Position numbers and translations under genes: made by a program. From positions 509,665 through 573,664 of the forward strand of contig NZ_KI912608.1 in the NCBI RefSeq assembly GCF_000519265.1: 64,000 nt of DNA. The letters are read 5' to 3'. Every line of letters begins with the position of its first letter. Positions within the stretch are counted from its first letter, which is position 1. The notes under the pieces are model-generated. The model was not told the DNA's origin. It ran no database searches and saw only the letters and a program-made list of their open reading frames with translations. This DNA comes from Desulfonatronum lacustre DSM 10312. GTDB taxonomy: Bacteria > Desulfobacterota > Desulfovibrionia > Desulfovibrionales > Desulfonatronaceae. Positions 1 through 64,000 of this stretch are shown here, piece by piece.

Positions 1-2196
1 CGTAAAGTTCTTCAGCAGCACCCCGGCACCTCGCGGATTGCGGATATTGTAGGTGGCGTGGGACAGGTCGTGGCCGACACGGAGGGTTACGGCATGGTCC
101 GGTAGGGTTTTGAACATTTCCTCGTCGCTTTCCGCATCGCCCATGGCCAGGATGAAGTCCCACTGTCGCTTGGAGCTGAAGTGCATGGCGGCCACGGCCT
201 TGCTGATTCCGGCGCTGCGCACTTCGACCACCATGGGGCTTTGCAGGATCTGAATGCCCACGTTGGAGGCCAGTCCTCGCAGGGTTTCAGCCAGTTCCCG
301 GGCCCGTTGCGCACCGAGGTTGCGATCTGCCTGGCGATAGTGCCAGGCCATGGAAAAGTCCTTGTCCTCGACAAAGGTACCCGGCACCCGTGAGCTGAAA
401 CGCTCCAGGATCGGGCGGATCTGATCCTTCCATTCGTTGAGCAGGGGGCGGATCATTCGCCACTGGCCGTCGGTCTCCCGAACCCAGACCCCGTGTTCGG
501 CCACCAGGGCCACGGGCAGGCCGTCCAGACAGCGCTCCAGGTTGTGCCTGTCCCGGCCGCTGAAGATGGCCACCTGGGTCTCGGGCAGGGCGGCCAGGGT
601 TTGGAGAGTGGCCCGGATTTCCTCCGAAGGGCAGGCCATGGACGGCGCGTCGTGAAAGGGTACCAGGGTGCCGTCGTAGTCCAGCAGCAGCAGGCGGCTT
701 GAGGCGGACTTGCATTGGCGCACCATCTCCCCGGCTGCGTCGGCGCTGATGAACGTGGACTCCATTTGTTCCTGTTCAGCCTTGACGTGCAGCAGGGAAT
801 TCATGAAGTCCTCGGCCCAATGGTTGACGTCAAAGCGCTCCAACCGGTTTTTGAGCAGGGTCATGATCCGGCGCTGCTCCTCTTCCGGCGTTTCCAGGGC
901 CTTGTGAATGGCTTCGGCGAGGTCCGTCAGGCTGTTGGGGTTGACGATCAGGGTCTCTCCCAGTTCGATGGCCGCTCCGGCGGTCTCGCTGAGCACCAGT
1001 ACCCCCAGGTCGTCGGTCTTGGCCGCGATGTACTCCTTGGCGATCAAATTCATTCCGTCGCGCAGCGGAGTGACCAGGGCCACGTCGCTGATGTCGTAGA
1101 GCATGGTCAGTTCGCGCAGCGGGTAGGTGGTGTACTGGTAGATGAGCGGGGACCAGGACAGCTTGCCGAACCGGCCGTTGATCGCCCCCACCAACTCGTC
1201 GATCTGCTTCTTCATCTCCTGGTACTTGCCCACCCCGGTACGGGACGGGACCACCACCAACATCAGGACGACCCGCTCATGCCACTCCGGGTACAGTTCC
1301 AGAAATTTCTCGTACCCCCGCAGCCGGTTGGCGATGCCCTTGCTGTAGTCCAGACGGTCGATGGAAAGCATGATCTTGGTTGATCCCAGAGAATCGCGCA
1401 GTTCGCGTTTTTCATCCTGGGTGCGCTGGTCCCGGGCGGCCTGGGCGAATTTGTGGTAGTCGATGCCCATGGGAAACGTGTCCACCTTGACCAGCCGGTC
1501 CCCGACCATGATCTTGCCCAGATGGTGCTCCAAACCCAGAATGGCCGAGACGCTGCGCAGGAAATGCTGGGAATAGTCATAAGTATGAAAGCCGATCAGA
1601 TCCGAGCCCAAGAGACCTTGCAGCAGACGGGTGCGCCAGGTGCTGGGCAGGAGGCGGAAGATTTCATAGGATGGGAAAGGAATGTGCAGGAAAAAGCCGC
1701 TGGTCACGTCCGGTCTATGGGAACGGATCATCTCCGGCAGGAGCATGATCTGGTAATCATGCACCCAGACCACGTCGTCCGGTTCCAGTTCGGACTCCAC
1801 GGCTTGACGGAAGATGTCGTTGACCTGGACGTAGCTGTCCCAGGACGCCTCATCGAATTCGACATAGGACGGAAAATAGTGGAACAGGGGCCAGAGGGTG
1901 GAGTTGCAGAACCCGAGGTAGAAGCTGTCCATCTGGTCCGGGGTCACGTTGACCGGACATATCCGGAACTTGCCCATGATCCGGGAGGAGAAGTCGAATC
2001 GGCTCGGGTCGTCCAGATACATCCCCGGCCAGCCGATCCACAGCGGGTCGCCGCTGAACGGTGAATTTTGGTTCAGGGAGTCCAGGTAGGAATTCAACCC
2101 CGTGGCCAGTCCGCCCACGGATTCCTTGGCGATGATTCTGCCGTCCTCCTCCACCAGATTGATGGGCAGTCGATTGGATACGATGACGAGACGCAT
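1..2196 (-). CDS. otsAB: Trehalose-6-phosphate synthase / trehalose-phosphatase fusion (OtsA-OtsB), 3' end outside window
   Basis: Reading the minus strand from ATG 2196 gives 732 uninterrupted codons to the window edge. The N-terminus ([12 protein letters not shown]) and the internal [23 protein letters not shown] and [14 protein letters not shown] blocks are those of GT20 trehalose-6-phosphate synthase, which joins UDP-glucose and glucose-6-phosphate. From about residue 500 a HAD phosphatase domain begins with [10 protein letters not shown] (nucleophile Asp near 505) and later carries [10 protein letters not shown], as in trehalose-6-phosphate phosphatase. One polypeptide should therefore make trehalose, an osmoprotectant, in the cytoplasm. 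An AGGAG ribosome site lies just upstream (2202-2206) and decides the start. It is divergent from the small selenoprotein gene. Only the last part of the phosphatase domain is missing. Confidence 0.95.
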
Positions 2197-2337
2197 TCTT
2201 GCTCCTTGCAGTCCATATCAGGTTCAGGCCGGAGCCTTCCGGCTCCGCTCAACGGTCGACTATCAGGTTGACTCAGGAAAGCGGTGAATGTCAAACATCA
2301 CCTTGATCTCTGACACTTCAAAACAAGGAGGATGACC

Positions 2338-2547
2338 ATGAGCCAGACGATCATCTACGGAAAGCAGGGCTGACCCTATACCACCAACGCCCGTGAGGCG
2401 AATCCCGGCCATGTTTATTATGACGTGAAGATGGATGCCGGCCGGATGGAAGAAATGCTGAAGCTCAGCCAGGGGCGGCGCAAGGTGCCCGTTATCGTGG
2501 CCGACGGAAAGGTGACCGTGGGCTTTGGGGGAACCTGAGGCGTCTAG
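2338..2547 (+). CDS. UXX-star family thioredoxin/glutaredoxin-like selenoprotein with two in-frame UGA (Sec) codons
   Basis: ATG 2338 follows an AGGAGG site at 2326-2331 and opens a 69-codon frame. It contains TGA at 2371-2373 (codon 12) and TGA at 2536-2538 (codon 67) and ends at TAG 2545-2547. Decoding UGA as selenocysteine gives IIYGKQGUPYT near the N-terminus (a UxxT redox motif in a glutaredoxin-like strand-helix), a central GRRKVPVIV cis-Pro segment, and a C-terminus GFGGTUGV. This matches what I know of the UXX-star (seleno)protein family, whose members carry Sec or Cys at the N-terminal site and in the GFGGT(U/C)GV tail. Hairpins follow each UGA at the same distance (separate entries). 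The role is probably thiol/selenol redox chemistry; the substrate is unknown. Ordinary gene finders would miss it because of the two stops. The selenocysteine insertion genes are not in this window. Confidence 0.85.
2388..2400 (+). promoter_or_regulatory. SECIS-like hairpin for first UGA
   Basis: CGCC (2388-2391) pairs with GGCG (2397-2400) around the loop CGTGA. Counting the U of UGA 2371 as 1, the loop starts at position 22. Bacterial SECIS elements place their apical loop about 20-25 nt after the UGA. The stem is short, so this rests on position as much as on pairing. Confidence 0.5.
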
Positions 2548-2549
2548 AC

Positions 2550-2567
2550 CTTCGGCGGTCGCCGAAG
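2550..2567 (+). promoter_or_regulatory. SECIS-like hairpin for second UGA
   Basis: A seven-base stem, CTTCGGC (2550-2556) with GCCGAAG (2561-2567), closes a GGTC loop. Counting from the U of UGA 2536, the GG of the loop is at 22-23. This is the same spacing and loop core (GGUC) as the E. coli fdhF SECIS as I remember it. It lies mostly beyond the TAG stop, so its sequence is not constrained by coding. Confidence 0.6.
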
Positions 2568-2577
2568 AATATTGGCC

Positions 2578-2618
2578 CGGTACCTGGCGCGATCCGTGAG
2601 CCGGGTACCGTTTTTTTT
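2578..2618 (+). terminator. Rho-independent terminator of the selenoprotein gene
   Basis: CGGTACC (2578-2584) pairs with GGTACCG (2604-2610) and is followed directly by eight T residues (2611-2618). It closes the short selenoprotein transcript and faces the convergent PilZ gene. Confidence 0.8.
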
Positions 2619-2632
2619 CGTTTTTTCGATCA

Positions 2633-4435
2633 TTAATCCCTGCGTCTGAGCAACGCGGCGAAAATTATCCGGCTCAGCTCATGACAGCCTAGGTCTTTGA
2701 TTGGCCACCAATTCAGCTTTCCGGAGTTGGATCGGACGGCTTCGGCCTGGAATTGGAGTCCGGCGCGCAAGGCGTTCTGGCCCTGACGCAAAGTGACCAG
2801 TCGAAATGACAGAAGGATGTCGCCGTTGTTCTGCTTGCCCGAAGGCATGTGCAAGTGAAGCAGGCCGGAAGGAGAGTTCCCAGCGGAGTGTACCGCTTCG
2901 AGCTTTGCTCGAAAATTGTCCGTATTGACCGCGAGACACGCGCCACCCGCGGAAATGTCTTCCAGCCAGATTCTCGCGGAAGGTTCCGAGGTAATAGCCA
3001 CGGGCTCTCCTGGCTCGGAAAGTGCCGCCATGGATTTCGGAAGCTTATGGACTTCAAGGTGAATATTGACGGATTGTATCGATAACAGGTCAGCGGTCAT
3101 GCGAGGAAATTTTCGGTCTAGGGGAAAGAGATCGTCGATGGGTTCAATTACCAAGGCGGCGACGTTTTTCGATACTGGTTTGACGTGCCGGAGCCTGCAT
3201 GTACAGGCGTAGAAACGCAGATCTTGGAGCTTATGAGGGATGGAGAATCTGAGAATCAGAGCTTCTTCAGTGGCTGCCTCGCATCGGCCTTGCACCGATC
3301 CTTCCACAGTGAGAATCAGGTACTGATCCTTCAGTTCCTTCATCCGGCAAGTAAGCCCAGGGCGCGTGAGGCCTGATTCCGGTAAGAATTCCAGTGACAC
3401 TGGTGTGTTTTGTGGGATCCTTTCCAGAATCAGACGGCTGTGATATGTTTGCGGTTGGCCGCTTGTTTGATCTTCATTGGAAAGTAGGCCGGCACGAAGT
3501 CGATTTCGTCCGCTACGTTCTTTCTGGAGCAGGTGGGCTCGCAGTTTGCTCCGCCAATAGGTTAGGGCCAACGACTCTACGAAATCAGTCTGCATGAGCC
3601 TTTCGTGTCTATAGTGGCTGCCAGGGGATTTTGCAGTATTCCCCTTGATAAAAGCAGCTCGAAAGTATTCGACCTGTTCCTGAACGGAACCGTTTTTTAC
3701 TTTGGATAAATTATTTTGTGGGTTTGTCTTCCATAAATCACAAAAATAGTCATGCAAGGAAAAAAAGAGAGTGGCAGCACCGGAGACCACCATGACATGG
3801 GTATGAAGTGGGTCGGAGCATATTGCTTCCTGAAAGCGCAAAAAATTATCTGGGATTCTACTTGTTCTCTGTTTGGCTCGGAGCAGCTCAAGGCAAGCAT
3901 CGCGATGGGCGTTGCCCCCGAAGTTTTCCAGGCAAAAAGTTCCGGCCATGGCCAACCTGCGACGCAGAGGCATGGTCATGAAGTCGGAACGTCTTTGAAA
4001 AAACGGGTTGTCTTCCCTGAAGACGTATTCTTTTCCGGCAAGAAACCTGAAAAACGAATTCTCATTCAATACTGAACGCCGCTGGCCGAAAACTTGCCAG
4101 GTTTCGTCGGGGGGGGCCGCCTGAAGATGGTCGTAGTCAAGCCACAAGACCATGCTGTCCAGGATGTCGTGCCAGACTTCGGAGTGGTTGAGATAGGATT
4201 TCAGGGGTTCCTTGCAGCCGTCGCTTCGGAAGGTGTTCACCAGCCAGTCGGGCAGAGGCTTGAGGGTGGCGTGCCGGTCCGCTGGGCAGCCGGAAAGGAT
4301 CTGTTGCAGTAAACGTTCAAGGCTTTGAACGAAGTCGAGTCCGTCGGCACCTTTTCCGAGTCGCCACCCTCGATTTATGAGTTGATTGAGAAGGTTGCCC
4401 ACGAAATGTTCATGGGGGATGGTTGTGGAGATCAT
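2633..4435 (-). CDS. Large protein with C-terminal c-di-GMP-binding PilZ domain
   Basis: The protein is 600 residues. The first 300 or so are not recognised; they are rich in aromatic and basic residues with no obvious membrane segment. From about residue 335 a beta-rich stretch resembles the N-terminal half of YcgR/flagellar-brake proteins. A PilZ domain follows with RKFPR (RxxxR) near 443 and DISAGG (D/NxSxxG) near 491, the two motifs that bind cyclic di-GMP. It is therefore probably a c-di-GMP receptor whose N-terminal part is specific to this protein. The upstream half (about 3.5-4.8 kb) is visibly more AT-rich than its neighbours, so lateral acquisition is possible. It is convergent with the selenoprotein gene and divergent from prmA. 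PilZ call fairly sure; overall role unknown. Confidence 0.75.
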   Translation of the reverse strand: MISTTIPHEHFVGNLLNQLINRGWRLGKGADGLDFVQSLERLLQQILSGCPADRHATLKPLPDWLVNTFRSDGCKEPLKSYLNHSEVWHDILDSMVLWLDYDHLQAAPPDETWQVFGQRRSVLNENSFFRFLAGKEYVFREDNPFFQRRSDFMTMPLRRRLAMAGTFCLENFGGNAHRDACLELLRAKQRTSRIPDNFLRFQEAICSDPLHTHVMVVSGAATLFFSLHDYFCDLWKTNPQNNLSKVKNGSVQEQVEYFRAAFIKGNTAKSPGSHYRHERLMQTDFVESLALTYWRSKLRAHLLQKERSGRNRLRAGLLSNEDQTSGQPQTYHSRLILERIPQNTPVSLEFLPESGLTRPGLTCRMKELKDQYLILTVEGSVQGRCEAATEEALILRFSIPHKLQDLRFYACTCRLRHVKPVSKNVAALVIEPIDDLFPLDRKFPRMTADLLSIQSVNIHLEVHKLPKSMAALSEPGEPVAITSEPSARIWLEDISAGGACLAVNTDNFRAKLEAVHSAGNSPSGLLHLHMPSGKQNNGDILLSFRLVTLRQGQNALRAGLQFQAEAVRSNSGKLNWWPIKDLGCHELSRIIFAALLRRRD

Positions 4436-4797
4436 TGATTGATTGTGCCGACCGATTTAAGCAAAGGGTTTTGTGCGTCGCGTTTCTAAATGTAATTGTC
4501 GAGGTTCGAAAGCGAAGGCCGCCATGGCACCCCCGTTCGTTTTATGAGGGAAGGTCCGAATCAATATATTGGAATACTTCGCGAAAATTCGTAGACGAGC
4601 CTTTCGCTCTCCGTTTCTGTTGTTCATCTTTTCGATAGTATTGCAGGTTTTGCGATAATTGAAAATACCAATGGCACGGATAAGGCAAGTCTTTATTTTT
4701 AGTTTTCTTTAATATCATGATATGTTTGAAAAAGTGTGACGTTGGGGCTGAGTTGTGAAGAACGTTGACCATGTATTTACGATGGAACAAGAGAGCC
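4436..4797. other. AT-rich intergenic region between the divergent PilZ and prmA genes
   Basis: About 360 bases without a convincing gene. A sigma-54-like sequence TGGCAC-GGATA-AGGCA lies at 4672-4687, with GG and GC twelve bases apart, but its -12 half is poor and it sits 110 bases before prmA. Both genes probably have their promoters here. An 85-codon minus-strand frame overlapping the prmA start has no family resemblance. Confidence 0.4.
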
Positions 4798-5703
4798 ATG
4801 AAACTATCGCGAATAGAGTTGCTGGTGGTGGAAGAGGATGAGGATCGGTTTGCCGGGTTTCTGGCGCAACGGGTGTCCTGGGGGTGGGAGGTGGATTATC
4901 CGGAGTCCGGGCGGGTTCGGTTTGTGATCTATTGTGAAACCGAGGACCAGACGAAGGCAACGGGCCGTGATTCGGACCCGGCTCAGGAGTTCCCGCGCGG
5001 CGTGGCCAGTGAACTCCTGCGGGACGTTCGGCGGGAGTGGCCGGGCGTGGTCTGTTCCGAGTCCACGTATGAGGACCAGGACTGGAGTGAATCCTGGAAA
5101 GAGTTCTTCATTCCCGTGCGGGTTGAGGACACGTTCCTGGTGCTGCCGCCCTGGCTGAAGTCGGAGGGCGAGGCTTCGGGGCTGATCCCCTTGCTCATCG
5201 AGCCGAAAATGGCCTTTGGCACCGGGCATCACGCCACCACGGCCCTTTGTCTGAAGGCCATCGCCATGTTGTGGAGGGAAGAGGCCGTTTCCGGGAATAC
5301 CGGGTTTCTGGACCTGGGAACCGGCTCGGGCATTCTGGCCCTGGCCTGCGCCAAGCTCGGGATGACCGGTCTGGCCCTGGACATCGATCCCGTGGCCGTG
5401 GCCAACGCATTGGAAAACATGGCTCTGAACGACGTTTCCCAAGGAGTGGCCATCCGCAAGGGCGGGCTGGAGATACTTGATCCGGACCGGCGCTTCGGGC
5501 TGATTTTGGCCAATATCCTGGCCGGTCCATTGGTGCATATGGCGCCGACCCTGGCTCGACGCCTGGAGTCCGGGGCGGGCATGGTCCTGTCCGGTATTCT
5601 TCGGGAGCAGGCCGAGCGGGTGGAAAACGCCTATCGCGACCAAGGGCTGGCCACCCCACGAAGGCTGACGGAGGGTGAATGGGTCGCGCTGATCTGGGCA
5701 TGA
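4798..5703 (+). CDS. prmA: Ribosomal protein L11 methyltransferase
   Basis: This 301-residue protein methylates lysines of ribosomal protein L11 using S-adenosylmethionine. The N-terminal L11-recognition domain is followed by the linker MAFGTGHHATT and SAM motif I DLGTGSGILALA near residue 177. Then come the acidic LDIDPVAV strand and the post-motif NILAGPL, the family's catalytic signature. I chose ATG 4798 (MKLSRIELLVVEED), which aligns with the usual PrmA start, over the frame's earlier ATG at 4765; the ribosome site is weak for either. It is followed at once by a strong terminator, so it is monocistronic. Confidence 0.93.
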   Translation: MKLSRIELLVVEEDEDRFAGFLAQRVSWGWEVDYPESGRVRFVIYCETEDQTKATGRDSDPAQEFPRGVASELLRDVRREWPGVVCSESTYEDQDWSESWKEFFIPVRVEDTFLVLPPWLKSEGEASGLIPLLIEPKMAFGTGHHATTALCLKAIAMLWREEAVSGNTGFLDLGTGSGILALACAKLGMTGLALDIDPVAVANALENMALNDVSQGVAIRKGGLEILDPDRRFGLILANILAGPLVHMAPTLARRLESGAGMVLSGILREQAERVENAYRDQGLATPRRLTEGEWVALIWA

Positions 5704-5711
5704 ACGGCAAG

Positions 5712-5746
5712 GGCCTCACGTCGTCTCCGACGTGAGGCCTTTGCTT
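5712..5746 (+). terminator. Rho-independent terminator after prmA
   Basis: A perfect 12-base-pair stem (5712-5723 with 5728-5739, loop TCTC) is followed by a T-rich tract. It also separates prmA from the convergent chemoreceptor gene. Confidence 0.9.
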
Positions 5747-5768
5747 TTATCGCCATTATCGACTGCTG

Positions 5769-7925
5769 CTATCCGACGCGCTTCAATTCCTCCACAAGGC
5801 TGTCCAGTTCCCCCAGGCCGGCGTTCAGATCCTTGATAGCCCTGGATGTCGACTGCATGGCTTCGGCGTTATCCGTGGAAATGCGGTCAATTTCCTCCAC
5901 TGAGCGGGTGATCTGCTCGCTGGCCGCGGATTGTTGTTCCGCCGCGGTGGCGATGGAGCGGACCTGGTCCGAGGTGGATTCGGCCAGATTGACGATTTCC
6001 CGCAGCTCCTTGCCGGACTTGGCGGCCAACTGGGTGGCGCCTTTGACCGACTCCACGGTCTGGTCCACGCTGGCCGCATTGTCCCGGACCTCCACCTGGA
6101 TGGCGGAGATGTAGTCGCCGACCTCCTTGGTGGCGGTCATGGTCTTCTCGGCCAGTTTGCGGACTTCGTCGGCCACCACGGCGAAGCCGCGTCCGGCGTC
6201 TCCGGCCCGGGCCGCCTCGATGGCCGCGTTCAGGGCCAACAAGTTGGTCTGGTCCGCGATGTCGTCGATGACGGTCATGATCCGACCGATGCCCTCGGCC
6301 TTTTCTCCCAGGCTGGTGATCTTCTTTTTCAGATCCAGGGCGTTGCGCTGCACGTCGGCAATGGCCTTGACCGCGTTTTGAACGATGTCCGCGCCGGATT
6401 GCGCCTTGATCCTGGCCTGATCCGAGCCTTCGGCCGCATGGGAGGCGTTTTTGGCCACTTCCAGCACCGTGGCGTTCATCTGTTCCGTGGACGTGGCTGT
6501 TTCCCCGGTGCGCATCTTCTGCTGCTCGGATCCCTGCCTTGCGGTATCCACATGTCTGGACATCTCCTGGGCCGAAGCGGCGATTTGGGCCACGACCTGG
6601 TCGATGCGCTCCGCGGCCTGAAGCATGCCGTCCCGGCGGGCCCGCTCAGCTTCCTTGCGGGCTTCCTCGGCGTCCTGGGTGCAGACGTTGGCCCGGTCCA
6701 CGGCTTCGGCCGCTTCCTTGGTTTTTTGTTCGGCCTCGATGATTTTATCCCGCAGGTTGCCGACCATGGTATTCATGGCAATGCCCAGTTCTTCCATTTC
6801 GTCACGGGAGGCGAGGTTGACGCGGGTTTCCAGATCGCCGGCACCGACTTTTTGGGCAAAGCCGAGCAGTTGCTTCATGGGCTTGAGAATCGCGGCCCAC
6901 ACCGTGGCCTGGCCCACCACGGCGAAGACCAGAAGAATGACCCCGATCAACCCGATCAACAACCAGGTGATGTGGCGAATCAGTTCCTGCTCTTTGGAAA
7001 TGTCCAGAACGTAAACCATCACCCCGATTTGTCGTCCGCCGTAATCTTCCAGCGGGAAAGCCGTCAGGGAGAAGTTGTCATGGATGGCCACGGAGAGTTG
7101 TGATTTGGCCTGGCCGAGCAGGGCTGGGGTGATCAGGCTGTTCACCGCCGGATCGTCTGCCCCGGAGACCTGTACGTACTGATTTCCGATTAACGGATGC
7201 TTTTGAGCGTCCTGCAGGCGCTGGGCGATGTGCAACAAGTCCGAATTCATGAACAGAAGCAGGTGCTGTCCTTCCCCAGCGGCCGCGGTCCGCAGGATTG
7301 GTTCGAATTCCACCAGCATCTCCACGCTGCCCAGGTGTTCGCCCCGGGTGGAGGTCAGGGGCAAGACGCTACGGATGTCGAAGCCTCCGACGCCGACCTC
7401 AAGACCCTGCACCATGCGCCGTTCCCGGTTGGCTTCCATGACGGTTTGGCGAAAGCCGGAGATATCGTCGGAAATGTCGATCCATTCGCCGTCACGCCGG
7501 AAGTTGTGGTCCCGCCACAAACGCACCAAGCTTCTCCCGTTGGGCAGGTGAAAGTGGAGTTTCAGTCGGTCATCCATCACTGCCTCGTAGCCTTGCAGGG
7601 TGTGGAGCAATTCGTTGCGTAACATCTGGCGGGCCTGCCGGAGCATGGGGTCGGCCTCGTCGTCAATGTTTCCGGAAAGGGCGATCTGATAGGCCCGTTG
7701 GACCGCCTGCAATCTGGTGAACAGCGCCGTCAATTCCTGGGCTTTCATGCTCGCCATATCCATGGCCGCCTCAATCTCAGCCACCTTGCCCAGGCCGATC
7801 TGGGTGACGAATTCGTTGCTCAGACGTTTCAGATTGGAGTCCGTTACGAAATACATGACCGCGCCCAGCATGAGCAGGGCGATGAACAAGGGGATGAATA
7901 CTTTTTCACGGAGCTTGATGCGCAC
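5769..7925 (-). CDS. Methyl-accepting chemotaxis protein with periplasmic Cache-type sensor
   Basis: GTG 7925 is the start because an AGGAG lies eight bases upstream and the protein then begins with a basic N-terminus and membrane helix ([18 protein letters not shown]). The frame continues further upstream but without a ribosome site. The resulting 718-residue protein has a first membrane helix at about 8-27 and a periplasmic region of about 260 residues; its [12 protein letters not shown] and [11 protein letters not shown] segments suggest a double-Cache sensor (dCache_3 type). A second membrane helix (about 315-337), a HAMP domain and a long cytoplasmic coiled coil follow. The signalling tip [16 protein letters not shown] near residue 558 is canonical. 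No CheB/CheR-docking pentapeptide is visible at the C-terminus. Ligand unknown. No che genes adjoin it. Confidence 0.93.
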
Positions 7926-8326
7926 GGAAAACTCTCCTGTTGTGGCGGGGATTATGGGAGTGATCAAAGATGCGACGGCGACAACCGCTGTCTGAGACGT
8001 CACGTTCTTGTGAAAGCCGAAAGTTGACTAAATTGTAATGATTTGATTGGATTTGCTGAAATATCGAGGTTGACGGCTCACAAGCTTGTTTTTTTCATAA
8101 GACTGCTCGAGGCTTTGCCAAGAAAACAAATTGAGGTCAAGCAATCGCCACTCTTGTTCATGTTTTCACGAAGATCATGTGAAGCCGAGGGATGCCCGGA
8201 TGGGCAGAATTGTAAAATTTGGTCAAAATAATAGGCACCACCTCTTTTGTTTTGTTGAAACTTCGTCTAAGTCCTCCTTCATCCCATGGTAGTGGGTCCG
8301 TTAACCATTTATTCAGGAGGCGAGCG
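7926..8326. other. Intergenic region between divergent chemoreceptor and Liv binding-protein genes
   Basis: About 400 bases, AT-richer than the flanks, with no supportable gene. It must hold the promoters of both divergent transcripts. I see no clear -35/-10 or sigma-54 pair. An AGGAGG at 8315-8320 marks the start of the binding-protein gene. Confidence 0.4.
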
Positions 8327-9520
8327 ATGTCTTTACGGCGAGTAAGTATTCTTTTTTCGGTAATGATTCTTGGATGTTTCTTTGTTTTGGGAGGGCAGGG
8401 CGAGTACTCCCGGGCCGATGCGTCCGATCCCATCACCCTCGGGTTCGTCATCCCGCTGACCGGGGACATTCCCAAGGTCGGGGAATCCTCCCGCTATGCC
8501 GCTGAAATGCTGCGTGAGGAGATCATGGCCCAGGGCGGCCTGGAAATCGGCGGAGTCAAGCATGAACTGCGCTTCATCTACGAGGACAACGAATCCAAAC
8601 CGGAGTCCGCGGTCATGACCATGCTCAAGCTGATCGACCGGGACCGCGTTCTGGCCATTGTCGGCCCGCAGTCCAGCAAGCAGGCCGTGCCCGCCGGGCA
8701 GGTGGCCAACGACAACCGCACTCCGATGATCTCTCCCTGGTCCACCAATCCTGATGCGACATTGAATCGTCCCTGGGTCTTCCGAGCTGCGTTCCTGGAT
8801 CCGTTTCAGGCTCCCGTGGCCGTGGATTTTGCCATGAAGCAGTTTAATGCCGACAAGGCAGCCGTGCTTTTTGCTCTGGCGAATGATTACAGCAAAGGAC
8901 TGGCCGAATTTTTTCGGGATGATTTTGAATCGAAAAATGGCAAAGGCTCCGTTGTGGCCTTTGAATCCTACGGCGACCGGGATCAAGACTTCAGCGCCCA
9001 GCTGACCAAGATCCTCGCGGCCCAGCCGGACTTCATCTTCCTGCCCAACAACTACAACGAAGTGGCCTTGATCGTGCGCCAGGCCAGCGACCTGGGCTGG
9101 ACCGGCCCGTTCATGGGCGCCGACGCTTGGGGCTCCGCCGAGCTGATGACCCTGTGCGGCGACCTGTGCAAAGGCCACTATTTCTCCACCCACTACGCCG
9201 CTGCCGGGGCCACCGGGGCCACCAAGGATTTCATCGAGAAGTACCAGGCCAAGTACGGCTACACGCCGGACGACGTGGCCGCCCTGACCTGGGATGCGAC
9301 ACGTCTGGTCCTTGAAGCCATCCAATCCACCGGCGGTTTGACCGGCAACCTGCGCAACGACCGGGCCGCCATCCGTGACGCCATGGCCGCCATCGAAGAG
9401 TTCGACGGCATTACCGGCTCCATGCGTTTCGACGACGAAGGCGACCCCATCAAGTGCGCCGTGGTGGTCAAAATCAACGACGCCGGCGAATTCGAATTCA
9501 CCGAGTCCGTTTGTCCGTAA
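8327..9520 (+). CDS. Liv-type ABC transporter periplasmic substrate-binding protein
   Basis: The start ATG 8327 lies six bases after AGGAGG. Residues 1-32 form a signal peptide: basic MSLRR, a hydrophobic core, then GEYSRADA. The mature protein begins DPITLGFVIPLTGDIPK, followed by GPQSSKQAVPAGQVAN and TPMISPWSTNP, all typical of periplasmic binding protein type 1 (Peripla_BP_6, LivJ/LivK family). It should deliver a branched-chain amino acid or related amide/amino-acid ligand to the permeases encoded next. It contains one close cysteine pair (LCGDLCKG), which may form a disulfide. It is the first gene of the liv operon. A strong hairpin directly after it probably raises its expression above that of the permease genes. 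Confidence 0.93.
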   Translation: MSLRRVSILFSVMILGCFFVLGGQGEYSRADASDPITLGFVIPLTGDIPKVGESSRYAAEMLREEIMAQGGLEIGGVKHELRFIYEDNESKPESAVMTMLKLIDRDRVLAIVGPQSSKQAVPAGQVANDNRTPMISPWSTNPDATLNRPWVFRAAFLDPFQAPVAVDFAMKQFNADKAAVLFALANDYSKGLAEFFRDDFESKNGKGSVVAFESYGDRDQDFSAQLTKILAAQPDFIFLPNNYNEVALIVRQASDLGWTGPFMGADAWGSAELMTLCGDLCKGHYFSTHYAAAGATGATKDFIEKYQAKYGYTPDDVAALTWDATRLVLEAIQSTGGLTGNLRNDRAAIRDAMAAIEEFDGITGSMRFDDEGDPIKCAVVVKINDAGEFEFTESVCP

Positions 9521-9538
9521 CCTGATCTAATAATCACT

Positions 9539-9573
9539 GATCCGGGACGGACGTTCAACGTCCGTCCCGGATC
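9539..9573 (+). terminator. Strong hairpin between binding-protein and permease genes (attenuator or mRNA stabiliser)
   Basis: A perfect 15-base-pair stem pairs 9539-9553 with 9559-9573 (one more T-A pair is possible at the loop). No T tract follows, so it is unlikely to be a full terminator. Such hairpins after binding-protein genes commonly protect the upstream message or reduce read-through. Confidence 0.7.
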
Positions 9574-9605
9574 AGCTTCCAACCTTTTCTTCCCGAGGGC
9601 TTGTC

Positions 9606-10529
9606 GTGGAATCACTGTTTCAGAACATCATGAACGCCTTGCAGTGGGGCAGCTTCTACTCCCTGATCGCCCTGGGCTATTGCCTGGTCTACGGGGTGCT
9701 GCGCCTGATCAACTTCGCCCATGGCGACATCTTCATGGTCGGCGCGTTCATCGCCTACTTTGCGGCCACTTTTTTGATGGGCACGTACACGGACTTTTCC
9801 TTCGGCCTTTCCAATCCCATGGTGCTGCTCCTGACCATTCCCATCACCATGATTCTCACGGCCGGGGTGGGCGTGACCATCGAGCGGGTGGCCTACCGCC
9901 CGTTGCGCAACAAGGGGGCGCACCGGCTGTACGTGGTGATCACGGCCCTGATGTGCGGCCTGATTCTCCAGCACGCCAACCTGGCCGTGCTGGGCGCCAG
10001 CCGGCGCAGCTTTCCGGATTTGGTGGAGCGCAGCGTGTACACCATCGGCGGGGTCACGTTCACCAATCTGCGCGTGGCCACCATTCTTGCCGCGTTTTTG
10101 GTCTTCGCCATGCTCTACACCATCATCTCCAAAACGCGGATCGGCATGGCCATGCGGGCCATTTCCTATGATCGCTTCGCCATTCCGCTGATGGGCATTC
10201 CCGTGGCCACCATCGTGGTGATCACCTTTATTCTCGGCTCGTCCCTGGCCGGGCTGGCCGGACTGCTCTATTCCATGTCCTATCCGGTCCTGGAACCGTA
10301 CATGGGCGCGATGATCGGCTGGAAGGCCTTTATCGCCGCGGTTGTCGGCGGGATCGGGGACATCCGGGGGGCCTTCGTGGGCGGCTTTCTGCTCGGCTTT
10401 TTGGAAATCATGGTCGTGGCTTTTTTCCCGTCCACCTTCCGGGACCTCATCGCCTTCAGCATCCTGCTGCTGATCCTGTCCATCAAACCCACGGGCATCT
10501 TCGGCATGGCCCAGACGACGAAGATCTAG
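9606..10529 (+). CDS. livH: Branched-chain amino acid ABC transporter permease LivH
   Basis: GTG start at 9606 with a GAGG a few bases upstream. The 307-residue protein is almost entirely hydrophobic, with about eight membrane helices. It has the LivH family signature GLRLINFAHGDIF-like block (YGVLRLINFAHGDIFMVGAF) near residue 30 and the coupling segment RIGMAMRAISYDRFAIPLMGI near residue 180. It forms the inner-membrane channel together with LivM, energised by LivG and LivF. Second gene of a five-gene operon in the standard order K-H-M-G-F. Confidence 0.95.
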   Translation: MESLFQNIMNALQWGSFYSLIALGYCLVYGVLRLINFAHGDIFMVGAFIAYFAATFLMGTYTDFSFGLSNPMVLLLTIPITMILTAGVGVTIERVAYRPLRNKGAHRLYVVITALMCGLILQHANLAVLGASRRSFPDLVERSVYTIGGVTFTNLRVATILAAFLVFAMLYTIISKTRIGMAMRAISYDRFAIPLMGIPVATIVVITFILGSSLAGLAGLLYSMSYPVLEPYMGAMIGWKAFIAAVVGGIGDIRGAFVGGFLLGFLEIMVVAFFPSTFRDLIAFSILLLILSIKPTGIFGMAQTTKI

Positions 10530-10532
10530 GGC

Positions 10533-10637
10533 GGTTCAAGGGTTCAACGGTTCACGGTTGTTGCAACCTGAACTGAACGTGGCCTCTTGTTTTTTTCTGA
10601 TCAACCGCTGAACCGCTGAACCGTGAACCCCTGAACC
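10533..10637. repeat. TGAACC-type inverted repeat (copy C1)
   Basis: The left arm repeats GGTTCA units (GGTTCAAGGGTTCAACGG) and the right arm repeats the complement (CCGCTGAACCGCTGAACC). The two arms face each other across about 45 bases. The copy lies between livH and livM and ends about 28 bases before the livM start. Related arrays occur at 25282-25320, 25530-25542 and 60609-60649. Confidence 0.8.
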
Positions 10638-10665
10638 TCTTATCCTGCACAGGCGGACCGAATCC

Positions 10666-11679
10666 ATGCAGCGTTTTACCGTCCCCATATTGCTGGCCGC
10701 GCTTTTTGCCGGGCTGATCGGCATGAGCCAGGGCGGCATGATCGATCTTTACATCCAGTCCGTGATCATGTTCATGGGCATCAATATCATCCTTTCCTCC
10801 AGCCTGAACATCGTCAACGGCTACATGGGCGAGTTCTCCTGCGGGCACGCCGGGTTCATGGCCGTGGGAGCGTATGTTTCCTCCCTGCTTTCGGTCTGGC
10901 TGCTCACCGACGACCGGGTTTTCGGACCGGCGGTGCTGTCCCCGGAGCTGGCCCTGATCATCTTTCCCCTGTGTCTGCTGGGCGGCGCCGTGGCCGCGGC
11001 CCTGGCCGGGCTGCTGGTGGCCATTCCCTCGTTCAAGACACGGGACGACTACCTGGCCATCATCACCATCGCTTCCCTGTACATCATCAAGAGCACCATC
11101 GAGAACATCAGCGCCATTGGCGGCCCTCGTGGGTTCATGGGCATGCGTTCCGTGGTGGTGTTCATGGAGGACGTGATCGAGCTGCCCTGGATGATGATCT
11201 GGATATTCATCTGCACCGTCTTCACCGTCTGGATCATCCGGCGCTTCGTCTCCTCCACCTACGGCAAGGGGATCATCGCCATCCGTCAGGACGAGGTGGC
11301 CGCGGAGATCATGAGCGTGAACACCAACAAGATGAAGGTGGTGGCGTTCATGCTTTCCTCCGGCCTGGCCGGTCTGGCCGGAGGGCTGTTCGCCCACGTC
11401 CTGGGCTACGTGAACCCCGGAGCCTTCGGAATCCTGAAGACCACGGAAATCATGGTCATGGTCTATCTGGGCGGCATGGGCTCCCTTACCGGATCGGTGC
11501 TTTCCGCCGTGTTGTTCACGCTGCTGATGGAGGCCATGCGGCCCTTGCAGATCATCAAATGGGTGATCGTGCCCCTGATGCTGATCATTTTGATGCACTT
11601 CCGGCCCGAAGGGATCATGGGCAACCGGGAGCTGTCCGATATTTTTCCGCGCCTGCGCCGCTGGTTTCAGTTCAAGTAG
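10666..11679 (+). CDS. livM: Branched-chain amino acid ABC transporter permease LivM
   Basis: A 337-residue membrane protein with the LivM pattern: an N-terminal helix pair, then LSSSLNIVNGYMGEFSCGHAGFMAVGAY near residue 45. The coupling region GKGIIAIRQDEVAAEIMSVN lies near 200, followed by GLAGLAGGLFAH. It pairs with LivH in the inner membrane. The ribosome site is poor (CAGGCGG about 14 bases upstream). The gene is separated from livH by a TGAACC repeat, which may have altered the original leader. Confidence 0.95.
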   Translation: MQRFTVPILLAALFAGLIGMSQGGMIDLYIQSVIMFMGINIILSSSLNIVNGYMGEFSCGHAGFMAVGAYVSSLLSVWLLTDDRVFGPAVLSPELALIIFPLCLLGGAVAAALAGLLVAIPSFKTRDDYLAIITIASLYIIKSTIENISAIGGPRGFMGMRSVVVFMEDVIELPWMMIWIFICTVFTVWIIRRFVSSTYGKGIIAIRQDEVAAEIMSVNTNKMKVVAFMLSSGLAGLAGGLFAHVLGYVNPGAFGILKTTEIMVMVYLGGMGSLTGSVLSAVLFTLLMEAMRPLQIIKWVIVPLMLIILMHFRPEGIMGNRELSDIFPRLRRWFQFK

Positions 11680-11698
11680 GGTGGGAGGAGAGCGATAA

Positions 11699-12466
11699 AT
11701 GGCCTTGCTGGAAATTCAATCCGTGACCCAGGTTTTTGGCGGCTTGTGCGCCTTGTCCGACTTCAACCTGCGCTTTGACGGCGGCGAGCTGAACGGTCTG
11801 ATCGGCCCCAACGGCGCGGGCAAGACCACGGTCTTCAATCTGGTCAGCGGCTTTTACAAGCCCACCCAGGGAAACATTCTGTTCAAGGGCACGGACACCC
11901 GACGTCTCAAGCCGCACAAGATCACGGCCCTGGGCGTGGCCCGAACCTTTCAGAACATCCGGCTCTGGCACGACATGACCGTGCTGGACAACATCCGTCT
12001 GGCCCGGCACCAGACCCTGGGCTACAATCTGGTGGACGCCCTGGTCCGGACCCGTCGCTATCAACGGGCCGAGGCGGATATCGAGCACAGCGCCCATGAA
12101 ATACTGGAAGCCCTGCGCCTGGACCGCCATGCCCAGGAGTGTCCCCGAAACCTGCCCTATGGATTGCAGCGACGGGTGGAGATCGCCCGGGCCCTGGCGG
12201 GCAAGCCGTCCCTGCTGCTTTTGGACGAACCGGCGGCAGGGTTGAACTCCACGGACATCGAAGGCCTGATTGAACTGATCCGCTGGATTCACAAGGAGTT
12301 CAAGCTGACCATCTGGATGATCGAGCACCAGATGGACGTGGTCATGAGCCTGTGCACCTGGATCAAGGTGATCGACTTCGGCGCGACCATTGCCGAAGGC
12401 ACGCCCGACCAGATTCAGAACAATCCCGACGTGATCAAAGCCTATCTGGGAGATGGAGCGCTGTGA
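11699..12466 (+). CDS. livG: Branched-chain amino acid ABC transporter ATP-binding protein LivG
   Basis: A 255-residue cytoplasmic ATPase. Walker A GPNGAGKTT is near residue 37. The family-specific KITALGVARTFQNIRLW follows, with an ABC signature diverged to LPYGLQRRVEIARAL and Walker B LLLLDEPAAGLN. The C-terminal IAEGTPDQIQNNPDVIKAYLG tail is typical of LivG. It hydrolyses ATP with LivF to drive import through LivHM. A GGAGGAG precedes the start by about ten bases, and the stop overlaps the livF start. Confidence 0.96.
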   Translation: MALLEIQSVTQVFGGLCALSDFNLRFDGGELNGLIGPNGAGKTTVFNLVSGFYKPTQGNILFKGTDTRRLKPHKITALGVARTFQNIRLWHDMTVLDNIRLARHQTLGYNLVDALVRTRRYQRAEADIEHSAHEILEALRLDRHAQECPRNLPYGLQRRVEIARALAGKPSLLLLDEPAAGLNSTDIEGLIELIRWIHKEFKLTIWMIEHQMDVVMSLCTWIKVIDFGATIAEGTPDQIQNNPDVIKAYLGDGAL

Positions 12467-13188
12467 TGCTTTCAGTGGATAACCTCAAGGTCAAATACGG
12501 TAATATTCAGGCCCTGCACGGAATCAGCTTTCATGTGGATCAGGGCGAGGTGGTCACCCTGATCGGGGCCAACGGCGCGGGGAAATCCACCACCCTGATG
12601 TCCATCGCCCGCCTGACCCCGCCGGAGGCCCCCCGGGTCACGGAAGGGGACATCCGTTTTCAAGGGCAAAGCCTGTTGAAAATCCAGGCCCACGATGTGG
12701 TGGCCAACCTGAAGATCGCCCTCTGCCCGGAAGGGCGGCATATTTTCGGCAACCTGACGGTCATGGAGAACCTGCAACTGGCCACGTATTCCCGGAAGCC
12801 CGGCGAGAATCTGGAACAGGAATACCAACAGATTTTCGACCTGTTTCCCCGGTTGCATGAACGCCGCCACCAGCGTAGCGAATCACTGAGCGGCGGCGAA
12901 CAGCAGATGCTGGCCGTGAGTCGGGCCCTGATGACCGGATGCAGGTTTCTGATGCTGGACGAGCCGTCCATGGGCCTGGCCCCGCTGTTGATGTACGACA
13001 TGTTCCGGGCCCTGAAACGCCTGAACCAGAACGGCATGACCATTCTGCTTGTGGAGCAGAACGCCCGCCTGGCCCTCCAGTTCGCCCACCGGGCCTACGT
13101 CCTGGATACCGGCGAGATTCGCGTCTCCGGCCCCTGCTCCGAACTCATGGACCACCCGGAGATCAAGAAGGCCTATCTCGGCGGGTAG
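12466..13188 (+). CDS. livF: Branched-chain amino acid ABC transporter ATP-binding protein LivF
   Basis: Starts at ATG 12466 within the livG stop (TGATG overlap, so translationally coupled) and encodes 240 residues. Walker A GANGAGKSTTL is near 38, the signature is SLSGGEQQMLAVSRAL and Walker B is FLMLDEPSMGLAP. It ends HPEIKKAYLGG, the usual LivF C-terminus. It is the second ATPase of the importer and the last gene of the operon. A palindromic repeat element rather than a terminator follows it. Confidence 0.96.
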   Translation: MLSVDNLKVKYGNIQALHGISFHVDQGEVVTLIGANGAGKSTTLMSIARLTPPEAPRVTEGDIRFQGQSLLKIQAHDVVANLKIALCPEGRHIFGNLTVMENLQLATYSRKPGENLEQEYQQIFDLFPRLHERRHQRSESLSGGEQQMLAVSRALMTGCRFLMLDEPSMGLAPLLMYDMFRALKRLNQNGMTILLVEQNARLALQFAHRAYVLDTGEIRVSGPCSELMDHPEIKKAYLGG

Positions 13189-13192
13189 TCCT

Positions 13193-13372
13193 GGGCAGAT
13201 TTGTTCTCGACCCTCAACCATTATCTGATATCGGTATCGAAATCGAAATCGAAATCGAAATCGTGATCGAAATCGATCTCTGACAAAAATGCTTCACATT
13301 TCGATACCAACAGTTTTCTGATGCCAATTCCGATTTCGATCGCGATTTCGATTTCGACCTCGATTGTGATCT
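13193..13372. repeat. Palindromic hexamer-array element, family A (copy A1)
   Basis: Begins with GGGCAGATTTGTTCTC (13193-13208), the end motif also found inverted at copies A3-A5. The left arm (about 13228-13280) is an ATCGAA array interrupted by ATCGTG. The right arm (about 13326-13365) is a TTCGAT array interrupted by TCGCGA, and the two arms can pair over about 35 bases. No clear right-hand end motif is present, so this copy may be truncated on the shikimate-kinase side. Confidence 0.75.
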
Positions 13373-13398
13373 GACTTCCAGTGTGATCTGACTTCCAG
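13365..13398 (+). repeat. Tandem 17-bp direct repeat
   Basis: TGTGATCTGACTTCCAG occurs twice without a gap (13365-13381, 13382-13398). It starts at the edge of the palindromic element and ends eight bases before the next start codon. Probably a small slippage duplication. Confidence 0.8.
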
Positions 13399-13405
13399 CT
13401 TCCCC

Positions 13406-13987
13406 ATGCCCATCCCTTATCCCGACCTCCGCAAAACCTCTCCAGACCTCGCCCCGCGGACCGTGCCCTGCGTCAGTCTGATCGGCATGGCCGGGGCCGG
13501 GAAGAGCACCCTGGGCCGGGCCCTGGCCCAGGATTTGGGTTGGGCGCTGGTGGATACGGATCGGCTGATGGAGGCGCACTGGGGCGCTCCCTTGCAGACA
13601 TTGCTGGACCGGTTCGGCCTGGATGGCTTTTTGCGGGCCGAAGAAGACGTGGTGGCGAAGCTCTGGCTGTGGCGGACCGTGGTGGCCACCGGCGGGAGCG
13701 TGGTCTACGGACCCAGAGCTGTAGGGCGCTTGCGGGAACTGGGGCCGGTGGTTTATCTGCGGGTCGGGGTGGGCACGGTCTGTGATCGGGTCCGGGATGC
13801 CCGGGGCCGGGGCCTGGCCAGACGGCCGGGACAAAGCCTGGAACAGCTTTATGCCGAGCGCGAACCGCTCTACCAGGCCGCCGCGGACCTGGCCCTGGAC
13901 ATGGACGATTGCTCCATTAGCAACGCTCTGGAACGACTTCGTCCGTGGCTGCAAGACCAACTGAAAAAAACATCGGGACAAACATGA
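13406..13987 (+). CDS. Shikimate kinase-like P-loop protein
   Basis: A 193-residue P-loop kinase. Walker A GMAGAGKSTLGRALA is near residue 27, followed by VDTDRLME, matching the Asp-Thr-Asp substrate region of shikimate kinases. FLRAEEDVVAKL is in the position of the FRxxE segment, and TGGSVV replaces the usual TGGG. Shikimate kinase phosphorylates shikimate in aromatic amino acid synthesis. The altered glycine motif and a longer N-terminus (about 20 extra residues) leave room for another small-molecule kinase. The start is uncertain: no ribosome site precedes ATG 13406, which abuts a repeat. The stop overlaps the next gene (ATGA). Confidence 0.7.
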   Translation: MPIPYPDLRKTSPDLAPRTVPCVSLIGMAGAGKSTLGRALAQDLGWALVDTDRLMEAHWGAPLQTLLDRFGLDGFLRAEEDVVAKLWLWRTVVATGGSVVYGPRAVGRLRELGPVVYLRVGVGTVCDRVRDARGRGLARRPGQSLEQLYAEREPLYQAAADLALDMDDCSISNALERLRPWLQDQLKKTSGQT

Positions 13988-14973
13988 AGCAAAAAAGAGG
14001 ACCCATTGCTCTGGGCGCACCGGATCGTGGAAGCGTGATTATTTCCTGGATGCCGGTGATTTTGTCCGTGATCGCGGCTCTGGCCTTGAGTCTGGAATAC
14101 TGGCTGATGGAGACCGGGCGGGGTGGGTTGTGCCCCACTGCGGGATGCGCCGTGGTCGGGACCTTCGTCAAATTCGGCGAAAAGGCCTTTATCGGCTTGG
14201 GAGTGATCTTTTTCTGGCTTCTGGCCGGCGCTTTTTTTCTGGCCCGGCAATGGGACAAGAACTGGCTTTGGCTGCTCATCGCCATCATCTTGACCGCCGG
14301 CTTGGCGTTCGACGGTGGCATCCTGGGCTTCCAGCGTTTCGGGATCCAGGAAGCCTGTGTGCTTTGTTATGCCGTGGGCGTGGCCCTGTTGCTGATTCTG
14401 CTGGCCTACGGAGTAGCCCGGAAGTCCCTGGCCGCCGTGGTCATGGGATTGGCCGTTTGGACCGCGGCCTTCGCTTCCCAGGCAATGTTCCTGTTCCCCG
14501 AGCGAACCCCGGACCTGCGGGAGACCGTCCTGGTCACCCACCGCGCGGACACCTCCACCTATCCCCAACTCTATTACTTTTTCAGTCTGCACTGCCCTTT
14601 CTGCACCCATGTCCTGGCCAGTCTGGCCACGCATCCCCCGGTCAGCGGCGAATGGAACCTCGTGCCCCTGGATACCCAGCCCGAGGACCAGCGCAAGCTC
14701 ACGGCCCTTCTGGGCCTGCCGGAAACCGCCGACAACCCGTTCCAAGCCATTCTCCTGGTGGAGCAATCGGCCGCTCCGGACATCGCTATTCAGCCCCAGG
14801 TCGCCGATGCCGCGCGCAAGGGAGGCACGTTCCTGCGCAACAGCGGCTTTCGCGGCGTCCCTCTGCTGATCATCCAGGAATCCCCCACCAAACGCGTCGT
14901 CCTCCAGGGCCGCGACCCCATCCTGAACTACCTGCTGGAAAAGCGGATTATTCCGTTTCGGCTGTTTTTCTAA
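13984..14973 (+). CDS. Vitamin K epoxide reductase (VKOR) family protein fused to a thioredoxin-like domain
   Basis: ATG 13984 overlaps the preceding stop. Of 329 residues, the first 185 or so hold about five membrane helices with the VKOR cysteines: a loop pair CPTAGC near 40 and a membrane CVLC near 118. The C-terminal half is a thioredoxin/DsbA-like domain with YYFFSLHCPFCTHV, giving a CPFC active site near 203. In bacteria such proteins take electrons from new disulfides (through the Trx/DsbA domain) and pass them to a quinone, replacing DsbB. The domain probably faces the periplasm. All four VKOR cysteines and the CxxC are present, so it should be active. Confidence 0.85.
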   Translation: MKQKRGPIALGAPDRGSVIISWMPVILSVIAALALSLEYWLMETGRGGLCPTAGCAVVGTFVKFGEKAFIGLGVIFFWLLAGAFFLARQWDKNWLWLLIAIILTAGLAFDGGILGFQRFGIQEACVLCYAVGVALLLILLAYGVARKSLAAVVMGLAVWTAAFASQAMFLFPERTPDLRETVLVTHRADTSTYPQLYYFFSLHCPFCTHVLASLATHPPVSGEWNLVPLDTQPEDQRKLTALLGLPETADNPFQAILLVEQSAAPDIAIQPQVADAARKGGTFLRNSGFRGVPLLIIQESPTKRVVLQGRDPILNYLLEKRIIPFRLFF

Positions 14974-14982
14974 AGAATTTCG

Positions 14983-15169
14983 GTATCTACTCAGCACATT
15001 TTGTGTCCGCCCTTGCTCCGGCAATCGGAGTCGGGGTCGCTATCGGAATCGGAATCGGAATCGGAACAGGAAAAATTATGAACGCTTCCCAGCGTTTTCG
15101 ATCCCGATAGCGAAGCGCCGATCCCGACTCCGACCCCGGCAACGGTATTACTCTATGCTGAATAGTTAT
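14983..15169 (-). mobile_element. 187-bp palindromic MITE-like element, family B (copy B1)
   Basis: The left end GTATCTACTCAGCACA (14983-14998) is matched at the right (15154-15169) by an inverted copy with 12 of 16 bases kept. Internal arms carry GGAATC arrays facing GATTCC-type arrays, around an apical hairpin built on GAACGC/GCGTTTT. The same 187-bp element lies in the opposite orientation at 48264-48450. A possible 9-bp target duplication flanks it: GAATTTCGG at 14975-14983 (overlapping the element's first base) and GAATTCCGG at 15170-15178. No transposase is encoded, so it would be non-autonomous. Confidence 0.8.
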
Positions 15170-15329
15170 GAATTCCGGTCTTCTGGGCCAGGATTCTTTA
15201 GCTTGTCGTATAGGCTATTACGGGGCAAAGCTGGCGAGTTCTTCCTGCTTCTGTACCGCAGCTGCGAGTGCCGCTCTTGGCACTCCTCACCTGACTTGCA
15301 CGGCCCCGCTCTCGCGGGGCCGTTTTTTT
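15170..15329 (+). ncRNA. Possible small RNA ending at an orphan terminator
   Basis: No supportable gene lies between the repeat element and the terminator at 15301. The stretch can fold into successive hairpins: an AGCT...AGCT stem near 15230-15272 and a perfect seven-pair stem GAGTGCC/GGCACTC near 15275-15294. A textbook terminator follows. A transcript must arrive from the left; it could be a dedicated small RNA or merely the 3' tail of the VKOR operon. I do not recognise it as 6S, SRP or tmRNA. Confidence 0.3.
15301..15329 (+). terminator. Rho-independent terminator
   Basis: Nine-pair stem CGGCCCCGC/GCGGGGCCG with loop TCTC (15301-15322) followed by seven T residues. It ends rightward transcription before the convergent SnoaL-like gene. 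Confidence 0.92.
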
Positions 15330-15338
15330 AAGCTTTTC

Positions 15339-15722
15339 TTACTTTTCCGGCATGGCCGAGGAGTGGTGCTCCACGATCAGCCAGTGGTCGCCGAACCACT
15401 GGTAGACGTAGGTGAACCGGGCGGCCACGGAGAAGGGCTCCTGGCCGTCGGGGCTGAAGGTGAAGGTGTACACCCCGGAGTTGATGGCAATGTCGCCGTA
15501 GACCCGGATGTTGCTTTCATTGATCACGCCGCTGGGCTTCTTGGCCAGGAAGTGGACGAAGTAGTCCCGGATTTCGGCGTGGTTGTGGCGGACCTGGTTG
15601 GACACCGTGGGCAGCAGGATGCCGTTGAAGGCGTACATGGCCACCACGTTGTCCGGGTTGCCGCTCTGGACGGCCTGGTTCCACTTGTCGAACAGGGCGC
15701 TGATTTCTTCCTTGCACTTCAT
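15339..15722 (-). CDS. SnoaL/CaMKII-association-like (NTF2 fold) protein
   Basis: A 127-residue cytoplasmic protein with no signal or membrane segment. The pattern ISALFDKWNQAVQSGNPDNVVAMYA, then DYFVHFLAKKP, then the C-terminal WLIVEHHSSAMP, is that of the NTF2-like DUF4440 / CaMKII-association family, which forms dimeric cone-shaped pockets. Members in bacteria have varied or unknown roles. It lies on the same strand downstream of the first DASS permease, separated from it by a strong GC hairpin, and probably shares that transcript in part. The second permease cassette lacks a counterpart. Confidence 0.75.
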   Translation of the reverse strand: MKCKEEISALFDKWNQAVQSGNPDNVVAMYAFNGILLPTVSNQVRHNHAEIRDYFVHFLAKKPSGVINESNIRVYGDIAINSGVYTFTFSPDGQEPFSVAARFTYVYQWFGDHWLIVEHHSSAMPEK

Positions 15723-15751
15723 GTTTGGATTCTCCTTGTTTGTATGGTTGG

Positions 15752-15780
15752 CCTCCCGGCCCGGGTTGCGGGCCGGGAGG
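15752..15780 (-). terminator. GC-rich hairpin between DASS permease 1 and the SnoaL-like gene
   Basis: A 12-pair stem (15752-15763 with 15769-15780) with no T tract. It probably stabilises the permease message or attenuates read-through. A similar hairpin follows permease 2 at 18617-18651. Confidence 0.65.
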
Positions 15781-15807
15781 ATTGGGGTGATGTCGGCCTC
15801 AGCCGGA

Positions 15808-17274
15808 TCAATCCAGAAGGATCGGCATGCCCAACAGCGGCCAGATCAACAGCACGGCCAGACCCACCAAGCCCATGAGCATGATGGAGGCCGGAATGCC
15901 GTAGGCGAAGAATTCACCGCTGGTGAACTGCTTGGAGTTGTAGGCAATGGCGTTGGGCGCCGCGCCGACCAGGAGCAGGAAGGGCATGCCCGCGGTGACC
16001 AGGCAGGCGAAGACGATGACTTCCGGAGCCACGCCCAGGTAGGGGGCGACCACCAGGGACACCGGGATGGAGATGGCGATGGCCGCCACGTTCATGATGA
16101 AGTTGGTCATCAGCATGACGAAGAAGGCGATGGCCATGACGAAGACGAACCAGTGGGCCTCGGTGAAAAAGCCCAGCCAGTTGATGGCCAGCCATTCAGC
16201 GGCTCCGGTCTGCCAGAGGCAGAAGCCCATGCTCATGGCTCCGGCGAAGAGCAGGATGATGTTCCACGGAACGTCTTCCAGGTCCTTGATGTCCAGGATT
16301 CGCAAGATGAAAAAGAGAATCGTGGAGACCAGGAGCACCGCTGCCTTGTTGAAGGGAGCCAGGGCCGGGATGAAGGACTGCAGGGACAGGAACAGGATTA
16401 CGCCGAAAATGATGACCGAGGCCACGATCTCGTTGCGGGTGATCGGCCCCATATCTGCGCTGAGTTGACGGGCCTTGTCCCGCAGTCCGGGGATGACGTC
16501 TTTTTCCGGCTTGAGGAAGATCATGAAAAAGCCCCAAAGCAGAAAAACCATCAACCAGCCGATGGGGAACATGTAGTAGGTCAGCTCGAAGAAGGAGATG
16601 CTCTTTCCAGTAATTTCCTCGTAAAATCCCAGGGCGACAATACCCCGGGCCGCGCCGAGCAGGGTGACGATGCTGCCGGCCCCGGCCACGAAGGCCATGC
16701 CGATGAACAGCCCCTTGCCGAATTTGGTGGGCCGGTCGCCCTCGCCGTACAATGCGTAAATGGACAGCAGCAGCGGGTACATGGTGGCGGCCACCGCGGT
16801 GTGGGCCATGACGTGGGTCAGCAGGGCCGTGACCACGAAACAGCCGAGATAGATCATGGACGTGCGCTCACCCACGATGATCAGCATTTTGTAGGCCAGC
16901 CGCTTGGTGATGCCCACCTTGGTGAACACCGCGCCGATGATCAGGGAGCCGAAGATGAACAGGACCGAGGGGTCCATGAAGTCCTTGAAGGCGTCCTGGG
17001 CCGGTCGGATGAAGAACAGGGCCTGGACCACGCCGATGGTCAGCCCGGTGACGCCGATGGGCAAGACCTCGAACACCCACCAAGTTCCGGCCAGCAGGAA
17101 CAGGGCCAAGGCGGCCTTGCCCTGCGGCGACAAGACGAAGGATTTGCCCATGGGGTCTACTGCGTCGGGCCATGGTGGCGAATAATAGACGACCGTAAAC
17201 AGGAACAGGCCGAGAAAGAGAAAAAACAGCCGTTTGAAATCAATTTTGGATGGGGTTGCTTGTGCAGCGCTCAC
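15808..17274 (-). CDS. DASS/SLC13-type anion permease, copy 1
   Basis: A 488-residue inner-membrane protein with about twelve hydrophobic helices and the two-fold organisation of divalent anion:sodium symporters. The substrate-loop regions appear as HVMAHTAVAATMYP in the first half and TNFIMNVAAIAIS plus GAAPNAIAYNSKQF in the second. The classical SNT motifs are modified, so it may carry sulfate or another small anion rather than dicarboxylates. It is the same length as, and very similar along its whole length to, the permease at 18674-20140. It is the third gene of a cassette with a CBS protein and a degenerate receiver. Substrate inferred, not shown. Confidence 0.85.
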   Translation of the reverse strand: MSAAQATPSKIDFKRLFFLFLGLFLFTVVYYSPPWPDAVDPMGKSFVLSPQGKAALALFLLAGTWWVFEVLPIGVTGLTIGVVQALFFIRPAQDAFKDFMDPSVLFIFGSLIIGAVFTKVGITKRLAYKMLIIVGERTSMIYLGCFVVTALLTHVMAHTAVAATMYPLLLSIYALYGEGDRPTKFGKGLFIGMAFVAGAGSIVTLLGAARGIVALGFYEEITGKSISFFELTYYMFPIGWLMVFLLWGFFMIFLKPEKDVIPGLRDKARQLSADMGPITRNEIVASVIIFGVILFLSLQSFIPALAPFNKAAVLLVSTILFFILRILDIKDLEDVPWNIILLFAGAMSMGFCLWQTGAAEWLAINWLGFFTEAHWFVFVMAIAFFVMLMTNFIMNVAAIAISIPVSLVVAPYLGVAPEVIVFACLVTAGMPFLLLVGAAPNAIAYNSKQFTSGEFFAYGIPASIMLMGLVGLAVLLIWPLLGMPILLD

Positions 17275-17323
17275 GCCTCGTCCTCCTTAAATGTTTTCGG
17301 GAATTGTAGTGGTGAAAGGGTCG

Positions 17324-17893
17324 TTACGCTTTGGAAGGCTTGAGGCCGCAAGATTGTACCACCTTGCAGATGGCCGTGTAGACGTCGGAAAAGCGCAGCA
17401 AGCCGGTGATGTTCTCTTCCTCCATGACGAACAGGGAGTCGTGCCCGGTGGTGACGAAAAGGTGAAAGGCGCTGTCCATGCGGTCCGTCAGTTTTACTGA
17501 ATGAAGGGCCCCCGGCTTGCTGACCAGGCGTTCGGCCTTGATTTCCCCGGCTTTGTGGCACAGGTCGCTCAGGGGTTCCTGCCAGAGCATGTAGTCCCGC
17601 TTCATGGATTCCACGATCTGCGGCAGGCCGTAGCGGATGTCGTCCTTGAAGCTGTCGATCTTGTCGTATTGCGGCTCCAGGCCGCGGACCACGTCCTTGG
17701 GCGAAATCTTGCCCACGACGGCCCCGCTCTGGTCCTCCACCAGCAGGATGCGCTGTTTGCCCGAGCCGGCCAGAAATTCTTCATTGGCTTTTTCCAGAGC
17801 CAGCATGACCTCGTAAAAATAGGCTTGATCGGAAATCCGTGGAAATTGATCCACGGGACGCATAAGTTCGCGAATTGTCAACGTCGTGTCCAC
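17324..17893 (-). CDS. CBS-domain-pair protein, copy 1
   Basis: GTG 17893 is the start because AGGAGG lies seven bases upstream. The resulting 189 residues then match the second copy (20216-20785) in length and from the first residues (TTLTIRELMRPVDQFPRIS). Two CBS motifs are visible: RILLVEDQSGAVVGKISPKDVVRG near residue 55 and DSLFVMEEENITGLLRFSDVYTAI near 150. CBS pairs bind adenine nucleotides or SAM and gate transporters or enzymes. There is no membrane segment. It lies between the degenerate receiver and the permease on one strand, so a regulatory subunit of the permease is the simplest reading. Confidence 0.82.
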   Translation of the reverse strand: MDTTLTIRELMRPVDQFPRISDQAYFYEVMLALEKANEEFLAGSGKQRILLVEDQSGAVVGKISPKDVVRGLEPQYDKIDSFKDDIRYGLPQIVESMKRDYMLWQEPLSDLCHKAGEIKAERLVSKPGALHSVKLTDRMDSAFHLFVTTGHDSLFVMEEENITGLLRFSDVYTAICKVVQSCGLKPSKA

Positions 17894-17918
17894 GAGATGT
17901 CCTCCTGTTGCATCCCCA

Positions 17919-18308
17919 TCAGCTTTTCGGTTCGTGCGGGGATATGGTTTGCGGTTTGGTTTCAGCCAGTTTGATCTTGGTACACAGCAAGTCAATGTCG
18001 CAGGGCGCCAGAATGTCGTCAAAGGCTCCCATTTTCATGCCTTCAATGGAGTACTGCAAACAATCCGGGGTGGTCATCAGGATAACGTTGGTCAACGGAC
18101 TGGCGGAGCGGATGGCGCGCAACATCTCCAGACCCTTCTGGCCCACTCCGCTCAGGCCGAGCAGAATGACGCGAAATGTTCGTTCCTTGAGCAGGTGCAA
18201 AACGTCGTCCAGATTCTCGCCGGTATAGACCGTAAAGTCGCGCTGGCGGAGATGATGGACCAGGTTGTCCCGAAAGAGCTGGTCGGACTCGACGACAAGT
18301 AGGGGCAT
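17919..18308 (-). CDS. Degenerate (pseudo-)receiver protein, copy 1
   Basis: This 129-residue single domain has the receiver fold pattern (LLVVESD at strand 1, VILMTT at strand 4, GAFDDI before strand 5). It has lost the chemistry. The phospho-accepting Asp of the usual LLDL is Gly (VILLGLSGVG), the strand-1 acidic pair is reduced to ES, and the conserved Lys before Pro at strand 5 is replaced (LAPCD). It cannot be phosphorylated in the standard way. The second cassette encodes a paralogue with the same losses, so the defect is ancestral and kept. It may bind the CBS protein or a kinase as a constitutive-state partner. Confidence 0.8.
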   Translation of the reverse strand: MPLLVVESDQLFRDNLVHHLRQRDFTVYTGENLDDVLHLLKERTFRVILLGLSGVGQKGLEMLRAIRSASPLTNVILMTTPDCLQYSIEGMKMGAFDDILAPCDIDLLCTKIKLAETKPQTISPHEPKS

Positions 18309-18616
18309 CGGTTCTCCATCGGCCGGATCGCCTTCAGGGACGGGTCTGAAACAGTTTGTTCAAAAAAGCACATGCCAATGGAGATTTCCATCGACCAGGC
18401 TTGTCCTTGGTCATGGCGTTGAGGCGTTTCATTTTGTTTCGCCTTGAGAAGCCCTGCTGAATTGCCACGTCAACGCTAGTCTCATTTCGAGACATTCCCC
18501 GATAGTTTTTTTTTTCACGTAAATCAAGATGGCTTGAAAGAGTCGAAACCGCGGGAAGGCGACCGACTGTCGAGAGTCTGTGCCAGGGACGAGAGAAAGG
18601 GGCGGGAAAGGGAAGA
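18309..18616. other. Intergenic region upstream of cassette 1
   Basis: About 300 bases between the start of the first degenerate-receiver gene and the hairpin after permease 2. It should carry the promoter of cassette 1. Minus-strand frames of 74-121 codons here have no recognisable family and no good ribosome site. Confidence 0.4.
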
Positions 18617-18651
18617 GCGTCTCCCGGTCCGTTTTTCGGACCGGGAGACGC
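18617..18651 (-). terminator. Hairpin after DASS permease 2
   Basis: A perfect 15-pair stem (18617-18631 with 18637-18651) around a five-base loop, just downstream of the permease stop. No T tract follows on the minus strand, so it may work as a weak terminator or 3' stabiliser. Confidence 0.7.
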
Positions 18652-18673
18652 AAATGGAGGGACTATTGGGCGG

Positions 18674-20140
18674 CTATTGGGCGAGCACCGGCATGCCAAG
18701 CAACGGCCAGATCAGCAGTACGGCCAGGGCCACCAGGGCCATGAGCAGGATCGAGGCCGGGATGCCGGCGGCGAAGAACTCGCCGCTGGTGAACTGCTTG
18801 GAGTTGTAGGCGATGGCATTGGGCGCCGCGCCCACCAGGAGCAGGAAGGGCATGCCCGCGGTGATCAGGCACGCGAAGACCACGACTTCCGGAGCCATGC
18901 CGAGATAGGGAGCGACCACCAGGGCCACGGGCATGGAGATGGCGATGGCGGCCACGTTCATGATGAAGTTGGTCATGACCATCACGAAGAAGGCCATGGC
19001 CAGGATAAAGACGAACCAGTGGGCGTTCTGGAAAAAGCTCAGCCAGTTGATGGCCAGCCACTCGGCGGCCCCGGTCTGCCAGAGGCAGAAGCCCATGCTC
19101 ATGGCCCCGGAAAAGAGCAGAACGATGTTCCAGGGGATGTCTTCCAGATCCTTGATGTCCAGGATCTTCAGGATGAAGAAGAGGACCGTGGAGACCAGGA
19201 GTACCGCGGCCTTGTTGAACTGGGCCAGGACCGGGATAAAGGATTGCAGGGACAGGAAGACGATGACCGAGAGAATGATGGACCCGGAGATGATTTCATT
19301 GCGGGTGATGGGGCCCATTTCCCGGCTGAGCTGCCTGGCCTTTTCCCGTAGACCGACGATGCTGGATTTTTCCGGCTTGAAGAGGACCATGATCAGCCCC
19401 CAGAGCATGAAGACCATCAGCCAGCCCACCGGGGCCATGTAGTAGGTCAACTCGAAAAAGGTGATCTCGTTGCCGGTGATCTCGTTGTAAAACCCCAAGG
19501 CCACGATGCCACGGGCCGCGCCGAGCAGGGTGATGATGCTGCCCGCGCCGGCGATGAAGGCCATGCCGATGAACAGCCCCTTTCCGAACTTGGTGGGCCG
19601 GTCGCCCTCGCCGTACAGGGCGTAGATGGACAGCAACAGAGGATACATGGTGGCGGCCACCGCGGTGTGGGCCATGACGTGGGTCAGCAAAGCCGTGACC
19701 ACGAAACATCCCAGGTAGATCATGGAGGTGCGCTCGCCCACGATGGAGAGCATTTTGTAAGCCATCCGCTTGGTGATGCCCACCTTGGTGAAGACCATGC
19801 CGATGACAAGGGACCCGAAGATGAACAGCACCGAGGGGTCCATGAAGTCCTTGAAGGCCGCGCTGGCCGGACGGATGAAGAACAGAGCCTGGACCACGCC
19901 GATGGTCAGGCCGGTGATGCCGATGGGCAGGACCTCGAACACCCACCAGGTCCCGGCCAGCAGGAACAAGGCTATAGCGGCTTTGCCTTCCGTGGACAGA
20001 ACGAAGGTCTTACCCATGGGGTCCACGGCGTCGGGCCAGGGCGGGGCGTAGTAGACCACGGTAAACAGAAACATGCCGAGAAAGAGAAAAAACAGCCGCT
20101 TGAAATCGATCTTGGATGGCGTTGCCTGTATGGTGCTCAC
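18674..20140 (-). CDS. DASS/SLC13-type anion permease, copy 2
   Basis: GTG 20140 is preferred: AAGGAG lies about eight bases upstream, and the product then has 488 residues and aligns from its first residues (TIQATPSKIDFKRLF) with copy 1. Long identical blocks (AGTWWVFEVLPIG, GERTSMIYLGCFVVTALL, GAAPNAIAYNSKQFTSGEFF) show a recent or gene-converted duplication. The differences concentrate in loops and in the C-terminal LAQ against LLD. About twelve membrane helices; a sodium-coupled anion symporter by family, substrate unproven. It ends the second receiver-CBS-permease cassette. Confidence 0.85.
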   Translation of the reverse strand: MSTIQATPSKIDFKRLFFLFLGMFLFTVVYYAPPWPDAVDPMGKTFVLSTEGKAAIALFLLAGTWWVFEVLPIGITGLTIGVVQALFFIRPASAAFKDFMDPSVLFIFGSLVIGMVFTKVGITKRMAYKMLSIVGERTSMIYLGCFVVTALLTHVMAHTAVAATMYPLLLSIYALYGEGDRPTKFGKGLFIGMAFIAGAGSIITLLGAARGIVALGFYNEITGNEITFFELTYYMAPVGWLMVFMLWGLIMVLFKPEKSSIVGLREKARQLSREMGPITRNEIISGSIILSVIVFLSLQSFIPVLAQFNKAAVLLVSTVLFFILKILDIKDLEDIPWNIVLLFSGAMSMGFCLWQTGAAEWLAINWLSFFQNAHWFVFILAMAFFVMVMTNFIMNVAAIAISMPVALVVAPYLGMAPEVVVFACLITAGMPFLLLVGAAPNAIAYNSKQFTSGEFFAAGIPASILLMALVALAVLLIWPLLGMPVLAQ

Positions 20141-20215
20141 GATTTTTGCTCCTTGAGAAATGTGAGGTGGATTCTGATTCTGAACGGTCACCGGTGACAT
20201 GTCGCGACACGGCGG

Positions 20216-20785
20216 CTATGCCGTGGGCGCTTTGAGGCCGCAGGCCTGAACGACCTCGCGGATGGCTGCATAGAGATCGGAAAAGCGCAGCAGGCCGACG
20301 ACGGCGTCGTTTTCCACGACGAACAGGGAATTACGGCGGGAAGTGACGAAGATGTGCAGGATATTGTCCATCTTTTCGTCGATGTTCACGGTCTGGTTCG
20401 GCTCCGGTTTATTCATGAAGGTTTCCACCCGCACTTCCGCGGCCTTGCGGCACAGATCGTCCAGCGGTTCCTGCCACAGCCGCAATTCCTCCTTCATGGA
20501 CTGGACGACCTGGGGCACGCCGTAGCGGATGTCGTCGCTGAGACTGTCGACCCGGTCGTACTTGGGCTCCAGCCCCCGGACCACGTCCATGGGAGTGATC
20601 TTGCCGATGACCCTTCCCCTTTCGTCCTCCACCAGTAAAATGCGTTGTCTGATTTTTCCGGACTGAAATGCTTCATCGGCTTTTTGCAGAGCCAGCATGG
20701 CTTCATGGAAAAAGGACCGGCCGGAAATGCGTGGAAATTGGTCTACCGGACGCATCAGTTCGCGAATGGTAAATGTGGTGTTCAC
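20216..20785 (-). CDS. CBS-domain-pair protein, copy 2
   Basis: A 189-residue cytoplasmic protein, the exact length of the copy-1 CBS protein and collinear with it (TTFTIRELMRPVDQFPRIS at the N-terminus). The CBS segments are RILLVEDERGRVIGKITPMDVVRG and NSLFVVENDAVVGLLRFSDLYAAI. The start has a GGAGGA ribosome site. It probably senses adenine nucleotides and acts on the adjacent permease. It is more diverged from its paralogue than the permeases are from each other. Confidence 0.82.
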   Translation of the reverse strand: MNTTFTIRELMRPVDQFPRISGRSFFHEAMLALQKADEAFQSGKIRQRILLVEDERGRVIGKITPMDVVRGLEPKYDRVDSLSDDIRYGVPQVVQSMKEELRLWQEPLDDLCRKAAEVRVETFMNKPEPNQTVNIDEKMDNILHIFVTSRRNSLFVVENDAVVGLLRFSDLYAAIREVVQACGLKAPTA

Positions 20786-20917
20786 TCGTTTATCCTCCTT
20801 GGTTACGTCGTCGTTCTCGCCTCGGCGGCGGGTTACTGGTTTTGCAGCTCGCTCGCCCGCGATGAGCGCAAAATCGATCGCTTTCCATAGCCGCTTTTCA
20901 GAAATCCTTTTCCGGAA

Positions 20918-21298
20918 TCAGGGAGGTTTCGTGCGTCTGGCTCTTTGCGACGCGGCCCGCCTGATTTTCGCGCAGAGCAAATCGATGTCGTAAGGCACCG
21001 GGACATCGTCAAAAGCTCCCATTTTCATCCCCTCAATGGCGTAATGCAGACAGTCCGGGGGCGTCATCAGGATCACCCTGGTCTTGGGGCTTGTCGCGAG
21101 GATGATCCGCAGAAACTCCAATGCCTCGCGCCCGACTCCCTCCAAACCAAGCAGAGCCACGTCCACGGCGCATTCTTCCAGTATGCGCGTTACGCTCGCC
21201 CTGGTTTGCCCCGCGCGCACCGTGAAACCCCGTTGGCGCAGATGATGGGTCAGATTGTCGCGAACGAGATGATCGGTCTCGATAACAAGTAGGCACAT
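20918..21298 (-). CDS. Degenerate (pseudo-)receiver protein, copy 2
   Basis: A 126-residue paralogue of the receiver at 17919-18308. Strand 1 is LLVIETD, the phosphorylation loop is VALLGLEGVG (Gly in place of Asp), strand 4 is VILMTPPDC and strand 5 is DDVPVPYD (no Lys). All key phosphotransfer residues except the strand-4 Thr are lost, exactly as in copy 1. A basic C-terminal tail (RRAASQRARRTK) is unique to this copy. First gene of cassette 2, with about 130 bases before the CBS gene. Confidence 0.78.
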   Translation of the reverse strand: MCLLVIETDHLVRDNLTHHLRQRGFTVRAGQTRASVTRILEECAVDVALLGLEGVGREALEFLRIILATSPKTRVILMTPPDCLHYAIEGMKMGAFDDVPVPYDIDLLCAKIRRAASQRARRTKPP

Positions 21299-21580
21299 TG
21301 ATTCTCCCTTGACCGGCGGCTCCCGAAACGAGGCCGGACAGCGACCTCGTGAGCGCGGATCTCCTGAATGAACGTCACCAAAGGCGCTTGGCCGTCATTC
21401 GGATACAATGAGTTGAGCAAATCATGTGCCAGATGTAACAAGCAATGATATCAATAGGATAATAAGGAGTGGCGGGCGATGAGTGCGAAGATGAATTAAA
21501 ATGAATTAAAATGAATCAACCAGGGTGTTTCTAGTTGAAACAATTTGAGGCGAGAGGGGAGGAGGAGGGAGGGAGTTCTG
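21299..21580. other. Intergenic region upstream of cassette 2
   Basis: About 280 bases, locally AT-rich (around 21420-21510, with repeated AAAATGAATT units). It contains no supportable gene and should hold the cassette-2 promoter. Confidence 0.4.
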
Positions 21581-21955
21581 TCAGGCCGGACGCTGGATGT
21601 CTCCGGGCTGGAGGTGGGTCTCCAGGCAACGGCGGATGGCCCACTGGTAGTCGCCGATGACGGAATCGACGACCCGGACATCTTTCCAGGTCAGGTAATC
21701 GTAGTATTCCTGTTCGATTCCGCCGCAGATGAGCACGGTGATCTTTTCGGTAAGAATCAAGCGGCAAAGGTCCTCGGCCGACGGATGCGGCAGGACCAGG
21801 GTTTTTTCCATGATTTTGCTTCCGTCGGGAGCGAACTCGGCGATGAACAACCCTAGAGCCAAATCGAAACGAGGGGCCACGTCGTCCTCATGCAGGACGA
21901 CCATGATTTTTCGGGGCTTGGCAATGCTGCCTGGCTTGGAGTTCTTGCGTTTCAT
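21581..21955 (-). CDS. NifX/NifB-type (dinitrogenase Fe-Mo cofactor biosynthesis) domain protein
   Basis: A 124-residue protein with the fold pattern of the Nitro_FeMo-Co family. After a basic N-terminus comes IMVVLHEDDVAPRFDLALGLFIAEF, then LLITEKITVLICGGI-type strands (LTEKITVLICGGIEQEYYDYL), then VRVVDSVIGDYQWAIRRCL. In sulfate reducers, single-domain members of this family are common and often lie near regulatory or redox genes; most are not involved in nitrogen fixation. Nothing nif-like is nearby. It faces away from the TetR gene. Confidence 0.7.
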   Translation of the reverse strand: MKRKNSKPGSIAKPRKIMVVLHEDDVAPRFDLALGLFIAEFAPDGSKIMEKTLVLPHPSAEDLCRLILTEKITVLICGGIEQEYYDYLTWKDVRVVDSVIGDYQWAIRRCLETHLQPGDIQRPA

Positions 21956-22164
21956 GGGCGGTTTCCAATGGCCCGAAGGGCCTGGGAGGATTGGGGGAAG
22001 GGGGGATTGCTCGGCTGAGCCAGCCCGTTCTTACCTTTGAGCGATGATTTCGACAAGCCGAGGGGGCGTCGCTGATGTCGGCCAAATCTTTCTTTGGGCA
22101 TCCGCTCGGAGAGTTTTGATGCTTGACAAGATTTTTTGAAATCGATAAGGCCGAATCGAACTGA

Positions 22165-22180
22165 CCGAGTACTCACTCGG
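22165..22180. promoter_or_regulatory. Inverted repeat upstream of the TetR-type regulator (candidate operator)
   Basis: CCGAGT-actc-ACTCGG is a perfect six-base inverted repeat 38 bases before the regulator's start codon. TetR-family proteins usually bind such palindromes near their own promoter, so autoregulation of the operon at 22218-25276 is likely. Confidence 0.55.
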
Positions 22181-22217
22181 GAGCTTGTTCAAAATTTATC
22201 AAATCAAGGAGCTCACC

Positions 22218-22793
22218 GTGTCCTATCGCATCGAAATCCTGAACGCGGCCTCAAAGCTGTTCGCCGAGCGCGGCTTCAAGGATACGTCCATCGCCGATCT
22301 CTCCAAGCTCAGCGGGGCCGCGGAGGGGACTATTTTCCACCACTTCAAGAACAAGGAAGGCATCCTGATCGAGCTGCTGATCAAGGTGAAGAAGGACACC
22401 CTGCGGGAAGTTTCGGAGAACATCGAAAAGCAGGGAACCGGCATGGAACTGGTGGAGCGCGCGGTGCACCAGTTTTTCACGCTCTCGGAAACCATGGAGT
22501 TCGAATTTTTGCTTTTGTTCCGCAACTATCCCTATCAACTCGCGGCCGTGAACCCGGATTGCCGCAAGTGCATCGAGGAAATCTACAACTGTTTCCTGGA
22601 GCTGTTCATCGAAGGCATCGAAAAGGGCCGGCAAGATGGCACCATCCGGGACTGCAAGCCGTTTCGTACGGCGGTCATTCTTTTCGCTCTGGTGGTGGGC
22701 ATCGTTCGGTTCAAGTTGTTCAACCTCTATCCCGTGGAGTCCTTTTACGCCGAGATCATGGACTCCTGTCGCAAGATGCTGGAACCGCGCTGA
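22218..22793 (+). CDS. TetR/AcrR family transcriptional regulator
   Basis: GTG 22218 follows AAGGAG by six bases and gives 191 residues. The N-terminal helix-turn-helix reads AASKLFAERGFKDTSIADLSKLSGAAEGTIFHHFKNKEGIL-like, broken here as ILNAASKLFAERGFKDTSI and GAAEGTIFHHFKNKEGIL. This is the textbook TetR DNA-binding domain. The C-terminal helical domain would hold the ligand site and carries a cysteine in PDCRKCIEEIYN. It heads a run with a receiver, a TSUP permease and a membrane protein, and probably represses it in the absence of a ligand. Confidence 0.92.
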   Translation: MSYRIEILNAASKLFAERGFKDTSIADLSKLSGAAEGTIFHHFKNKEGILIELLIKVKKDTLREVSENIEKQGTGMELVERAVHQFFTLSETMEFEFLLLFRNYPYQLAAVNPDCRKCIEEIYNCFLELFIEGIEKGRQDGTIRDCKPFRTAVILFALVVGIVRFKLFNLYPVESFYAEIMDSCRKMLEPR

Positions 22794-22812
22794 ACAGACA
22801 CGAGGAGGCGTC

Positions 22813-23199
22813 ATGCACATTCTCTTGATCGACGACGAACGGACTTTTCTGGAAACCATCATCACGCGGCTGCGGCTGCGCGGCATCGCGGCCGAGGGCG
22901 TGGATTCCGGGGAGAAGGCGTTGGAAGCCATGCGGGGCAAAGCATTTGACGCCGTGGTCTTGGACGTGAGCATGCCGGGCATGGACGGGGTGGCCACGTT
23001 GCGGGAGTTGAAGCGCATCAATTCCGAGGTTCCCGTGATCATGCTCACCGGGCACGCCACGCTGGAAACCGCGGATCAAGGCATGGATCTGGGGGCGTTC
23101 GACTACATGATGAAGCCCTGTCCCATCGATGAACTGCTGGACAAGGTCTCCGAAGCGATCCGGAGCCGCGGCGAAGGGGGTGAGGCAAGACCAGGATAA
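22813..23199 (+). CDS. Single-domain response regulator (receiver only)
   Basis: 128 residues, start ATG 22813 after GAGGAGG. Intact receiver chemistry: LLIDDE at strand 1, VVLDVSMPGMDG with phospho-Asp near 52, MLTGHA at strand 4, and YMMKPC with Lys near 103. No output domain. It sits between the TetR regulator and the TSUP permease, so it may relay phosphorylation to the transport genes or to a partner protein. Confidence 0.92.
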   Translation: MHILLIDDERTFLETIITRLRLRGIAAEGVDSGEKALEAMRGKAFDAVVLDVSMPGMDGVATLRELKRINSEVPVIMLTGHATLETADQGMDLGAFDYMMKPCPIDELLDKVSEAIRSRGEGGEARPG

Positions 23200-23267
23200 C
23201 CAACACGCTCGCTCTGTTCGGGGATCGTCCACCTTACTCTGAACTTCTTCCCTGGAGGAATTTAAAA

Positions 23268-24548
23268 ATGCGATTTTTCAGAAACCTGGCCGCGATGATG
23301 CATCTCGGGGCCGTCCAATACGCCAAGTGGGACTATGAAACGTCCATGAACATTCTCAGGAGCAGGAAGCGGATGTTCATTCTGATGCTTCTGCTTATTC
23401 CCTGTGCCATCGGCGTGGGGTTGTCCCACGCGGATCTGCCGGAAATGCTGGGCGGGAAGTATTCCTACATGCCCAGCTTCTACTCCCCCTTCATCTTCTA
23501 CATTTCGATCCTGATCGGCATGTTCGCCGGCCTGATCACCGGGTGCATCGGCGCGGGCGGCGGCTTCATCATCACCCCGGCCCTGATGAGCGCCGGGATC
23601 AAGGGCATTCTGGCCGTGGGCACGGACCTGTTCCATATCTTCGCCAAGGCGATCATGGGCACCGTGATCCACAGGAAGTTGGGCAACGTCTCCGTGGCCC
23701 TGGCCGTGGCTTTTCTTGTGGGCGCGGGCGTGGGCGTGACCGGCGGCGGCGTGGTCAACCGGACCTTGTATGAAATCAACCCGATCCTCAGCGACACATT
23801 CATCAGCGTGATGTTCGTGGTGCTGCTGGGTTTTTTGGGCACCTACGCCATGCTGGACTTCCTGCGGGCGCGCAAGGTGGACATCGTTGACGTGCACGGC
23901 GGCAGCGGCGGTCATGGGGCGCACGGCTCCGAACCCACCGGACCGGGTATGGCCGCGAAGATCCAGGCCATGAAGATTCCGCCGATGATCACCTTTGACC
24001 AGGATCTGGTCCCCGGCGGCAAGCAGCTTTCCGCCTGGTTCGTGGCCATCTGCGGCGTGGTGGTCGGCTTTGTCTCCGCGATCATGGGCGTGGGCGGCGG
24101 CTTCCTGACCTTCCCCATCTTCGTCTACCTGATGGGCGTGTCCTCTTTCACCACCATCGGCACGGACATCCTGCAGATCATCTTCACCGCCGGCTACGCT
24201 TCCATCGCCCAGTACGCCATCTACGGGTTCATCTTCTACACCCTGGCCATGGGCATGCTGCTGGGCTCGCTGATCGGCATCCAGATCGGAGCCATGACCA
24301 CCAAGGTGGTCAAGGGGATCTACATTCGCGGTTTTTACGCCACGACCATCCTGGGCGGGTTCATCAACCGGCTGTTCGTGTTGCCGGAAAAGATGGGCGA
24401 CATGGGCTATCTGAACATTTCTCCGGGCATGGGCAAGGCGCTCAGCGCCACGGGTAATGTTTTGTTCTTCATCATTATCGGCATCTTCGCCGCGTGGGTC
24501 TTCTATATGTTCTTTACGAACATGAAGACCCTGAAAGGGGAGGAATAG
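23268..24548 (+). CDS. Sulfite exporter TauE/SafE (TSUP) family permease
   Basis: A 426-residue integral membrane protein. A cytoplasmic N-terminal segment of about 35 residues precedes the first helix. The two TSUP half-repeats follow: GCIGAGGGFIITPALMSAG with GTDLF in the first, and IMGVGGGFLTFPIFVYLMG with GTDIL in the second. A long hydrophilic loop rich in His and Gly (HGGSGGHGAHG) separates the halves and is unusual. The family moves sulfite, sulfonates, sulfoacetate or related sulfur anions. In a sulfate reducer this is a plausible sulfate/sulfite permease. It is followed after two bases by a small membrane protein, which may be its subunit. Confidence 0.88.
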   Translation: MRFFRNLAAMMHLGAVQYAKWDYETSMNILRSRKRMFILMLLLIPCAIGVGLSHADLPEMLGGKYSYMPSFYSPFIFYISILIGMFAGLITGCIGAGGGFIITPALMSAGIKGILAVGTDLFHIFAKAIMGTVIHRKLGNVSVALAVAFLVGAGVGVTGGGVVNRTLYEINPILSDTFISVMFVVLLGFLGTYAMLDFLRARKVDIVDVHGGSGGHGAHGSEPTGPGMAAKIQAMKIPPMITFDQDLVPGGKQLSAWFVAICGVVVGFVSAIMGVGGGFLTFPIFVYLMGVSSFTTIGTDILQIIFTAGYASIAQYAIYGFIFYTLAMGMLLGSLIGIQIGAMTTKVVKGIYIRGFYATTILGGFINRLFVLPEKMGDMGYLNISPGMGKALSATGNVLFFIIIGIFAAWVFYMFFTNMKTLKGEE

Positions 24549-24550
24549 TC

Positions 24551-25276
24551 ATGATCAACAAGAAGGAATTGAACATCGGACTGTTTCTGTGCGCCAGTTT
24601 TTTCATCATCTTCGGAGTGATGTGGTCGCCGTTGTTTCCGGGTCTGGAAAACGACAAGGTCAATGCTTTCCATGCCGCGGACAATCTGTTCAACTCCATT
24701 TCCAAGGGCTCGGCCTACTTCATGGAACAGATGGAAGAGAAAAATGAAGCGTTCCTGGGTAAGACATTCAAGGCCAGCCTCGACGTGGGCAACGAGCGTC
24801 GGGCCGTGATGGCCCAAGCCGTGCTTCAGTCCGCGCGGGCAGGAGTCTCCCCGGACGGGGCCACCGTGCATGTGGAGGGAGACCTGGGGCTGATCGTCCA
24901 GGCCGCGATCACGGACTCCCGGGATATGTTCCACAACGACGGTCAACGGGTCGGAGCCCGGTACGGCTACGGCGAGGCCGACGCCCGGGAATTGATGTAT
25001 GTCTGGTATCGGCTGTTCAAGGACTTGGAAAACGAGATGAACCACCAGGAACGTTTCGCGGATGCGAAACACGTGGCCGAGGTGATTTCCAAGTCCGTGG
25101 AAGTGGGCTACAATTTTTACGGCATCGTCCCCGAAAGCGCCCGCTCCAAGGCCGGCATCCTGACTTTCAGCTTGGTCTTTTACGTCATCTACACCCTGTG
25201 GTGGGGCATGGCCATCCTGTATATGTTCGAAGGGATCGGCATGAAGATGAAGGCCGGGAAGAAGAAGGAAGTGTAG
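24551..25276 (+). CDS. Conserved hypothetical membrane protein, TSUP partner
   Basis: 241 residues starting at ATG 24551, two bases after the permease stop, with GGGGAGG upstream. One N-terminal membrane helix (LNIGLFLCASFFIIFGVMW), a periplasmic domain of about 165 residues, and a C-terminal helix (ILTFSLVFYVIYTLWWGMAI) ending in a basic cytoplasmic tail (KMKAGKKKEV). I do not recognise the family. Tight coupling to the TSUP gene suggests an accessory subunit or extracytoplasmic sensor for the transported anion. Confidence 0.7.
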   Translation: MINKKELNIGLFLCASFFIIFGVMWSPLFPGLENDKVNAFHAADNLFNSISKGSAYFMEQMEEKNEAFLGKTFKASLDVGNERRAVMAQAVLQSARAGVSPDGATVHVEGDLGLIVQAAITDSRDMFHNDGQRVGARYGYGEADARELMYVWYRLFKDLENEMNHQERFADAKHVAEVISKSVEVGYNFYGIVPESARSKAGILTFSLVFYVIYTLWWGMAILYMFEGIGMKMKAGKKKEV

Positions 25277-25281
25277 GACGT

Positions 25282-25320
25282 GGGTTCAATGGTTCAGGGG
25301 TTCGCGGTTCAACGGTTGCC
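25282..25320. repeat. TGAACC-type repeat (copy C2, left arm; right arm 25530-25542)
   Basis: GGTTCA units (GGGTTCAATGGTTCAGGGG and GCGGTTCAACGG) lie here. An inverted counterpart, CCGCTGAACCCCT, lies at 25530-25542, five bases before the next start codon. The hexamer-array element A2 lies between the two arms, as if it had inserted into a TGAACC palindrome. Confidence 0.7.
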
Positions 25321-25379
25321 GTGGACCCCTGGACCGGAAACCTTCACGCTATCTTTTCACTGCTGATGCATTGCCGTAT

Positions 25380-25504
25380 GCGAAATCGAAATCGAAATCG
25401 AATTCCAAAAGGAATGCAAATCATCTTTTCATTCCATCATCCTCATTATATGATTTTCGATTTCGATCCCGATTTCGATCTCGATTTCGATTTCGATCTC
25501 GATA
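25380..25504. repeat. Palindromic hexamer-array element, family A (copy A2)
   Basis: The left arm is a short ATCGAA array (25380-25402). The right arm is a long array of TTCGAT units (about 25455-25504) with CCCGAT and CTCGAT variants, and the two can pair. The GGGCAGATTTGTTCTC end motif of other copies is absent here, so it is partial or diverged. Confidence 0.7.
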
Positions 25505-25548
25505 CATGGGATGCCCCAGAGCACGCTTACCGCTGAACCCCTCCCCCC

Positions 25549-28203
25549 ATGACCGCACTGCTCATCCACATCAAACGCCTGTTCAACCGGACTCCGGAGA
25601 TCGACGAGGTCGAGGCCGCGGCGGTGAGCGCGCTGTTCAAGGGCAAGTACAATTCCTTCAAGCGGCTTTTGGAAGCCAACAACCAGGCTTTGCGGGTGAT
25701 GACCGAGCTGGATCAGACCCTGAAGGGCATGCACAGCTTCGGCATGGTCTTTGTGCGGTCCCGGTGTACGGCGGTTACGGTGGACGTCTATTCCATCGTC
25801 AAGAATCTCCGGGAATTGGCGGGTGGCGGATACGCGGATCTGGAGCCGGCCTTCCGGAAGATCCGCGCTGATATCCGCGAGATCCTGGAGCGACGTCGCG
25901 TGAGTCCGGTCACGGACCTTGTCCTGGACCTGGAGGCGGTGGACAAGGAAATGGCCGACGCCGTGGGCGGCAAGATGGCCAATCTCGGTGAAATTCTGAA
26001 GCGCTTCCCGGATTTGCGTATTCCCCACGGGTTTGTGGTCACCGCCGCCGGGTACGAGCGGTTCATGGCCCACACCACGCTGCAAAAGGAGATCGACCGT
26101 CGACTTCAGTCCACGGAAATGGACGACCCTTCGGCTCTGTACCGGGTCAGCTCGGAGATCCAGTTGGCGATCATCAATGCCGAAATTCCCGAGGATCTGC
26201 GCCGGGCCATTGAGGCGGCGTATGTCCGGCTGGAGGCGCGGACTCGTGGCGGGGTCAAGGTTTCCCTGCGTTCCAGCGCGGTGGGGGAGGACGCCTCCGG
26301 AGCGTCCTTCGCGGGCCAGTACCGGTCCGAGCTGAACGTCAATCCAAACAACCTGCTGGCTTCATTCAAGGAAATTTTGGCTGGAAAGTATTCCGTGACC
26401 GCCATTTCCTACCGTTTGAACCGGGGCATCAAGGACGAGGACGTGCCCATGTGCGTGGGGTGCATGGCCATGGTGGACGCTCGTGCCGGAGGAGTGGCCT
26501 ATTCCCGCAGTCCGACGGACATTCGGGCGGACGCGTTGCTGATCAACGCCGTGCCCGGCCTGCCCAAGGCCGTGGTGGACGGCAGCGTGACTCCGGACCT
26601 GTGGGTCGTCTCCCGGACCGATCCGGAGCGGATACTGAAGGAAGTGGTGGCGGAGAAGACGGAAAAATTTCAATGCCTGCCCGAGGAAGGCGTGACCCGC
26701 GTGGATCTTGATCCGGCCGAAGGACGTCTTCCCTCCTTGGACCGGGCCATGGTCGTCCAGGTGGCCCGGGCGACCAGACGGCTGGAAGAAGGGTTTCAGA
26801 CTCCGGTGGACGTGGAATGGGTGCTGGACGAAGAGGGCCGTCTGGTGATCGTGCAGTGCCGCCCGTTGATGCAGTTGCCGCAAGAGGGGGGCGCGGAAAG
26901 CGTTGCCCCGAATGAAGCTGTGACCGGCGAAACAGCGCCGGATGACGTGGTGCTTCAGGGCGGGGATACGGCCAGTCCCGGCATTGCCGCCGGGCCGGTC
27001 TTCGTGGTCCGGGCCAACGACGATATGCTGCGGTTTCCAACGGGCGCGGTCCTGGTGGCCGTCCAGGCCCATCCCCGCTGGGCCACGCTGCTGCCCCGGG
27101 CCGCGGCCGTGATCACCGAAACCGGAGGCATCACCGGGCATCTGGCCAACGTGGCCCGGGAGTTCGGGGTTCCGGCGTTGTTCAACGTCCCCGAGGCAAC
27201 GCGAAAACTCGGGACCGGGGACGAGGTCACCCTGGACGCGGACATGCGTCGGGTGCATTCCGGCCGAGTGAAACGGCTTTTGGCCCAGCAACGACCTCGC
27301 AAGGGACTGATGGAAGGGACCCCGGTCCATGAGACCTTGAAGGAGGTGGTCCGGCTGATCACGCCGCTGAACCTGACCGATCCGGCCGGACGGGATTTCA
27401 AGGCCGGGAATTGTCGGACCCTGCATGACATCACCCGCTTTTGTCATGAAATGAGCGTCCGGGAGATGTTCTCCTTTGGACAGGAGACGGCCCTGGTCCG
27501 GCGGGCCGGCAAGCGTCTGGTGGTGGACGTGCCCATGCAGTGGTGGGTGCTGGACCTGGAGGACGGGTTCCGGGAACCGGTGGTCGGTCCGCACGTGCAT
27601 ATCTCCAATATCGTGTCCTTGCCCATGCAGGCGCTGTGGGCCGGGATCACGGCCAAGCCCTGGGCCGGGCCTCCGGCCGTGGACGGCAGGGGGTTCATGT
27701 CCGTGATGTTGCAGGCCGCCTCCAACCCGAACCTCAACGCCGACGGGGCCTCGGAGTACGCCCAGCGCAATTACTTCATGATTTCGAAATATTTCTGCAA
27801 TCTGACCTCCAGGATGGGCTTTCATTTCTCCACGGTGGAGACCCTGGCGGGCGACCCGGCCTATGAGAACTACGCCCGGTTTTCATTCAAGGGCGGAGCC
27901 GCGGATCTGCGGCGACGGGTCATGCGCACCCGGTTCATCGCGTCCGTGCTGGAGGAGCAAGGCTTTGAAATCGAGTCCCACGAGGACATGCTCATCGCCC
28001 GGATCAGCGGCCGCCCCCTGGAGGAAACATTGGCGGCTTTGCGGATTCTCGGTTATCTGACCATCCATACCCGGCAGCTGGACATGATTATGCTCAATCC
28101 GGACCAGGTGTCCTATTACCGGACCATGCTGTGCGCGGACATCGGGGGCATGGTCCAAAACGGGAAATGCATTTTGGAACAGACATCGGACCTCCAACAA
28201 TAA
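25549..28203 (+). CDS. PEP/pyruvate-binding-domain protein with phosphohistidine (mobile) domain, lacking the PEP-barrel
   Basis: 884 residues. Residues 1-130 are helical and unrecognised. About 140-445 match the ATP-binding domain of PEP synthase / pyruvate phosphate dikinase: GGKMANLGEIL, LRSSAVGEDASGASFAGQY, and the C-terminal VEWVLDEEGRLVIVQCRPL with the metal-binding and Q-x-R-P residues. About 470-560 is the swivelling domain TETGGITGHLANVAREFGVPAL, with the phospho-accepting His near 531. The last 320 residues are not the usual PEP-binding TIM barrel; they contain CRTLHDITRFCHEM and SKYFCNLTSRMGFHF, unrecognised. So ATP could phosphorylate the His, but the acceptor is unknown. A diverged paralogue is at 35687-38293. 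The ribosome site is poor. Confidence 0.85.
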   Translation: MTALLIHIKRLFNRTPEIDEVEAAAVSALFKGKYNSFKRLLEANNQALRVMTELDQTLKGMHSFGMVFVRSRCTAVTVDVYSIVKNLRELAGGGYADLEPAFRKIRADIREILERRRVSPVTDLVLDLEAVDKEMADAVGGKMANLGEILKRFPDLRIPHGFVVTAAGYERFMAHTTLQKEIDRRLQSTEMDDPSALYRVSSEIQLAIINAEIPEDLRRAIEAAYVRLEARTRGGVKVSLRSSAVGEDASGASFAGQYRSELNVNPNNLLASFKEILAGKYSVTAISYRLNRGIKDEDVPMCVGCMAMVDARAGGVAYSRSPTDIRADALLINAVPGLPKAVVDGSVTPDLWVVSRTDPERILKEVVAEKTEKFQCLPEEGVTRVDLDPAEGRLPSLDRAMVVQVARATRRLEEGFQTPVDVEWVLDEEGRLVIVQCRPLMQLPQEGGAESVAPNEAVTGETAPDDVVLQGGDTASPGIAAGPVFVVRANDDMLRFPTGAVLVAVQAHPRWATLLPRAAAVITETGGITGHLANVAREFGVPALFNVPEATRKLGTGDEVTLDADMRRVHSGRVKRLLAQQRPRKGLMEGTPVHETLKEVVRLITPLNLTDPAGRDFKAGNCRTLHDITRFCHEMSVREMFSFGQETALVRRAGKRLVVDVPMQWWVLDLEDGFREPVVGPHVHISNIVSLPMQALWAGITAKPWAGPPAVDGRGFMSVMLQAASNPNLNADGASEYAQRNYFMISKYFCNLTSRMGFHFSTVETLAGDPAYENYARFSFKGGAADLRRRVMRTRFIASVLEEQGFEIESHEDMLIARISGRPLEETLAALRILGYLTIHTRQLDMIMLNPDQVSYYRTMLCADIGGMVQNGKCILEQTSDLQQ

Positions 28204-28212
28204 GGTGCGGCC

Positions 28213-29469
28213 ATGGGCATTATCAGTATTTTTCACGGGTGCTTCTGTCACGAAGGGGAGGTCGTCGCGCTGGTTGCCGAACGGGTCGGCGCGGTGGTGC
28301 TGGACGATCCGAAACTGCTGGAGCTGACCCAGACCCGGTTCGGGGTGCAGGCCCTGGCCCTGGAGCGGTCCTTGTTCCAGGGGAAGCGGACGGGGGCCTT
28401 TCTCGCCGTTGAAAAGCGGCATCATCTGGCCATGGTCCGCCGGACCCTGGCGGACAAACTGGTGGACCTGGAACAGGACAAGATTCTCTGTTCGGGTTTT
28501 CTGGCGCACCTGGTGCCCCGTTCCGTGAACCACGTCTTTCACGTCTGCCTGATCGCGGAGTTCGGATATCGGGTGGACCGGACCATGGCCGATCTGAAGC
28601 TTTCCCTGGACCTGGCTCGGGAGCGGGTAGCCGGGGACGACCGTGTTCGGGCGACCTGGACCGAGGAACTGCTCCGCAAGGAGCCCTGGGACCATACATT
28701 GTACGATCTGGTCCTGCCCATGGACCGCAAAAGCGTGGAGGAAGCCGCGGACGCCATCGTAGAGCACTCCCGCAAGGATCTGCTGCAACCCGACGATCTG
28801 TCCCGCGAGGCGTTGCGGGATTTTCAGCTCCAGGCCGCGGTGGAACTGGCCCTGGCCGAAGAAGGGCACGCGGGGCAGGTCAAGGCGGAGAGCGGCCGGG
28901 TCGAGCTGCTCATCACCCAGAACGTGATCATGCTTTCCAAGCTGGAAGAGGAACTGCGGGACATCGCAATCCGGGTCCCTGGGGTCGAGGAAGTGATCAT
29001 CAACCTGAGTCCGGAATTCTACCAAAAGACCATGTATCGACAACATCAGCCCGAAAAACGGAATAAATTGTTGCTGGTGGATGACGAACGGGAGTTCGTG
29101 CATACCTTGTCCGAGCGGCTTTTGATGCGGGAAATCGGCTCCGCGGTGGTGTATGACGGGGAGCAAGCCCTGGCCTTCGTGGAGGAGGACGAGCCGGACG
29201 TGATGGTCTTGGACCTGAAAATGCCCGGAATCGACGGTTTGGAGGTTCTGCGCCGGGTCAAGGCGGCCCATCCCCAGGTCCAGGTGATCATCCTCACCGG
29301 CCACGGTTCCAAGGAGGATGAACGCAACTGCCTGGACGCCGGAGCCTTCGCCTACCTGCAAAAACCGGTGGACATCGACGTCCTGACCCGACTCCTGGAA
29401 CAGGCTCGCGTCCGGGAAGAGGAACAGCCCCGGACGACACATCCGGGTGAGCATGAAAATGGCGCGTAA
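28213..29469 (+). CDS. Cytidylate-kinase-like domain fused to a response-regulator receiver (first copy)
   Basis: 418 residues. The first 200 or so resemble the Cytidylate_kin2 family (strand-helix start GIISIFHGCFCHEGEVVALVA, then LDDPKLLELTQTRFG). The glycine-rich phosphate loop of active members is not visible, so this is probably a pseudo-kinase. Residues 205-275 form a small alpha/beta region (VELLITQNVIMLSKLEEELRDI). From about 283 a complete receiver follows: LLLVDDE, VLDLKMPGIDG (Asp near 337), ILTGHG, LQKPVD. It is placed ten bases after the PEP-like gene and overlaps the histidine-kinase gene, so these are one operon. A second fusion of the same design lies at 31579-32799. Confidence 0.78.
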   Translation: MGIISIFHGCFCHEGEVVALVAERVGAVVLDDPKLLELTQTRFGVQALALERSLFQGKRTGAFLAVEKRHHLAMVRRTLADKLVDLEQDKILCSGFLAHLVPRSVNHVFHVCLIAEFGYRVDRTMADLKLSLDLARERVAGDDRVRATWTEELLRKEPWDHTLYDLVLPMDRKSVEEAADAIVEHSRKDLLQPDDLSREALRDFQLQAAVELALAEEGHAGQVKAESGRVELLITQNVIMLSKLEEELRDIAIRVPGVEEVIINLSPEFYQKTMYRQHQPEKRNKLLLVDDEREFVHTLSERLLMREIGSAVVYDGEQALAFVEEDEPDVMVLDLKMPGIDGLEVLRRVKAAHPQVQVIILTGHGSKEDERNCLDAGAFAYLQKPVDIDVLTRLLEQARVREEEQPRTTHPGEHENGA

Positions 29470-31231
29470 CGCCCTCGTCGCGCTGTGGGAGCGCTTCAAG
29501 CCGGCGTTCTGGGACGCCGCCGATCCTCCGGAGCCCGAGGCCGGGGGAGGAGGATTCAACTATCGGCGGATCTGGAAACTGGTCGTGCTGCTGGTAACCA
29601 CGGTGTCCGTGGTGCCGCTGCTGTTGATCACGTTCATGGACTACAACCTGAACCGCAGGGCCATGCAGGCGGATTTCGTCTATCCGATCAACAGCCTGCT
29701 TTCCAACACCAAGCTGAGTCTCTCCTCGTTTCTTCAGCAACGCCGGGCTGTGTTGGAATTCATCATCGCCGAGCATTCGTTCGAAGATCTTTCGGACGAG
29801 TTTTTTCTCCATGAACTCTACCACAACATGAAGGCGGCTTTCGGCGGATTCGTTGATGTCGGTCTGATCGACGGACAGGGAAAACAACTGGCCTATGTCG
29901 GACCGTTCGATCTGAAGGGCAAGGATTATTCAGAACAGGACTGGTTTACCGAAGTCATGGATCGACGGGTGTTCATCAGCGACGTTTTTCTGGGGTTTCG
30001 GGACGTGCCGCATTTTGTGATCGCCGTGAAACGGATCTGCTACGACGGCACGATCATGATTCTTCGAGCGACCATCGACACGGAACAGTTCTTCAATCTG
30101 GTGCAGTCCTTGAACCTGCGAGCCACGACGGACGCGTTTCTGGTCAATCGGCAAGGCGTGCTGCAAACCCCCAGCTTTTCTCACGGCGATGTGTTGAGCG
30201 AGATTCCGTATCCCGTACCTCCGTACTCGGAGGTTCCGGTCATTCTTGAAATCGATGACACACGCCGAAACCCCGCGTACCTGGGGTACGTTTACGTGGA
30301 AAATACGCCGTTCATCTTCATGGTCGTCAAGCAGCAACAGGAAATGATGCGCAACTGGTGGCGGTTGCGCTTGGAAATGCTTGGTTTCCTGTTGATCAGC
30401 GTGACCTGTATCGTTGCGGTCATTCTGACCTCGGCCACCATGTTGGTACGGCGAATTTACGACGCGGACATGAAGCGTTCCATCGCCTTGCACACCATGG
30501 AGCACACCAACAAGATGGCCTCCATCGGTCGTTTGGCCGCGGGGGTGGCTCATGAAATCAACAATCCGTTGGCCGTAATCAATGAAAAGGCCGGTTTGAT
30601 CAAGGATCTCTTTTCCTTTTCGGACAAGTACGGCCAGGACAAGAAGCTGTTGTCGCTGGTGGACTCCATTCTCGGGTCCGTGGAGCGCTGCAGCGCCATC
30701 ACCCATCGGCTGCTGGGCTTTGCCCGGCATGTGGACGTGCAGTGGGAGCGGGTGGACGTGGTCCAAACGGTCCGGGACGTCCTGGGCTTTCTGGACAAGG
30801 AGGCCCAGTACCGGGCCATCGAGGTCAGCCTGGACGTTCCGGAAATTGTTCCGGAGATCGTCACGGACAAGGGTCAGTTGCAGCAGGTGCTGCTGAACAT
30901 CGTGAACAACGCTTTTGCCGCGGTTCGGGACGGTGGACGGATCGCCATTGTCCTGAGCGTCCCCGAATCTTCAGAGGTCCGGATCGCCATCACGGATAAC
31001 GGGTGCGGCATTTCCCCGGAAAACATGAAGCGGATCTTCGAACCCTTCTTTTCCACCAAGCCGAAACACGGCACGGGGTTGGGGCTGTCCATCACCTACG
31101 GACTTGTCAAAAAACTGGGCGGGATGATCGAGGTTCAGAGCGAGCTGGGTCTGGGGACCACGTTTACGATAACCCTGCCGGTGACTCACGCTCAAAAGGA
31201 GGAGGAAGGTGCGAATTCTGCTTGTGGATGA
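29453..31231 (+). CDS. Membrane sensor histidine kinase with Cache-type periplasmic domain
   Basis: Start taken at ATG 29453 (592 residues), overlapping the previous gene; GTG 29447 and ATG 29459 are alternatives. First membrane helix at about 37-60, periplasmic domain about 60-300 with Cache-like GGFVDVGLIDGQGKQLAYVGP, second helix about 305-335. The kinase core has IGRLAAGVAHEINNPLAVI (His near 367) and LLNIVNNAFAA (N box), then DNGCGISPENM, FEPFFSTK and GTGLGLSIT. All boxes are intact. The adjacent receiver-only gene (31209) overlaps its 3' end and is the obvious partner. Signal unknown. Confidence 0.9.
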   Translation: MKMARNALVALWERFKPAFWDAADPPEPEAGGGGFNYRRIWKLVVLLVTTVSVVPLLLITFMDYNLNRRAMQADFVYPINSLLSNTKLSLSSFLQQRRAVLEFIIAEHSFEDLSDEFFLHELYHNMKAAFGGFVDVGLIDGQGKQLAYVGPFDLKGKDYSEQDWFTEVMDRRVFISDVFLGFRDVPHFVIAVKRICYDGTIMILRATIDTEQFFNLVQSLNLRATTDAFLVNRQGVLQTPSFSHGDVLSEIPYPVPPYSEVPVILEIDDTRRNPAYLGYVYVENTPFIFMVVKQQQEMMRNWWRLRLEMLGFLLISVTCIVAVILTSATMLVRRIYDADMKRSIALHTMEHTNKMASIGRLAAGVAHEINNPLAVINEKAGLIKDLFSFSDKYGQDKKLLSLVDSILGSVERCSAITHRLLGFARHVDVQWERVDVVQTVRDVLGFLDKEAQYRAIEVSLDVPEIVPEIVTDKGQLQQVLLNIVNNAFAAVRDGGRIAIVLSVPESSEVRIAITDNGCGISPENMKRIFEPFFSTKPKHGTGLGLSITYGLVKKLGGMIEVQSELGLGTTFTITLPVTHAQKEEEGANSACG

Positions 31232-31577
31232 TGAACTGGAGCTTGTTTCCGCCTTGGCCGAACGGCTGGCGATCCGGGGCATCGCCGCGGACTATGCCAC
31301 CACCGGAGACCAGGCCCTGCGTTTGGCCGGAGAAAATGACTACGATCTGGCCGTGCTGGACGTGAAGATGCCTCACGTGAGCGGTTTGGAACTGTGGGAT
31401 CGGCTCCACGTTTTGCATCCGCGAATGCGTTGCATCTTTCTGACCGGGCACACCTCGGAGCGGGACTTTCAGGCCGGAACCCGGGCCGGGGCGCTGTATC
31501 TGCTCAAGCCGTTGAAAATCGAGGTGCTGATTCAAAATATTCGCAAATTGTTGGAGAGCCGGGGGGAGGGAGGGTGA
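31209..31577 (+). CDS. Single-domain response regulator (receiver only)
   Basis: 122 residues from GTG 31209, inside the 3' end of the kinase gene and preceded by a purine-rich AGGAGGAGG. Intact LLVDDE, VLDVKMPHVSG (phospho-Asp near 51), FLTGHT and LLKPLK. No output domain. The overlap implies translational coupling with the kinase at 29453-31231. It is convergent with, and almost touches, the cytidylate-kinase-like/receiver gene on the other strand. Confidence 0.92.
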   Translation: MRILLVDDELELVSALAERLAIRGIAADYATTGDQALRLAGENDYDLAVLDVKMPHVSGLELWDRLHVLHPRMRCIFLTGHTSERDFQAGTRAGALYLLKPLKIEVLIQNIRKLLESRGEGG

Positions 31578-31578
31578 C

Positions 31579-32799
31579 TCACCCCTTCCCTCGTTCGCTG
31601 TCCAACGTGGCGTAGGCCCGGCGGATGGTTTCGGTGAGTTCCCTGAAGTCCACGGGCTTTTGCAGGCAGGCGAAGGCCCCGTGGTTCAGGCAGGCTTGAA
31701 AATCTTCCTCGTTGCCCGTACCGGAAAGGATGATCACCGGCACCCGGGGGTGGCCTTGGCGAATGATGCGCAGGACGTCCATGCCGTGGATTTCAGGCAT
31801 TTTCAAATCCAGGAGGATCACTTCGGGCTCGTCTTCCTCGACCACCCGCAGGGCCTGTTCCCCGCTGGTGACCACGGCCGCGCCCATTTCACGCATTTTG
31901 AGCCGTTCGGACAGCGTCACGGCGAAATCCCGCTCGTCGTCCACCACCAGCACCTTGGCCGGGTTTTCAAAGTCAAAAGGGCGGTAGACGTCGGTCCGGT
32001 AGAGGTCCGGGCCCATCCTGATCTCCAGGGGGGCGTCCCCGGCCTCATCCCGGACGATGGCCCGCAATTCTTCTTCCAGGCGTTCCGGCCGGATCACGTT
32101 CATGTCCACGCGAAGCTCGATCCGGCCCTGTTTGACGTCCGCCCGGAACACATGACCTTTGACGGCCAGGGCCGCTTCGACTCCGGCGGCCAGGGCGAAG
32201 TCCGTTGCCGCCTGGGAGGATTCCTGGGTGGGCAGGGTCACGGCGCGCCGGGCCCGGTCCTGGATCAGATCCGCGGCGTCCTGGGGCGAGGTCGCGTCCA
32301 TGGGGATCAGGATGTCGCAGGGCGAGGCGCGTGCGGGGTCTCTCTGGGCCAGATACTCGGTCCAGCGGGTTCTGGCCTCGTCTTCCTGGGCGATCAACTT
32401 GGCCAGAGCCTTGGGGTCCAGGTGGTGGGACCGGGCCGCGGTCCGAAGCCGAAATGCCTCGTCAGCGGTCAGGCAGACCTTGAGCACATGGGTCATGGTC
32501 TTGGGAACCAGGGAGCCGGCCAGGCCCAGAAGCAGCAGGTCGTCCTCAAGCAGGTGTCGGGCAACCACGGCCTTGTAGCAGCTCACGCAGCGTTCCCGTT
32601 CCCGGGTGAAGGCGTTGAACACGGACGGTTTGCCGAACAGAGAGCGGTAGAACTTGTTTTCCGACAGGTTGTAGGTGGAGGCGGCTTCGGCGATGATCCG
32701 GCGGTCTTCCAGGATCTTCAGGGAGAGGGCCTCGGCAACGGCGTGGGCCACTTCCTGTTCCTGGCAGTAGGCGGGGCTGTATATGGTCAGGATGGGCAT
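31579..32799 (-). CDS. Cytidylate-kinase-like domain fused to a response-regulator receiver (second copy)
   Basis: 406 residues, same architecture as 28213-29469. The N-terminal 195 residues follow the Cytidylate_kin2 pattern (PILTIYSPAYCQEQEVAHAVAEAL, then LEDRRIIAEAASTYNL and FTRERERCVSCYKAVV, read as separate blocks), again without a clear phosphate loop. A linking alpha/beta segment (ELRVDMNVIRPERLEEELRAIV) comes next. The receiver follows: VLVVDDE, LLDLKMPEIHG (Asp near 330), ILSGTG, LQKPVD. The two fusions share only moderate similarity, so the pair is old. It lies just upstream of the DASS-RCK permease's 3' end on the same strand. Confidence 0.78.
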   Translation of the reverse strand: MPILTIYSPAYCQEQEVAHAVAEALSLKILEDRRIIAEAASTYNLSENKFYRSLFGKPSVFNAFTRERERCVSCYKAVVARHLLEDDLLLLGLAGSLVPKTMTHVLKVCLTADEAFRLRTAARSHHLDPKALAKLIAQEDEARTRWTEYLAQRDPARASPCDILIPMDATSPQDAADLIQDRARRAVTLPTQESSQAATDFALAAGVEAALAVKGHVFRADVKQGRIELRVDMNVIRPERLEEELRAIVRDEAGDAPLEIRMGPDLYRTDVYRPFDFENPAKVLVVDDERDFAVTLSERLKMREMGAAVVTSGEQALRVVEEDEPEVILLDLKMPEIHGMDVLRIIRQGHPRVPVIILSGTGNEEDFQACLNHGAFACLQKPVDFRELTETIRRAYATLDSERGKG

Positions 32800-32853
32800 G
32801 GAGCGACCTCGCGGCTGTCCGTTGAACAGCTGAATAAGGATTTTTCAACACAG

Positions 32854-34713
32854 TTAAAAGAGCAGGTTGAGCACCGTCAAGGAGACGACCAGGAAGAGCA
32901 CGGTCATGATCCCCCCGGCGCGCAGGAAGTCGGCGTTGCGGTAGCCGCCGGGTCCCATGATCAGGGCGTTGACCTGGTGCGTGGGGATCAGGAAGGAGTT
33001 GGACGTACTGATGGCCACGGTCAGGGCGAACATGGCCGGATCGGCTCCGGCCAGCACGGCGATGTTCACGGCCAGGGGCACCAGCAGAACCGTGGCTCCC
33101 ACGTTGGACATCAGCAGGGTGAAGACCGTGCTGAGCACGGCCACCGCGGCCTGGAGCACCCAGACCGGCACGTCGCCCAGCAGGTTGATGGTCTGCACCG
33201 CGATCCAGGCCGCCGTGCCCGTGGTTTCCACGGCCAAGCCCAGGGGAATCAGGCTGGCCAGCAGGAAGACCGACTGCCAGCTCACGCTTTTGTAAGCCTC
33301 ATCCATGGTCAGCACGCCGCTGACGATCATGGCCGCGGCCCCGGCCATCAGGGAGACGGACAAGCGCAGGTCGCTGAACAGCACCAGCCCCAGGGTGATC
33401 AGCGAAATGGCCAGGGCGTGGGGCATCTTTTCGTGCAGGATCACCTCGTGGGGAAAGTTGGAGGTGACCACCACGAAGTCCGGGTTCTTCTCCAGGGCAG
33501 CCAGGTCTTCCCAGAGGCTGTGCAGGACCAACGTGTCTCCGGATTGCAAAGGCAGGTCCCGCAGGTTGCCGCGGATCACCTTGCCTCCTCGGTTCACTGC
33601 CAGGACCGAGATGCCGTGGGTCTTGCGCATCCGGACGTCCTGGAACGTCTTGCCGATCAGGTTGGAACGCGGCGGGACGACCACCTCGGAAATTCCGGCC
33701 TGGGACGCGGAAAGCACTTCGGCGAAGTGGGTGAGCATGCCCGAGCATTGCAGGTCCATCTCCTGGCAGACGTCGCCGATGTCCTTGCGCGCGCCGAGCA
33801 GGCCTATCTGGGAACCGGCCTGGATGACGATGTCGTGGGCCGGCGCGATGCGCAGATCCCGGCTTTGGTACAGGCCGATGACGGCGACCCGGTTGCCGAA
33901 CAGGCTTTCGGCGTCGGCCACGGTCTTACCGTCCAAAAGGCTGCCGGCAAAGACGTGGATTTCGAAGATGTCCCCTTCCAGGCCGTACAACCGGCGGAAG
34001 TACTCCACCGTGGAAACCTCTTGGTCCTGCCCTTTTTGGGCCGGCAGGACGAAGGGCCCCAGGAGCACGAAATAGATGATGCCGGTCAGAATCAGAGCGA
34101 CGCCCACCGGTGTCACGTCGAAGATGGCGAAGGTGCGCATGGGGGCCACGCCTTCGGGCAGCATCCGATTGGAGGTGGCGATCAGATCATTGAGCAGGAT
34201 CAGCGGGCTGGAGCCGATCATGGTCAGGGTCCCGCCGAGAATGGCGCAAAAGCCCATGGGCATCAGCAGGCGGGACATGGGCAGGCCGGTTCGCATGGCG
34301 ATGCGCTTGATCACGGACATGAACAGGGCCGCCGCGCCCACGTTCTGCATGAACCCGGAGACCACGCCCACGGTTCCGGAGATGACCGGCACGATCCGGC
34401 GTTCGGTCTGTCCGCCGACGCGCAGGATCAGGGAAGCCAGCTTGTTCATCAGGCCTGTTTTGTCCAGGGCCTTGCCCAGAATGATCACGGCGATGATGGA
34501 GATCACCGCGTTGCTGGCGAAGCCCCGGAACAACTGGTCGCCGGGGACCAGGGCGGGCACGCCGGGGATCAGGCCCATGACGCCCAGGATCATCATGATG
34601 GTCACCGCGGCCACGTCCACCCGGACCACTTCGGAGATGAACAGGACGACGGTCAAACCGAGAATACCCAGGACCCAAAGCATTTCCGGAGTCAATGGAA
34701 TCGTTTCAGCCAT
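32854..34713 (-). CDS. SLC13/DASS permease with two internal RCK_C (TrkA-C) domains
   Basis: 619 residues: an N-terminal block of about five helices and a C-terminal block of about six helices, with a cytoplasmic insert of about 200 residues between (roughly 205-400). The insert carries two RCK_C-like units: GDIFEIHVFAGSLLDGKTV and VVVPPRSNLIGKTFQDVRM, each followed by a GDTLVL or SQIGLLG-type strand. This layout is common in bacterial sulfate/anion permeases of the SLC13 family and suggests ligand gating. The C-terminal half has SNSFLIPTHQVNALIMGPGGY. GGGGAG precedes the start. It is not closely related to the tandem DASS pair. Confidence 0.9.
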   Translation of the reverse strand: MAETIPLTPEMLWVLGILGLTVVLFISEVVRVDVAAVTIMMILGVMGLIPGVPALVPGDQLFRGFASNAVISIIAVIILGKALDKTGLMNKLASLILRVGGQTERRIVPVISGTVGVVSGFMQNVGAAALFMSVIKRIAMRTGLPMSRLLMPMGFCAILGGTLTMIGSSPLILLNDLIATSNRMLPEGVAPMRTFAIFDVTPVGVALILTGIIYFVLLGPFVLPAQKGQDQEVSTVEYFRRLYGLEGDIFEIHVFAGSLLDGKTVADAESLFGNRVAVIGLYQSRDLRIAPAHDIVIQAGSQIGLLGARKDIGDVCQEMDLQCSGMLTHFAEVLSASQAGISEVVVPPRSNLIGKTFQDVRMRKTHGISVLAVNRGGKVIRGNLRDLPLQSGDTLVLHSLWEDLAALEKNPDFVVVTSNFPHEVILHEKMPHALAISLITLGLVLFSDLRLSVSLMAGAAAMIVSGVLTMDEAYKSVSWQSVFLLASLIPLGLAVETTGTAAWIAVQTINLLGDVPVWVLQAAVAVLSTVFTLLMSNVGATVLLVPLAVNIAVLAGADPAMFALTVAISTSNSFLIPTHQVNALIMGPGGYRNADFLRAGGIMTVLFLVVSLTVLNLLF

Positions 34714-34990
34714 GCGCTCCCCGCTTGTTGAAGATGATTCGCTTCATTGGCCGATCTTTCCAGCGGCGATCCGGGCCGTGATCCCGGGCCATTGGCGGGC
34801 GGTCCGGGCTGGAAGGAGCTCTTCCTGTAGCTCATGGTCCGGGACGTGTCGACCTGATCTCGATTAGCGGCGCTTTTGTTTGGTTCAGGGTGGAGATGTC
34901 GATGATGGGGTCACGGCACTTTTCAGTCAGTCCGGGGATAAGCGCGGGATGCAGACCGATGGACAACTTCTTTCCACAAAGCGAGGGCAC

Positions 34991-35680
34991 ATGCAGCGCG
35001 AGGAATGGAAACGGCTTTATCGTCAGGAACTCGGGTTTTTCGCGGCGATTTCGGCCAGCGTTACTCATGAAATCAAGAACCATCTGGCGATTATCAACGA
35101 ACAAAACGGGTTGCTGGGAGACATGCTGGCCATGGACGCCGATGATGGTCCAGCCTACCGAAAGCGCCTGGGCAAGGTGGTCCAGGACGTGGCCGATCAG
35201 GTGATCAAGGCGGACGGGGTGGTCCGGCGCTTCAACACCTTTGCCCATACGGCCGACAGTCCGGTTGGGGCCGTGGACGTCGCGGACTTTCTGAAGCTGT
35301 TTGGAGAGATATCCGCGAGGCTGGCGCGGCGCAAGGGGGCGACCGTGCTCGTGGAACCGGGTGCTGAATGCGTAACCATCCGGACCAGACCCTTTGAACT
35401 GCTCCATTTGCTGTTTTGCGCGATGAACGTTCTGCTTGGTTCCGGAACCTCCAAGGGGGCTTTGAGGCTCCGGCTGGAGTCTGATTCTGAGGGGATCCGC
35501 GTTCGGATGTCCGGGAACGGGGGCAATGGGGCTGCCGGGGCGCAAGCTTCCGACCCGGCCCTGGCTCTGCTTCTTCAGCGTCTCCAGGCCCGTCTGGTCT
35601 TGGCTTCCGACGGGACGGGCCTCACGCTGGGTTTGCCGATGGAACTCGTTGAAGACCGAGAAAAGACCAGAATCTCTTGA
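34991..35680 (+). CDS. Degenerate histidine kinase: intact H-box, decayed ATPase domain
   Basis: 229 residues from ATG 34991 (earlier in-frame starts at 34949 or TTG 34880 are possible). The N-terminal half is a dimerisation domain with an intact phospho-acceptor: SASVTHEIKNHLAIINEQNG. The C-terminal half is where the ATP-binding domain should be, but the N box has lost its Asn (ELLHLLFCAMNVL), the DxGxG motif is replaced by MSGNGGNG, and the final box is GTGLTLGL. There is no membrane or sensor domain. It may serve as a phosphotransfer protein or scaffold rather than a kinase. Its 3' end abuts the convergent second PEP-like gene. Confidence 0.75.
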   Translation: MQREEWKRLYRQELGFFAAISASVTHEIKNHLAIINEQNGLLGDMLAMDADDGPAYRKRLGKVVQDVADQVIKADGVVRRFNTFAHTADSPVGAVDVADFLKLFGEISARLARRKGATVLVEPGAECVTIRTRPFELLHLLFCAMNVLLGSGTSKGALRLRLESDSEGIRVRMSGNGGNGAAGAQASDPALALLLQRLQARLVLASDGTGLTLGLPMELVEDREKTRIS

Positions 35681-35686
35681 TCCCAC

Positions 35687-38293
35687 TCACGATAGCGGAT
35701 CGTCGAAGTCGAGATTCCAGGGGGCTTTCGGGCGTTGGACAAACCCGATCAGCGCACCGAGAAAGGCCGCGCGACGGCGCAGTTCCGACGGATCGTGCCC
35801 CGTGGACCAAGCGCACAAGCCGTCCGGGGCGTGGTCCACAAAGAAGCCGCGAACCCGGATCGTTTCGACCACGACGTTTTGCACGTCCGGGAGCGGGGTC
35901 CAGGGAGGGAACCACTGCCAGAGGAAGCTCAAGGCGTTGCGGGTTGGTGATGCCTCATGGATCTGAATGGTAAACAGGGCGCGTTCCAGTGAGAGGTTGA
36001 GCAGGGTCGTGCTTCCGGAAAGGATGAATATCCGCGGGCGGGGTGCTGAAAGCGGGCGGACCGCGGCCCGCAGGCGGCGAATGAACCGGAAGAGGCGGAA
36101 CTGGCGGGGAGAATTGGCGTAAAGGGTCCAGTCCGCTCGGGCGATGCCCGTCCAGACGGCGTTGAGCACTGGATGCAAAACAGGATGGAACGCCGACGCT
36201 TGAGTCTCCAGGGAAGAGGGACGGCCCACCTGCTTTTCCAGGCGCGGATCGTCCAGGTCCAGGACCCACCAATTCAGCGGATGAGGGACCGCCAGGTGGT
36301 GGAGCAGGCCGGGCGCATGAGACAGCTTCAGGATTTGGCGGCAAGCGAGCAGTCGACTGGCCTGGGCCGCGTCCCGGAGACTCCGAACGTTTTCCGGCAT
36401 GATGCGCGGGGCCAAAGGGTTGACCCGGCTCAAGGGAGCCGCTTGGCTCAGTATCGTGGCCAGGGTCGCGTGGGCGGGGGTTGCCGATTGAGCGGGATGT
36501 GGAGTGGAATGATTCAGGGAGCTGCTCCCGCGAGGGAGCGCGACCTGTGGCGAAGGGGGAGCGAGGACGTTGCGGTTGGTCGCGTCGACGACGACATCTT
36601 GTCCGCTTTGCAGCAGGGTCGTGGCGTTGTGGACGCCGCAGAGCACGGGAATCTGAAATTCACGGGCAATGGAGGCCAGATGGCTGAACTCCCCGCCTGT
36701 TTCGACCACCACCGCGGCGACGTAGGGCACAACCCCGGACCAGCGCCGCAAGGGGCGGGCGACGACCAGGACTGATCCTTCCGGGACGTGCAGCAGGTCG
36801 TTGTTGGTGCGCGCGACGAAGACCCGCCCGGCGCCCAGGCCCGGACAAGCCGACTCGGTTCCTTGAGCCAGAAGGGGCTCCTCGTTGGCGGATGGGGCTG
36901 GGGATGGTCGAGGGAGCGACGATGGGCCTGGCGCTCCGGAAGAGGATGCATGGCGAACATGCCGGAGCTGCTGGATAAAAAAATCACCGTCCTTGGACAG
37001 TGCCCACTCCATGCATAACGGACCGCCGCAATGGGCTTCCAGCTCCATGCCCAGCCGGGCCACGTCCACAATCCGCTCATCCTCCAACGCGGGCTGGTCG
37101 CGCATCGAGGGCGGGTTGGCCAGGAGGGAAACCCCTTCCTCAGCGAGAAACGCCGTGAATTTTTGCGGTTTATCGACAATCCGCCGGGCGATGATGCGTG
37201 ACGACTCGCGAGACACTTCCCATTCGTCCGGCTGGACATAGCCCTCGAAAACAGCCTTGGCCAGGCCGGGGACCGCGAGGACATGCACCAAGGTGGACGC
37301 CGACGATGCGGAATGCCGGGTGACGACCTGCCCGGCGGCCATGGTGTCCACCATGGCCGAGCAGACCACGGCCATGGGCTGGTCCTCGACCCGCAATCCT
37401 CGAATTCGGCGGTGGCTCATGGCCGCCGGGCCATATTGGGAAGCCAGGACCTCCTTGTAGGCCATGAGCAGCAGGTCTTCGCCCACATTGACTTCGATGC
37501 GGTGCTGCCCGGTGAACGAGCGTTCCGGGGGGGCTTCTCCGACGCAGCTGGGGCGCAGGACGACGCGCACGCCGCGATGTCCGGCGGCGGATTCCAGCTC
37601 GCGGTACGCTGCCCGGACCGCCGTTTGCAATCGATCCGGCAGCGGGGCGGTGATGATGCGTTGTTGCAGTTCCGAGCTGAGCCGCAACTGATCCACCAAC
37701 GTGGCGCTTTCGTGGATTTGCAAAAGCCGGTTGAGTTCGTCCGCCAAACCCTGGTGGGCCATGAACAGCCGGTATGCCTCGGCGGTGATCACGAATCCGT
37801 CCGGAACACGCCACCCTGAAAGGCTCGAACGCGGGCGAAGTCGGCGAACGTTCCCCAGCAAGGCCGCCTTGTATCCCACGGTCAGGGCGTTATCCGCGTT
37901 CACCAGGGCAAGGGGAACGACCAACTCCGGATCTTCCGACGGCCCCGGAGGCGCGGTGGCGATGTGGATGGTTTGAGCCAAGATCCGGAACGGTCCCTCA
38001 ATATCGCTCACATCCCGCGTGCTCATTTCCCGGACCGAGCGCAACATGGCGAAGATCGAAACGCACATGCGGGTGCTCTGGACCCGCAGGGTGGTCATGG
38101 TCGGCGGGGAGGCGTCTCGCGAGGCGAGTTCGCACACCGCGACGCGGCTCAGGAATTCGGTATCCGCGTTGGCGAGACGGTCCCAGGCCTGCCGCAGTCC
38201 GGGCAGATTCTCTACGCTACGGGATATGGCCTCTTCCCGTTTGCGGGTGGACGTGGGCAATTGCTCAAGGAGCCTGGATAGCGTGGAGGGCAT
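35687..38293 (-). CDS. Divergent paralogue of the PEP/pyruvate-binding-domain protein
   Basis: 868 residues, same order of domains as 25549-28203. A helical N-terminus; then the ATP-binding region with GYKAALLGNVRRL, LRPSCVGEAPPERSFTGQH and MEWALSKDGDFFIQQLRHV; a Pro/Ser-rich linker near 460; a swivelling domain ETGGEFSHLASIAREFQIP with the His kept (near 540); and an unrecognised C-terminal domain of about 280 residues in place of the PEP barrel. Several ATP-site residues differ from the family (RPS for RSS, LRHV for CRPL), so catalysis is doubtful while the His is retained. No ribosome site is visible before ATG 38293. It is followed upstream on the same strand by three receiver genes and a kinase. 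Confidence 0.78.
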   Translation of the reverse strand: MPSTLSRLLEQLPTSTRKREEAISRSVENLPGLRQAWDRLANADTEFLSRVAVCELASRDASPPTMTTLRVQSTRMCVSIFAMLRSVREMSTRDVSDIEGPFRILAQTIHIATAPPGPSEDPELVVPLALVNADNALTVGYKAALLGNVRRLRPRSSLSGWRVPDGFVITAEAYRLFMAHQGLADELNRLLQIHESATLVDQLRLSSELQQRIITAPLPDRLQTAVRAAYRELESAAGHRGVRVVLRPSCVGEAPPERSFTGQHRIEVNVGEDLLLMAYKEVLASQYGPAAMSHRRIRGLRVEDQPMAVVCSAMVDTMAAGQVVTRHSASSASTLVHVLAVPGLAKAVFEGYVQPDEWEVSRESSRIIARRIVDKPQKFTAFLAEEGVSLLANPPSMRDQPALEDERIVDVARLGMELEAHCGGPLCMEWALSKDGDFFIQQLRHVRHASSSGAPGPSSLPRPSPAPSANEEPLLAQGTESACPGLGAGRVFVARTNNDLLHVPEGSVLVVARPLRRWSGVVPYVAAVVVETGGEFSHLASIAREFQIPVLCGVHNATTLLQSGQDVVVDATNRNVLAPPSPQVALPRGSSSLNHSTPHPAQSATPAHATLATILSQAAPLSRVNPLAPRIMPENVRSLRDAAQASRLLACRQILKLSHAPGLLHHLAVPHPLNWWVLDLDDPRLEKQVGRPSSLETQASAFHPVLHPVLNAVWTGIARADWTLYANSPRQFRLFRFIRRLRAAVRPLSAPRPRIFILSGSTTLLNLSLERALFTIQIHEASPTRNALSFLWQWFPPWTPLPDVQNVVVETIRVRGFFVDHAPDGLCAWSTGHDPSELRRRAAFLGALIGFVQRPKAPWNLDFDDPLS

Positions 38294-38337
38294 GGTCGGG
38301 GGCGGAGCCGGGAGGTCGAAAGCGCAGGGACGACGGA

Positions 38338-38730
38338 TCAGGCTTGGGAGAAGTCCGAGCGGGCATCGGAGAGCACGGCCTCGTTGATTTTGGACAGAAT
38401 TTCGTCCAGGTTGCCGGGCTTCATCAGGTAGTCCAACGCACCGAGGCGCTGGGCTGTTTGGGCGGACTCCAGAGAAGCGTATCCCGTGAGAACGACAACC
38501 TGGGTGGCGGGGTGGCTCTGCTTCAGCATTTGGAGCATGTCCAAGCCGTCCATGTCTTGCAGGCGCAGGTCCAGGAGCACCACGTCCGCGGGGTCCTCGG
38601 CCATCATTTCCAGGGCCGCCCAGCCTTTTTGGACCCCGCGGACGGTGAAATTGCGCTTTTGCAGTCGTTTGACCAGGGGAACTCGGAAATCTTCCTGGTC
38701 GTCCACCACCAGTACGTTGGTCCGCTTCAC
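38338..38730 (-). CDS. Single-domain response regulator (receiver only)
   Basis: 130 residues from GTG 38730, which overlaps the preceding stop (GTGA). Intact VLVVDDQ, LLDLRLQDMDG (phospho-Asp near 54), VLTGYA and LMKPGN. No output domain. It lies between the second PEP-like gene and another receiver, in a minus-strand run starting at the kinase 40744. Confidence 0.92.
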   Translation of the reverse strand: MKRTNVLVVDDQEDFRVPLVKRLQKRNFTVRGVQKGWAALEMMAEDPADVVLLDLRLQDMDGLDMLQMLKQSHPATQVVVLTGYASLESAQTAQRLGALDYLMKPGNLDEILSKINEAVLSDARSDFSQA

Positions 38731-39137
38731 GCGGCTTGCGTCCCTGGATGGCGCGCCAGGGCGCCGATTTTGTTCAGCAGTTCGTCCAGGTCACATGGTT
38801 TCATCAGGTAATCCGCTGCTCCCAGGGCCAGACCTTCCCTGGCGGCCTGTTCCGATCCGTGTCCGGTCAAAATGATCACCGGCATGGCCGGGTCCAGGAT
38901 CTTGAATATCTTCAACACCTCGATGCCGTCCAAGTCCTCCATTTTCAGATCCAGTACGGCGACGTCATAGGATCCTCCGCGCAGGGCGCGAACGCCTTCT
39001 TTGCCGGAGAGGACGGAGGTTACGGCAACGTCGCGCCGACGCAGACGCTTGGTCAGTACGTCGACGAAGCCCTGTTCGTCGTCCACCAGCAGAACGTGAA
39101 GGGCCGCCAAGGGAGAGGTCCGGGAAGCGGTGGGCAT
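38727..39137 (-). CDS. Single-domain response regulator (receiver only)
   Basis: 136 residues with a short N-terminal extension before VLLVDDE. VLDLKMEDLDG holds the phospho-Asp near 63, then ILTGHG and LMKPCD. No output domain. It is separated by ten bases from the receiver at 39148 and overlaps the next one by four bases, so the three are co-translated neighbours. Confidence 0.92.
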   Translation of the reverse strand: MPTASRTSPLAALHVLLVDDEQGFVDVLTKRLRRRDVAVTSVLSGKEGVRALRGGSYDVAVLDLKMEDLDGIEVLKIFKILDPAMPVIILTGHGSEQAAREGLALGAADYLMKPCDLDELLNKIGALARHPGTQAA

Positions 39138-39147
39138 GAACTCGAAA

Positions 39148-39579
39148 TCAAGCTCGTCGATGCATGACTTCCCTGGCTTCGGCCTCGCGGATCTTTTCTT
39201 CCCGCTCGCGCTTGATCCGTTCGGCTTTTTTGACCTTTTCCACCAAGTCGTCGATTTCCGCCGGTTTCATCAGGTAGTCGAAAGCACCCAGCTTCATGCC
39301 GTCAATGGCCGACTCCACGGTTCCATGGCCGGTGAGCATGATCACCTCGACCAAGGGGAAGCGGCTCTTGATTTCCTTGAGCGTTGCGATCCCGTCCATG
39401 CCGGGCATTTTCACGTCCAGGACCGCGATGTCGATGTCGTGGTGCTTGTCCAGTTGATCCAGGGCCTCTTGTCCGCTGTAGGCGGTGAAGATTTCAAAGT
39501 CCCGCTTGGACAACCGTTTGACCATGGTGTCCACGAATGGAACTTCATCGTCCACGAGAAGAATCTTTGCCAGTGACAT
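39148..39579 (-). CDS. Single-domain response regulator (receiver with coiled C-terminal tail)
   Basis: ATG 39579 is chosen because GGAGG lies six to seven bases upstream; an earlier ATG at 39606 lacks a site. 143 residues: ILLVDDE, VLDVKMPGMDG (Asp near 54), MLTGHG and LMKPAE. A charged helical tail of about 30 residues (KAERIKREREEKIREAEARE) follows and could be a coiled coil. No DNA-binding domain. First of three receivers downstream of the kinase at 39719-40744. Confidence 0.92.
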   Translation of the reverse strand: MSLAKILLVDDEVPFVDTMVKRLSKRDFEIFTAYSGQEALDQLDKHHDIDIAVLDVKMPGMDGIATLKEIKSRFPLVEVIMLTGHGTVESAIDGMKLGAFDYLMKPAEIDDLVEKVKKAERIKREREEKIREAEAREVMHRRA

Positions 39580-39718
39580 GTGCAGCCTCCGGGGTTGGTT
39601 GTTCAAAGGGTGAGACGAAGGTCTCCGTTTCCGGCGTCGGCGTGGGATTGACGCACGGTAAATTTTTCACAAAGAAGTCCGGTGTGGTTTTGAAGCGGCC
39701 GTGCTTTTTTGTCCGTGA

Positions 39719-40744
39719 TCATGTCCTCGCGCTTTCGGCAACTTTCCGCTCTTTTGAGTCCTTGGTCAAGGGGAGACGGATGGTGATGGTCGTGCCGACG
39801 TTGACCTGGCTGGCTACGGTGATGTCGCCGCCCATGTTTTTGACGATGGTGTAGCAGATGGAAAGTCCTAGGCCTGTGCCCTTGCCCACTGGTTTCGTGG
39901 TGAAGAAGGGATCGAAAATCCGGGAAAGGTTGGCTTTGGGAATGCCCATGCCCGTGTCCGCGACGGCGACCTCGGCCATGTCTGCGACGGTGTGGGTGGT
40001 GACGGTGATCGTCCCCCCCCTGCCTTCCAAGGCGTCCAGGGCGTTGTTGAACAGGTTCAGAAGAACCTGCTGTATTTCCGAAGCTGAAGCCGTGATGGGC
40101 GGCAGGTCGTCGGCCAGGTGCAGTTCGATGCGGGCGTTGGCGTAACGGGCGTGATTTTCGGACAAGGCGCCGACGTCCCGGATCATGGCGTTAAGATGCA
40201 CCTCCTGCATCCGTAGGTCCGACTTGCGGGCGAAGCTGAGCATCTTGTGGGTGATATCCTTGCAGCGGGCGCCCTGGGTTCGGATTTGGCCCAACGCCCG
40301 GCGTAACTCGTCGAAGTTTCGGGAGTTGGCCATCTCGGCGTCTTCTTGCAGCAGGTCCTCCATCCATCCGGCCTCTTCGACCATGATCGCCACCGGGTTG
40401 TTGATTTCATGGGCGATGCCAGCGGCCAGTTCGCCGATGGAGGCCATTTTCCCGGCTTCGATGAACTGTTCGCTCATGGTCTCCATGACCAGTGACTCGC
40501 GCAGTGCCTCACTGGCCATGCAGCGGCGCAAAAAGACCATCGCCGCGCCGATGCCGAACAGGCCGAGGCCGAGGAGTCCGGCCAGAATGACGCGCAGGGG
40601 GTAGCTTTCAGGAGCCAGGATGGCGGGCGGGGAGGATGTAAGGCTGAACCAGAATACCGTCATGGCGGCCAAGTAGGGCAGGGCGGCGAGACCGACGGCC
40701 ATGAGCACGGTTAGGGAGCGGTATCTGGAAGCGTGTTCGGACAT
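39719..40744 (-). CDS. Membrane histidine kinase with minimal sensor region
   Basis: Start at ATG 40744 with AGGAAA eight bases upstream (ATG 40765 has no proper spacing), giving 341 residues. Two membrane helices at about 12-35 and 50-75 with only a short loop between, so there is no sizeable periplasmic sensor. The kinase core is complete: [19 protein letters not shown] (His near 115), [31 protein letters not shown] and GTGLGLSIC. It heads the minus-strand run of three receiver-only genes and probably phosphorylates one or more of them. Confidence 0.92.
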
Positions 40745-40840
40745 GGGCCGTTTCCTGGGATTCATCCTTGCAAGTCAGCTATGGTTGCCTTTATCCTTGA
40801 CTGGTGTTTTGTTCAAGTGGCTGGTGTCTTGGTATTCATA

Positions 40841-41011
40841 ACCAATCTGTTCTTATCACAATCCACGTCGCGATCGGAATCGAAATCGGAAAATGCTATG
40901 CATCACCTCGTGATTACACCATCTTTATTGGACATGACGTTCGATTGCGATGACGATTTCGATTTCGATACCGATTCAAGTAGCGGGTAGGGATTGAGAA
41001 CAAAATTGCCC
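40841..41011. repeat. Palindromic hexamer-array element, family A (copy A3)
   Basis: The right end GAGAACAAAATTGCCC (40996-41011) is the inverted form of the A1 left end. The left end is a weak match near 40841-40856 (ACCAATCTGTTCTTAT). Arms: GGAATCGAAATCGG near 40874-40890 and GATTTCGATTTCGATACCG near 40954-40974. It fills the gap between divergent signalling genes, ending 26 bases before the sigma-54 activator start. Confidence 0.72.
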
Positions 41012-41037
41012 TGTCTTGTTATTCATGGAGTCTTGAT

Positions 41038-42534
41038 TTGTCTGAAATACATGGGTTGTTTTCCCGGGCGGTTTCGTTTCAGGGATTGTTGGATGAAATT
41101 CCGCTGGGAGCGATGATTTTGGATCGGGAGCGACGGATCGTGGCCGTGAACCGGGCCATGGAAGCGTTGACCGGTTTTGATCGACTGGATGCCCGCGGAA
41201 TCCGTTGCGCGCATATTTTGCGCAACGCGGTGTGCATTGAGAACTGTCCGGTGGAACGGGAGCGGTTTGACCAGGAGACGGCGCCCTGTTGTCTGGATGG
41301 AAACGTCGTCAACCGGGATCGCAAGAAAATTCCGGTTCGGATCACCGTGACTCCGTTGACGGACGTGGGGGGTGGGTGCTGTGGGTATCTGGAAACCGTT
41401 GAAAACATCCGACACTCAGGAGAATGGTCCTGGAAGGCCGAGCATGCCGCCCGCTTCGGACACCTGATCGGAAACAGTCCCCAAATGGAGCGCATCTTCC
41501 AGATCCTGCCCATGATCGGGCAGACGGACTCCTCCGTGCTGATCACCGGGGAGACCGGGACAGGAAAGGACATCATCGCGGAAGCCATCCATCTGGCCTC
41601 GGACCGGGCCAAGGGCGCGTTCATCAAGGTCAACTGCGGGGCCCTGCCGGAAACGCTTCTGGAATCCGAACTGTTCGGCCATCAAAAAGGAGCCTTTACC
41701 GGAGCCACGGAAAGCAAGCCCGGACGGTTCAAGCTGGCTCACAACGGCACCTTGTTCCTTACGGAAATCGGGGATCTGCCACTGGGGTTGCAAACCAAGC
41801 TTTTGACCTTTCTGGACGACAAGACCGTTTTTCCTTTGGGCAGCGGCCAGGGAACCAAGGTCAACGTCCGAATCGTCGCCGCGACCCTTCGAGATCTGGA
41901 AACAATGGTCCGGTCCGGACAATTCCGCAGCGACCTGCTTTTTCGGCTGAACGTGATCCGCATCCATCTGCCCCCGCTGCGCGAACGCGAGGGCGACGTG
42001 CGGCGGCTTCTGGACCAGTTCCTGCGCACCTTTGCCATGCAGGCCAACAAGACCATCTCGGGGTTTTCCCAGGAAGCCCTGGACGTTCTGCTGGACTACG
42101 ATTATCCGGGTAATGTCCGGGAGTTGAAGAATATCGTGGAATATGCCGCGACCTTCTGTTTTACGGAAACGGTCCAGCGCGCCCATCTGCCGGACTACCT
42201 GCTTCGGGAAGGACGTCCCGAGCCCGAATTCTCCTCCAGCCTGGTCGCTGCTCGCAAGAGCCAACAAAACTTCCTCGACGAGGTTCGACCCGGCCCGAAC
42301 GATCATTTATGGGATGAAACAGGGCAAGAGCGAGGAAATTCTTCCATACCGACCGATCCACCGAGCGTTCCACTGGGCGTCTCAATGGGCTCGACCTGGA
42401 AGGACATGGAAAAGCAGATGATCCTGGAAGCGTTGCGGCAGGCCAAGGGCAAGCGCGGCCAAGCCGCGGACGCACTGGGCTGGGGGCGGAGCACTTTGTG
42501 GCGGAAAATGAAGCTGTTGGGGCTGGATACCTGA
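41038..42534 (+). CDS. Sigma-54-dependent transcriptional activator (PAS - AAA+ - Fis-type HTH)
   Basis: TTG 41038 with GGAG eight bases upstream gives 498 residues. Residues 15-125 are a PAS domain with clustered cysteines (CAHILRNAVCIENCP, then CC and CC pairs), which could bind a metal or sense redox. The AAA+ domain (about 140-370) has Walker A GETGTGKD and GAFTGATESKPGRF, the sigma-54 contact loop, then NVRELKNIVEYAA. The Walker B block reads LFLTEIGDLP, with Thr in place of the usual Asp. A C-terminal HTH (QAADALGWGRSTLWRKMKLLGL) binds enhancer DNA. No receiver domain; control is probably through the PAS domain. A receiver gene follows 36 bases later. Confidence 0.9.
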   Translation: MSEIHGLFSRAVSFQGLLDEIPLGAMILDRERRIVAVNRAMEALTGFDRLDARGIRCAHILRNAVCIENCPVERERFDQETAPCCLDGNVVNRDRKKIPVRITVTPLTDVGGGCCGYLETVENIRHSGEWSWKAEHAARFGHLIGNSPQMERIFQILPMIGQTDSSVLITGETGTGKDIIAEAIHLASDRAKGAFIKVNCGALPETLLESELFGHQKGAFTGATESKPGRFKLAHNGTLFLTEIGDLPLGLQTKLLTFLDDKTVFPLGSGQGTKVNVRIVAATLRDLETMVRSGQFRSDLLFRLNVIRIHLPPLREREGDVRRLLDQFLRTFAMQANKTISGFSQEALDVLLDYDYPGNVRELKNIVEYAATFCFTETVQRAHLPDYLLREGRPEPEFSSSLVAARKSQQNFLDEVRPGPNDHLWDETGQERGNSSIPTDPPSVPLGVSMGSTWKDMEKQMILEALRQAKGKRGQAADALGWGRSTLWRKMKLLGLDT

Positions 42535-42570
42535 AGCGCTGAAGCGGCCACTCGTAAGGAGAACAAAGGC

Positions 42571-42954
42571 ATGGAAAACGTCAGAATGCTGCTGGTGGAC
42601 GACGAGGCGGATTTTTTATCCACCATCATCAAGCGTTTGAAACACCGCGGTTACGACGTACACGGGGCCGCCGGAGGAGACGAGGCCCTGGAACTGCTCC
42701 AACGCCTCGAAATGGACGTAGTGGTCTTGGACGTGAAGATGCCAGGCCGGGACGGCCTGAACCTGCTCCAGGAAATCAAGGGCCGCTGGCCCCTGGTGGA
42801 GGTGATCATGCTCACCGGACATGCCTCCGTGGAGTCCGGAATCCGAGGCATGGAACTCGGAGCCTTCGACTACCTGATGAAACCCGCCAAACTGGACGAA
42901 CTGCTCCAAAAAGTCCGGCAGGCGGTGGAGCGGAAGCAGTTGCGGGAGGGGTAG
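42571..42954 (+). CDS. Single-domain response regulator (receiver only)
   Basis: 127 residues, ATG 42571 after TAAGGAG. Intact LLVDDE, VLDVKMPGRDG (phospho-Asp near 54), MLTGHA and LMKPAK. No output domain. Same strand and probably same transcript as the sigma-54 activator, followed by a strong terminator. Confidence 0.92.
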   Translation: MENVRMLLVDDEADFLSTIIKRLKHRGYDVHGAAGGDEALELLQRLEMDVVVLDVKMPGRDGLNLLQEIKGRWPLVEVIMLTGHASVESGIRGMELGAFDYLMKPAKLDELLQKVRQAVERKQLREG

Positions 42955-43000
42955 CACATTGTGAAGACATGGTAATAGTGGTGAAGAGGGGGCAAAAAAA

Positions 43001-43030
43001 GGGCGCACCGTGGTGCGCCCTTTTGTGTTT
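43001..43030. terminator. Bidirectional Rho-independent terminator
   Basis: Eight-pair stem GGGCGCAC/GTGCGCCC (43001-43008 with 43013-43020), preceded by seven A residues and followed by TTTTGTGTTT. It can end both the receiver transcript and the convergent glutamate-synthase-like transcript. Confidence 0.9.
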
Positions 43031-43050
43031 CGTTTTGGAGGAAGCGTTTC

Positions 43051-44643
43051 TCAGCTGTTCAAAATCTCCATGGCCTCATCCAGATACGCGTCCATGACGT
43101 AGGGGATGCCGGTGAGTTTGGCGCATTCCTCGGTCAGGGACATCAGTTCGTTGCGGGTAATGGACGGGAGGTTGAAGCAGCGGGCTCCGGCCATGAGTTG
43201 TTGCAGGCCGACCCTGATCCGGTCGCAGTAGCTGTAGATGCCCACCGCGCCCAGGGGGATGTTGGGCATTTCGTCCGCGCCTACCAAGTCCTTGACCTTG
43301 GAATAGTCGGTGAAGATTTCCTCCGGGGTGGTCCCGTAGGCCGAGACGGTCTTGGGCAGATCCTTTTCGATCATCCATTTGGCGATGTTTTTGCCCACCA
43401 TGCCCGGGATCATCAGGGCCCGGCCCATACAGACCGCCTTGGTGTACGGAGCACCCAGGGCCAATGCCTTGAAAATGCCGTCCTCGCTGGAAAAGGCCCC
43501 GGCAAAGGCCAGGTCGGGCACGCGCAGACCGCGTCCTTCCAGGTGCTTGGCGAATTTGTAGGCTGCCGTGTGCAGGTACAGGCTGGGCACGCCCCATTCG
43601 GCCATCATCCGCCAGGGGCTCATGCCCGTGCCGCCGGGCGCGCCGTCGATGGTCAGCAGATCGATTTCCGCCTTGCTGCTCCAGCGCATGGCCAGGGCCA
43701 GTTCGCGCATGCCGTAGGCCCCGGTCTTCAGGGTGATCCGCTTGTAGCCCAGCTTTCGCAACCGCTGGACCTCGGCCATGAAGGACTCCTCGGAAATGAA
43801 GCCCAGCCGACTGTGCCGCTCGAACTCCTTGATGCCGCCGGAGTTGAAGGCCGCCTGATTGACCGGGTCGGATGGGTCCGGGGTGACGATGTAGCCCCGG
43901 CGTTGCAGTTCCAGAGCCCGTTCCAGGCTGTGGACCATGATCTCCCCGCCGATGGACTTGGCGCCCTGACCCCATTTCAGTTCGATGGACTCCTGGCCGT
44001 GCTTGTCGATCAGGTATTCGGCCACGCCGAGTCGGCCGTCCTCCACGTTCATCTGGACCAGCATCTCGCCGAATCCGCGGTGATAGCGGCGATAAACATC
44101 GATGCGCCGGTCCATTTCCGGGGACTTGACGACCATGTTCTGGCTGTTCAGCTCCAGGCCGGGGTCGATGCCGCAGACGTTCTCGCCGCAGACCAGGCTG
44201 ATGCCGCTGATGGCCGCGCCCATGGCGAAATGCTCCCAGTTGGCCCGGGCGATTTCCGTGGAACCCAGCGCTCCGGTGAAAATCGGCACTTCCATGGCGG
44301 TCTTGGAGTTCCAGCCGTATTCGGTGCGGGTGTCCACCTTGGGAAACAGGGCCGTATCCGGTCCGGGCTCCACGCCTTCGGGCATGCCCTTGGCGCCCAT
44401 GGCGTAGCCCTGGATGTTCAGATGGGAATAGTCCAGGGGATAGTCCTTGTCCCCGCCGGCCGTGACCTTGCCGAACGGTCCGGGATAGATCACTTCGCGG
44501 CCGCGAAACGTGGACTTGAAGATTTCACAATTGCCCCGGCAACCGTCCACGCAGCGGGTACATATCCCGCTCATGGCCACGACGCTCTTGGAGCGGTTGA
44601 AGCTCTGGGTGGCTTCGTTGGCATTGGGTTTGTTCAGGTTCAT
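43051..44643 (-). CDS. FMN-binding glutamate-synthase-like protein (stand-alone GltB central domain)
   Basis: 530 residues, ATG 44643 with GGAGG upstream. N-terminal cysteines CTRCVDGCRGNC near residue 28 could hold an iron-sulfur cluster. The rest is the FMN/synthase TIM barrel of glutamate synthase: ELKWGQGAKSIGGEI, then LLTIDGAPGGTGMSP near 325, then FAGAFSSEDGIFKALALGA and CMGRALMIPGM. There is no N-terminal glutaminase and no GXGXG domain, as in archaeal-type GltB2 and related enzymes that couple to separate partners. The true reaction in this group is often unproven; amidotransferase or another flavin reaction is possible. Not in an operon. Confidence 0.85.
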   Translation of the reverse strand: MNLNKPNANEATQSFNRSKSVVAMSGICTRCVDGCRGNCEIFKSTFRGREVIYPGPFGKVTAGGDKDYPLDYSHLNIQGYAMGAKGMPEGVEPGPDTALFPKVDTRTEYGWNSKTAMEVPIFTGALGSTEIARANWEHFAMGAAISGISLVCGENVCGIDPGLELNSQNMVVKSPEMDRRIDVYRRYHRGFGEMLVQMNVEDGRLGVAEYLIDKHGQESIELKWGQGAKSIGGEIMVHSLERALELQRRGYIVTPDPSDPVNQAAFNSGGIKEFERHSRLGFISEESFMAEVQRLRKLGYKRITLKTGAYGMRELALAMRWSSKAEIDLLTIDGAPGGTGMSPWRMMAEWGVPSLYLHTAAYKFAKHLEGRGLRVPDLAFAGAFSSEDGIFKALALGAPYTKAVCMGRALMIPGMVGKNIAKWMIEKDLPKTVSAYGTTPEEIFTDYSKVKDLVGADEMPNIPLGAVGIYSYCDRIRVGLQQLMAGARCFNLPSITRNELMSLTEECAKLTGIPYVMDAYLDEAMEILNS

Positions 44644-44722
44644 GTTTTCCTCCGAAAAAAGACATTAGTGCGGACAAGCCCGGATTGACTACATTATTGT
44701 AGGGAGGAAAGGCAAGGGGGCA

Positions 44723-44913
44723 GGCCCATTTTGTTCTCGGAAAAATCGCTATAATTTCAGATTCGTAGGATGATGGGTGTCCAGGGGATAACGCCTTGGG
44801 TGGACTAGAAAACACCGAAATCGTGATCGAAATCGATTTCTGGTATCTTTCCGATTTCGATAGCGATTTCGATTTCGATCCAGAGCGCCTACGGCCAGGG
44901 AGCAAATCTGCCT
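44723..44913. repeat. Palindromic hexamer-array element, family A (copy A4)
   Basis: 191 bp. The left end GGCCCATTTTGTTCTC (44723-44738) and right end GGGAGCAAATCTGCCT (44898-44913) are inverted versions of each other with mismatches. Inside, CGAAATCGTGATCGAAATCG (44817-44836) faces CGATTTCGATAGCGATTTCG (44852-44871). It shares CTATAATTTCAGA after the left end, and AGAGCGCC before the right end, with copy A5. No gene is seen in the rest of 44644-45018. Confidence 0.8.
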
Positions 44914-45018
44914 GGGCAAGGGGGAGAGGTAGTCTCCTTCGGCTTGCCTTTTCCAGAAATATGGGCTTGATGACCTTTGCCTGCGTACAACACCCATTCT
45001 GATCAACGAGAGGAAATC

Positions 45019-45432
45019 GTGCGGAAAAAACCAAATATCATCGTGTCGTCAGTGGATGCCAAGCGACTGGAGACGTTGCTGGACTCCCTTTCATCGAACT
45101 CGTTTCCAGGCATGGCCGAACTGGAGGCGGAACTGGAGCGGGCCGAGATCGTCGCGCCGGAGGAGGTTCCCGGGACAGTGGTAACCATGAATTCCACGGT
45201 GAAGTTTCGGGTGGAACCCTCCGGAGAGGAGTTCGTCATGACCTTGGTCTATCCGGGCAGCGAGGATTCCCAGGGGCAAAAGATATCCATTCTGGCCCCG
45301 GTGGGTAGTGCGTTGTTGGGTTTGACCCAGGGGGATGAAATCGAATGGCCGCGACCCGGCGGCGGGATGATGCGGGTTTCCATCGTGGACGTGATCTACC
45401 AGCCCGAGCGTTCCGGAGATTATCGCATGTAG
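45019..45432 (+). CDS. rnk: Rnk-type (GreA/GreB-like) nucleoside diphosphate kinase regulator
   Basis: GTG 45019 with GAGAGGA upstream; 137 residues. An N-terminal short coiled segment (KRLETLLDSLSSNSFPGMAELEAEL) is followed by a GreA/GreB C-terminal domain. The latter has FVMTLVYPGSEDSQGQKISILAPVGSALLGL (seen as two blocks) and GDEIEWPRPGG, the Rnk pattern. Rnk binds RNA polymerase through its Gre-like domain, and in E. coli it influences nucleoside diphosphate kinase and alginate-type regulation. Monocistronic, convergent with the large hybrid kinase. Confidence 0.88.
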   Translation: MRKKPNIIVSSVDAKRLETLLDSLSSNSFPGMAELEAELERAEIVAPEEVPGTVVTMNSTVKFRVEPSGEEFVMTLVYPGSEDSQGQKISILAPVGSALLGLTQGDEIEWPRPGGGMMRVSIVDVIYQPERSGDYRM

Positions 45433-45449
45433 CGAATCAGGGCGGCTGG

Positions 45450-48200
45450 TTACTCGGAAACGCCTTGCGAAAGTATCTCGCGCACCGTTTCCGTCAGGGT
45501 CTGAAGCTGGAAGGGCTTGCCCAGGAATCCCGCGGCCCCGGTGGCCAGGACGCTGGAGCCATAGCCGTCGGCAACGTAGCCGCTGACGATCAGGACCCGG
45601 AGCTTCGGGTTCAGCTTCAACAGGACATTCAGGGTTTTCAGACCGCCCATGCCCGGCATGTTCAGATCCAGGACCACGAGATGGAACGCTTCGGGGTCGG
45701 CCTGAATTCGGTCCAAGGCTTGCTCCCCGCGAGAGGCCTCCTCCACTGCGTATCCTTGCAGCCGCAGACCTTCCACGGTGGTTTCCCTGACCAGATCGTC
45801 GTCGTCCACGACGAGAATTCTGATTTGAGTGGAGTCGGCGCTGTCCTGGTCGTCAAATTGATGGAAGGATTTTGGCGGAGCGGGGATTGGTTCGTCCGGG
45901 AACATCTGAGAGGGGTCCGGGGGGTGGTCCGTGGCCGGGAAGTCGATGACAAAGGTTGTTCCGCTGCCCGGCGTGCTGATGCAGGTGATGCGGCCTCCGT
46001 GGCTTTGGACCGTGCCGTAGACCGAGGCCAGCCCCAGTCCGGTACCTTTGTCCACCTCCTTGGTGGTGAAGAAGGGATCGAAAATTTTCTGGGCCGTGTC
46101 TTGGTCCATGCCGGTACCGGTGTCCGTGACCAATAGGCGGACCACATTCGTCGGGGATGACGGGGGGCCGTCTTCATCCGGGATGTTCAGGGTGGTGATC
46201 GTCAGGGCGCCGACTCCGGCCATGGCGTCGGCGGCATTGGTGCCGAGGTTGAGAATGATCTGCTCGATTTGAAGTGGGTCGGCCAGGATCGGCCTCAAGT
46301 CCGGGGCCAGGTGGACGCGGATGTCGATCATCTTGGGGATGGTCCGCTGGAGAATGGCTACCGCTTCCGTGATTTCCCGGTTCAGGTCCATGGGCCGGTG
46401 GTCGCCTGGAGTCTTCCTGCTGTAGGCCAGGAGCTGGCGGATCAGCTCCGCGCCCCGGTTGCAGGCCTTGCGGATGCTCAGCAGACCCAGGTAGTCTTCG
46501 TCCTGTTTGGTTTTTCGGCCCAGCATGAGCTGGGCCATGCCGCCCACTGCCTGGAGGATGTTGTTGAAGTCGTGAGCCATGCCTCCGGCCAGGGTACCCA
46601 AGGCCTCGATCTTCTGGGCTTGGCGCAACTGCTCCTCCAGCTCCTTTTCCTGGGTAATGTCGCTGAGAAAGCCGTCGTAGGAAATCAGGGTTCCATCCCG
46701 GTCCCGGACGGCCTTGGTGTTCATGGAAACCCAAAGCGGCGTCCCGTCGCGGCGTTTCAGCCGCACCTGGTAGTTCTTGACCATATCGTGGCGTTCCAGT
46801 TCCTGCTTGTAGGCATCCCGATCCGCGGGATCGACGTAGAGCTGGGCCGCGATGTCCGTGATCGCGTCCAGCATCTCTTGCGGTGAGTCGTAGCCGACAA
46901 GCTCGGCGTACATCGGGTTGACCCGCAGGAATCGTCCATCCGGCGTGGACTGAAAGACGGCCACCGGCGCGTTGTCGAAGAGCTCCTTGTATTTGCTCTC
47001 GGCCCTGGCCTGGGCGGCCTCGGCCTGTTTGCGCTTCGTGATGTTTCGAAACGTCCCTTCCACACCGAGTATGTGGCCTTCGCCGTCGGTGTACAGTCGG
47101 CTGTTGGTGGAAACGAAGACCGGGGCGCCGTCCCGGCGTTTCAGGGTGACCTCGTAATCCAGAACCTCGCCCTGACGTTTCAGGGCCAGCAGCAGTCCTT
47201 GCCGTTCCTCCGGGTGCAGATAAAACGAGGCCGCCGGGCGACCAATGATTTCCTCCAGGCTGGAGCAGCCGAACATTGGGAGGGCCGACGGGCTGACCAG
47301 AATGATGTTCCCCTGAGCGTCTGTTCGATAGTAGACGTCCAGTATGTTTTCCAGCACGGACCGGTAGCGGGCTTCGCTTTTGCGCAGCTCCTGGGTGCGT
47401 TCCTCCAGGCGTTCCTCGACCCGTAACAAAGCCCGTTCCCTTCGAGCCTTGGCGCAGAGATCAATAAGGTAGTCCGGGCTGAAGGGCTTGCGCACATAGG
47501 CCGCGGCGCCTTTGCGAATGCATTTCAAGGCGATTTCCGGTTTGGAATCGCTGGTGATCACGATGCACACCGTTTCCGGCCGAAGGCTCATGAATTCTTC
47601 CAGGACTGAGTCGCCGAGCTGGTCGGGCAAATGGTAGTCCAGGATTACCAGTTCGAAGGGCAGTTTGTGAAACAGATCACGGCCTTCGGCCGCGGTCAGG
47701 GCCACATGGGCCCGGTATCCCTGGGCGGCGAACTCGCTTTGCAACAAGAGAGCCATGGAGCGGCTGTCTTCGATGATCAGGACCAAGCGGTCCAGCGGTT
47801 GCTTGTGTCCTCGGAGCAGGTCGCGGACCGTTTTCAGAAAGTGGGGAATATTCAGGGGGATGGGTTCGAAGGCGTCGGCCCCGGTTTCAGCGGTGACCCG
47901 CGCGGCTTCCTCGCCCGAGAAGGTAGCCGAAGCCACCATCAGCGGGACGGTATTGAACTCCTGGTAAGTGGGGGAGCGCAACAGACGGCAGAACCGCCAT
48001 CCGTCTATCAGGGGCATGTACAGGTCGGTGAGGATCAAATCCGGCGGAGGGTCGGCGGCCATGCCTTGCAAAGCCTCCTCGGCCGAGGAGAAGGGACGGA
48101 CCCGCAGCCCCTCACCGCGTAGCAGGTTGGTCATGATCGTCAGTTGGGCCTGGTCGTCGTTGACCAACACGACGCAAGGAGATTTTCTTTCGTTCGTCAT
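45450..48200 (-). CDS. Hybrid sensor kinase: REC-REC-PAS-PAS-HisKA-HATPase-REC
   Basis: 916 residues, cytoplasmic. Two N-terminal receivers ([13 protein letters not shown], Asp near 58; [14 protein letters not shown] near 190) precede a short coiled coil. Two PAS domains follow (about 280-395 and 405-530; each ends in the PAC-type [15 protein letters not shown] or [15 protein letters not shown]). The kinase core has [19 protein letters not shown] (His near 548), the N box [11 protein letters not shown], and FDPFFTTKE with [11 protein letters not shown]-terminal receiver ([12 protein letters not shown]) near 840 completes it. HDFNN-type kinases often signal to separate phosphotransfer proteins. 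No strong ribosome site. Signal unknown. Confidence 0.92.
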
Positions 48201-48263
48201 TATTTCAGATGGGATGCAGCAGGGTGAAGGCCGGTGCGGCTATGCGACAATGCTGATAAATTT

Positions 48264-48450
48264 GTATCTACTCAGCACAGAGTAATGCTGTTGCCGGAGT
48301 CGGAGTCGGAGTCGGAATCGGGATCGGAATCGAAAACGCTGGGAGGCGTTCTAAATTCTTCCTGTTCCGATACCTGCTCCGATAGCGAAGCGCCGACCCC
48401 GTCCCCGATTGCCGGAGCAAGAGCGGACACAAAATGTGCTGAGTAGATAC
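48264..48450 (+). mobile_element. 187-bp palindromic MITE-like element, family B (copy B2)
   Basis: Perfect 16-bp terminal inverted repeats, GTATCTACTCAGCACA (48264-48279) and its complement (48435-48450). Inside lie GGAGTC/GGAATC arrays, an apical AACGC/GCGTT hairpin, then GATAGCGAAGCGCCGA and CCCGA arrays. Same length as B1 (14983-15169) in inverse orientation, with collinear subterminal sequence (GGCAAC and GCTCCGGCAA sides). No coding capacity. It sits between two hybrid-kinase genes on the minus strand, and its right end adjoins a run of eight T. Confidence 0.85.
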
Positions 48451-48470
48451 TATTTTTTTTATGGTTATGC

Positions 48471-50687
48471 TCATTTTGCGGTTTCCGGGGCCTCTGGGAT
48501 GCGTTTCAACTCCGCGAGGAGCATATGCAAACCGTTTTGCGTTTCCAGAACATTTCCACTTTTCGCCGCCGTTTCCACGACCAGGGCTGCGTCCCGGGCC
48601 GGGTCGGCGCAGAGCGTAGCCAGCGCTCCTTTGATCTTGTGGGCCAGCCGGGCCGTTTCCTGAAGGTCCGGGCCGTGGAGAAGGGGGATGATGTGCTCCT
48701 GGTATTCGGGCAGCTCTTCCTGGCTAAAGCGCAAGACAATTTTTTGCCACAGTTTGTCGTTGCCCAGAAATCGTGACTTGACGTCCTGAAGATTGAACAC
48801 CGGTCGCGAATCAATGCAGGGATCGGGAACGGGCTCGGAATCGGGAACCGACGGTGTCCGTGGAGATTCGCTGGGGGAGGTTGAAAAAGTGAAAAGGCGC
48901 GTCTCGGCGGACCGTGCCGTCAGCAAGCGCTGGATTTCGGCATGCAGCTGGTCGCCCTGGATCGGCTTGGGCGAGAAGCCGTCCAGGCCCTTGCTTAAGA
49001 AGGATTTCCGCTCTTCGGGCAGCACGTAGGCGGTGAGGGCGATAATCGGCGTACGCGGCATGCCTCGATCCCGTTCCAGGTCGCGGATACGGGTCGTGGC
49101 TTCCAGACCGTCCATTTCCGGCATCTGGATGTCCATGAGAATGATGTCGTAGGCTCTGCCCTGGAAGGCTCGAACGGCCTCGACTCCGCTGGAAACCACG
49201 TCGAAGCTGTATCCATGCTGCCCCAAAATGAAGGCGAGGTATTGCTGGTTGAGGTCCACGTCCTCGGCAACCAGGATGTGGGCCGAAGGGTGCGCATCAG
49301 GCGAGCCAGCTGTTTTTGGCGTGTCCGCTGTTTTGGGCATGCACGCTGTTTCGGGCGTCCTGGGCGACGCGGTGGTCGTGGGGGAAGGCGATGCTGTTTG
49401 CGCCATGTCGCAAGCCGAGAGGGGCGGAGGTTCGCTGGAAGGTGGTTCTGACGCCGGGAACGCGGCGTCATGTAAAGGAATGACGAAGGAAAACATGCTG
49501 CCCTGGCCGACGGTGCTTTGGAATGACAAATTTCCTCCCATCAGCTCGACTAGGCGTTGGCACAAGGACAGCCCCAGTCCGGTGCCCCCGTAGGTTTTCG
49601 CGTAGGAACTGTCGGCTTGGGAAAAAGGCTGAAACAGACATTCCCCGGTTGTGGCGGCAATGCCGATTCCGGTGTCTCGGACCTGGAAGCGCAGGGCCGG
49701 GCCGAGGTCGGGGGCGTCGATGCGTTCCACGCCGAAGGTGATCCGGCCCTGGGTGGTGAATTTGACGGCATTGTCCAGTAAGTTGCGGAGTACCTGCTCC
49801 AAACGGGTGGGGTCGAGGCACGACGTTTGGGGCAGGTTGGGCCCCATCTCCAGTCGGAGTTCCAGGTTCTTGGCTTGGGCCGGAAAGGAATAGAGGTGCC
49901 TGCAGCGCTCCATGAGCGGTTCCAAGGCCACGTTTTCAGGACGCAGTTCCAGCTTTCCGGCCTCGACCTTGGACAGATCCAGGATGTCGTTGATGATTTG
50001 CAGCAGGGACTGGGCGGAATCCGTGGTCATCCGCAACAGCGTCAGCTTTTCCGGGTCCCTTTCATCGCTGGAGAGCATGTCCAGGGCGCCGAGTATCCCG
50101 CTCATGGGGGTGCGGATTTCATGGCTCATGTTGGCCAGAAAGATGCTCTTGGCCGCGTTGGCTTCCTGGGCTTGCTCGGCCATGCGCACGGCTTGGGCGC
50201 TGGATTCCTCCAACTTGGCGTTGGTCGCTTCCAACTGGGCCAGGACGCGGCGCAGCTCGTCCTCGGCCTGTTTGCGCTGGATCAGCCGGGTGTTCACCTC
50301 GGTGACGTCCTGGATCATGAACATGGCCTGAAAAACGTTGTCCGGTCCGCGCATGGGGCTGATGGTGACGTGCTGAAGCCGGTGCGAACCGTCCGGAAGC
50401 TTGGCCGGGATCAGATATTTGTGGATGTGGGAGGAAAAAATGATCGGCGGGCCGCCGCGCAGGACCGACTCAATGCGGGTAGAGAAGCGCTTCTCGGTAA
50501 ACAAGGGATAGAATTCCCGGATGTCTCGGTCGATGATTCCCGTTTCCCCCAGTCCGGTCCAGTACGCCAGGCACTTGTTCCAGAAGACGACGCGGTAGTC
50601 GGCGTCCAGGACCAGAACGCCCAGGGGGATGTGGTCGAGAATCCTGAATCGGTCGGCGTCCGCGCTGGCGGTCGTGGCGTTGTCCAT
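48471..50687 (-). CDS. Hybrid sensor kinase: PAS-HisKA-HATPase-REC-HPt
   Basis: 738 residues, cytoplasmic. PAS domain at about 12-130 (HIPLGVLVLDADYRVVFWN), then a coiled linker. HisKA has FLANMSHEIRTPMSGIL (His near 191), then LRNLLDNAVKFT, DTGIGIAATTG and GTGLGLSLC. A linker rich in Pro/Ser/Thr with short MPKTADTPKTAGSP-type repeats leads to a receiver with IILMDIQMPEMDG (Asp near 525). The C-terminal histidine phosphotransfer domain has LAHKIKGALATL (His near 685). The BarA/ArcB-like order suggests a four-step phosphorelay to an external regulator. Confidence 0.92.
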   Translation of the reverse strand: MDNATTASADADRFRILDHIPLGVLVLDADYRVVFWNKCLAYWTGLGETGIIDRDIREFYPLFTEKRFSTRIESVLRGGPPIIFSSHIHKYLIPAKLPDGSHRLQHVTISPMRGPDNVFQAMFMIQDVTEVNTRLIQRKQAEDELRRVLAQLEATNAKLEESSAQAVRMAEQAQEANAAKSIFLANMSHEIRTPMSGILGALDMLSSDERDPEKLTLLRMTTDSAQSLLQIINDILDLSKVEAGKLELRPENVALEPLMERCRHLYSFPAQAKNLELRLEMGPNLPQTSCLDPTRLEQVLRNLLDNAVKFTTQGRITFGVERIDAPDLGPALRFQVRDTGIGIAATTGECLFQPFSQADSSYAKTYGGTGLGLSLCQRLVELMGGNLSFQSTVGQGSMFSFVIPLHDAAFPASEPPSSEPPPLSACDMAQTASPSPTTTASPRTPETACMPKTADTPKTAGSPDAHPSAHILVAEDVDLNQQYLAFILGQHGYSFDVVSSGVEAVRAFQGRAYDIILMDIQMPEMDGLEATTRIRDLERDRGMPRTPIIALTAYVLPEERKSFLSKGLDGFSPKPIQGDQLHAEIQRLLTARSAETRLFTFSTSPSESPRTPSVPDSEPVPDPCIDSRPVFNLQDVKSRFLGNDKLWQKIVLRFSQEELPEYQEHIIPLLHGPDLQETARLAHKIKGALATLCADPARDAALVVETAAKSGNVLETQNGLHMLLAELKRIPEAPETAK

Positions 50688-50708
50688 GACAATGGATATC
50701 CGGTGGGC

Positions 50709-51332
50709 TCAGCCGTCCAGAGGCATTCCCTGCTCGGCCATGATCCTGTTCAGGGCCGCCAGCAGACTGTCGAAGGTTCGCAAGCGGAACATGACCAGGA
50801 TGTCTCCCTGGATCAGGCGTTCCTCCAGGACGAAGTTGGTCTTGGCCAGCAGAAGCATGTTGTCGCGTGGACCGTCGCTGAGCAGCAGGTCGGCGAAGCT
50901 GGTTTCGTAATAATCCGGGGGCAGGTATTCGATATGCTCCATGAGCAGGTTGCCGATGGAGCCCATGACGCCGTTGAGGACGATGTTGCCCACCTCCTGC
51001 AGCACGCCCATGCGCATCATGTCCATGTCTTCGGCCACGGGCTCTTCGCCGAGGATGATGGTGATCAGCTTGTTGGCGCTTTCCGGGGGGAACATCAACG
51101 AGGCCATGCCGGAGAATTTTCCACTGAAGCTGAGTTTGATGGCCGTGACTTTTTGCGTGGCGTCGATGATCTCGCCGGAAAGCATCTTTTCGATGGGAAC
51201 GACGATCACTTCCGGAGCGAACAGGCTGACGTGCTGGCCGCTCATCTGGTTCAAGGTGCCCGCTGCATGGCCCACGCCGATGTTGATCAGCTCCTGAAGG
51301 ACGTCCAGTTGATTCGAGGTGAGTTGGCCCAT
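50709..51332 (-). CDS. cheC: CheC-family chemotaxis phosphatase
   Basis: ATG 51332 with GGGAGG six bases upstream gives 207 residues. Two CheC phosphatase helices are visible: LQELINIGVGHAAGTLNQMS near residue 10 and LQEVGNIVLNGVMGSIGNLL near 112, both keeping the E-xx-N pair that dephosphorylates CheY-P. The gene lies 11 bases after a CheY-like receiver gene on the same strand, so that protein is its likely substrate. The upstream frame extension has no ribosome site. Confidence 0.9.
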   Translation of the reverse strand: MGQLTSNQLDVLQELINIGVGHAAGTLNQMSGQHVSLFAPEVIVVPIEKMLSGEIIDATQKVTAIKLSFSGKFSGMASLMFPPESANKLITIILGEEPVAEDMDMMRMGVLQEVGNIVLNGVMGSIGNLLMEHIEYLPPDYYETSFADLLLSDGPRDNMLLLAKTNFVLEERLIQGDILVMFRLRTFDSLLAALNRIMAEQGMPLDG

Positions 51333-51343
51333 CGAAAACCTCC

Positions 51344-51712
51344 CTAGCTCGGCGACGCGCCGGTCAACTCGGTGAGCAGCGCTGCCAGCTTTTGAGCCGG
51401 GAAGGGCTTGCTCAGAATATCCCTGGCGCCCAGCTTCCGGCAACGGTCCTTGGAACTTTCCTGAATGTCAGCGGAGATGACCACCACGGGAACGGTGGAT
51501 CCCTGGGTTTGCAACGCTTCCAGAACCTCGAAGCCGTTGAGTACGGGCATGTTCAGGTCCAGCAGGACCACGTCCGGGGCGTGTTCGGCCACGGCGTCCA
51601 GGCATTCCCGACCGTTTTTGGCCTCGATCACTTCGTGTCCGAGGCTCTTGACCGCCTTGGTCAAAGCAGAACGTTGAAACATGGAGTCGTCGGCAATAAG
51701 CACTTTCGGCAT
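51344..51712 (-). CDS. CheY-like single-domain response regulator
   Basis: ATG 51712 (GGGAG five bases upstream) gives 122 residues. VLIADDS at strand 1, VLLDLNMPVLNG (phospho-Asp near 53), VISADI at strand 4 and ILSKPF (Lys near 103). The Ser after DD and the compact size fit CheY. It is coupled to cheC, which suggests a phosphorylation-dephosphorylation pair, perhaps serving the nearby hybrid kinases or chemotaxis. Confidence 0.9.
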   Translation of the reverse strand: MPKVLIADDSMFQRSALTKAVKSLGHEVIEAKNGRECLDAVAEHAPDVVLLDLNMPVLNGFEVLEALQTQGSTVPVVVISADIQESSKDRCRKLGARDILSKPFPAQKLAALLTELTGASPS

Positions 51713-51869
51713 GGGGGCTCCCATTCGTTCATGGTTTAGTGGTGCAACGGATCACGGTTTGGTTCGAGGAACACCGTGAAGCCGCAACAAAACATCTTTT
51801 GCAGGGATCGCGGCCAAGGTCAAGAATGGCGGGAACGAATGGCTTGTTGCGCGGGGGAGGCGGAGAATA

Positions 51870-51899
51870 GGGCCCGGCGCGAGGGGATGCGCCGGGCCC
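51870..51899 (-). terminator. Hairpin terminator of the FadL-type porin gene
   Basis: Eleven-pair GC-rich stem (51870-51880 with 51889-51899) 16 bases beyond the porin stop. No strong T tract follows on the minus strand. Confidence 0.65.
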
Positions 51900-51914
51900 G
51901 TGAAGCGGGCGGGA

Positions 51915-53240
51915 TTAGAAGCGGTAGCTCAGACTCGTTCCGATCAGGTGGGTGCGCCCATCCTTGAACGTGCTGTCCAGCACGCCGTCGGCCGGCCGGC
52001 CTTTGATGCTGCGATCGCCGAACCAGAGGTACGAATAGGAGAAGTCCAGGCTGAGGTTGTCCCAGGCCAAACCGAGGCCGGTGGTGATGATGTTCCGGTC
52101 GTTGGTGGGGGTCATGTAGTCGGCGTATTCGTCGTCGTCCGGGATCTGGTCGTAGACGTAGCCGAGCCGCAGTTTGATCAAGTCGGTCAGGTCGTATTCC
52201 GCGCCGAACTGAAAGCGCCAGACGTCGTTCCAATTTTTCTGGGCCGAGGAAACTTTGTTGTCGCCCATGGGCGATCCCGGGGTCAGGGCGTTGCCGTAAG
52301 TGATTTCCAGCTTGTCGTAGGTGCTCCAGAGGGTGTAGATGGCGTTGGCTTCCAGGCTCAGCCTTTCAATAGGCCGGAACATGACGCCGAGCCCGAAGGA
52401 GTCGGGCAGGGTGAGGTCGCCCTCGGCGGAGGTGTTGTTGAAGTAGCCCAGGGCCATGGCCGCGGGGTTGCGTTTGAACGTGGCATCGCCCTTGATGGTC
52501 TGCTTGACCCGGCTTTTGTAGGTCAGGCCCAGAGCCCAGGTGTCGTTGGGCTTGTAATGCAGGGCGATGTTCCCGCCGACGCCCCAGGAGTCACCCTCGA
52601 GTTCGGCGCGCATCCCTCCCAAGGCCTGGCCGACCATGCGCTTCTGGTAATAATCGAACCACATCACCTCCGCGCCCACGGCCACCGACACGGAGTCAGT
52701 CAGTTTGTAGGCCAGGTTCGGGTTGAAAGAGAGCGATTTGACACGTGTAAAAAGGTTATTGTACTCACCCGGCCAACCGTCCGGGAACTCTGTTCCCAGA
52801 CCGAATCTGTTGTATACGCCGAGGCCCAGCCAGATTCTGTCGCTCATCTGGCGGGTGACGTAGGCATGAGGCGGGATCCAGGTGTTGCTCTTGATGCTGG
52901 TGGTGTCGCCGGGAGTTTCAATATCTCCTTCGGGCATCACCAGGGAGAAGCCGACCATGGTCTGGGTCCCTTCAAGCTGAGTGATTCCCGCGGGATTGTA
53001 GGCCACGGCCGAAGGGTCGTCCGCCCGCCCGATCATGGTTCCCCCCATGGATGTCCCCCTGGCCCCGAATTCGTACAGGGCGAAGCCCGCCCCGTAGGCC
53101 GGACCGACGCCGAGCAGTCCCATAATCAGGACAAGACCGAGGGCTAAAAATTTGGATATCCCAAGGGAGCGTCCCCCGTACCCTCCACGGGCGCGGCTTC
53201 GAGTGATGCCGAAGCGTTGCGAATCATCGGTGCGTGCCAT
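51915..53240 (-). CDS. FadL/OmpP1/TodX family outer-membrane transport protein
   Basis: ATG 53240 follows AGGAGG closely and gives 441 residues. An arginine-rich N-terminus of about 27 residues precedes a signal-peptide core (FLALGLVLIMGLLGVGPAYG-A, cleavage near residue 50), longer than usual, so a later start is possible. The mature start GFALYEFGARGTSMGGTMIGRADDPSAVAYNPAGI is the FadL hatch signature (seen as GARGTSMGG and AYNPAG). Alternating beta strands run to a C-terminal Phe (LIGTSLSYRF), the barrel-assembly signal. It should admit fatty acids or other hydrophobic compounds. Divergent from a MarR regulator that probably controls it. Confidence 0.92.
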   Translation of the reverse strand: MARTDDSQRFGITRSRARGGYGGRSLGISKFLALGLVLIMGLLGVGPAYGAGFALYEFGARGTSMGGTMIGRADDPSAVAYNPAGITQLEGTQTMVGFSLVMPEGDIETPGDTTSIKSNTWIPPHAYVTRQMSDRIWLGLGVYNRFGLGTEFPDGWPGEYNNLFTRVKSLSFNPNLAYKLTDSVSVAVGAEVMWFDYYQKRMVGQALGGMRAELEGDSWGVGGNIALHYKPNDTWALGLTYKSRVKQTIKGDATFKRNPAAMALGYFNNTSAEGDLTLPDSFGLGVMFRPIERLSLEANAIYTLWSTYDKLEITYGNALTPGSPMGDNKVSSAQKNWNDVWRFQFGAEYDLTDLIKLRLGYVYDQIPDDDEYADYMTPTNDRNIITTGLGLAWDNLSLDFSYSYLWFGDRSIKGRPADGVLDSTFKDGRTHLIGTSLSYRF

Positions 53241-53488
53241 ACGTCCTCCTGTTGCGGTTGCCAATTCTGGAAATGGATCATCGCCGCGGCTGGGCCCAAT
53301 GCTTGTTTCGCCGAGCAGTGCTCCCGTGCCGCTGGACCTTTTTTTCCCTGGAGGAAAAAAATGGTATTCGACGGAGCTGGAGGCGAAGCAGGGCACGTCC
53401 GCGATCGTTCATCAAGCTTTCAGAACGCGGTGATCCCGGCCTATACATCAACAGGCCTGCCTATGTTGTCGGGTCTGGAAAAAGTCAA

Positions 53489-53499
53489 CCAATAATTGG
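53489..53499. promoter_or_regulatory. Perfect palindrome before the MarR-type gene (candidate operator)
   Basis: CCAAT-A-ATTGG lies 13 bases before the regulator's ATG in the divergent porin-marR region. MarR proteins bind short AT-rich palindromes of this kind, so it may be an autoregulatory site. The rest of 53241-53511 shows nothing else distinct. Confidence 0.5.
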
Positions 53500-53511
53500 A
53501 GTGGCAACTAA

Positions 53512-54006
53512 ATGGCTGCATGGATGGAGAAGATGTTGCACATGGACTTGGAGGACTCTCCCGGATTTCTGGTCAACAGGGCGGCGCTGCGCATTAAAAG
53601 GGAGTTTCACCGCTTGCTGGAAGAGCAAGGCTATTCCGTGACCCCGGAGCAGTGCGTGGTCCTGTGGCGGCTTTGGAGCCACGAAGGCGGAGTGCAGCGT
53701 GAACTGGCCTCGACCACCTTTAAGGACATGACCAACATGACTCGCATCCTCGACGGCCTGGAACGCCGTCAGTTGGTGGTGCGCCAACGCGACGAGCACG
53801 ATCGCCGATGCAGTCGGATATTCCTGACCGCCGAAGGCCGGGCCCTGCGCGAGGGGATCTTGGGCGTCGCCGGGCAACTGGCCGAACAAGCCTATCGCGG
53901 CCTGAGTGAAAAGCAAATCAGAGAGTTCAAGGACGTCTTGTCGCTGATCTACTCCAATCTGAACGACGCCCCCAAGGCCGAACCATCCGCGGCGACGTTC
54001 GAGTAG
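53512..54006 (+). CDS. MarR family transcriptional regulator
   Basis: 164 residues. Winged helix with SVTPEQCVVLWRLW, QRELASTTFKDMTNMTRILDGLE as recognition helix region (two blocks: QRELASTTFKD, TNMTRILDGLER), and the wing QRDEHDRRCSRIFLTAEG, a classical MarR signature. The C-terminal helix forms the dimer. It sits divergently from the FadL-type porin and probably represses it until a small aromatic or fatty ligand binds. The start could also be an internal Met (residues 5, 8 or 11); the ribosome site is weak (GGAGTGG). Confidence 0.9.
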   Translation: MAAWMEKMLHMDLEDSPGFLVNRAALRIKREFHRLLEEQGYSVTPEQCVVLWRLWSHEGGVQRELASTTFKDMTNMTRILDGLERRQLVVRQRDEHDRRCSRIFLTAEGRALREGILGVAGQLAEQAYRGLSEKQIREFKDVLSLIYSNLNDAPKAEPSAATFE

Positions 54007-54033
54007 GGGCACGGCGCGCCGGGCCCCTATTTA
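54004..54033 (+). terminator. Hairpin terminator after the MarR-type gene
   Basis: TAGGGGC (54004-54010) pairs with GCCCCTA (54023-54029), with an inner CGGCGCGCCG self-palindrome, followed by TTT. It overlaps the stop codon. Confidence 0.7.
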
Positions 54034-54130
54034 TGAATGCAGATTATCGACCTATCATCCCTTCGCGGGGAACCATCCCTTTTCTCCATGGACTTTCCGT
54101 GGCGAGGCTGGGTATCCTTGCCTCTCGTCA

Positions 54131-54334
54131 GGGCTATTTTGTACTCTGCAAAATCTCTATAATTTCAGAGCGGTAGATTGCAGTATGTTCAAGGGGAAAC
54201 TCCAGGGCCAGCAATCATCGAAATCGAAATCGAAATCGCTATCGAAATCGGAAAGTTACCAGAAGTCGATTTCGATCACGATTTCGATTTCGATACCGAT
54301 TCAGAGCGCCCGTAGTGCGAGAACAAATCCGCCC
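54131..54334. repeat. Palindromic hexamer-array element, family A (copy A5)
   Basis: 204 bp. Ends: GGGCTATTTTGTACTC (54131-54146) and GAGAACAAATCCGCCC (54319-54334), inverted matches to the family end motif. The left arm is an ATCGAA array with ATCGCT (about 54216-54252); the right arm is TTCGAT units with ATCACG and ACCGAT variants (about 54267-54301). The arms can pair over about 35 bases. It occupies most of the gene-free stretch 54034-54498, where nothing else is seen apart from the leader of the cytochrome gene. Confidence 0.82.
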
Positions 54335-54498
54335 TGTGCCTCGCATGGCCCACGTTGCTTTCTTTTCCGAAAGCTCATAGCCTGATTTGCGGTTCTCGAA
54401 TTCTTGATTCAGATGCGACTGTGCATGACGATCTTGGTCGGTGAGCCTGTGTGCGTCGTTTTTCAAAACGTCGATTCGCAATGCTAAGGAGAAACCAA

Positions 54499-54792
54499 AT
54501 GAACAGACTCAGAGCGATCCTTGGATTGTCCATGGCCGGCTTTGTATTGATCGCCGCTGTGGCTGCCGTATCCCCCAAAACACCAAGTGAAGCTTTGGGC
54601 CAGGCGCTGGACGGCGCGGTCCTGGTCAAGGAGCGTTGTACGCAATGCCATGACCTGGTGCGCGTGGAACGCCGCGTCGGTCAGGACCGGGCCTGGTGGG
54701 AGCGGACCGTGGAGCGGATGCAGGGCAAGCGCGTCGACCTGCTCGACGACGCCGAACGCAACGCCGTGCTGGACCATTTGTCCGGCACGTAG
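54499..54792 (+). CDS. Small periplasmic monohaem cytochrome c
   Basis: ATG 54499 follows AAGGAG and opens 97 residues. An N-terminal signal peptide (MNRLRAILGLSMAGFVLIAAVA) exports it. One haem-binding CTQCH near residue 47 is followed by a helix with DRAWWERTVERMQGKR, in which Met may be the sixth ligand. Such short CxxCH proteins act as soluble electron carriers or subunits. It is followed 11 bases later by cutA. Confidence 0.85.
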   Translation: MNRLRAILGLSMAGFVLIAAVAAVSPKTPSEALGQALDGAVLVKERCTQCHDLVRVERRVGQDRAWWERTVERMQGKRVDLLDDAERNAVLDHLSGT

Positions 54793-54803
54793 AGGAGGCG
54801 ACC

Positions 54804-55130
54804 ATGCAGCCGATCATGGTCTACATGACCGCGGAATCCATGGACCAGGCCAAAACCGTCGCCCGCGAGCTGATTTCCAACCGCCTGGCGGCCTGCGTGA
54901 ACATCCTGGATCACATGCAATCCCTTTATTGGTGGGAAGGAAAGGTGGAGGAAAGCGGCGAAGTGGTGATCCTGGCCAAGACCAGGGCCGAACTGCTGCC
55001 CGCCCTGGCCGAACGGGTTCGGGCCGTCCACTCTTACGACTGCCCCTGCATCGTCTCCTGGCCCCTCACCGACGGCCACCAACCCTTCCTCGACTGGATC
55101 GGCCGGGAAACAGCTTCCGCGGTTAAATAG
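54804..55130 (+). CDS. cutA: CutA1 divalent-ion tolerance protein
   Basis: 108 residues, start after GAGGAGG. It carries the family blocks: VYMTAESMDQAKTVARELI, RLAACVNILDHMQSLYWWEGKVEE (split as RLAACVNI and SLYWWEGKVEE), VILAKTRAELLPALAERV, and CIVSWPLTDGHQPFLDWI. CutA1 forms very stable trimers with a PII-like fold; its role in metal tolerance in bacteria is still debated. It probably shares a transcript with the cytochrome. Confidence 0.93.
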   Translation: MQPIMVYMTAESMDQAKTVARELISNRLAACVNILDHMQSLYWWEGKVEESGEVVILAKTRAELLPALAERVRAVHSYDCPCIVSWPLTDGHQPFLDWIGRETASAVK

Positions 55131-55151
55131 AGCTTTATACTCGCGTAAGCC

Positions 55152-55259
55152 ATGCGCTTATCTCCACGAGAACAAGCCACCATTTCTCAGTTGGCCAAGC
55201 AGGTTTTCGGAACTTCGAGCAGCGTTATCCTGTGTCGCGGAGTGCGATCTGCATATTGA
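55152..55259 (+). pseudogene. Truncated remnant of a MNT-type nucleotidyltransferase (antitoxin-like)
   Basis: A 35-codon frame begins MRLSPREQATISQLAKQVFG, closely resembling the N-terminus of minimal nucleotidyltransferase proteins (commonly MRLTxxE...FG..A.V.LFGSR). The frame is lost where the GSR active-site segment should appear (SVILCRGVRSAY then stop). The following 140 bases to the next gene show no restored frame. I read it as a decayed gene start; the resemblance is from memory and short, so confidence is limited. Confidence 0.4.
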
Positions 55260-55401
55260 GCGCATCCGGCACGCCTGCAATCATGTTCAGTCTTTTTTCC
55301 TTTGAGTCCATCCGGTTATGATGTCGTCGTCATCAGGATCACCGCGCCAGGGCGTTGGTGTTTTTTTTCGTTCACCACTTAACACGTACCACGAGGCAAC
55401 C

Positions 55402-56328
55402 ATGCAGATTCTCGTTTCCGGGTCCATCGCCTATGACCGCATCATGCCCTTTCCCGGCCGCTTTGCCGATCACATTATGCCGGACAAGATTCATATTTTG
55501 AACGTCTGTTTTCTGGTCAACGGCGTGAACGAGAAATTTGGGGGCACGGCCGGGAACATTGCCTACACCCTGCGTCTGCTGGGCGAGAAACCCCGGATTC
55601 TGGCCTCGGTGGGCGACAAGGATTTTGGCAACTACGTCCAGTGGCTGGAGAAGCTGGAGATGGATCAAACGGGCATCCGTGTCATTCCGGACGAGCTGAC
55701 CGCCTCGGCCTATATCACCACGGACCAGTCCGACAACCAGATTACCGGATTCAACCCCGCGGCCATGAATCATTCCTCGGAGTATGATTTCTCCAATGTG
55801 GTCCCTCAGGACACCCTGGCCGTGGTCGCTCCGGGCAACCTTCAGGACATGGCCGGGTACAGCCGGATCTACCGTGAAAAAGGCGTGCGCTACATTTTCG
55901 ATCCGGGCCAGAACATCCCGGCTTTTTCCGGCGAGGTAATGCTGGAGATGCTCACCGGCGCGGAGATTCTCATTTCCAACGACTACGAATTGGAGATGAT
56001 CATGAAGAACACCGGGGTGGATCGGGCCGAGCTGCTGACCCGGGCCAAGACCATCATCACCACCCTGGGCGAACAGGGCTGCACGGTGCTCCGATCCGGT
56101 GAAGAAACCCGGCTGGCGGCGGCCAAGGTCGCCAAGGTGGTCGATCCCACCGGGGCCGGGGATTGTTTCCGGGCCGGGCTGATCAAGGGCTTGGTGGAGG
56201 GCCGGGACGTGACCGAGGCCGCCAAGGTTGCCCTGACCAGCGCGGCCTACGCCGTGGAACACCACGGCACCCAGGAGCACCACTTCACGGTGGAGCAGTT
56301 CTGGGCCAGGTACGCGGAAAACTTCTGA
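55402..56328 (+). CDS. PfkB-family carbohydrate/nucleoside kinase
   Basis: 308 residues from ATG 55402. The ribokinase-fold marks are SGSIAYDRIMPFPGRF at the start, KFGGTAGNIAYTLRLLG near 50, and the C-terminal DPTGAGDCFRAGLIKGL with catalytic Asp near 254. The N-terminus most resembles the adenosine-kinase-like branch. It phosphorylates a sugar or nucleoside with ATP. Next on the same strand come an APH-type phosphotransferase and an APS-kinase-like enzyme, so three small-molecule kinases may serve one pathway. Confidence 0.88.
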   Translation: MQILVSGSIAYDRIMPFPGRFADHIMPDKIHILNVCFLVNGVNEKFGGTAGNIAYTLRLLGEKPRILASVGDKDFGNYVQWLEKLEMDQTGIRVIPDELTASAYITTDQSDNQITGFNPAAMNHSSEYDFSNVVPQDTLAVVAPGNLQDMAGYSRIYREKGVRYIFDPGQNIPAFSGEVMLEMLTGAEILISNDYELEMIMKNTGVDRAELLTRAKTIITTLGEQGCTVLRSGEETRLAAAKVAKVVDPTGAGDCFRAGLIKGLVEGRDVTEAAKVALTSAAYAVEHHGTQEHHFTVEQFWARYAENF

Positions 56329-56370
56329 TCATTTTCCCAAACGGCAAACGAGATTCCACGGGAGGTTCCC

Positions 56371-57477
56371 ATGCCCATGCGCAATCAAAAACGCCCAGCC
56401 TTGCAGATGCATCTGGATTATTTGCGGCAGTATCTGCGGGACCAGTTCGGCCCGGACGCCCAGCTCCTGGAAGCAAGTGAAATGGGTGCCCAGGGAACCC
56501 AGGGCATGAAGGATTTCGGCTACGGCAAGCCGGTGTACATTCGCTTCGAGCAGGGCGGAGAGACCAGAGAGACGGTGCTTTCCACCATGCGCGGGGACAA
56601 GTACGGGCATCAGTTCTACTGGGACCGGGCCGCGATCATGATGTTCCAGTACGAGGCCGGGGGGCTGATGGACAAGCATGTCCGTCCCCTGGGATTGGGC
56701 TATGTGGACCGTGACGGCGCGATGATTCCGGTGCGGGCCCCCCAGGAATTCTTCATGGTCAACGAGATGGTCCAGGGCTACGACTATTACCGGGATCTGG
56801 AGCGAATTCGCCGAACCGGGCTGGAACCCGAGGACCTGGCCAAGGCCAAAGCCTTTGCCCTGTGGCTGGCCGAGGTGCATGGCCAAAAAATGGATGATTC
56901 CGACCTTTACTGGCGACGGATCCGGAATCTGATCGGGGCGTCGGAGTGTATTTTCGGGCTGGTGGACTCCTATCCACACCCCTATGAGCACTTTACGCCG
57001 GAGCGCTTCCAGGCCCTGGAACGGCGACTGGTGGACTGGCGCTGGAAGCTGCGCGGCTATGCCCACCGTCTGGCCGCGGTGCACGGAGATTTTCATCCCT
57101 GGAACGTGTTGATCCTACCCGACGGCGACTTCCGGGTCCTGGACCGCAGCCGGGGCGAGTGGGGCGACGGGGCGGACGACGTTTCGACCATGAGTTGCAA
57201 CTACCTGCTCTTCGGCCTGTACGACCAACCACGGCTTTCCGGAGATTTCGAACGGCTGTACCGGACCTTCTGGGACACCTATCTGGAACGGACCAATGAC
57301 CGGGAAATCCTGGAAGTCATTGCCCCGTTCCACGTCTTCCGCGCCCTGGTCATCGCCTCGCCGGAATGGTACCCCGGCCACCCTTTGGACGTGCGCCTCG
57401 GGTTGTTCCGATTCATGGAAAACGTCCTGGCCGACGAACGGTTCGCCTATGACCGGATCAACGACTATATGGACTGA
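56371..57477 (+). CDS. APH-fold aminoglycoside/choline-kinase-like phosphotransferase
   Basis: 368 residues, GGGAGG upstream of the start. The C-terminal lobe has AAVHGDFHPWNVLIL near 240, the Brenner catalytic motif (HGDxxxxN), then FRVLDRSRGEWGDGADDVS, where the second metal-binding Asp is kept. The N-terminal lobe has a short beta-rich nucleotide region (PVYIRFEQGG). This family phosphorylates hydroxyls of diverse small molecules; resistance should not be assumed. It lies four bases from the downstream APS-kinase-like gene. Confidence 0.82.
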   Translation: MPMRNQKRPALQMHLDYLRQYLRDQFGPDAQLLEASEMGAQGTQGMKDFGYGKPVYIRFEQGGETRETVLSTMRGDKYGHQFYWDRAAIMMFQYEAGGLMDKHVRPLGLGYVDRDGAMIPVRAPQEFFMVNEMVQGYDYYRDLERIRRTGLEPEDLAKAKAFALWLAEVHGQKMDDSDLYWRRIRNLIGASECIFGLVDSYPHPYEHFTPERFQALERRLVDWRWKLRGYAHRLAAVHGDFHPWNVLILPDGDFRVLDRSRGEWGDGADDVSTMSCNYLLFGLYDQPRLSGDFERLYRTFWDTYLERTNDREILEVIAPFHVFRALVIASPEWYPGHPLDVRLGLFRFMENVLADERFAYDRINDYMD

Positions 57478-57480
57478 GTC

Positions 57481-58083
57481 GTGCCCGATTCCAAGAACTC
57501 CATGACTACTGTGCGTCCTGGCGGCTGGGCCGTGTGGTTCACCGGGCTGCCCGGCTGCGGAAAGAGCACCCTGGCCAAGGCAGTGGGCCGCGTTTTGGAG
57601 GAGCGTGGGGCCTCGGTCATCCACCTGGAAATGGACGCCCGCCGCAAGGTCTACTTTCCGACCCCGACCTATTCCCCCGAGGAACGCACCCAAGCCTACG
57701 AGCGATTTATCCGGGAGGCCGCGGACCTGGTCGCCCAGGGCCATGGCGTGCTCATGGATGGCACGGCTCATCGCTTGGCGGTGCGGACCGCGGCTCGAAA
57801 CCGGATTCGGCGATTCGCCGAAGTCTTTATCCGGTGCCCCCTGGACGTGGCCATGGCCCGGGAACGGGGGCGGCCCGAAGGGCTGGTCATGGCCGGGTTG
57901 TATGAAAAGGCTCTGGATCGACAACGCACCGGTCGCGAACATCCCGGCTTGGGGCAGGTGATCGGAGTGGACGTTCCCTTTGAAGAAAACCCCGACGCGG
58001 AATGCGTGGTGGACGGCGCGGTCTCGACCATTGATCAAGCCAGGGACCAGGTGTTGCGATTTTTGGAGAAATGGTTCTCATGA
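57481..58083 (+). CDS. Adenylylsulfate-kinase-like (CysC family) P-loop kinase
   Basis: 200 residues from GTG 57481 (ATG 57502 is possible). Walker A GLPGCGKSTLAKAV near residue 20, then HLEMDARRKVYFPTPTYSPEERTQAYERFI (seen as LEMDARRKVYFP and SPEERTQAYERF) and the IRCPLDVAMARERGRPEG lid. These follow APS kinase order, but the usual DGDxxR substrate motif reads EMDARR. That makes true APS kinase activity uncertain; another hydroxyl or nucleotide substrate is possible. Its stop overlaps the miaB start (ATGA). Confidence 0.78.
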   Translation: MPDSKNSMTTVRPGGWAVWFTGLPGCGKSTLAKAVGRVLEERGASVIHLEMDARRKVYFPTPTYSPEERTQAYERFIREAADLVAQGHGVLMDGTAHRLAVRTAARNRIRRFAEVFIRCPLDVAMARERGRPEGLVMAGLYEKALDRQRTGREHPGLGQVIGVDVPFEENPDAECVVDGAVSTIDQARDQVLRFLEKWFS

Positions 58084-59444
58084 GCGCTCCGCGATTTCAC
58101 ATCACGACCTTCGGTTGTCAGATGAACGTCCACGATTCCCAGTGGCTCGCCCGGTCTTTGGAAGGCCTGGGTTGGGGGCAGGGCACGGAGATCGACGCCG
58201 GGGTCCTGGTTCTGAACACGTGCAGCGTGCGGGAGAAGCCGGAACAGAAGGTCTACAGCCATTTGGGCCGACTGCGGGACCTGTGGCTGCGCAACCCCGA
58301 ACTGCTGGTGGCCGTGGGCGGTTGCGTGGCCCAGCAGGTGGGGGAGGCCTTTTTCGCGCGGTTTCCATACGTTCGGCTCGTTTTCGGTCCGGACGGACTG
58401 CCCATGGTCCCTGACGCCCTGGCCCGTTTGATCCGCGAACCCGGTTTGCGACTCAGCCTCCTGGACTTCACGGAGTCCTTCCCCGAGCGTGATGCGGCCC
58501 TGCCCGGGCAAAACGTCCAACGCCAGGCCTACGTCACCATCATGCAGGGGTGTGATAATTTTTGCGCCTACTGCATCGTCCCGCTGACCAGGGGCCGCCA
58601 GCGCTCCAGGTCCAGCGGGTCGATTCTCGACGAATGCCGGGGTCTGGTGGACCGGGGTGTACGGGAGATCACCCTGCTGGGCCAGAACGTGAACAGTTAT
58701 GGGCTGGATTCGAAGGGTGCGGAGACAGCTGGAGAACCTGGGTTTCCGGCCTTGCTGGAGGCCATCGCCTCCCTGCCCGGGCTGCGGCGACTGCGTTTCA
58801 CCACTTCCCACCCCAAGGATCTGTCTCCGGCAACCATCGACGCGTTCGGTCGTCACCCGAACCTGTGCCCCCACCTGCATCTGCCTCTTCAGTCGGGTTC
58901 GGATGCGGTATTGCGGGCCATGGGCCGAAAATATACACTTGACCGCTATCTCGACTTGGTTGAGGGATTGCGTCGGGCTCGCCCGGAAATAGCCCTGACC
59001 ACGGACCTGATCGTCGGCTTTCCCGGCGAAACGGATCGGGATTTCCAGCACACCCTGGACGCCATGCGCCACGTGGGCTTTGCGAGCAGTTTTTCTTTTG
59101 TCTATTCGGACCGTCCCGGAACCAGGGCCGCGAACATGGACGGCAAACTGGACCGGGACGTGAAGGCCGAACGGTTGCGGGAGCTGCAGGACGTGCAGGC
59201 CGAACTGTCCGAGCAGTGGCTGCGCGGGATGGTCGGCAGCCGGGTCGAGGTACTGGTGGAAGGCGAGAGCAAGAAAACGTCGGAAGACCTCCCGAGCTGT
59301 CGCGGGCGAGATGAATTCGGGCAGACCGTGAATTTTCCCGTAACGTCGGGAGTTCCGCGGGATTTGATCGGGAGCGTCGTTCCGGTGCGGATTCGGGAGG
59401 CCAAAAAGCATTCGCTGTGGGGATGCATGGAGGAGGACGGATGA
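58080..59444 (+). CDS. miaB: tRNA-2-methylthio-N6-dimethylallyladenosine synthase MiaB
   Basis: 454 residues, ATG 58080 overlapping the preceding stop. The methylthiotransferase N-terminal domain has FHITTFGCQMNVHDSQ with Cys 13, LNTCSVRE near 49 and AVGGCVAQQ near 83, which bind an auxiliary 4Fe-4S cluster. The radical SAM cluster motif CDNFCAYC is near 160. QNVNSYG and LPLQSGSDAVL follow, then a TRAM-like C-terminus (VLVEGESKK). MiaB adds a methylthio group to i6A37 of tRNAs reading UNN codons. QMNVHDS fits MiaB rather than MtaB or RimO. Confidence 0.95.
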   Translation: MSAPRFHITTFGCQMNVHDSQWLARSLEGLGWGQGTEIDAGVLVLNTCSVREKPEQKVYSHLGRLRDLWLRNPELLVAVGGCVAQQVGEAFFARFPYVRLVFGPDGLPMVPDALARLIREPGLRLSLLDFTESFPERDAALPGQNVQRQAYVTIMQGCDNFCAYCIVPLTRGRQRSRSSGSILDECRGLVDRGVREITLLGQNVNSYGLDSKGAETAGEPGFPALLEAIASLPGLRRLRFTTSHPKDLSPATIDAFGRHPNLCPHLHLPLQSGSDAVLRAMGRKYTLDRYLDLVEGLRRARPEIALTTDLIVGFPGETDRDFQHTLDAMRHVGFASSFSFVYSDRPGTRAANMDGKLDRDVKAERLRELQDVQAELSEQWLRGMVGSRVEVLVEGESKKTSEDLPSCRGRDEFGQTVNFPVTSGVPRDLIGSVVPVRIREAKKHSLWGCMEEDG

Positions 59445-59935
59445 TTGAAATGCACATCTACGGACTGGCCCTGGACGAGGACAGTCAGGTTCCGGTGCTG
59501 ATCCTCAAGGACAAGTCGGATAAACAGGTTCTGCCCATCTGGATCGGGGCCATGGAAGCCGTGGCCATCTCCATGGTCCTCAACGATGTTCGTCTGCCCC
59601 GCCCCATGACCCATGATCTGCTGCTCCAGGCCATCGAGGCTCTGGGCGGCGAGGTGCGCAACGTGGACGTGGTCCGGCTGCACGACAACACCTATTTCGC
59701 GGAAATCGAGGTGCTTCAGGGAGAGTCACTGAAGCGGATCGATTCCCGACCCTCGGACGCCATCGCCCTGGGCTTGCGGGCCCAGGTGCCGATCCGGGTC
59801 AGCGAGGAGGTTTTGGCCCATATCGTGGAGGTGCGCGAAAACCGGTACCAGGCGGTTCTGAAGACCGAGGACGCCCAGCAATGGAATGAGATCCTGGAAA
59901 AATACACTATTGACGACACCAAATACAAAATGTGA
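59441..59935 (+). CDS. Bifunctional nuclease (DUF151) family protein
   Basis: ATG 59441 overlaps the miaB stop, with AGGAGG upstream; 164 residues. IYGLALDEDSQVPVLILKD, LPIWIGAMEAVAISMVL, RPMTHDLLLQAIEALGGEV and SRPSDAIALGLR are the conserved blocks of the BFN domain (PF02577). Members show DNase/RNase activity in plants and Mycobacterium; the role in this lineage is unknown. Pairing with miaB is frequent in related genomes as I recall. Confidence 0.9.
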   Translation: MIEMHIYGLALDEDSQVPVLILKDKSDKQVLPIWIGAMEAVAISMVLNDVRLPRPMTHDLLLQAIEALGGEVRNVDVVRLHDNTYFAEIEVLQGESLKRIDSRPSDAIALGLRAQVPIRVSEEVLAHIVEVRENRYQAVLKTEDAQQWNEILEKYTIDDTKYKM

Positions 59936-59942
59936 TCCGCTT

Positions 59943-60605
59943 ATGATTGATCTGCACACCCACACCCTGTTCAGCGACGGAGCCCTGCTGCCCACGGAAC
60001 TGGCCCGACGGGCCAAGGCCGCCGGGTACCAGGCCATGGCCTTCACCGATCACGTGGATGCCAGCAATCTGTTTCTGGTCTTGGAAAACGTTGGCCGCGT
60101 GGCCGCCCAGGGCGCGACGTACCTTGGGCTGGACATCCTGCTGGGCGTGGAATTGACCCACGTTCCTCCCGGATTGATAGCCCGCTTGGCGGATTCGGCC
60201 CGGATGAACGGGGCCGAACTGGTGGTCGTCCACGGCGAAACCATTGTCGAACCCGTGGAACTGGGCACGAATCTGGCGGCCATCGAAGCCGGAGTGGACA
60301 TCCTGGCCCACCCCGGATTGATTACCCCCGAGGAGGCCCAACTGGCCGCCGAGCGGGGCGTGCACCTGGAAATCACCACCCGCAAGGGCCACAGCCTGAC
60401 CAACGGCCACGTGGCGGCCATGGCCCGCCGCTTCGGCGCGAAACTGGTGATCAACAACGACGCCCACGCCCCTGGGGATCTGATCTCCCGCGACCAGCGC
60501 CGCCGCGTCGCCCTGGGTGCCGGCCTGACCCAGGACGAATATCTGCAAGCCGAGGCCAATTCGTGGGCCTTGGTGGACAGGGGAAGGCGGAAGGGAGAGG
60601 GATGA
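59943..60605 (+). CDS. PHP-domain phosphoesterase (histidinol-phosphatase-like)
   Basis: 220 residues from ATG 59943, eight bases after the previous stop. Metal ligands of the PHP fold are visible: DLHTHTLFSDG near residue 3, FTDHVD near 36, GVELTHVP near 75, VVVHGET near 99, ILAHPGLI near 121 and NNDAHAPGDL near 178. It hydrolyses a phosphate ester; histidinol phosphate is only one possibility because his genes are absent nearby. Confidence 0.88.
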   Translation: MIDLHTHTLFSDGALLPTELARRAKAAGYQAMAFTDHVDASNLFLVLENVGRVAAQGATYLGLDILLGVELTHVPPGLIARLADSARMNGAELVVVHGETIVEPVELGTNLAAIEAGVDILAHPGLITPEEAQLAAERGVHLEITTRKGHSLTNGHVAAMARRFGAKLVINNDAHAPGDLISRDQRRRVALGAGLTQDEYLQAEANSWALVDRGRRKGEG

Positions 60606-60608
60606 GGG

Positions 60609-60649
60609 CTCAACCCCTGAACCGTGAACCGTTGAACCCCTGAACCCCC
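60609..60649. repeat. TGAACC-type repeat (copy C3)
   Basis: Tandem nine- to ten-base units of the form CCCCTGAACC / CGTTGAACC fill the gap between the PHP and sirtuin genes and stop six bases before the sirtuin ATG. Only one arm is present; no inverted partner is seen. Confidence 0.8.
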
Positions 60650-60655
60650 ACCACC

Positions 60656-61405
60656 ATGTCCAACCTTATCGACCAGGCAGCCGATATCTGGCGTTCCTCG
60701 CGGAGCGTCGTCGCGTTGACCGGGGCCGGGATTTCCGTGCCCAGCGGGATTCCGGATTTTCGCAGCCCCGGCGGGTTGTGGTCCCGGTTCGACGCCAACG
60801 TGGTGGCCAGCACCTGGGGCCTGGAACGCAACCCCAAGGCGGTGTGGGAGTTTCTCCTGGACGCTTTGACCATGTTTGGGAACGCCGCGCCCAACCCGGC
60901 TCATTTGGCGCTGACCCGGCTGGAGCAGGCCGGACGGCTGGACGTGGTGATCACCCAGAACATCGACGGTTTGCACCAGCAGGCCGGCACGCGCAACGTG
61001 ATCGAGTTTCACGGAAACTGCCGTGGGTTTTACTGCAACGCCTGTCGGCGCGATTATTCCACCAAGGCGGCTGAGGGGTTGACCTCCGCGGACCTGCCCT
61101 GGATGTGCGAGGCCTGCGGCGGCGTGGTCCGCCCGTCGTTGGTCTTTTTCGGCGAGGCCATCCCCCAGGCGGCCTTGACCGAAAGCCAGCGCTGGAGCAA
61201 CCGGGCCGATCTGGCGGTGATTATCGGCACCTCCGGCGACGTGGCTCCGGCCAACATCATCCCTTATCAGGTCAAGGCCGGAGGCGGTCGGGTGGTGGAG
61301 ATCAACCTGGGGCCGACCAGTTACGGCGATCTGGCCGACGTTCGCTTGGACCTGCCGGCCGAAGAGTGCCTGCCGGAGCTGGTGGAACGGTTGGAGGGGG
61401 ATTGA
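60656..61405 (+). CDS. NAD-dependent protein deacylase, Sir2 family
   Basis: 249 residues. Sirtuin motifs in order: LTGAGISVPSGIPDFRS near residue 20, VVITQNIDGLHQQAG near 98, and the catalytic His in EFHGNCRG near 120. A four-cysteine zinc site (CNAC...CEAC) precedes LVFFGEAIP, GTSGDVAPA and VVEINLGPT. It lacks the Ala-Tyr/Arg pair only as far as I can judge by eye, so deacetylase versus desuccinylase preference is open. The start codon directly follows a TGAACC repeat with no ribosome site. Confidence 0.92.
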   Translation: MSNLIDQAADIWRSSRSVVALTGAGISVPSGIPDFRSPGGLWSRFDANVVASTWGLERNPKAVWEFLLDALTMFGNAAPNPAHLALTRLEQAGRLDVVITQNIDGLHQQAGTRNVIEFHGNCRGFYCNACRRDYSTKAAEGLTSADLPWMCEACGGVVRPSLVFFGEAIPQAALTESQRWSNRADLAVIIGTSGDVAPANIIPYQVKAGGGRVVEINLGPTSYGDLADVRLDLPAEECLPELVERLEGD

Positions 61406-61490
61406 GTTCAGGAGTCAGGAGTTTGAACCGGACTTGAGCGGACGCGCGAAACGGCATCAATAATCACAAACAGGTACAGGAAATTCATTC

Positions 61491-62225
61491 ATGGAGCTTC
61501 TTCCGCAGACAGGCATTTGGGATCTGGTCCGTCAGGCGACCATCGTGGTGCAACTGGTGATGCTGCTCTTGGTGGGCATGTCTCTGGCCAGTTGGAGCAT
61601 CATTTTCTACAAGATCATGATTCTGCGCCGGGCCAAGCAGCAGGCCCTGGTGGACTTCAAGCGCTTTCAGAGCGCCCCGGACCTTGGGTCAGCGGTTCAT
61701 ATCCTGGCTCGCGGCGCGGACTCGCCGCTCTACCCCCTGGCCTACCAGGCAGTGGCCGAACTGAAGCGGCTGGAAGGGGCCACCATGCCCGCGGCCCAGA
61801 AGAGCAAAATCGCCATGGACAACCTCCGCCGCGTCCTGCGTCAAAACGTCAGCAGCACCATGCGTAATCTGGCTTCCTCGCTCTCGTTCCTGGCCACCTG
61901 CGCCAGTTCGGCCCCGTTTATCGGGCTGTTCGGCACGGTCTGGGGGATCATGCATTCGTTCCATGCCATCGGGCAGATGGGCAGCGCTTCCCTGGCCACC
62001 GTGGCCCCGGGCTTGTCCGAAGCGCTGGTGGCCACGGCCATCGGCTTGGCTGTGGCCATCCCCGCGTCCGTGGCCTACAATTACTTTCGGGGAATGCTGG
62101 GCAGCATCGAGGTGGAGCTGATCAATTTCGCCGGGGCGTTCTTGAACCGGGTTCAACGTGAGCTGCCCTGGGTTTCCGGGCAGTTGGAGCCCGAGGAGAA
62201 CGGGCTGGCGGAACACGAAATCTAG
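61491..62225 (+). CDS. tolQ: TolQ inner-membrane proton-channel subunit
   Basis: 244 residues with three membrane helices: one near the N-terminus (VQLVMLLLVGMSLASWSIIFYK, in parts) and two after residue 130. The latter contain LATCASSAPFIGLFGTVWGIMHSFHAI and GLSEALVATAIGLAVAIPASV, the MotA/TolQ/ExbB signature. It works with TolR to energise TolA across the envelope. First gene of tolQRAB. Confidence 0.95.
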   Translation: MELLPQTGIWDLVRQATIVVQLVMLLLVGMSLASWSIIFYKIMILRRAKQQALVDFKRFQSAPDLGSAVHILARGADSPLYPLAYQAVAELKRLEGATMPAAQKSKIAMDNLRRVLRQNVSSTMRNLASSLSFLATCASSAPFIGLFGTVWGIMHSFHAIGQMGSASLATVAPGLSEALVATAIGLAVAIPASVAYNYFRGMLGSIEVELINFAGAFLNRVQRELPWVSGQLEPEENGLAEHEI

Positions 62226-62249
62226 GCGCTCCCGGGCAAGGAGAAAGTT

Positions 62250-62660
62250 ATGGAAGGCCATACCGGTCAAGGATATATGGACCAGATGAACGTGGTCCCG
62301 TTCGTCGACGTCATGCTCGTATTGCTGGTGATCTTCATGGCCACGGCGCCCTTTATGACCGAGGGGCTGGAGGTGGATCTACCCCAGACCCGGACCGTGC
62401 AGACCCTGCCGCAGGACGAAGACACCTTGGTCTTGACCATCCGAAGCGACGGCTCCATTTTTCTGGATCAATACGAGGTGGCCTTGGGCGGGCTGGGTGA
62501 GCATGTCCAGCGCTTGATCCAGACCCGTGACAGAATTCTCTATCTGCGCGCGGACAAGGACGTGCCTTACGGGCTGGTGGTCCAGGTGATGGCCGAAGCC
62601 CGCGAGGCCGGCGTTGAGCGGCTGGGCATCGTAGCCGAGTCCGAGCCTCGGGAACCATAA
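62250..62660 (+). CDS. tolR: TolR inner-membrane protein
   Basis: 136 residues, AAGGAG upstream. A single N-terminal helix MNVVPFVDVMLVLLVIFMAT contains the conserved membrane Asp of the ExbD/TolR family. A periplasmic domain follows with VDLPQTRTVQ and LYLRADKDVPYGLVVQVM, as expected. It couples the proton gradient to TolA with TolQ. Confidence 0.94.
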   Translation: MEGHTGQGYMDQMNVVPFVDVMLVLLVIFMATAPFMTEGLEVDLPQTRTVQTLPQDEDTLVLTIRSDGSIFLDQYEVALGGLGEHVQRLIQTRDRILYLRADKDVPYGLVVQVMAEAREAGVERLGIVAESEPREP

Positions 62661-62690
62661 GCCGGTTACCAATACGGGGCGATTTTCGAG

Positions 62691-63617
62691 GTGAGGGTGG
62701 GCATTCCTACACATATTCTGGTTTTTGGGTTGTCCCTGCTTCTGCATGTCGGCGTGCTGGGGCTTGGATTGTTCCAGCTGTCTTCCAGCAAGCAGATCCG
62801 GGTCGATCTGAGCAAGCCCGTTGTCTATCAGGTGGATTTGGTCCGCCTTGATCCGCCCGCTCCCGGGCGTCCCGCTCCCTTGGCCCCTTCCGCCCCGGCT
62901 CCCGCGCCGCCGGTCCCGGCGGCCCAGGAACAACCCAAACCCGCGCCCAAGCCGGCGGTGACGCCTCCCGCGCCGCCGCCACCGCAGCCCAAGGCTGAGG
63001 TCCCCATCCCGGAGCCGCCCAAACCGACCCCCGAACCCAAACCGGCGCCGAAGCCGGAACCCAAGCCGGAACCCAAACCCGAACCACCGAAACCCAAGCC
63101 GGAACCCAAACCCGAACCACCGAAACCCGCTCCGAGTCCTCCCAAACCAGAGCCACCGCGACAACCCGCTCGGACCGAACCGACCCGGGAGCAGGTCATG
63201 GCCGAGGCCCTTGGGGCCGTGCAGCGGGATGTGGCACAACGGGCCCAGCCGGATGCAAGAGATCAGGCCCTGGCCGGCCTGCGCCAAAGCGGGGCCACCG
63301 GTTCCGGCGGTGCGGACGGACAGGCCGGGAGTGGTTACGGGGGGCTGTTGGAAGTTTACGCGCAGATGGTGGAGAATCGGGTCAAGGCCCAGTGGCGGTT
63401 CCCCAAGGGCGCTTCGCGACAGGATCTCAGCGCGGTGCTGGATATCTCCCTGGACCGGGACGGTCGTGTCCTGGGCAGCCGCGTGGTGCGTTCCTCCGGG
63501 CATTCCGGTTTCGACGCCTCCGCGGAACGAGCAGTGGAGGAGACCGGGCAACTGCCGCCTCCGCCTCGTCCCGACTTGCGTACCGTCCGCATCACGTTCA
63601 ATCTTCAGGAGTTGTAA
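62691..63617 (+). CDS. tolA: TolA/TonB-type periplasm-spanning protein
   Basis: 308 residues from a GTG start with a purine-rich site upstream (CGAG). One N-terminal helix (ILVFGLSLLLHVGVLGLGLF) anchors it. Residues of about 60-165 are a long Pro/Lys/Glu-rich rod made of PEPKP- and PKPEP-type repeats that spans the periplasm. The C-terminal 95 residues are a TonB/TolA domain (YAQMVENRVKAQWRFPKG, LDISLDRDGRVLGSRVVRSSG, FDASAERAV). The rod uses Pro/Lys as in TonB rather than the Ala/Lys/Glu helix of E. coli TolA. Confidence 0.9.
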   Translation: MRVGIPTHILVFGLSLLLHVGVLGLGLFQLSSSKQIRVDLSKPVVYQVDLVRLDPPAPGRPAPLAPSAPAPAPPVPAAQEQPKPAPKPAVTPPAPPPPQPKAEVPIPEPPKPTPEPKPAPKPEPKPEPKPEPPKPKPEPKPEPPKPAPSPPKPEPPRQPARTEPTREQVMAEALGAVQRDVAQRAQPDARDQALAGLRQSGATGSGGADGQAGSGYGGLLEVYAQMVENRVKAQWRFPKGASRQDLSAVLDISLDRDGRVLGSRVVRSSGHSGFDASAERAVEETGQLPPPPRPDLRTVRITFNLQEL

Positions 63618-63623
63618 CCAAAT

Positions 63624-64000
63624 ATGCACTTGTTTCATGTATCTGACCCGCGACGCTTGGCGCTGCTTTTGTTGATCCTGTCGTGCGTGGTCTTCTCGGT
63701 CCGAGACGTCGGCGCGCAACAAACCTTGAGCATCGATATCTTCGGCCCGGGGCAGTCCCAACTGAACATGGTCATGGCCAAGCCCCTGGGACTGGCCGCG
63801 GGACAGCAGCCTCCGGCCGAGGCCGATACTCTTGCCGGATATCTGGAGGATTATCTCGGATTCATGCCGTTTTTGCGGCTGATTCCGGGGAGCCGTATCT
63901 TGGGAGGTGACGTGCTGCCCGGAGTCACGGCCCAGGACATGGATTTCCGTCGGTTTCGGCTGGAACGGGTCGATCTCGTGCTTACCGCCGGATGGGGCGG
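63624..64000 (+). CDS. tolB: TolB periplasmic protein, 5' part
   Basis: ATG 63624, six bases after tolA. A signal peptide of about 32 residues (LALLLLILSCVVFS core, then VGAQQ) is followed by TLSIDIFGPGQSQLNMVMAKPLG and DLGFMPFLRL-like YLGFMPFLRLIPG, the TolB N-terminal domain. The beta-propeller lies outside the window. It links TolA to Pal and the outer membrane. Confidence 0.85.
   Translation, partial: MHLFHVSDPRRLALLLLILSCVVFSVRDVGAQQTLSIDIFGPGQSQLNMVMAKPLGLAAGQQPPAEADTLAGYLEDYLGFMPFLRLIPGSRILGGDVLPGVTAQDMDFRRFRLERVDLVLTAGWG

Follow-up and report, generated by a model that had tools for sequence, protein, structure and literature searches.

Can a reading frame of only 69 codons, interrupted twice by UGA, encode a protein with two selenocysteines (Sec), and what might the two residues do in so small a molecule? 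The question is raised by a short gene near the beginning of the 64,000-nucleotide stretch of the Desulfonatronum lacustre genome that we analysed (hereafter the window). The gene occupies positions 2338–2547 of the forward strand, as supported by the NF041114 profile, the Pfam glutaredoxin model and its translation: the frame opens with ATG at 2338, closes with TAG at 2545–2547 and yields 69 residues with both UGAs read as Sec. A preliminary description of the locus had pointed to a good ribosome site and a single reading frame in which codons 12 and 67 are UGA, and these are indeed present on this strand, with the Shine–Dalgarno sequence AAGGAGG at 2325–2331 and the UGA codons at 2371–2373 and 2536–2538. 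A second in-frame ATG at 2332 immediately abuts the Shine–Dalgarno sequence, so the start at 2338 is the likelier one. The product carries a UPYT motif near its N-terminus, the Sec of which (codon 12) is placed by alignment to Sec- and Cys-containing members of its family, and ends in GGT-U-G-V followed by the stop, with codon 67 supplying the C-terminal Sec.

Downstream, a long G+C-rich hairpin (2578–2610) and a run of eight T (2611–2618) on the forward strand probably form an intrinsic terminator (2578–2618); the segment 2571–2622 folds at −22.1 kcal/mol, and a terminator-like site was called at the same place. The gene is free-standing: on one side lies a divergent gene for a trehalose-phosphate synthase/phosphatase and on the other a convergent ORF of 600 residues (2633–4435, reverse strand) with no Pfam match. 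A scan of the whole window for frames with an in-frame TGA returned 11 other candidates.

Profile searches bore out the proposed UXX-star identity, with NF041114 (UXX-star selenoprotein family 1) scoring 110.4 bits against a curated cut-off of 72 and aligning residues 5–69 with positions 2–70 of its 70. This family has one Sec in a UxxT motif and another as the third-last residue, which are the places of the in-frame UGAs 12 and 67. The Pfam glutaredoxin model PF00462 also recognizes the protein (36.8 bits; gathering score 22.9). Scores for UXX-star family 2 (39.1 bits, cut-off 100), UXX-star family 3 (43.3 bits, cut-off 97) and the HUGP/GUXX-star fusion NF045501 (48.2 bits, cut-off 325) stay below their cut-offs, and the C/U-x-x-C motif of classical dithiol glutaredoxins is absent, its place being taken by UPYT. 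In the portions available, a 2026 review (PMC13188914) enters 'Distant Grx-like protein 1 (UXX-star selenoprotein family 1)' under NF041114 with the motif UxxT and two Sec, and credits it to a 2008 study (PMC2398784). The available passages of that study enter Grx-like with UxxC and do not contain the name 'distant Grx-like protein 1'; those of PMC9312934 enter distant Grx-like protein 1 with UxxT. No experimental study of the family was among the literature matches listed. The gene in the window is a regular member of this already described family and no new kind of gene.

The Sec machinery that the preliminary description proposed to look for is all in place in the host genome (3.76 Mb, one contig, 99.69% complete): selA (611 bits), selB (365.7 bits), selD (333 bits) and a tRNA-Sec (82 bits), the last called by ARAGORN as tRNA-SeC with anticodon tca. 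A second match of the tRNA-Sec model in this genome is a tRNA-Trp. The host selD itself contains an in-frame TGA, so that SelD, too, is probably a selenoprotein. Across an order-level sample of 199 genomes, selB was present in all 49 genomes with an over-cut-off NF041114 match, and none of the 19 selB-less genomes had such a match (hypergeometric p = 0.003, ignoring kinship).

We then read the two Sec sites in 150 over-cut-off places, 49 from the order sample and 104 from a phylum sample of 395 genomes, with three shared; 148 members were located by script and the two it missed (L035 and L174) were read by eye. At site 12, 113 members have Sec and 37 have Cys, and site 67 was Sec in all 150, with two ambiguous cases (L065 and L079) in which a Cys codon immediately precedes the UGA and a Cys end is possible. 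At site 67, the script accepted whichever TGA came first downstream of the cis-proline, so that a Cys with a TGA stop behind it could be misread in this way; on inspection, only these two stayed ambiguous. The expectation that relatives would hold Sec or Cys at both sites is thus right for site 12 and wrong for site 67, and no gene among the 150 lacked Sec or Cys at either. The stop follows exactly three codons past UGA 67 in 136 of the 150 (134 of 148 by script, two by eye), the other 14 having 3 to 23 residues after Sec67, and the two residues after this Sec are mostly Gly or His and then Val or Ile. Fifteen additional contig loci comprised seven Sec/Sec and eight Cys/Sec genes; because they were found by peptide patterns including DGKVTVGF, conservation measured with them is inflated, and at least two of them duplicate genes (L046 is L144, and L047 is L030).

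Sec/Sec is the commonest state of the sampled family. Two Sec had been called rare for so short a protein, which does not hold within the family, for which the available text of PMC13188914 likewise gives two Sec; across all selenoprotein families, the same text assigns two to three Sec to a small subset only. The C-terminal Sec is never clearly replaced in the 150 sampled genes, and the N-terminal Sec has been repeatedly swapped with Cys. When both sites were masked and a tree was built from the 157 distinct proteins, site 12 required at least 15 changes, at least six of them forced by starred branches; this count is rough, as the tree is weakly supported and rests on 64 columns for its 157 rows.

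We also fetched 28 relatives scoring below the cut-off, 14 of which were read by script and 14 of which did not match its pattern. Of those read, 12 have no C-terminal site, and one (L182, 63.8 bits) has Gly at site 12 while retaining the C-terminal UGA. In our judgement, these relatives (45–64 bits) belong to neighbouring glutaredoxin families. Four of them (L192, L204, L205 and L209) combine UPYC, in which Sec is joined by a resolving Cys, with the absence of a C-terminal Sec and form a contrast set to the combination of UPYT and C-terminal Sec. In a subgroup (L160, L162, L168–L173 and L180), the GF motif is separated from the GG/GR-T-U end by about 13 additional residues, and the protein terminates 2 to 23 residues past the C-terminal UGA. 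In L035, a UXX-star member on the minus strand, the Gly of the YGK motif coincides with one more in-frame TGA in addition to the two Sec sites, which may reflect an error of sequencing or the recoding of a third codon. One contig (G551:C16) carries two tandem UXX-star genes, L100 and L181, both Sec/Sec, with starts 425 bases apart.

Bacterial SECIS elements are hairpins that follow the UGA at a fixed distance and bear a conserved G in the apical loop. Both UGAs of the gene are followed by predicted elements of this kind, which SelB may bind. Hairpin 1 (2388–2400, forward strand) lies within the coding region, overlapping Ala-Arg-Glu-Ala codons, and has a 4-bp stem (2388–2391/2397–2400) with the loop CGUGA (2392–2396). 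Hairpin 2 (2550–2567, forward strand) lies entirely 3′ of the stop codon, free of coding constraint, and has a 7-bp stem (2550–2556/2561–2567) with the loop GGUC (2557–2560) already seen in the preliminary description. Both loops begin at +22 when the U of UGA is counted as +1, the '+21 to +22' given there being the same place under another counting, and both contain G23-U24. An Rfam scan of 2200–2700 gave no match to a SECIS family; a miRNA match in this segment was far below threshold and sits on the terminator hairpin.

With only 4 bp, hairpin 1 is weak on its own, and longer folding windows give other folds; we accept it because the comparative data carry it, not the single-sequence fold. 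In the window gene, it folds at −5.6 kcal/mol, a stability reached by none of 15 synonymous recodings. Averaged across the 113 distinct Sec12 members, its stability is −7.85 kcal/mol versus −3.01 for synonymous recodings (Wilcoxon p = 2 × 10−18, ignoring kinship), with 100 of the 113 below their own recoding mean. The Cys12 members provide a natural control: the corresponding values for 44 distinct members are −3.82 and −2.34 kcal/mol (p = 0.17, ignoring kinship). Similarly, G at +23 is found in 106 of 113 Sec12 versus 21 of 44 Cys12 members (Fisher p = 6 × 10−10, ignoring kinship). Covariation was evaluated on 57 Sec12 sequences (53 distinct) out of the eventual 113, and gave 26 double-change cells versus 8.1 in shuffles that ignore kinship, none of 500 being as high. 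Among the 53 distinct rows, 87% of the cells pair, with the two outer pairs broken in 15 rows and 12 rows, respectively. Two pairs have changed on both sides, which is no more than shuffles give (403/500).

Hairpin 2 has a mean of −11.23 kcal/mol over 157 distinct members versus −3.06 for base shuffles, with 146 of the 157 below. Its covariation was studied in eight of nine close relatives, L047 being omitted as identical to L030. All 56 stem cells are paired, and three of the seven pairs have changed on both sides. There are six double-change cells versus 1.5 in shuffles (0/500 as high) and three double-change pairs versus 1.3 (18/500 as high), with shuffles that ignore kinship in both cases; the pairing is lost when the stem partner is slid, and further pair types are no more numerous than in shuffles (144/500). 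The combined evidence of covariation, synonymous recoding and the Cys control indicates that the predicted SECIS-like hairpins are real, and by the sequence comparisons hairpin 1 accompanies the UGA and is relaxed in members with Cys at site 12.

These results bear on two other ways of reading the UGAs. One is that either codon 67 or codon 12 is a plain stop, leaving a single decoded UGA, or that the gene has decayed; the weakness of hairpin 1 by itself fits such a reading, as does the next stop just three codons past UGA 67, and L065 and L079 might have a Cys end followed by a plain stop. However, the spacing of that stop and the character of the intervening residues are maintained among the relatives, hairpin 2 covaries and is more stable than its shuffles, and site 12 is UGA in some members and a Cys codon in others, with hairpin 1 retained only in the company of UGA, all of which makes this reading very improbable. 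The other, that UGA stands for a different amino acid, either genome-wide or via a suppressor, would equally leave the frame open, as would any such code, but UGA 12 aligns to Cys in 37 of the 150 members, the genome has the Sec machinery, and hairpins accompany the UGAs; we regard its chance as close to negligible. Under the favoured reading, decoding as Sec, the ribosome would insert Sec at both UGA 12 and UGA 67, each directed by its own downstream hairpin via SelB and tRNA-Sec.

What kind of protein would result? In an AlphaFold2 model built from 16 sequences (pLDDT 91.7), strands and helices follow one another as in glutaredoxins. Its best structure matches are glutaredoxin-type chains, namely cGrx1 (7c10), BC3987 (3zij), NrdH and Grx3, with VIA-align Z scores up to 9.4 over residues 1–65; the best Foldseek E-value was 1.1 × 10−3, and that search gave no match under 10−3. 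The Sec67 tail falls outside the structure-aligned residues 1–65. Taken together, the frame, family, hairpins and machinery, along with this predicted fold, make it highly probable that the gene encodes a recoded two-Sec protein of the glutaredoxin fold. The position of the resolving Cys, three residues after site 12, is Thr in 144 and Cys in 13 of 163 members, and the region from the YGK motif to site 67 holds no Cys besides site 12 in 142 of the 163; L018 and L037 have a Cys two residues after Sec67, outside the stretch counted. Because Thr replaces the resolving Cys, Sec67 is the likeliest internal partner of Sec12 in most members. Evidence against Sec67 as the resolver comes from the 13 members that have both a resolving Cys and a C-terminal Sec, which such a model does not need.

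We tentatively propose that Sec12 and Sec67 form a redox pair, an idea to which we give somewhat less than an even chance. The glutaredoxin core would be kept, with UPYT replacing CPYC and a short Sec67 tail where longer glutaredoxins go on; Sec12 would attack, and Sec67 on the C-terminal tail would resolve, giving an internal diselenide instead of the glutaredoxin disulfide. The protein would then cycle between diselenol and diselenide, or form a selenenylsulfide where site 12 is Cys. With the same reserve, and as part of this diselenide reading, the C-terminal Sec may be the indispensable member of a two-selenol pair and the N-terminal one exchangeable. The main rival is that the two selenols bind a soft metal or metalloid (e.g., mercury or arsenic), the protein acting as a chaperone or sink and not as a redox enzyme. 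The available text of PMC13188914 suggests that the Sec of UXX-star proteins may coordinate metals or interact with unknown substrates, and the lack of any clear Cys replacement of the C-terminal Sec in the sample agrees with this. The glutaredoxin profile match and the predicted fold count against metal binding, as does the failure to recognize, by eye, metal-resistance genes among the recurring neighbours; the cis-proline motif in 163 of 163 members adds little because the member-finding script required it. On balance, we hold metal binding to be unlikely, though still the main competitor of the Sec12–Sec67 redox pair.

The neighbourhood was surveyed by clustering the ORFs around 92 members (L016–L109), with flanks of a few hundred bases to 5 kb. 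The flanks are lineage-specific: trehalose-phosphate synthase/phosphatase in the genus of the window (by Pfam), pnp, rpsO and truB in one family, and mutY and ndk in a second, the genes of these two families having been named by eye alone. Around these 92 members, we saw no operon common to the lineages and no hint of a substrate. The gene is of interest as a small natural Sec pair with a built-in comparison, in that relatives vary between Sec and Cys at site 12 and hairpin 1 follows the codon. It lends itself to questions such as what maintains the last Sec and how 69 codons accommodate two recoding events. Neither the constancy of the C-terminal Sec nor the loss of constraint on hairpin 1 in Cys12 members was found in the available passages of PMC13188914, PMC2398784 and PMC9312934, and we make no claim of novelty for either.

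Among known systems, the closest is NF041114 ('Distant Grx-like protein 1') itself, with which the protein has in common the score, two Sec, UxxT and the U-x-x-stop end; we saw no substantive difference, the window gene being a single copy in one genome. The clostridial cGrx1 and cGrx2 (PDB 7c10, 7c12 and 4tr0), which are among the top structure matches, have the glutaredoxin fold in common with it, and cGrx1 we take to be the selenoprotein glutaredoxin of the clostridial Grx work. A selenoprotein glutaredoxin from that work appears by title in the reference lists of PMC13188914 and PMC9312934, as far as these are available. The motif given for selenoprotein Grx in the accessible part of PMC13188914 is UxxC, whereas the window protein has UxxT and a C-terminal Sec. 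The C-terminal part of the HUGP/GUXX-star fusion NF045501 matches window residues 3–69, but the fusion has an N-terminal domain that the window protein is without. Mammalian thioredoxin reductase is a flavoenzyme that ends in Gly-Cys-Sec-Gly, and the encounter of its tail Sec with a redox centre near the N-terminus would, by analogy, be the same idea; that enzyme is unrelated, however, and its Sec is next to last, whereas the Sec of the window protein is third from the end.
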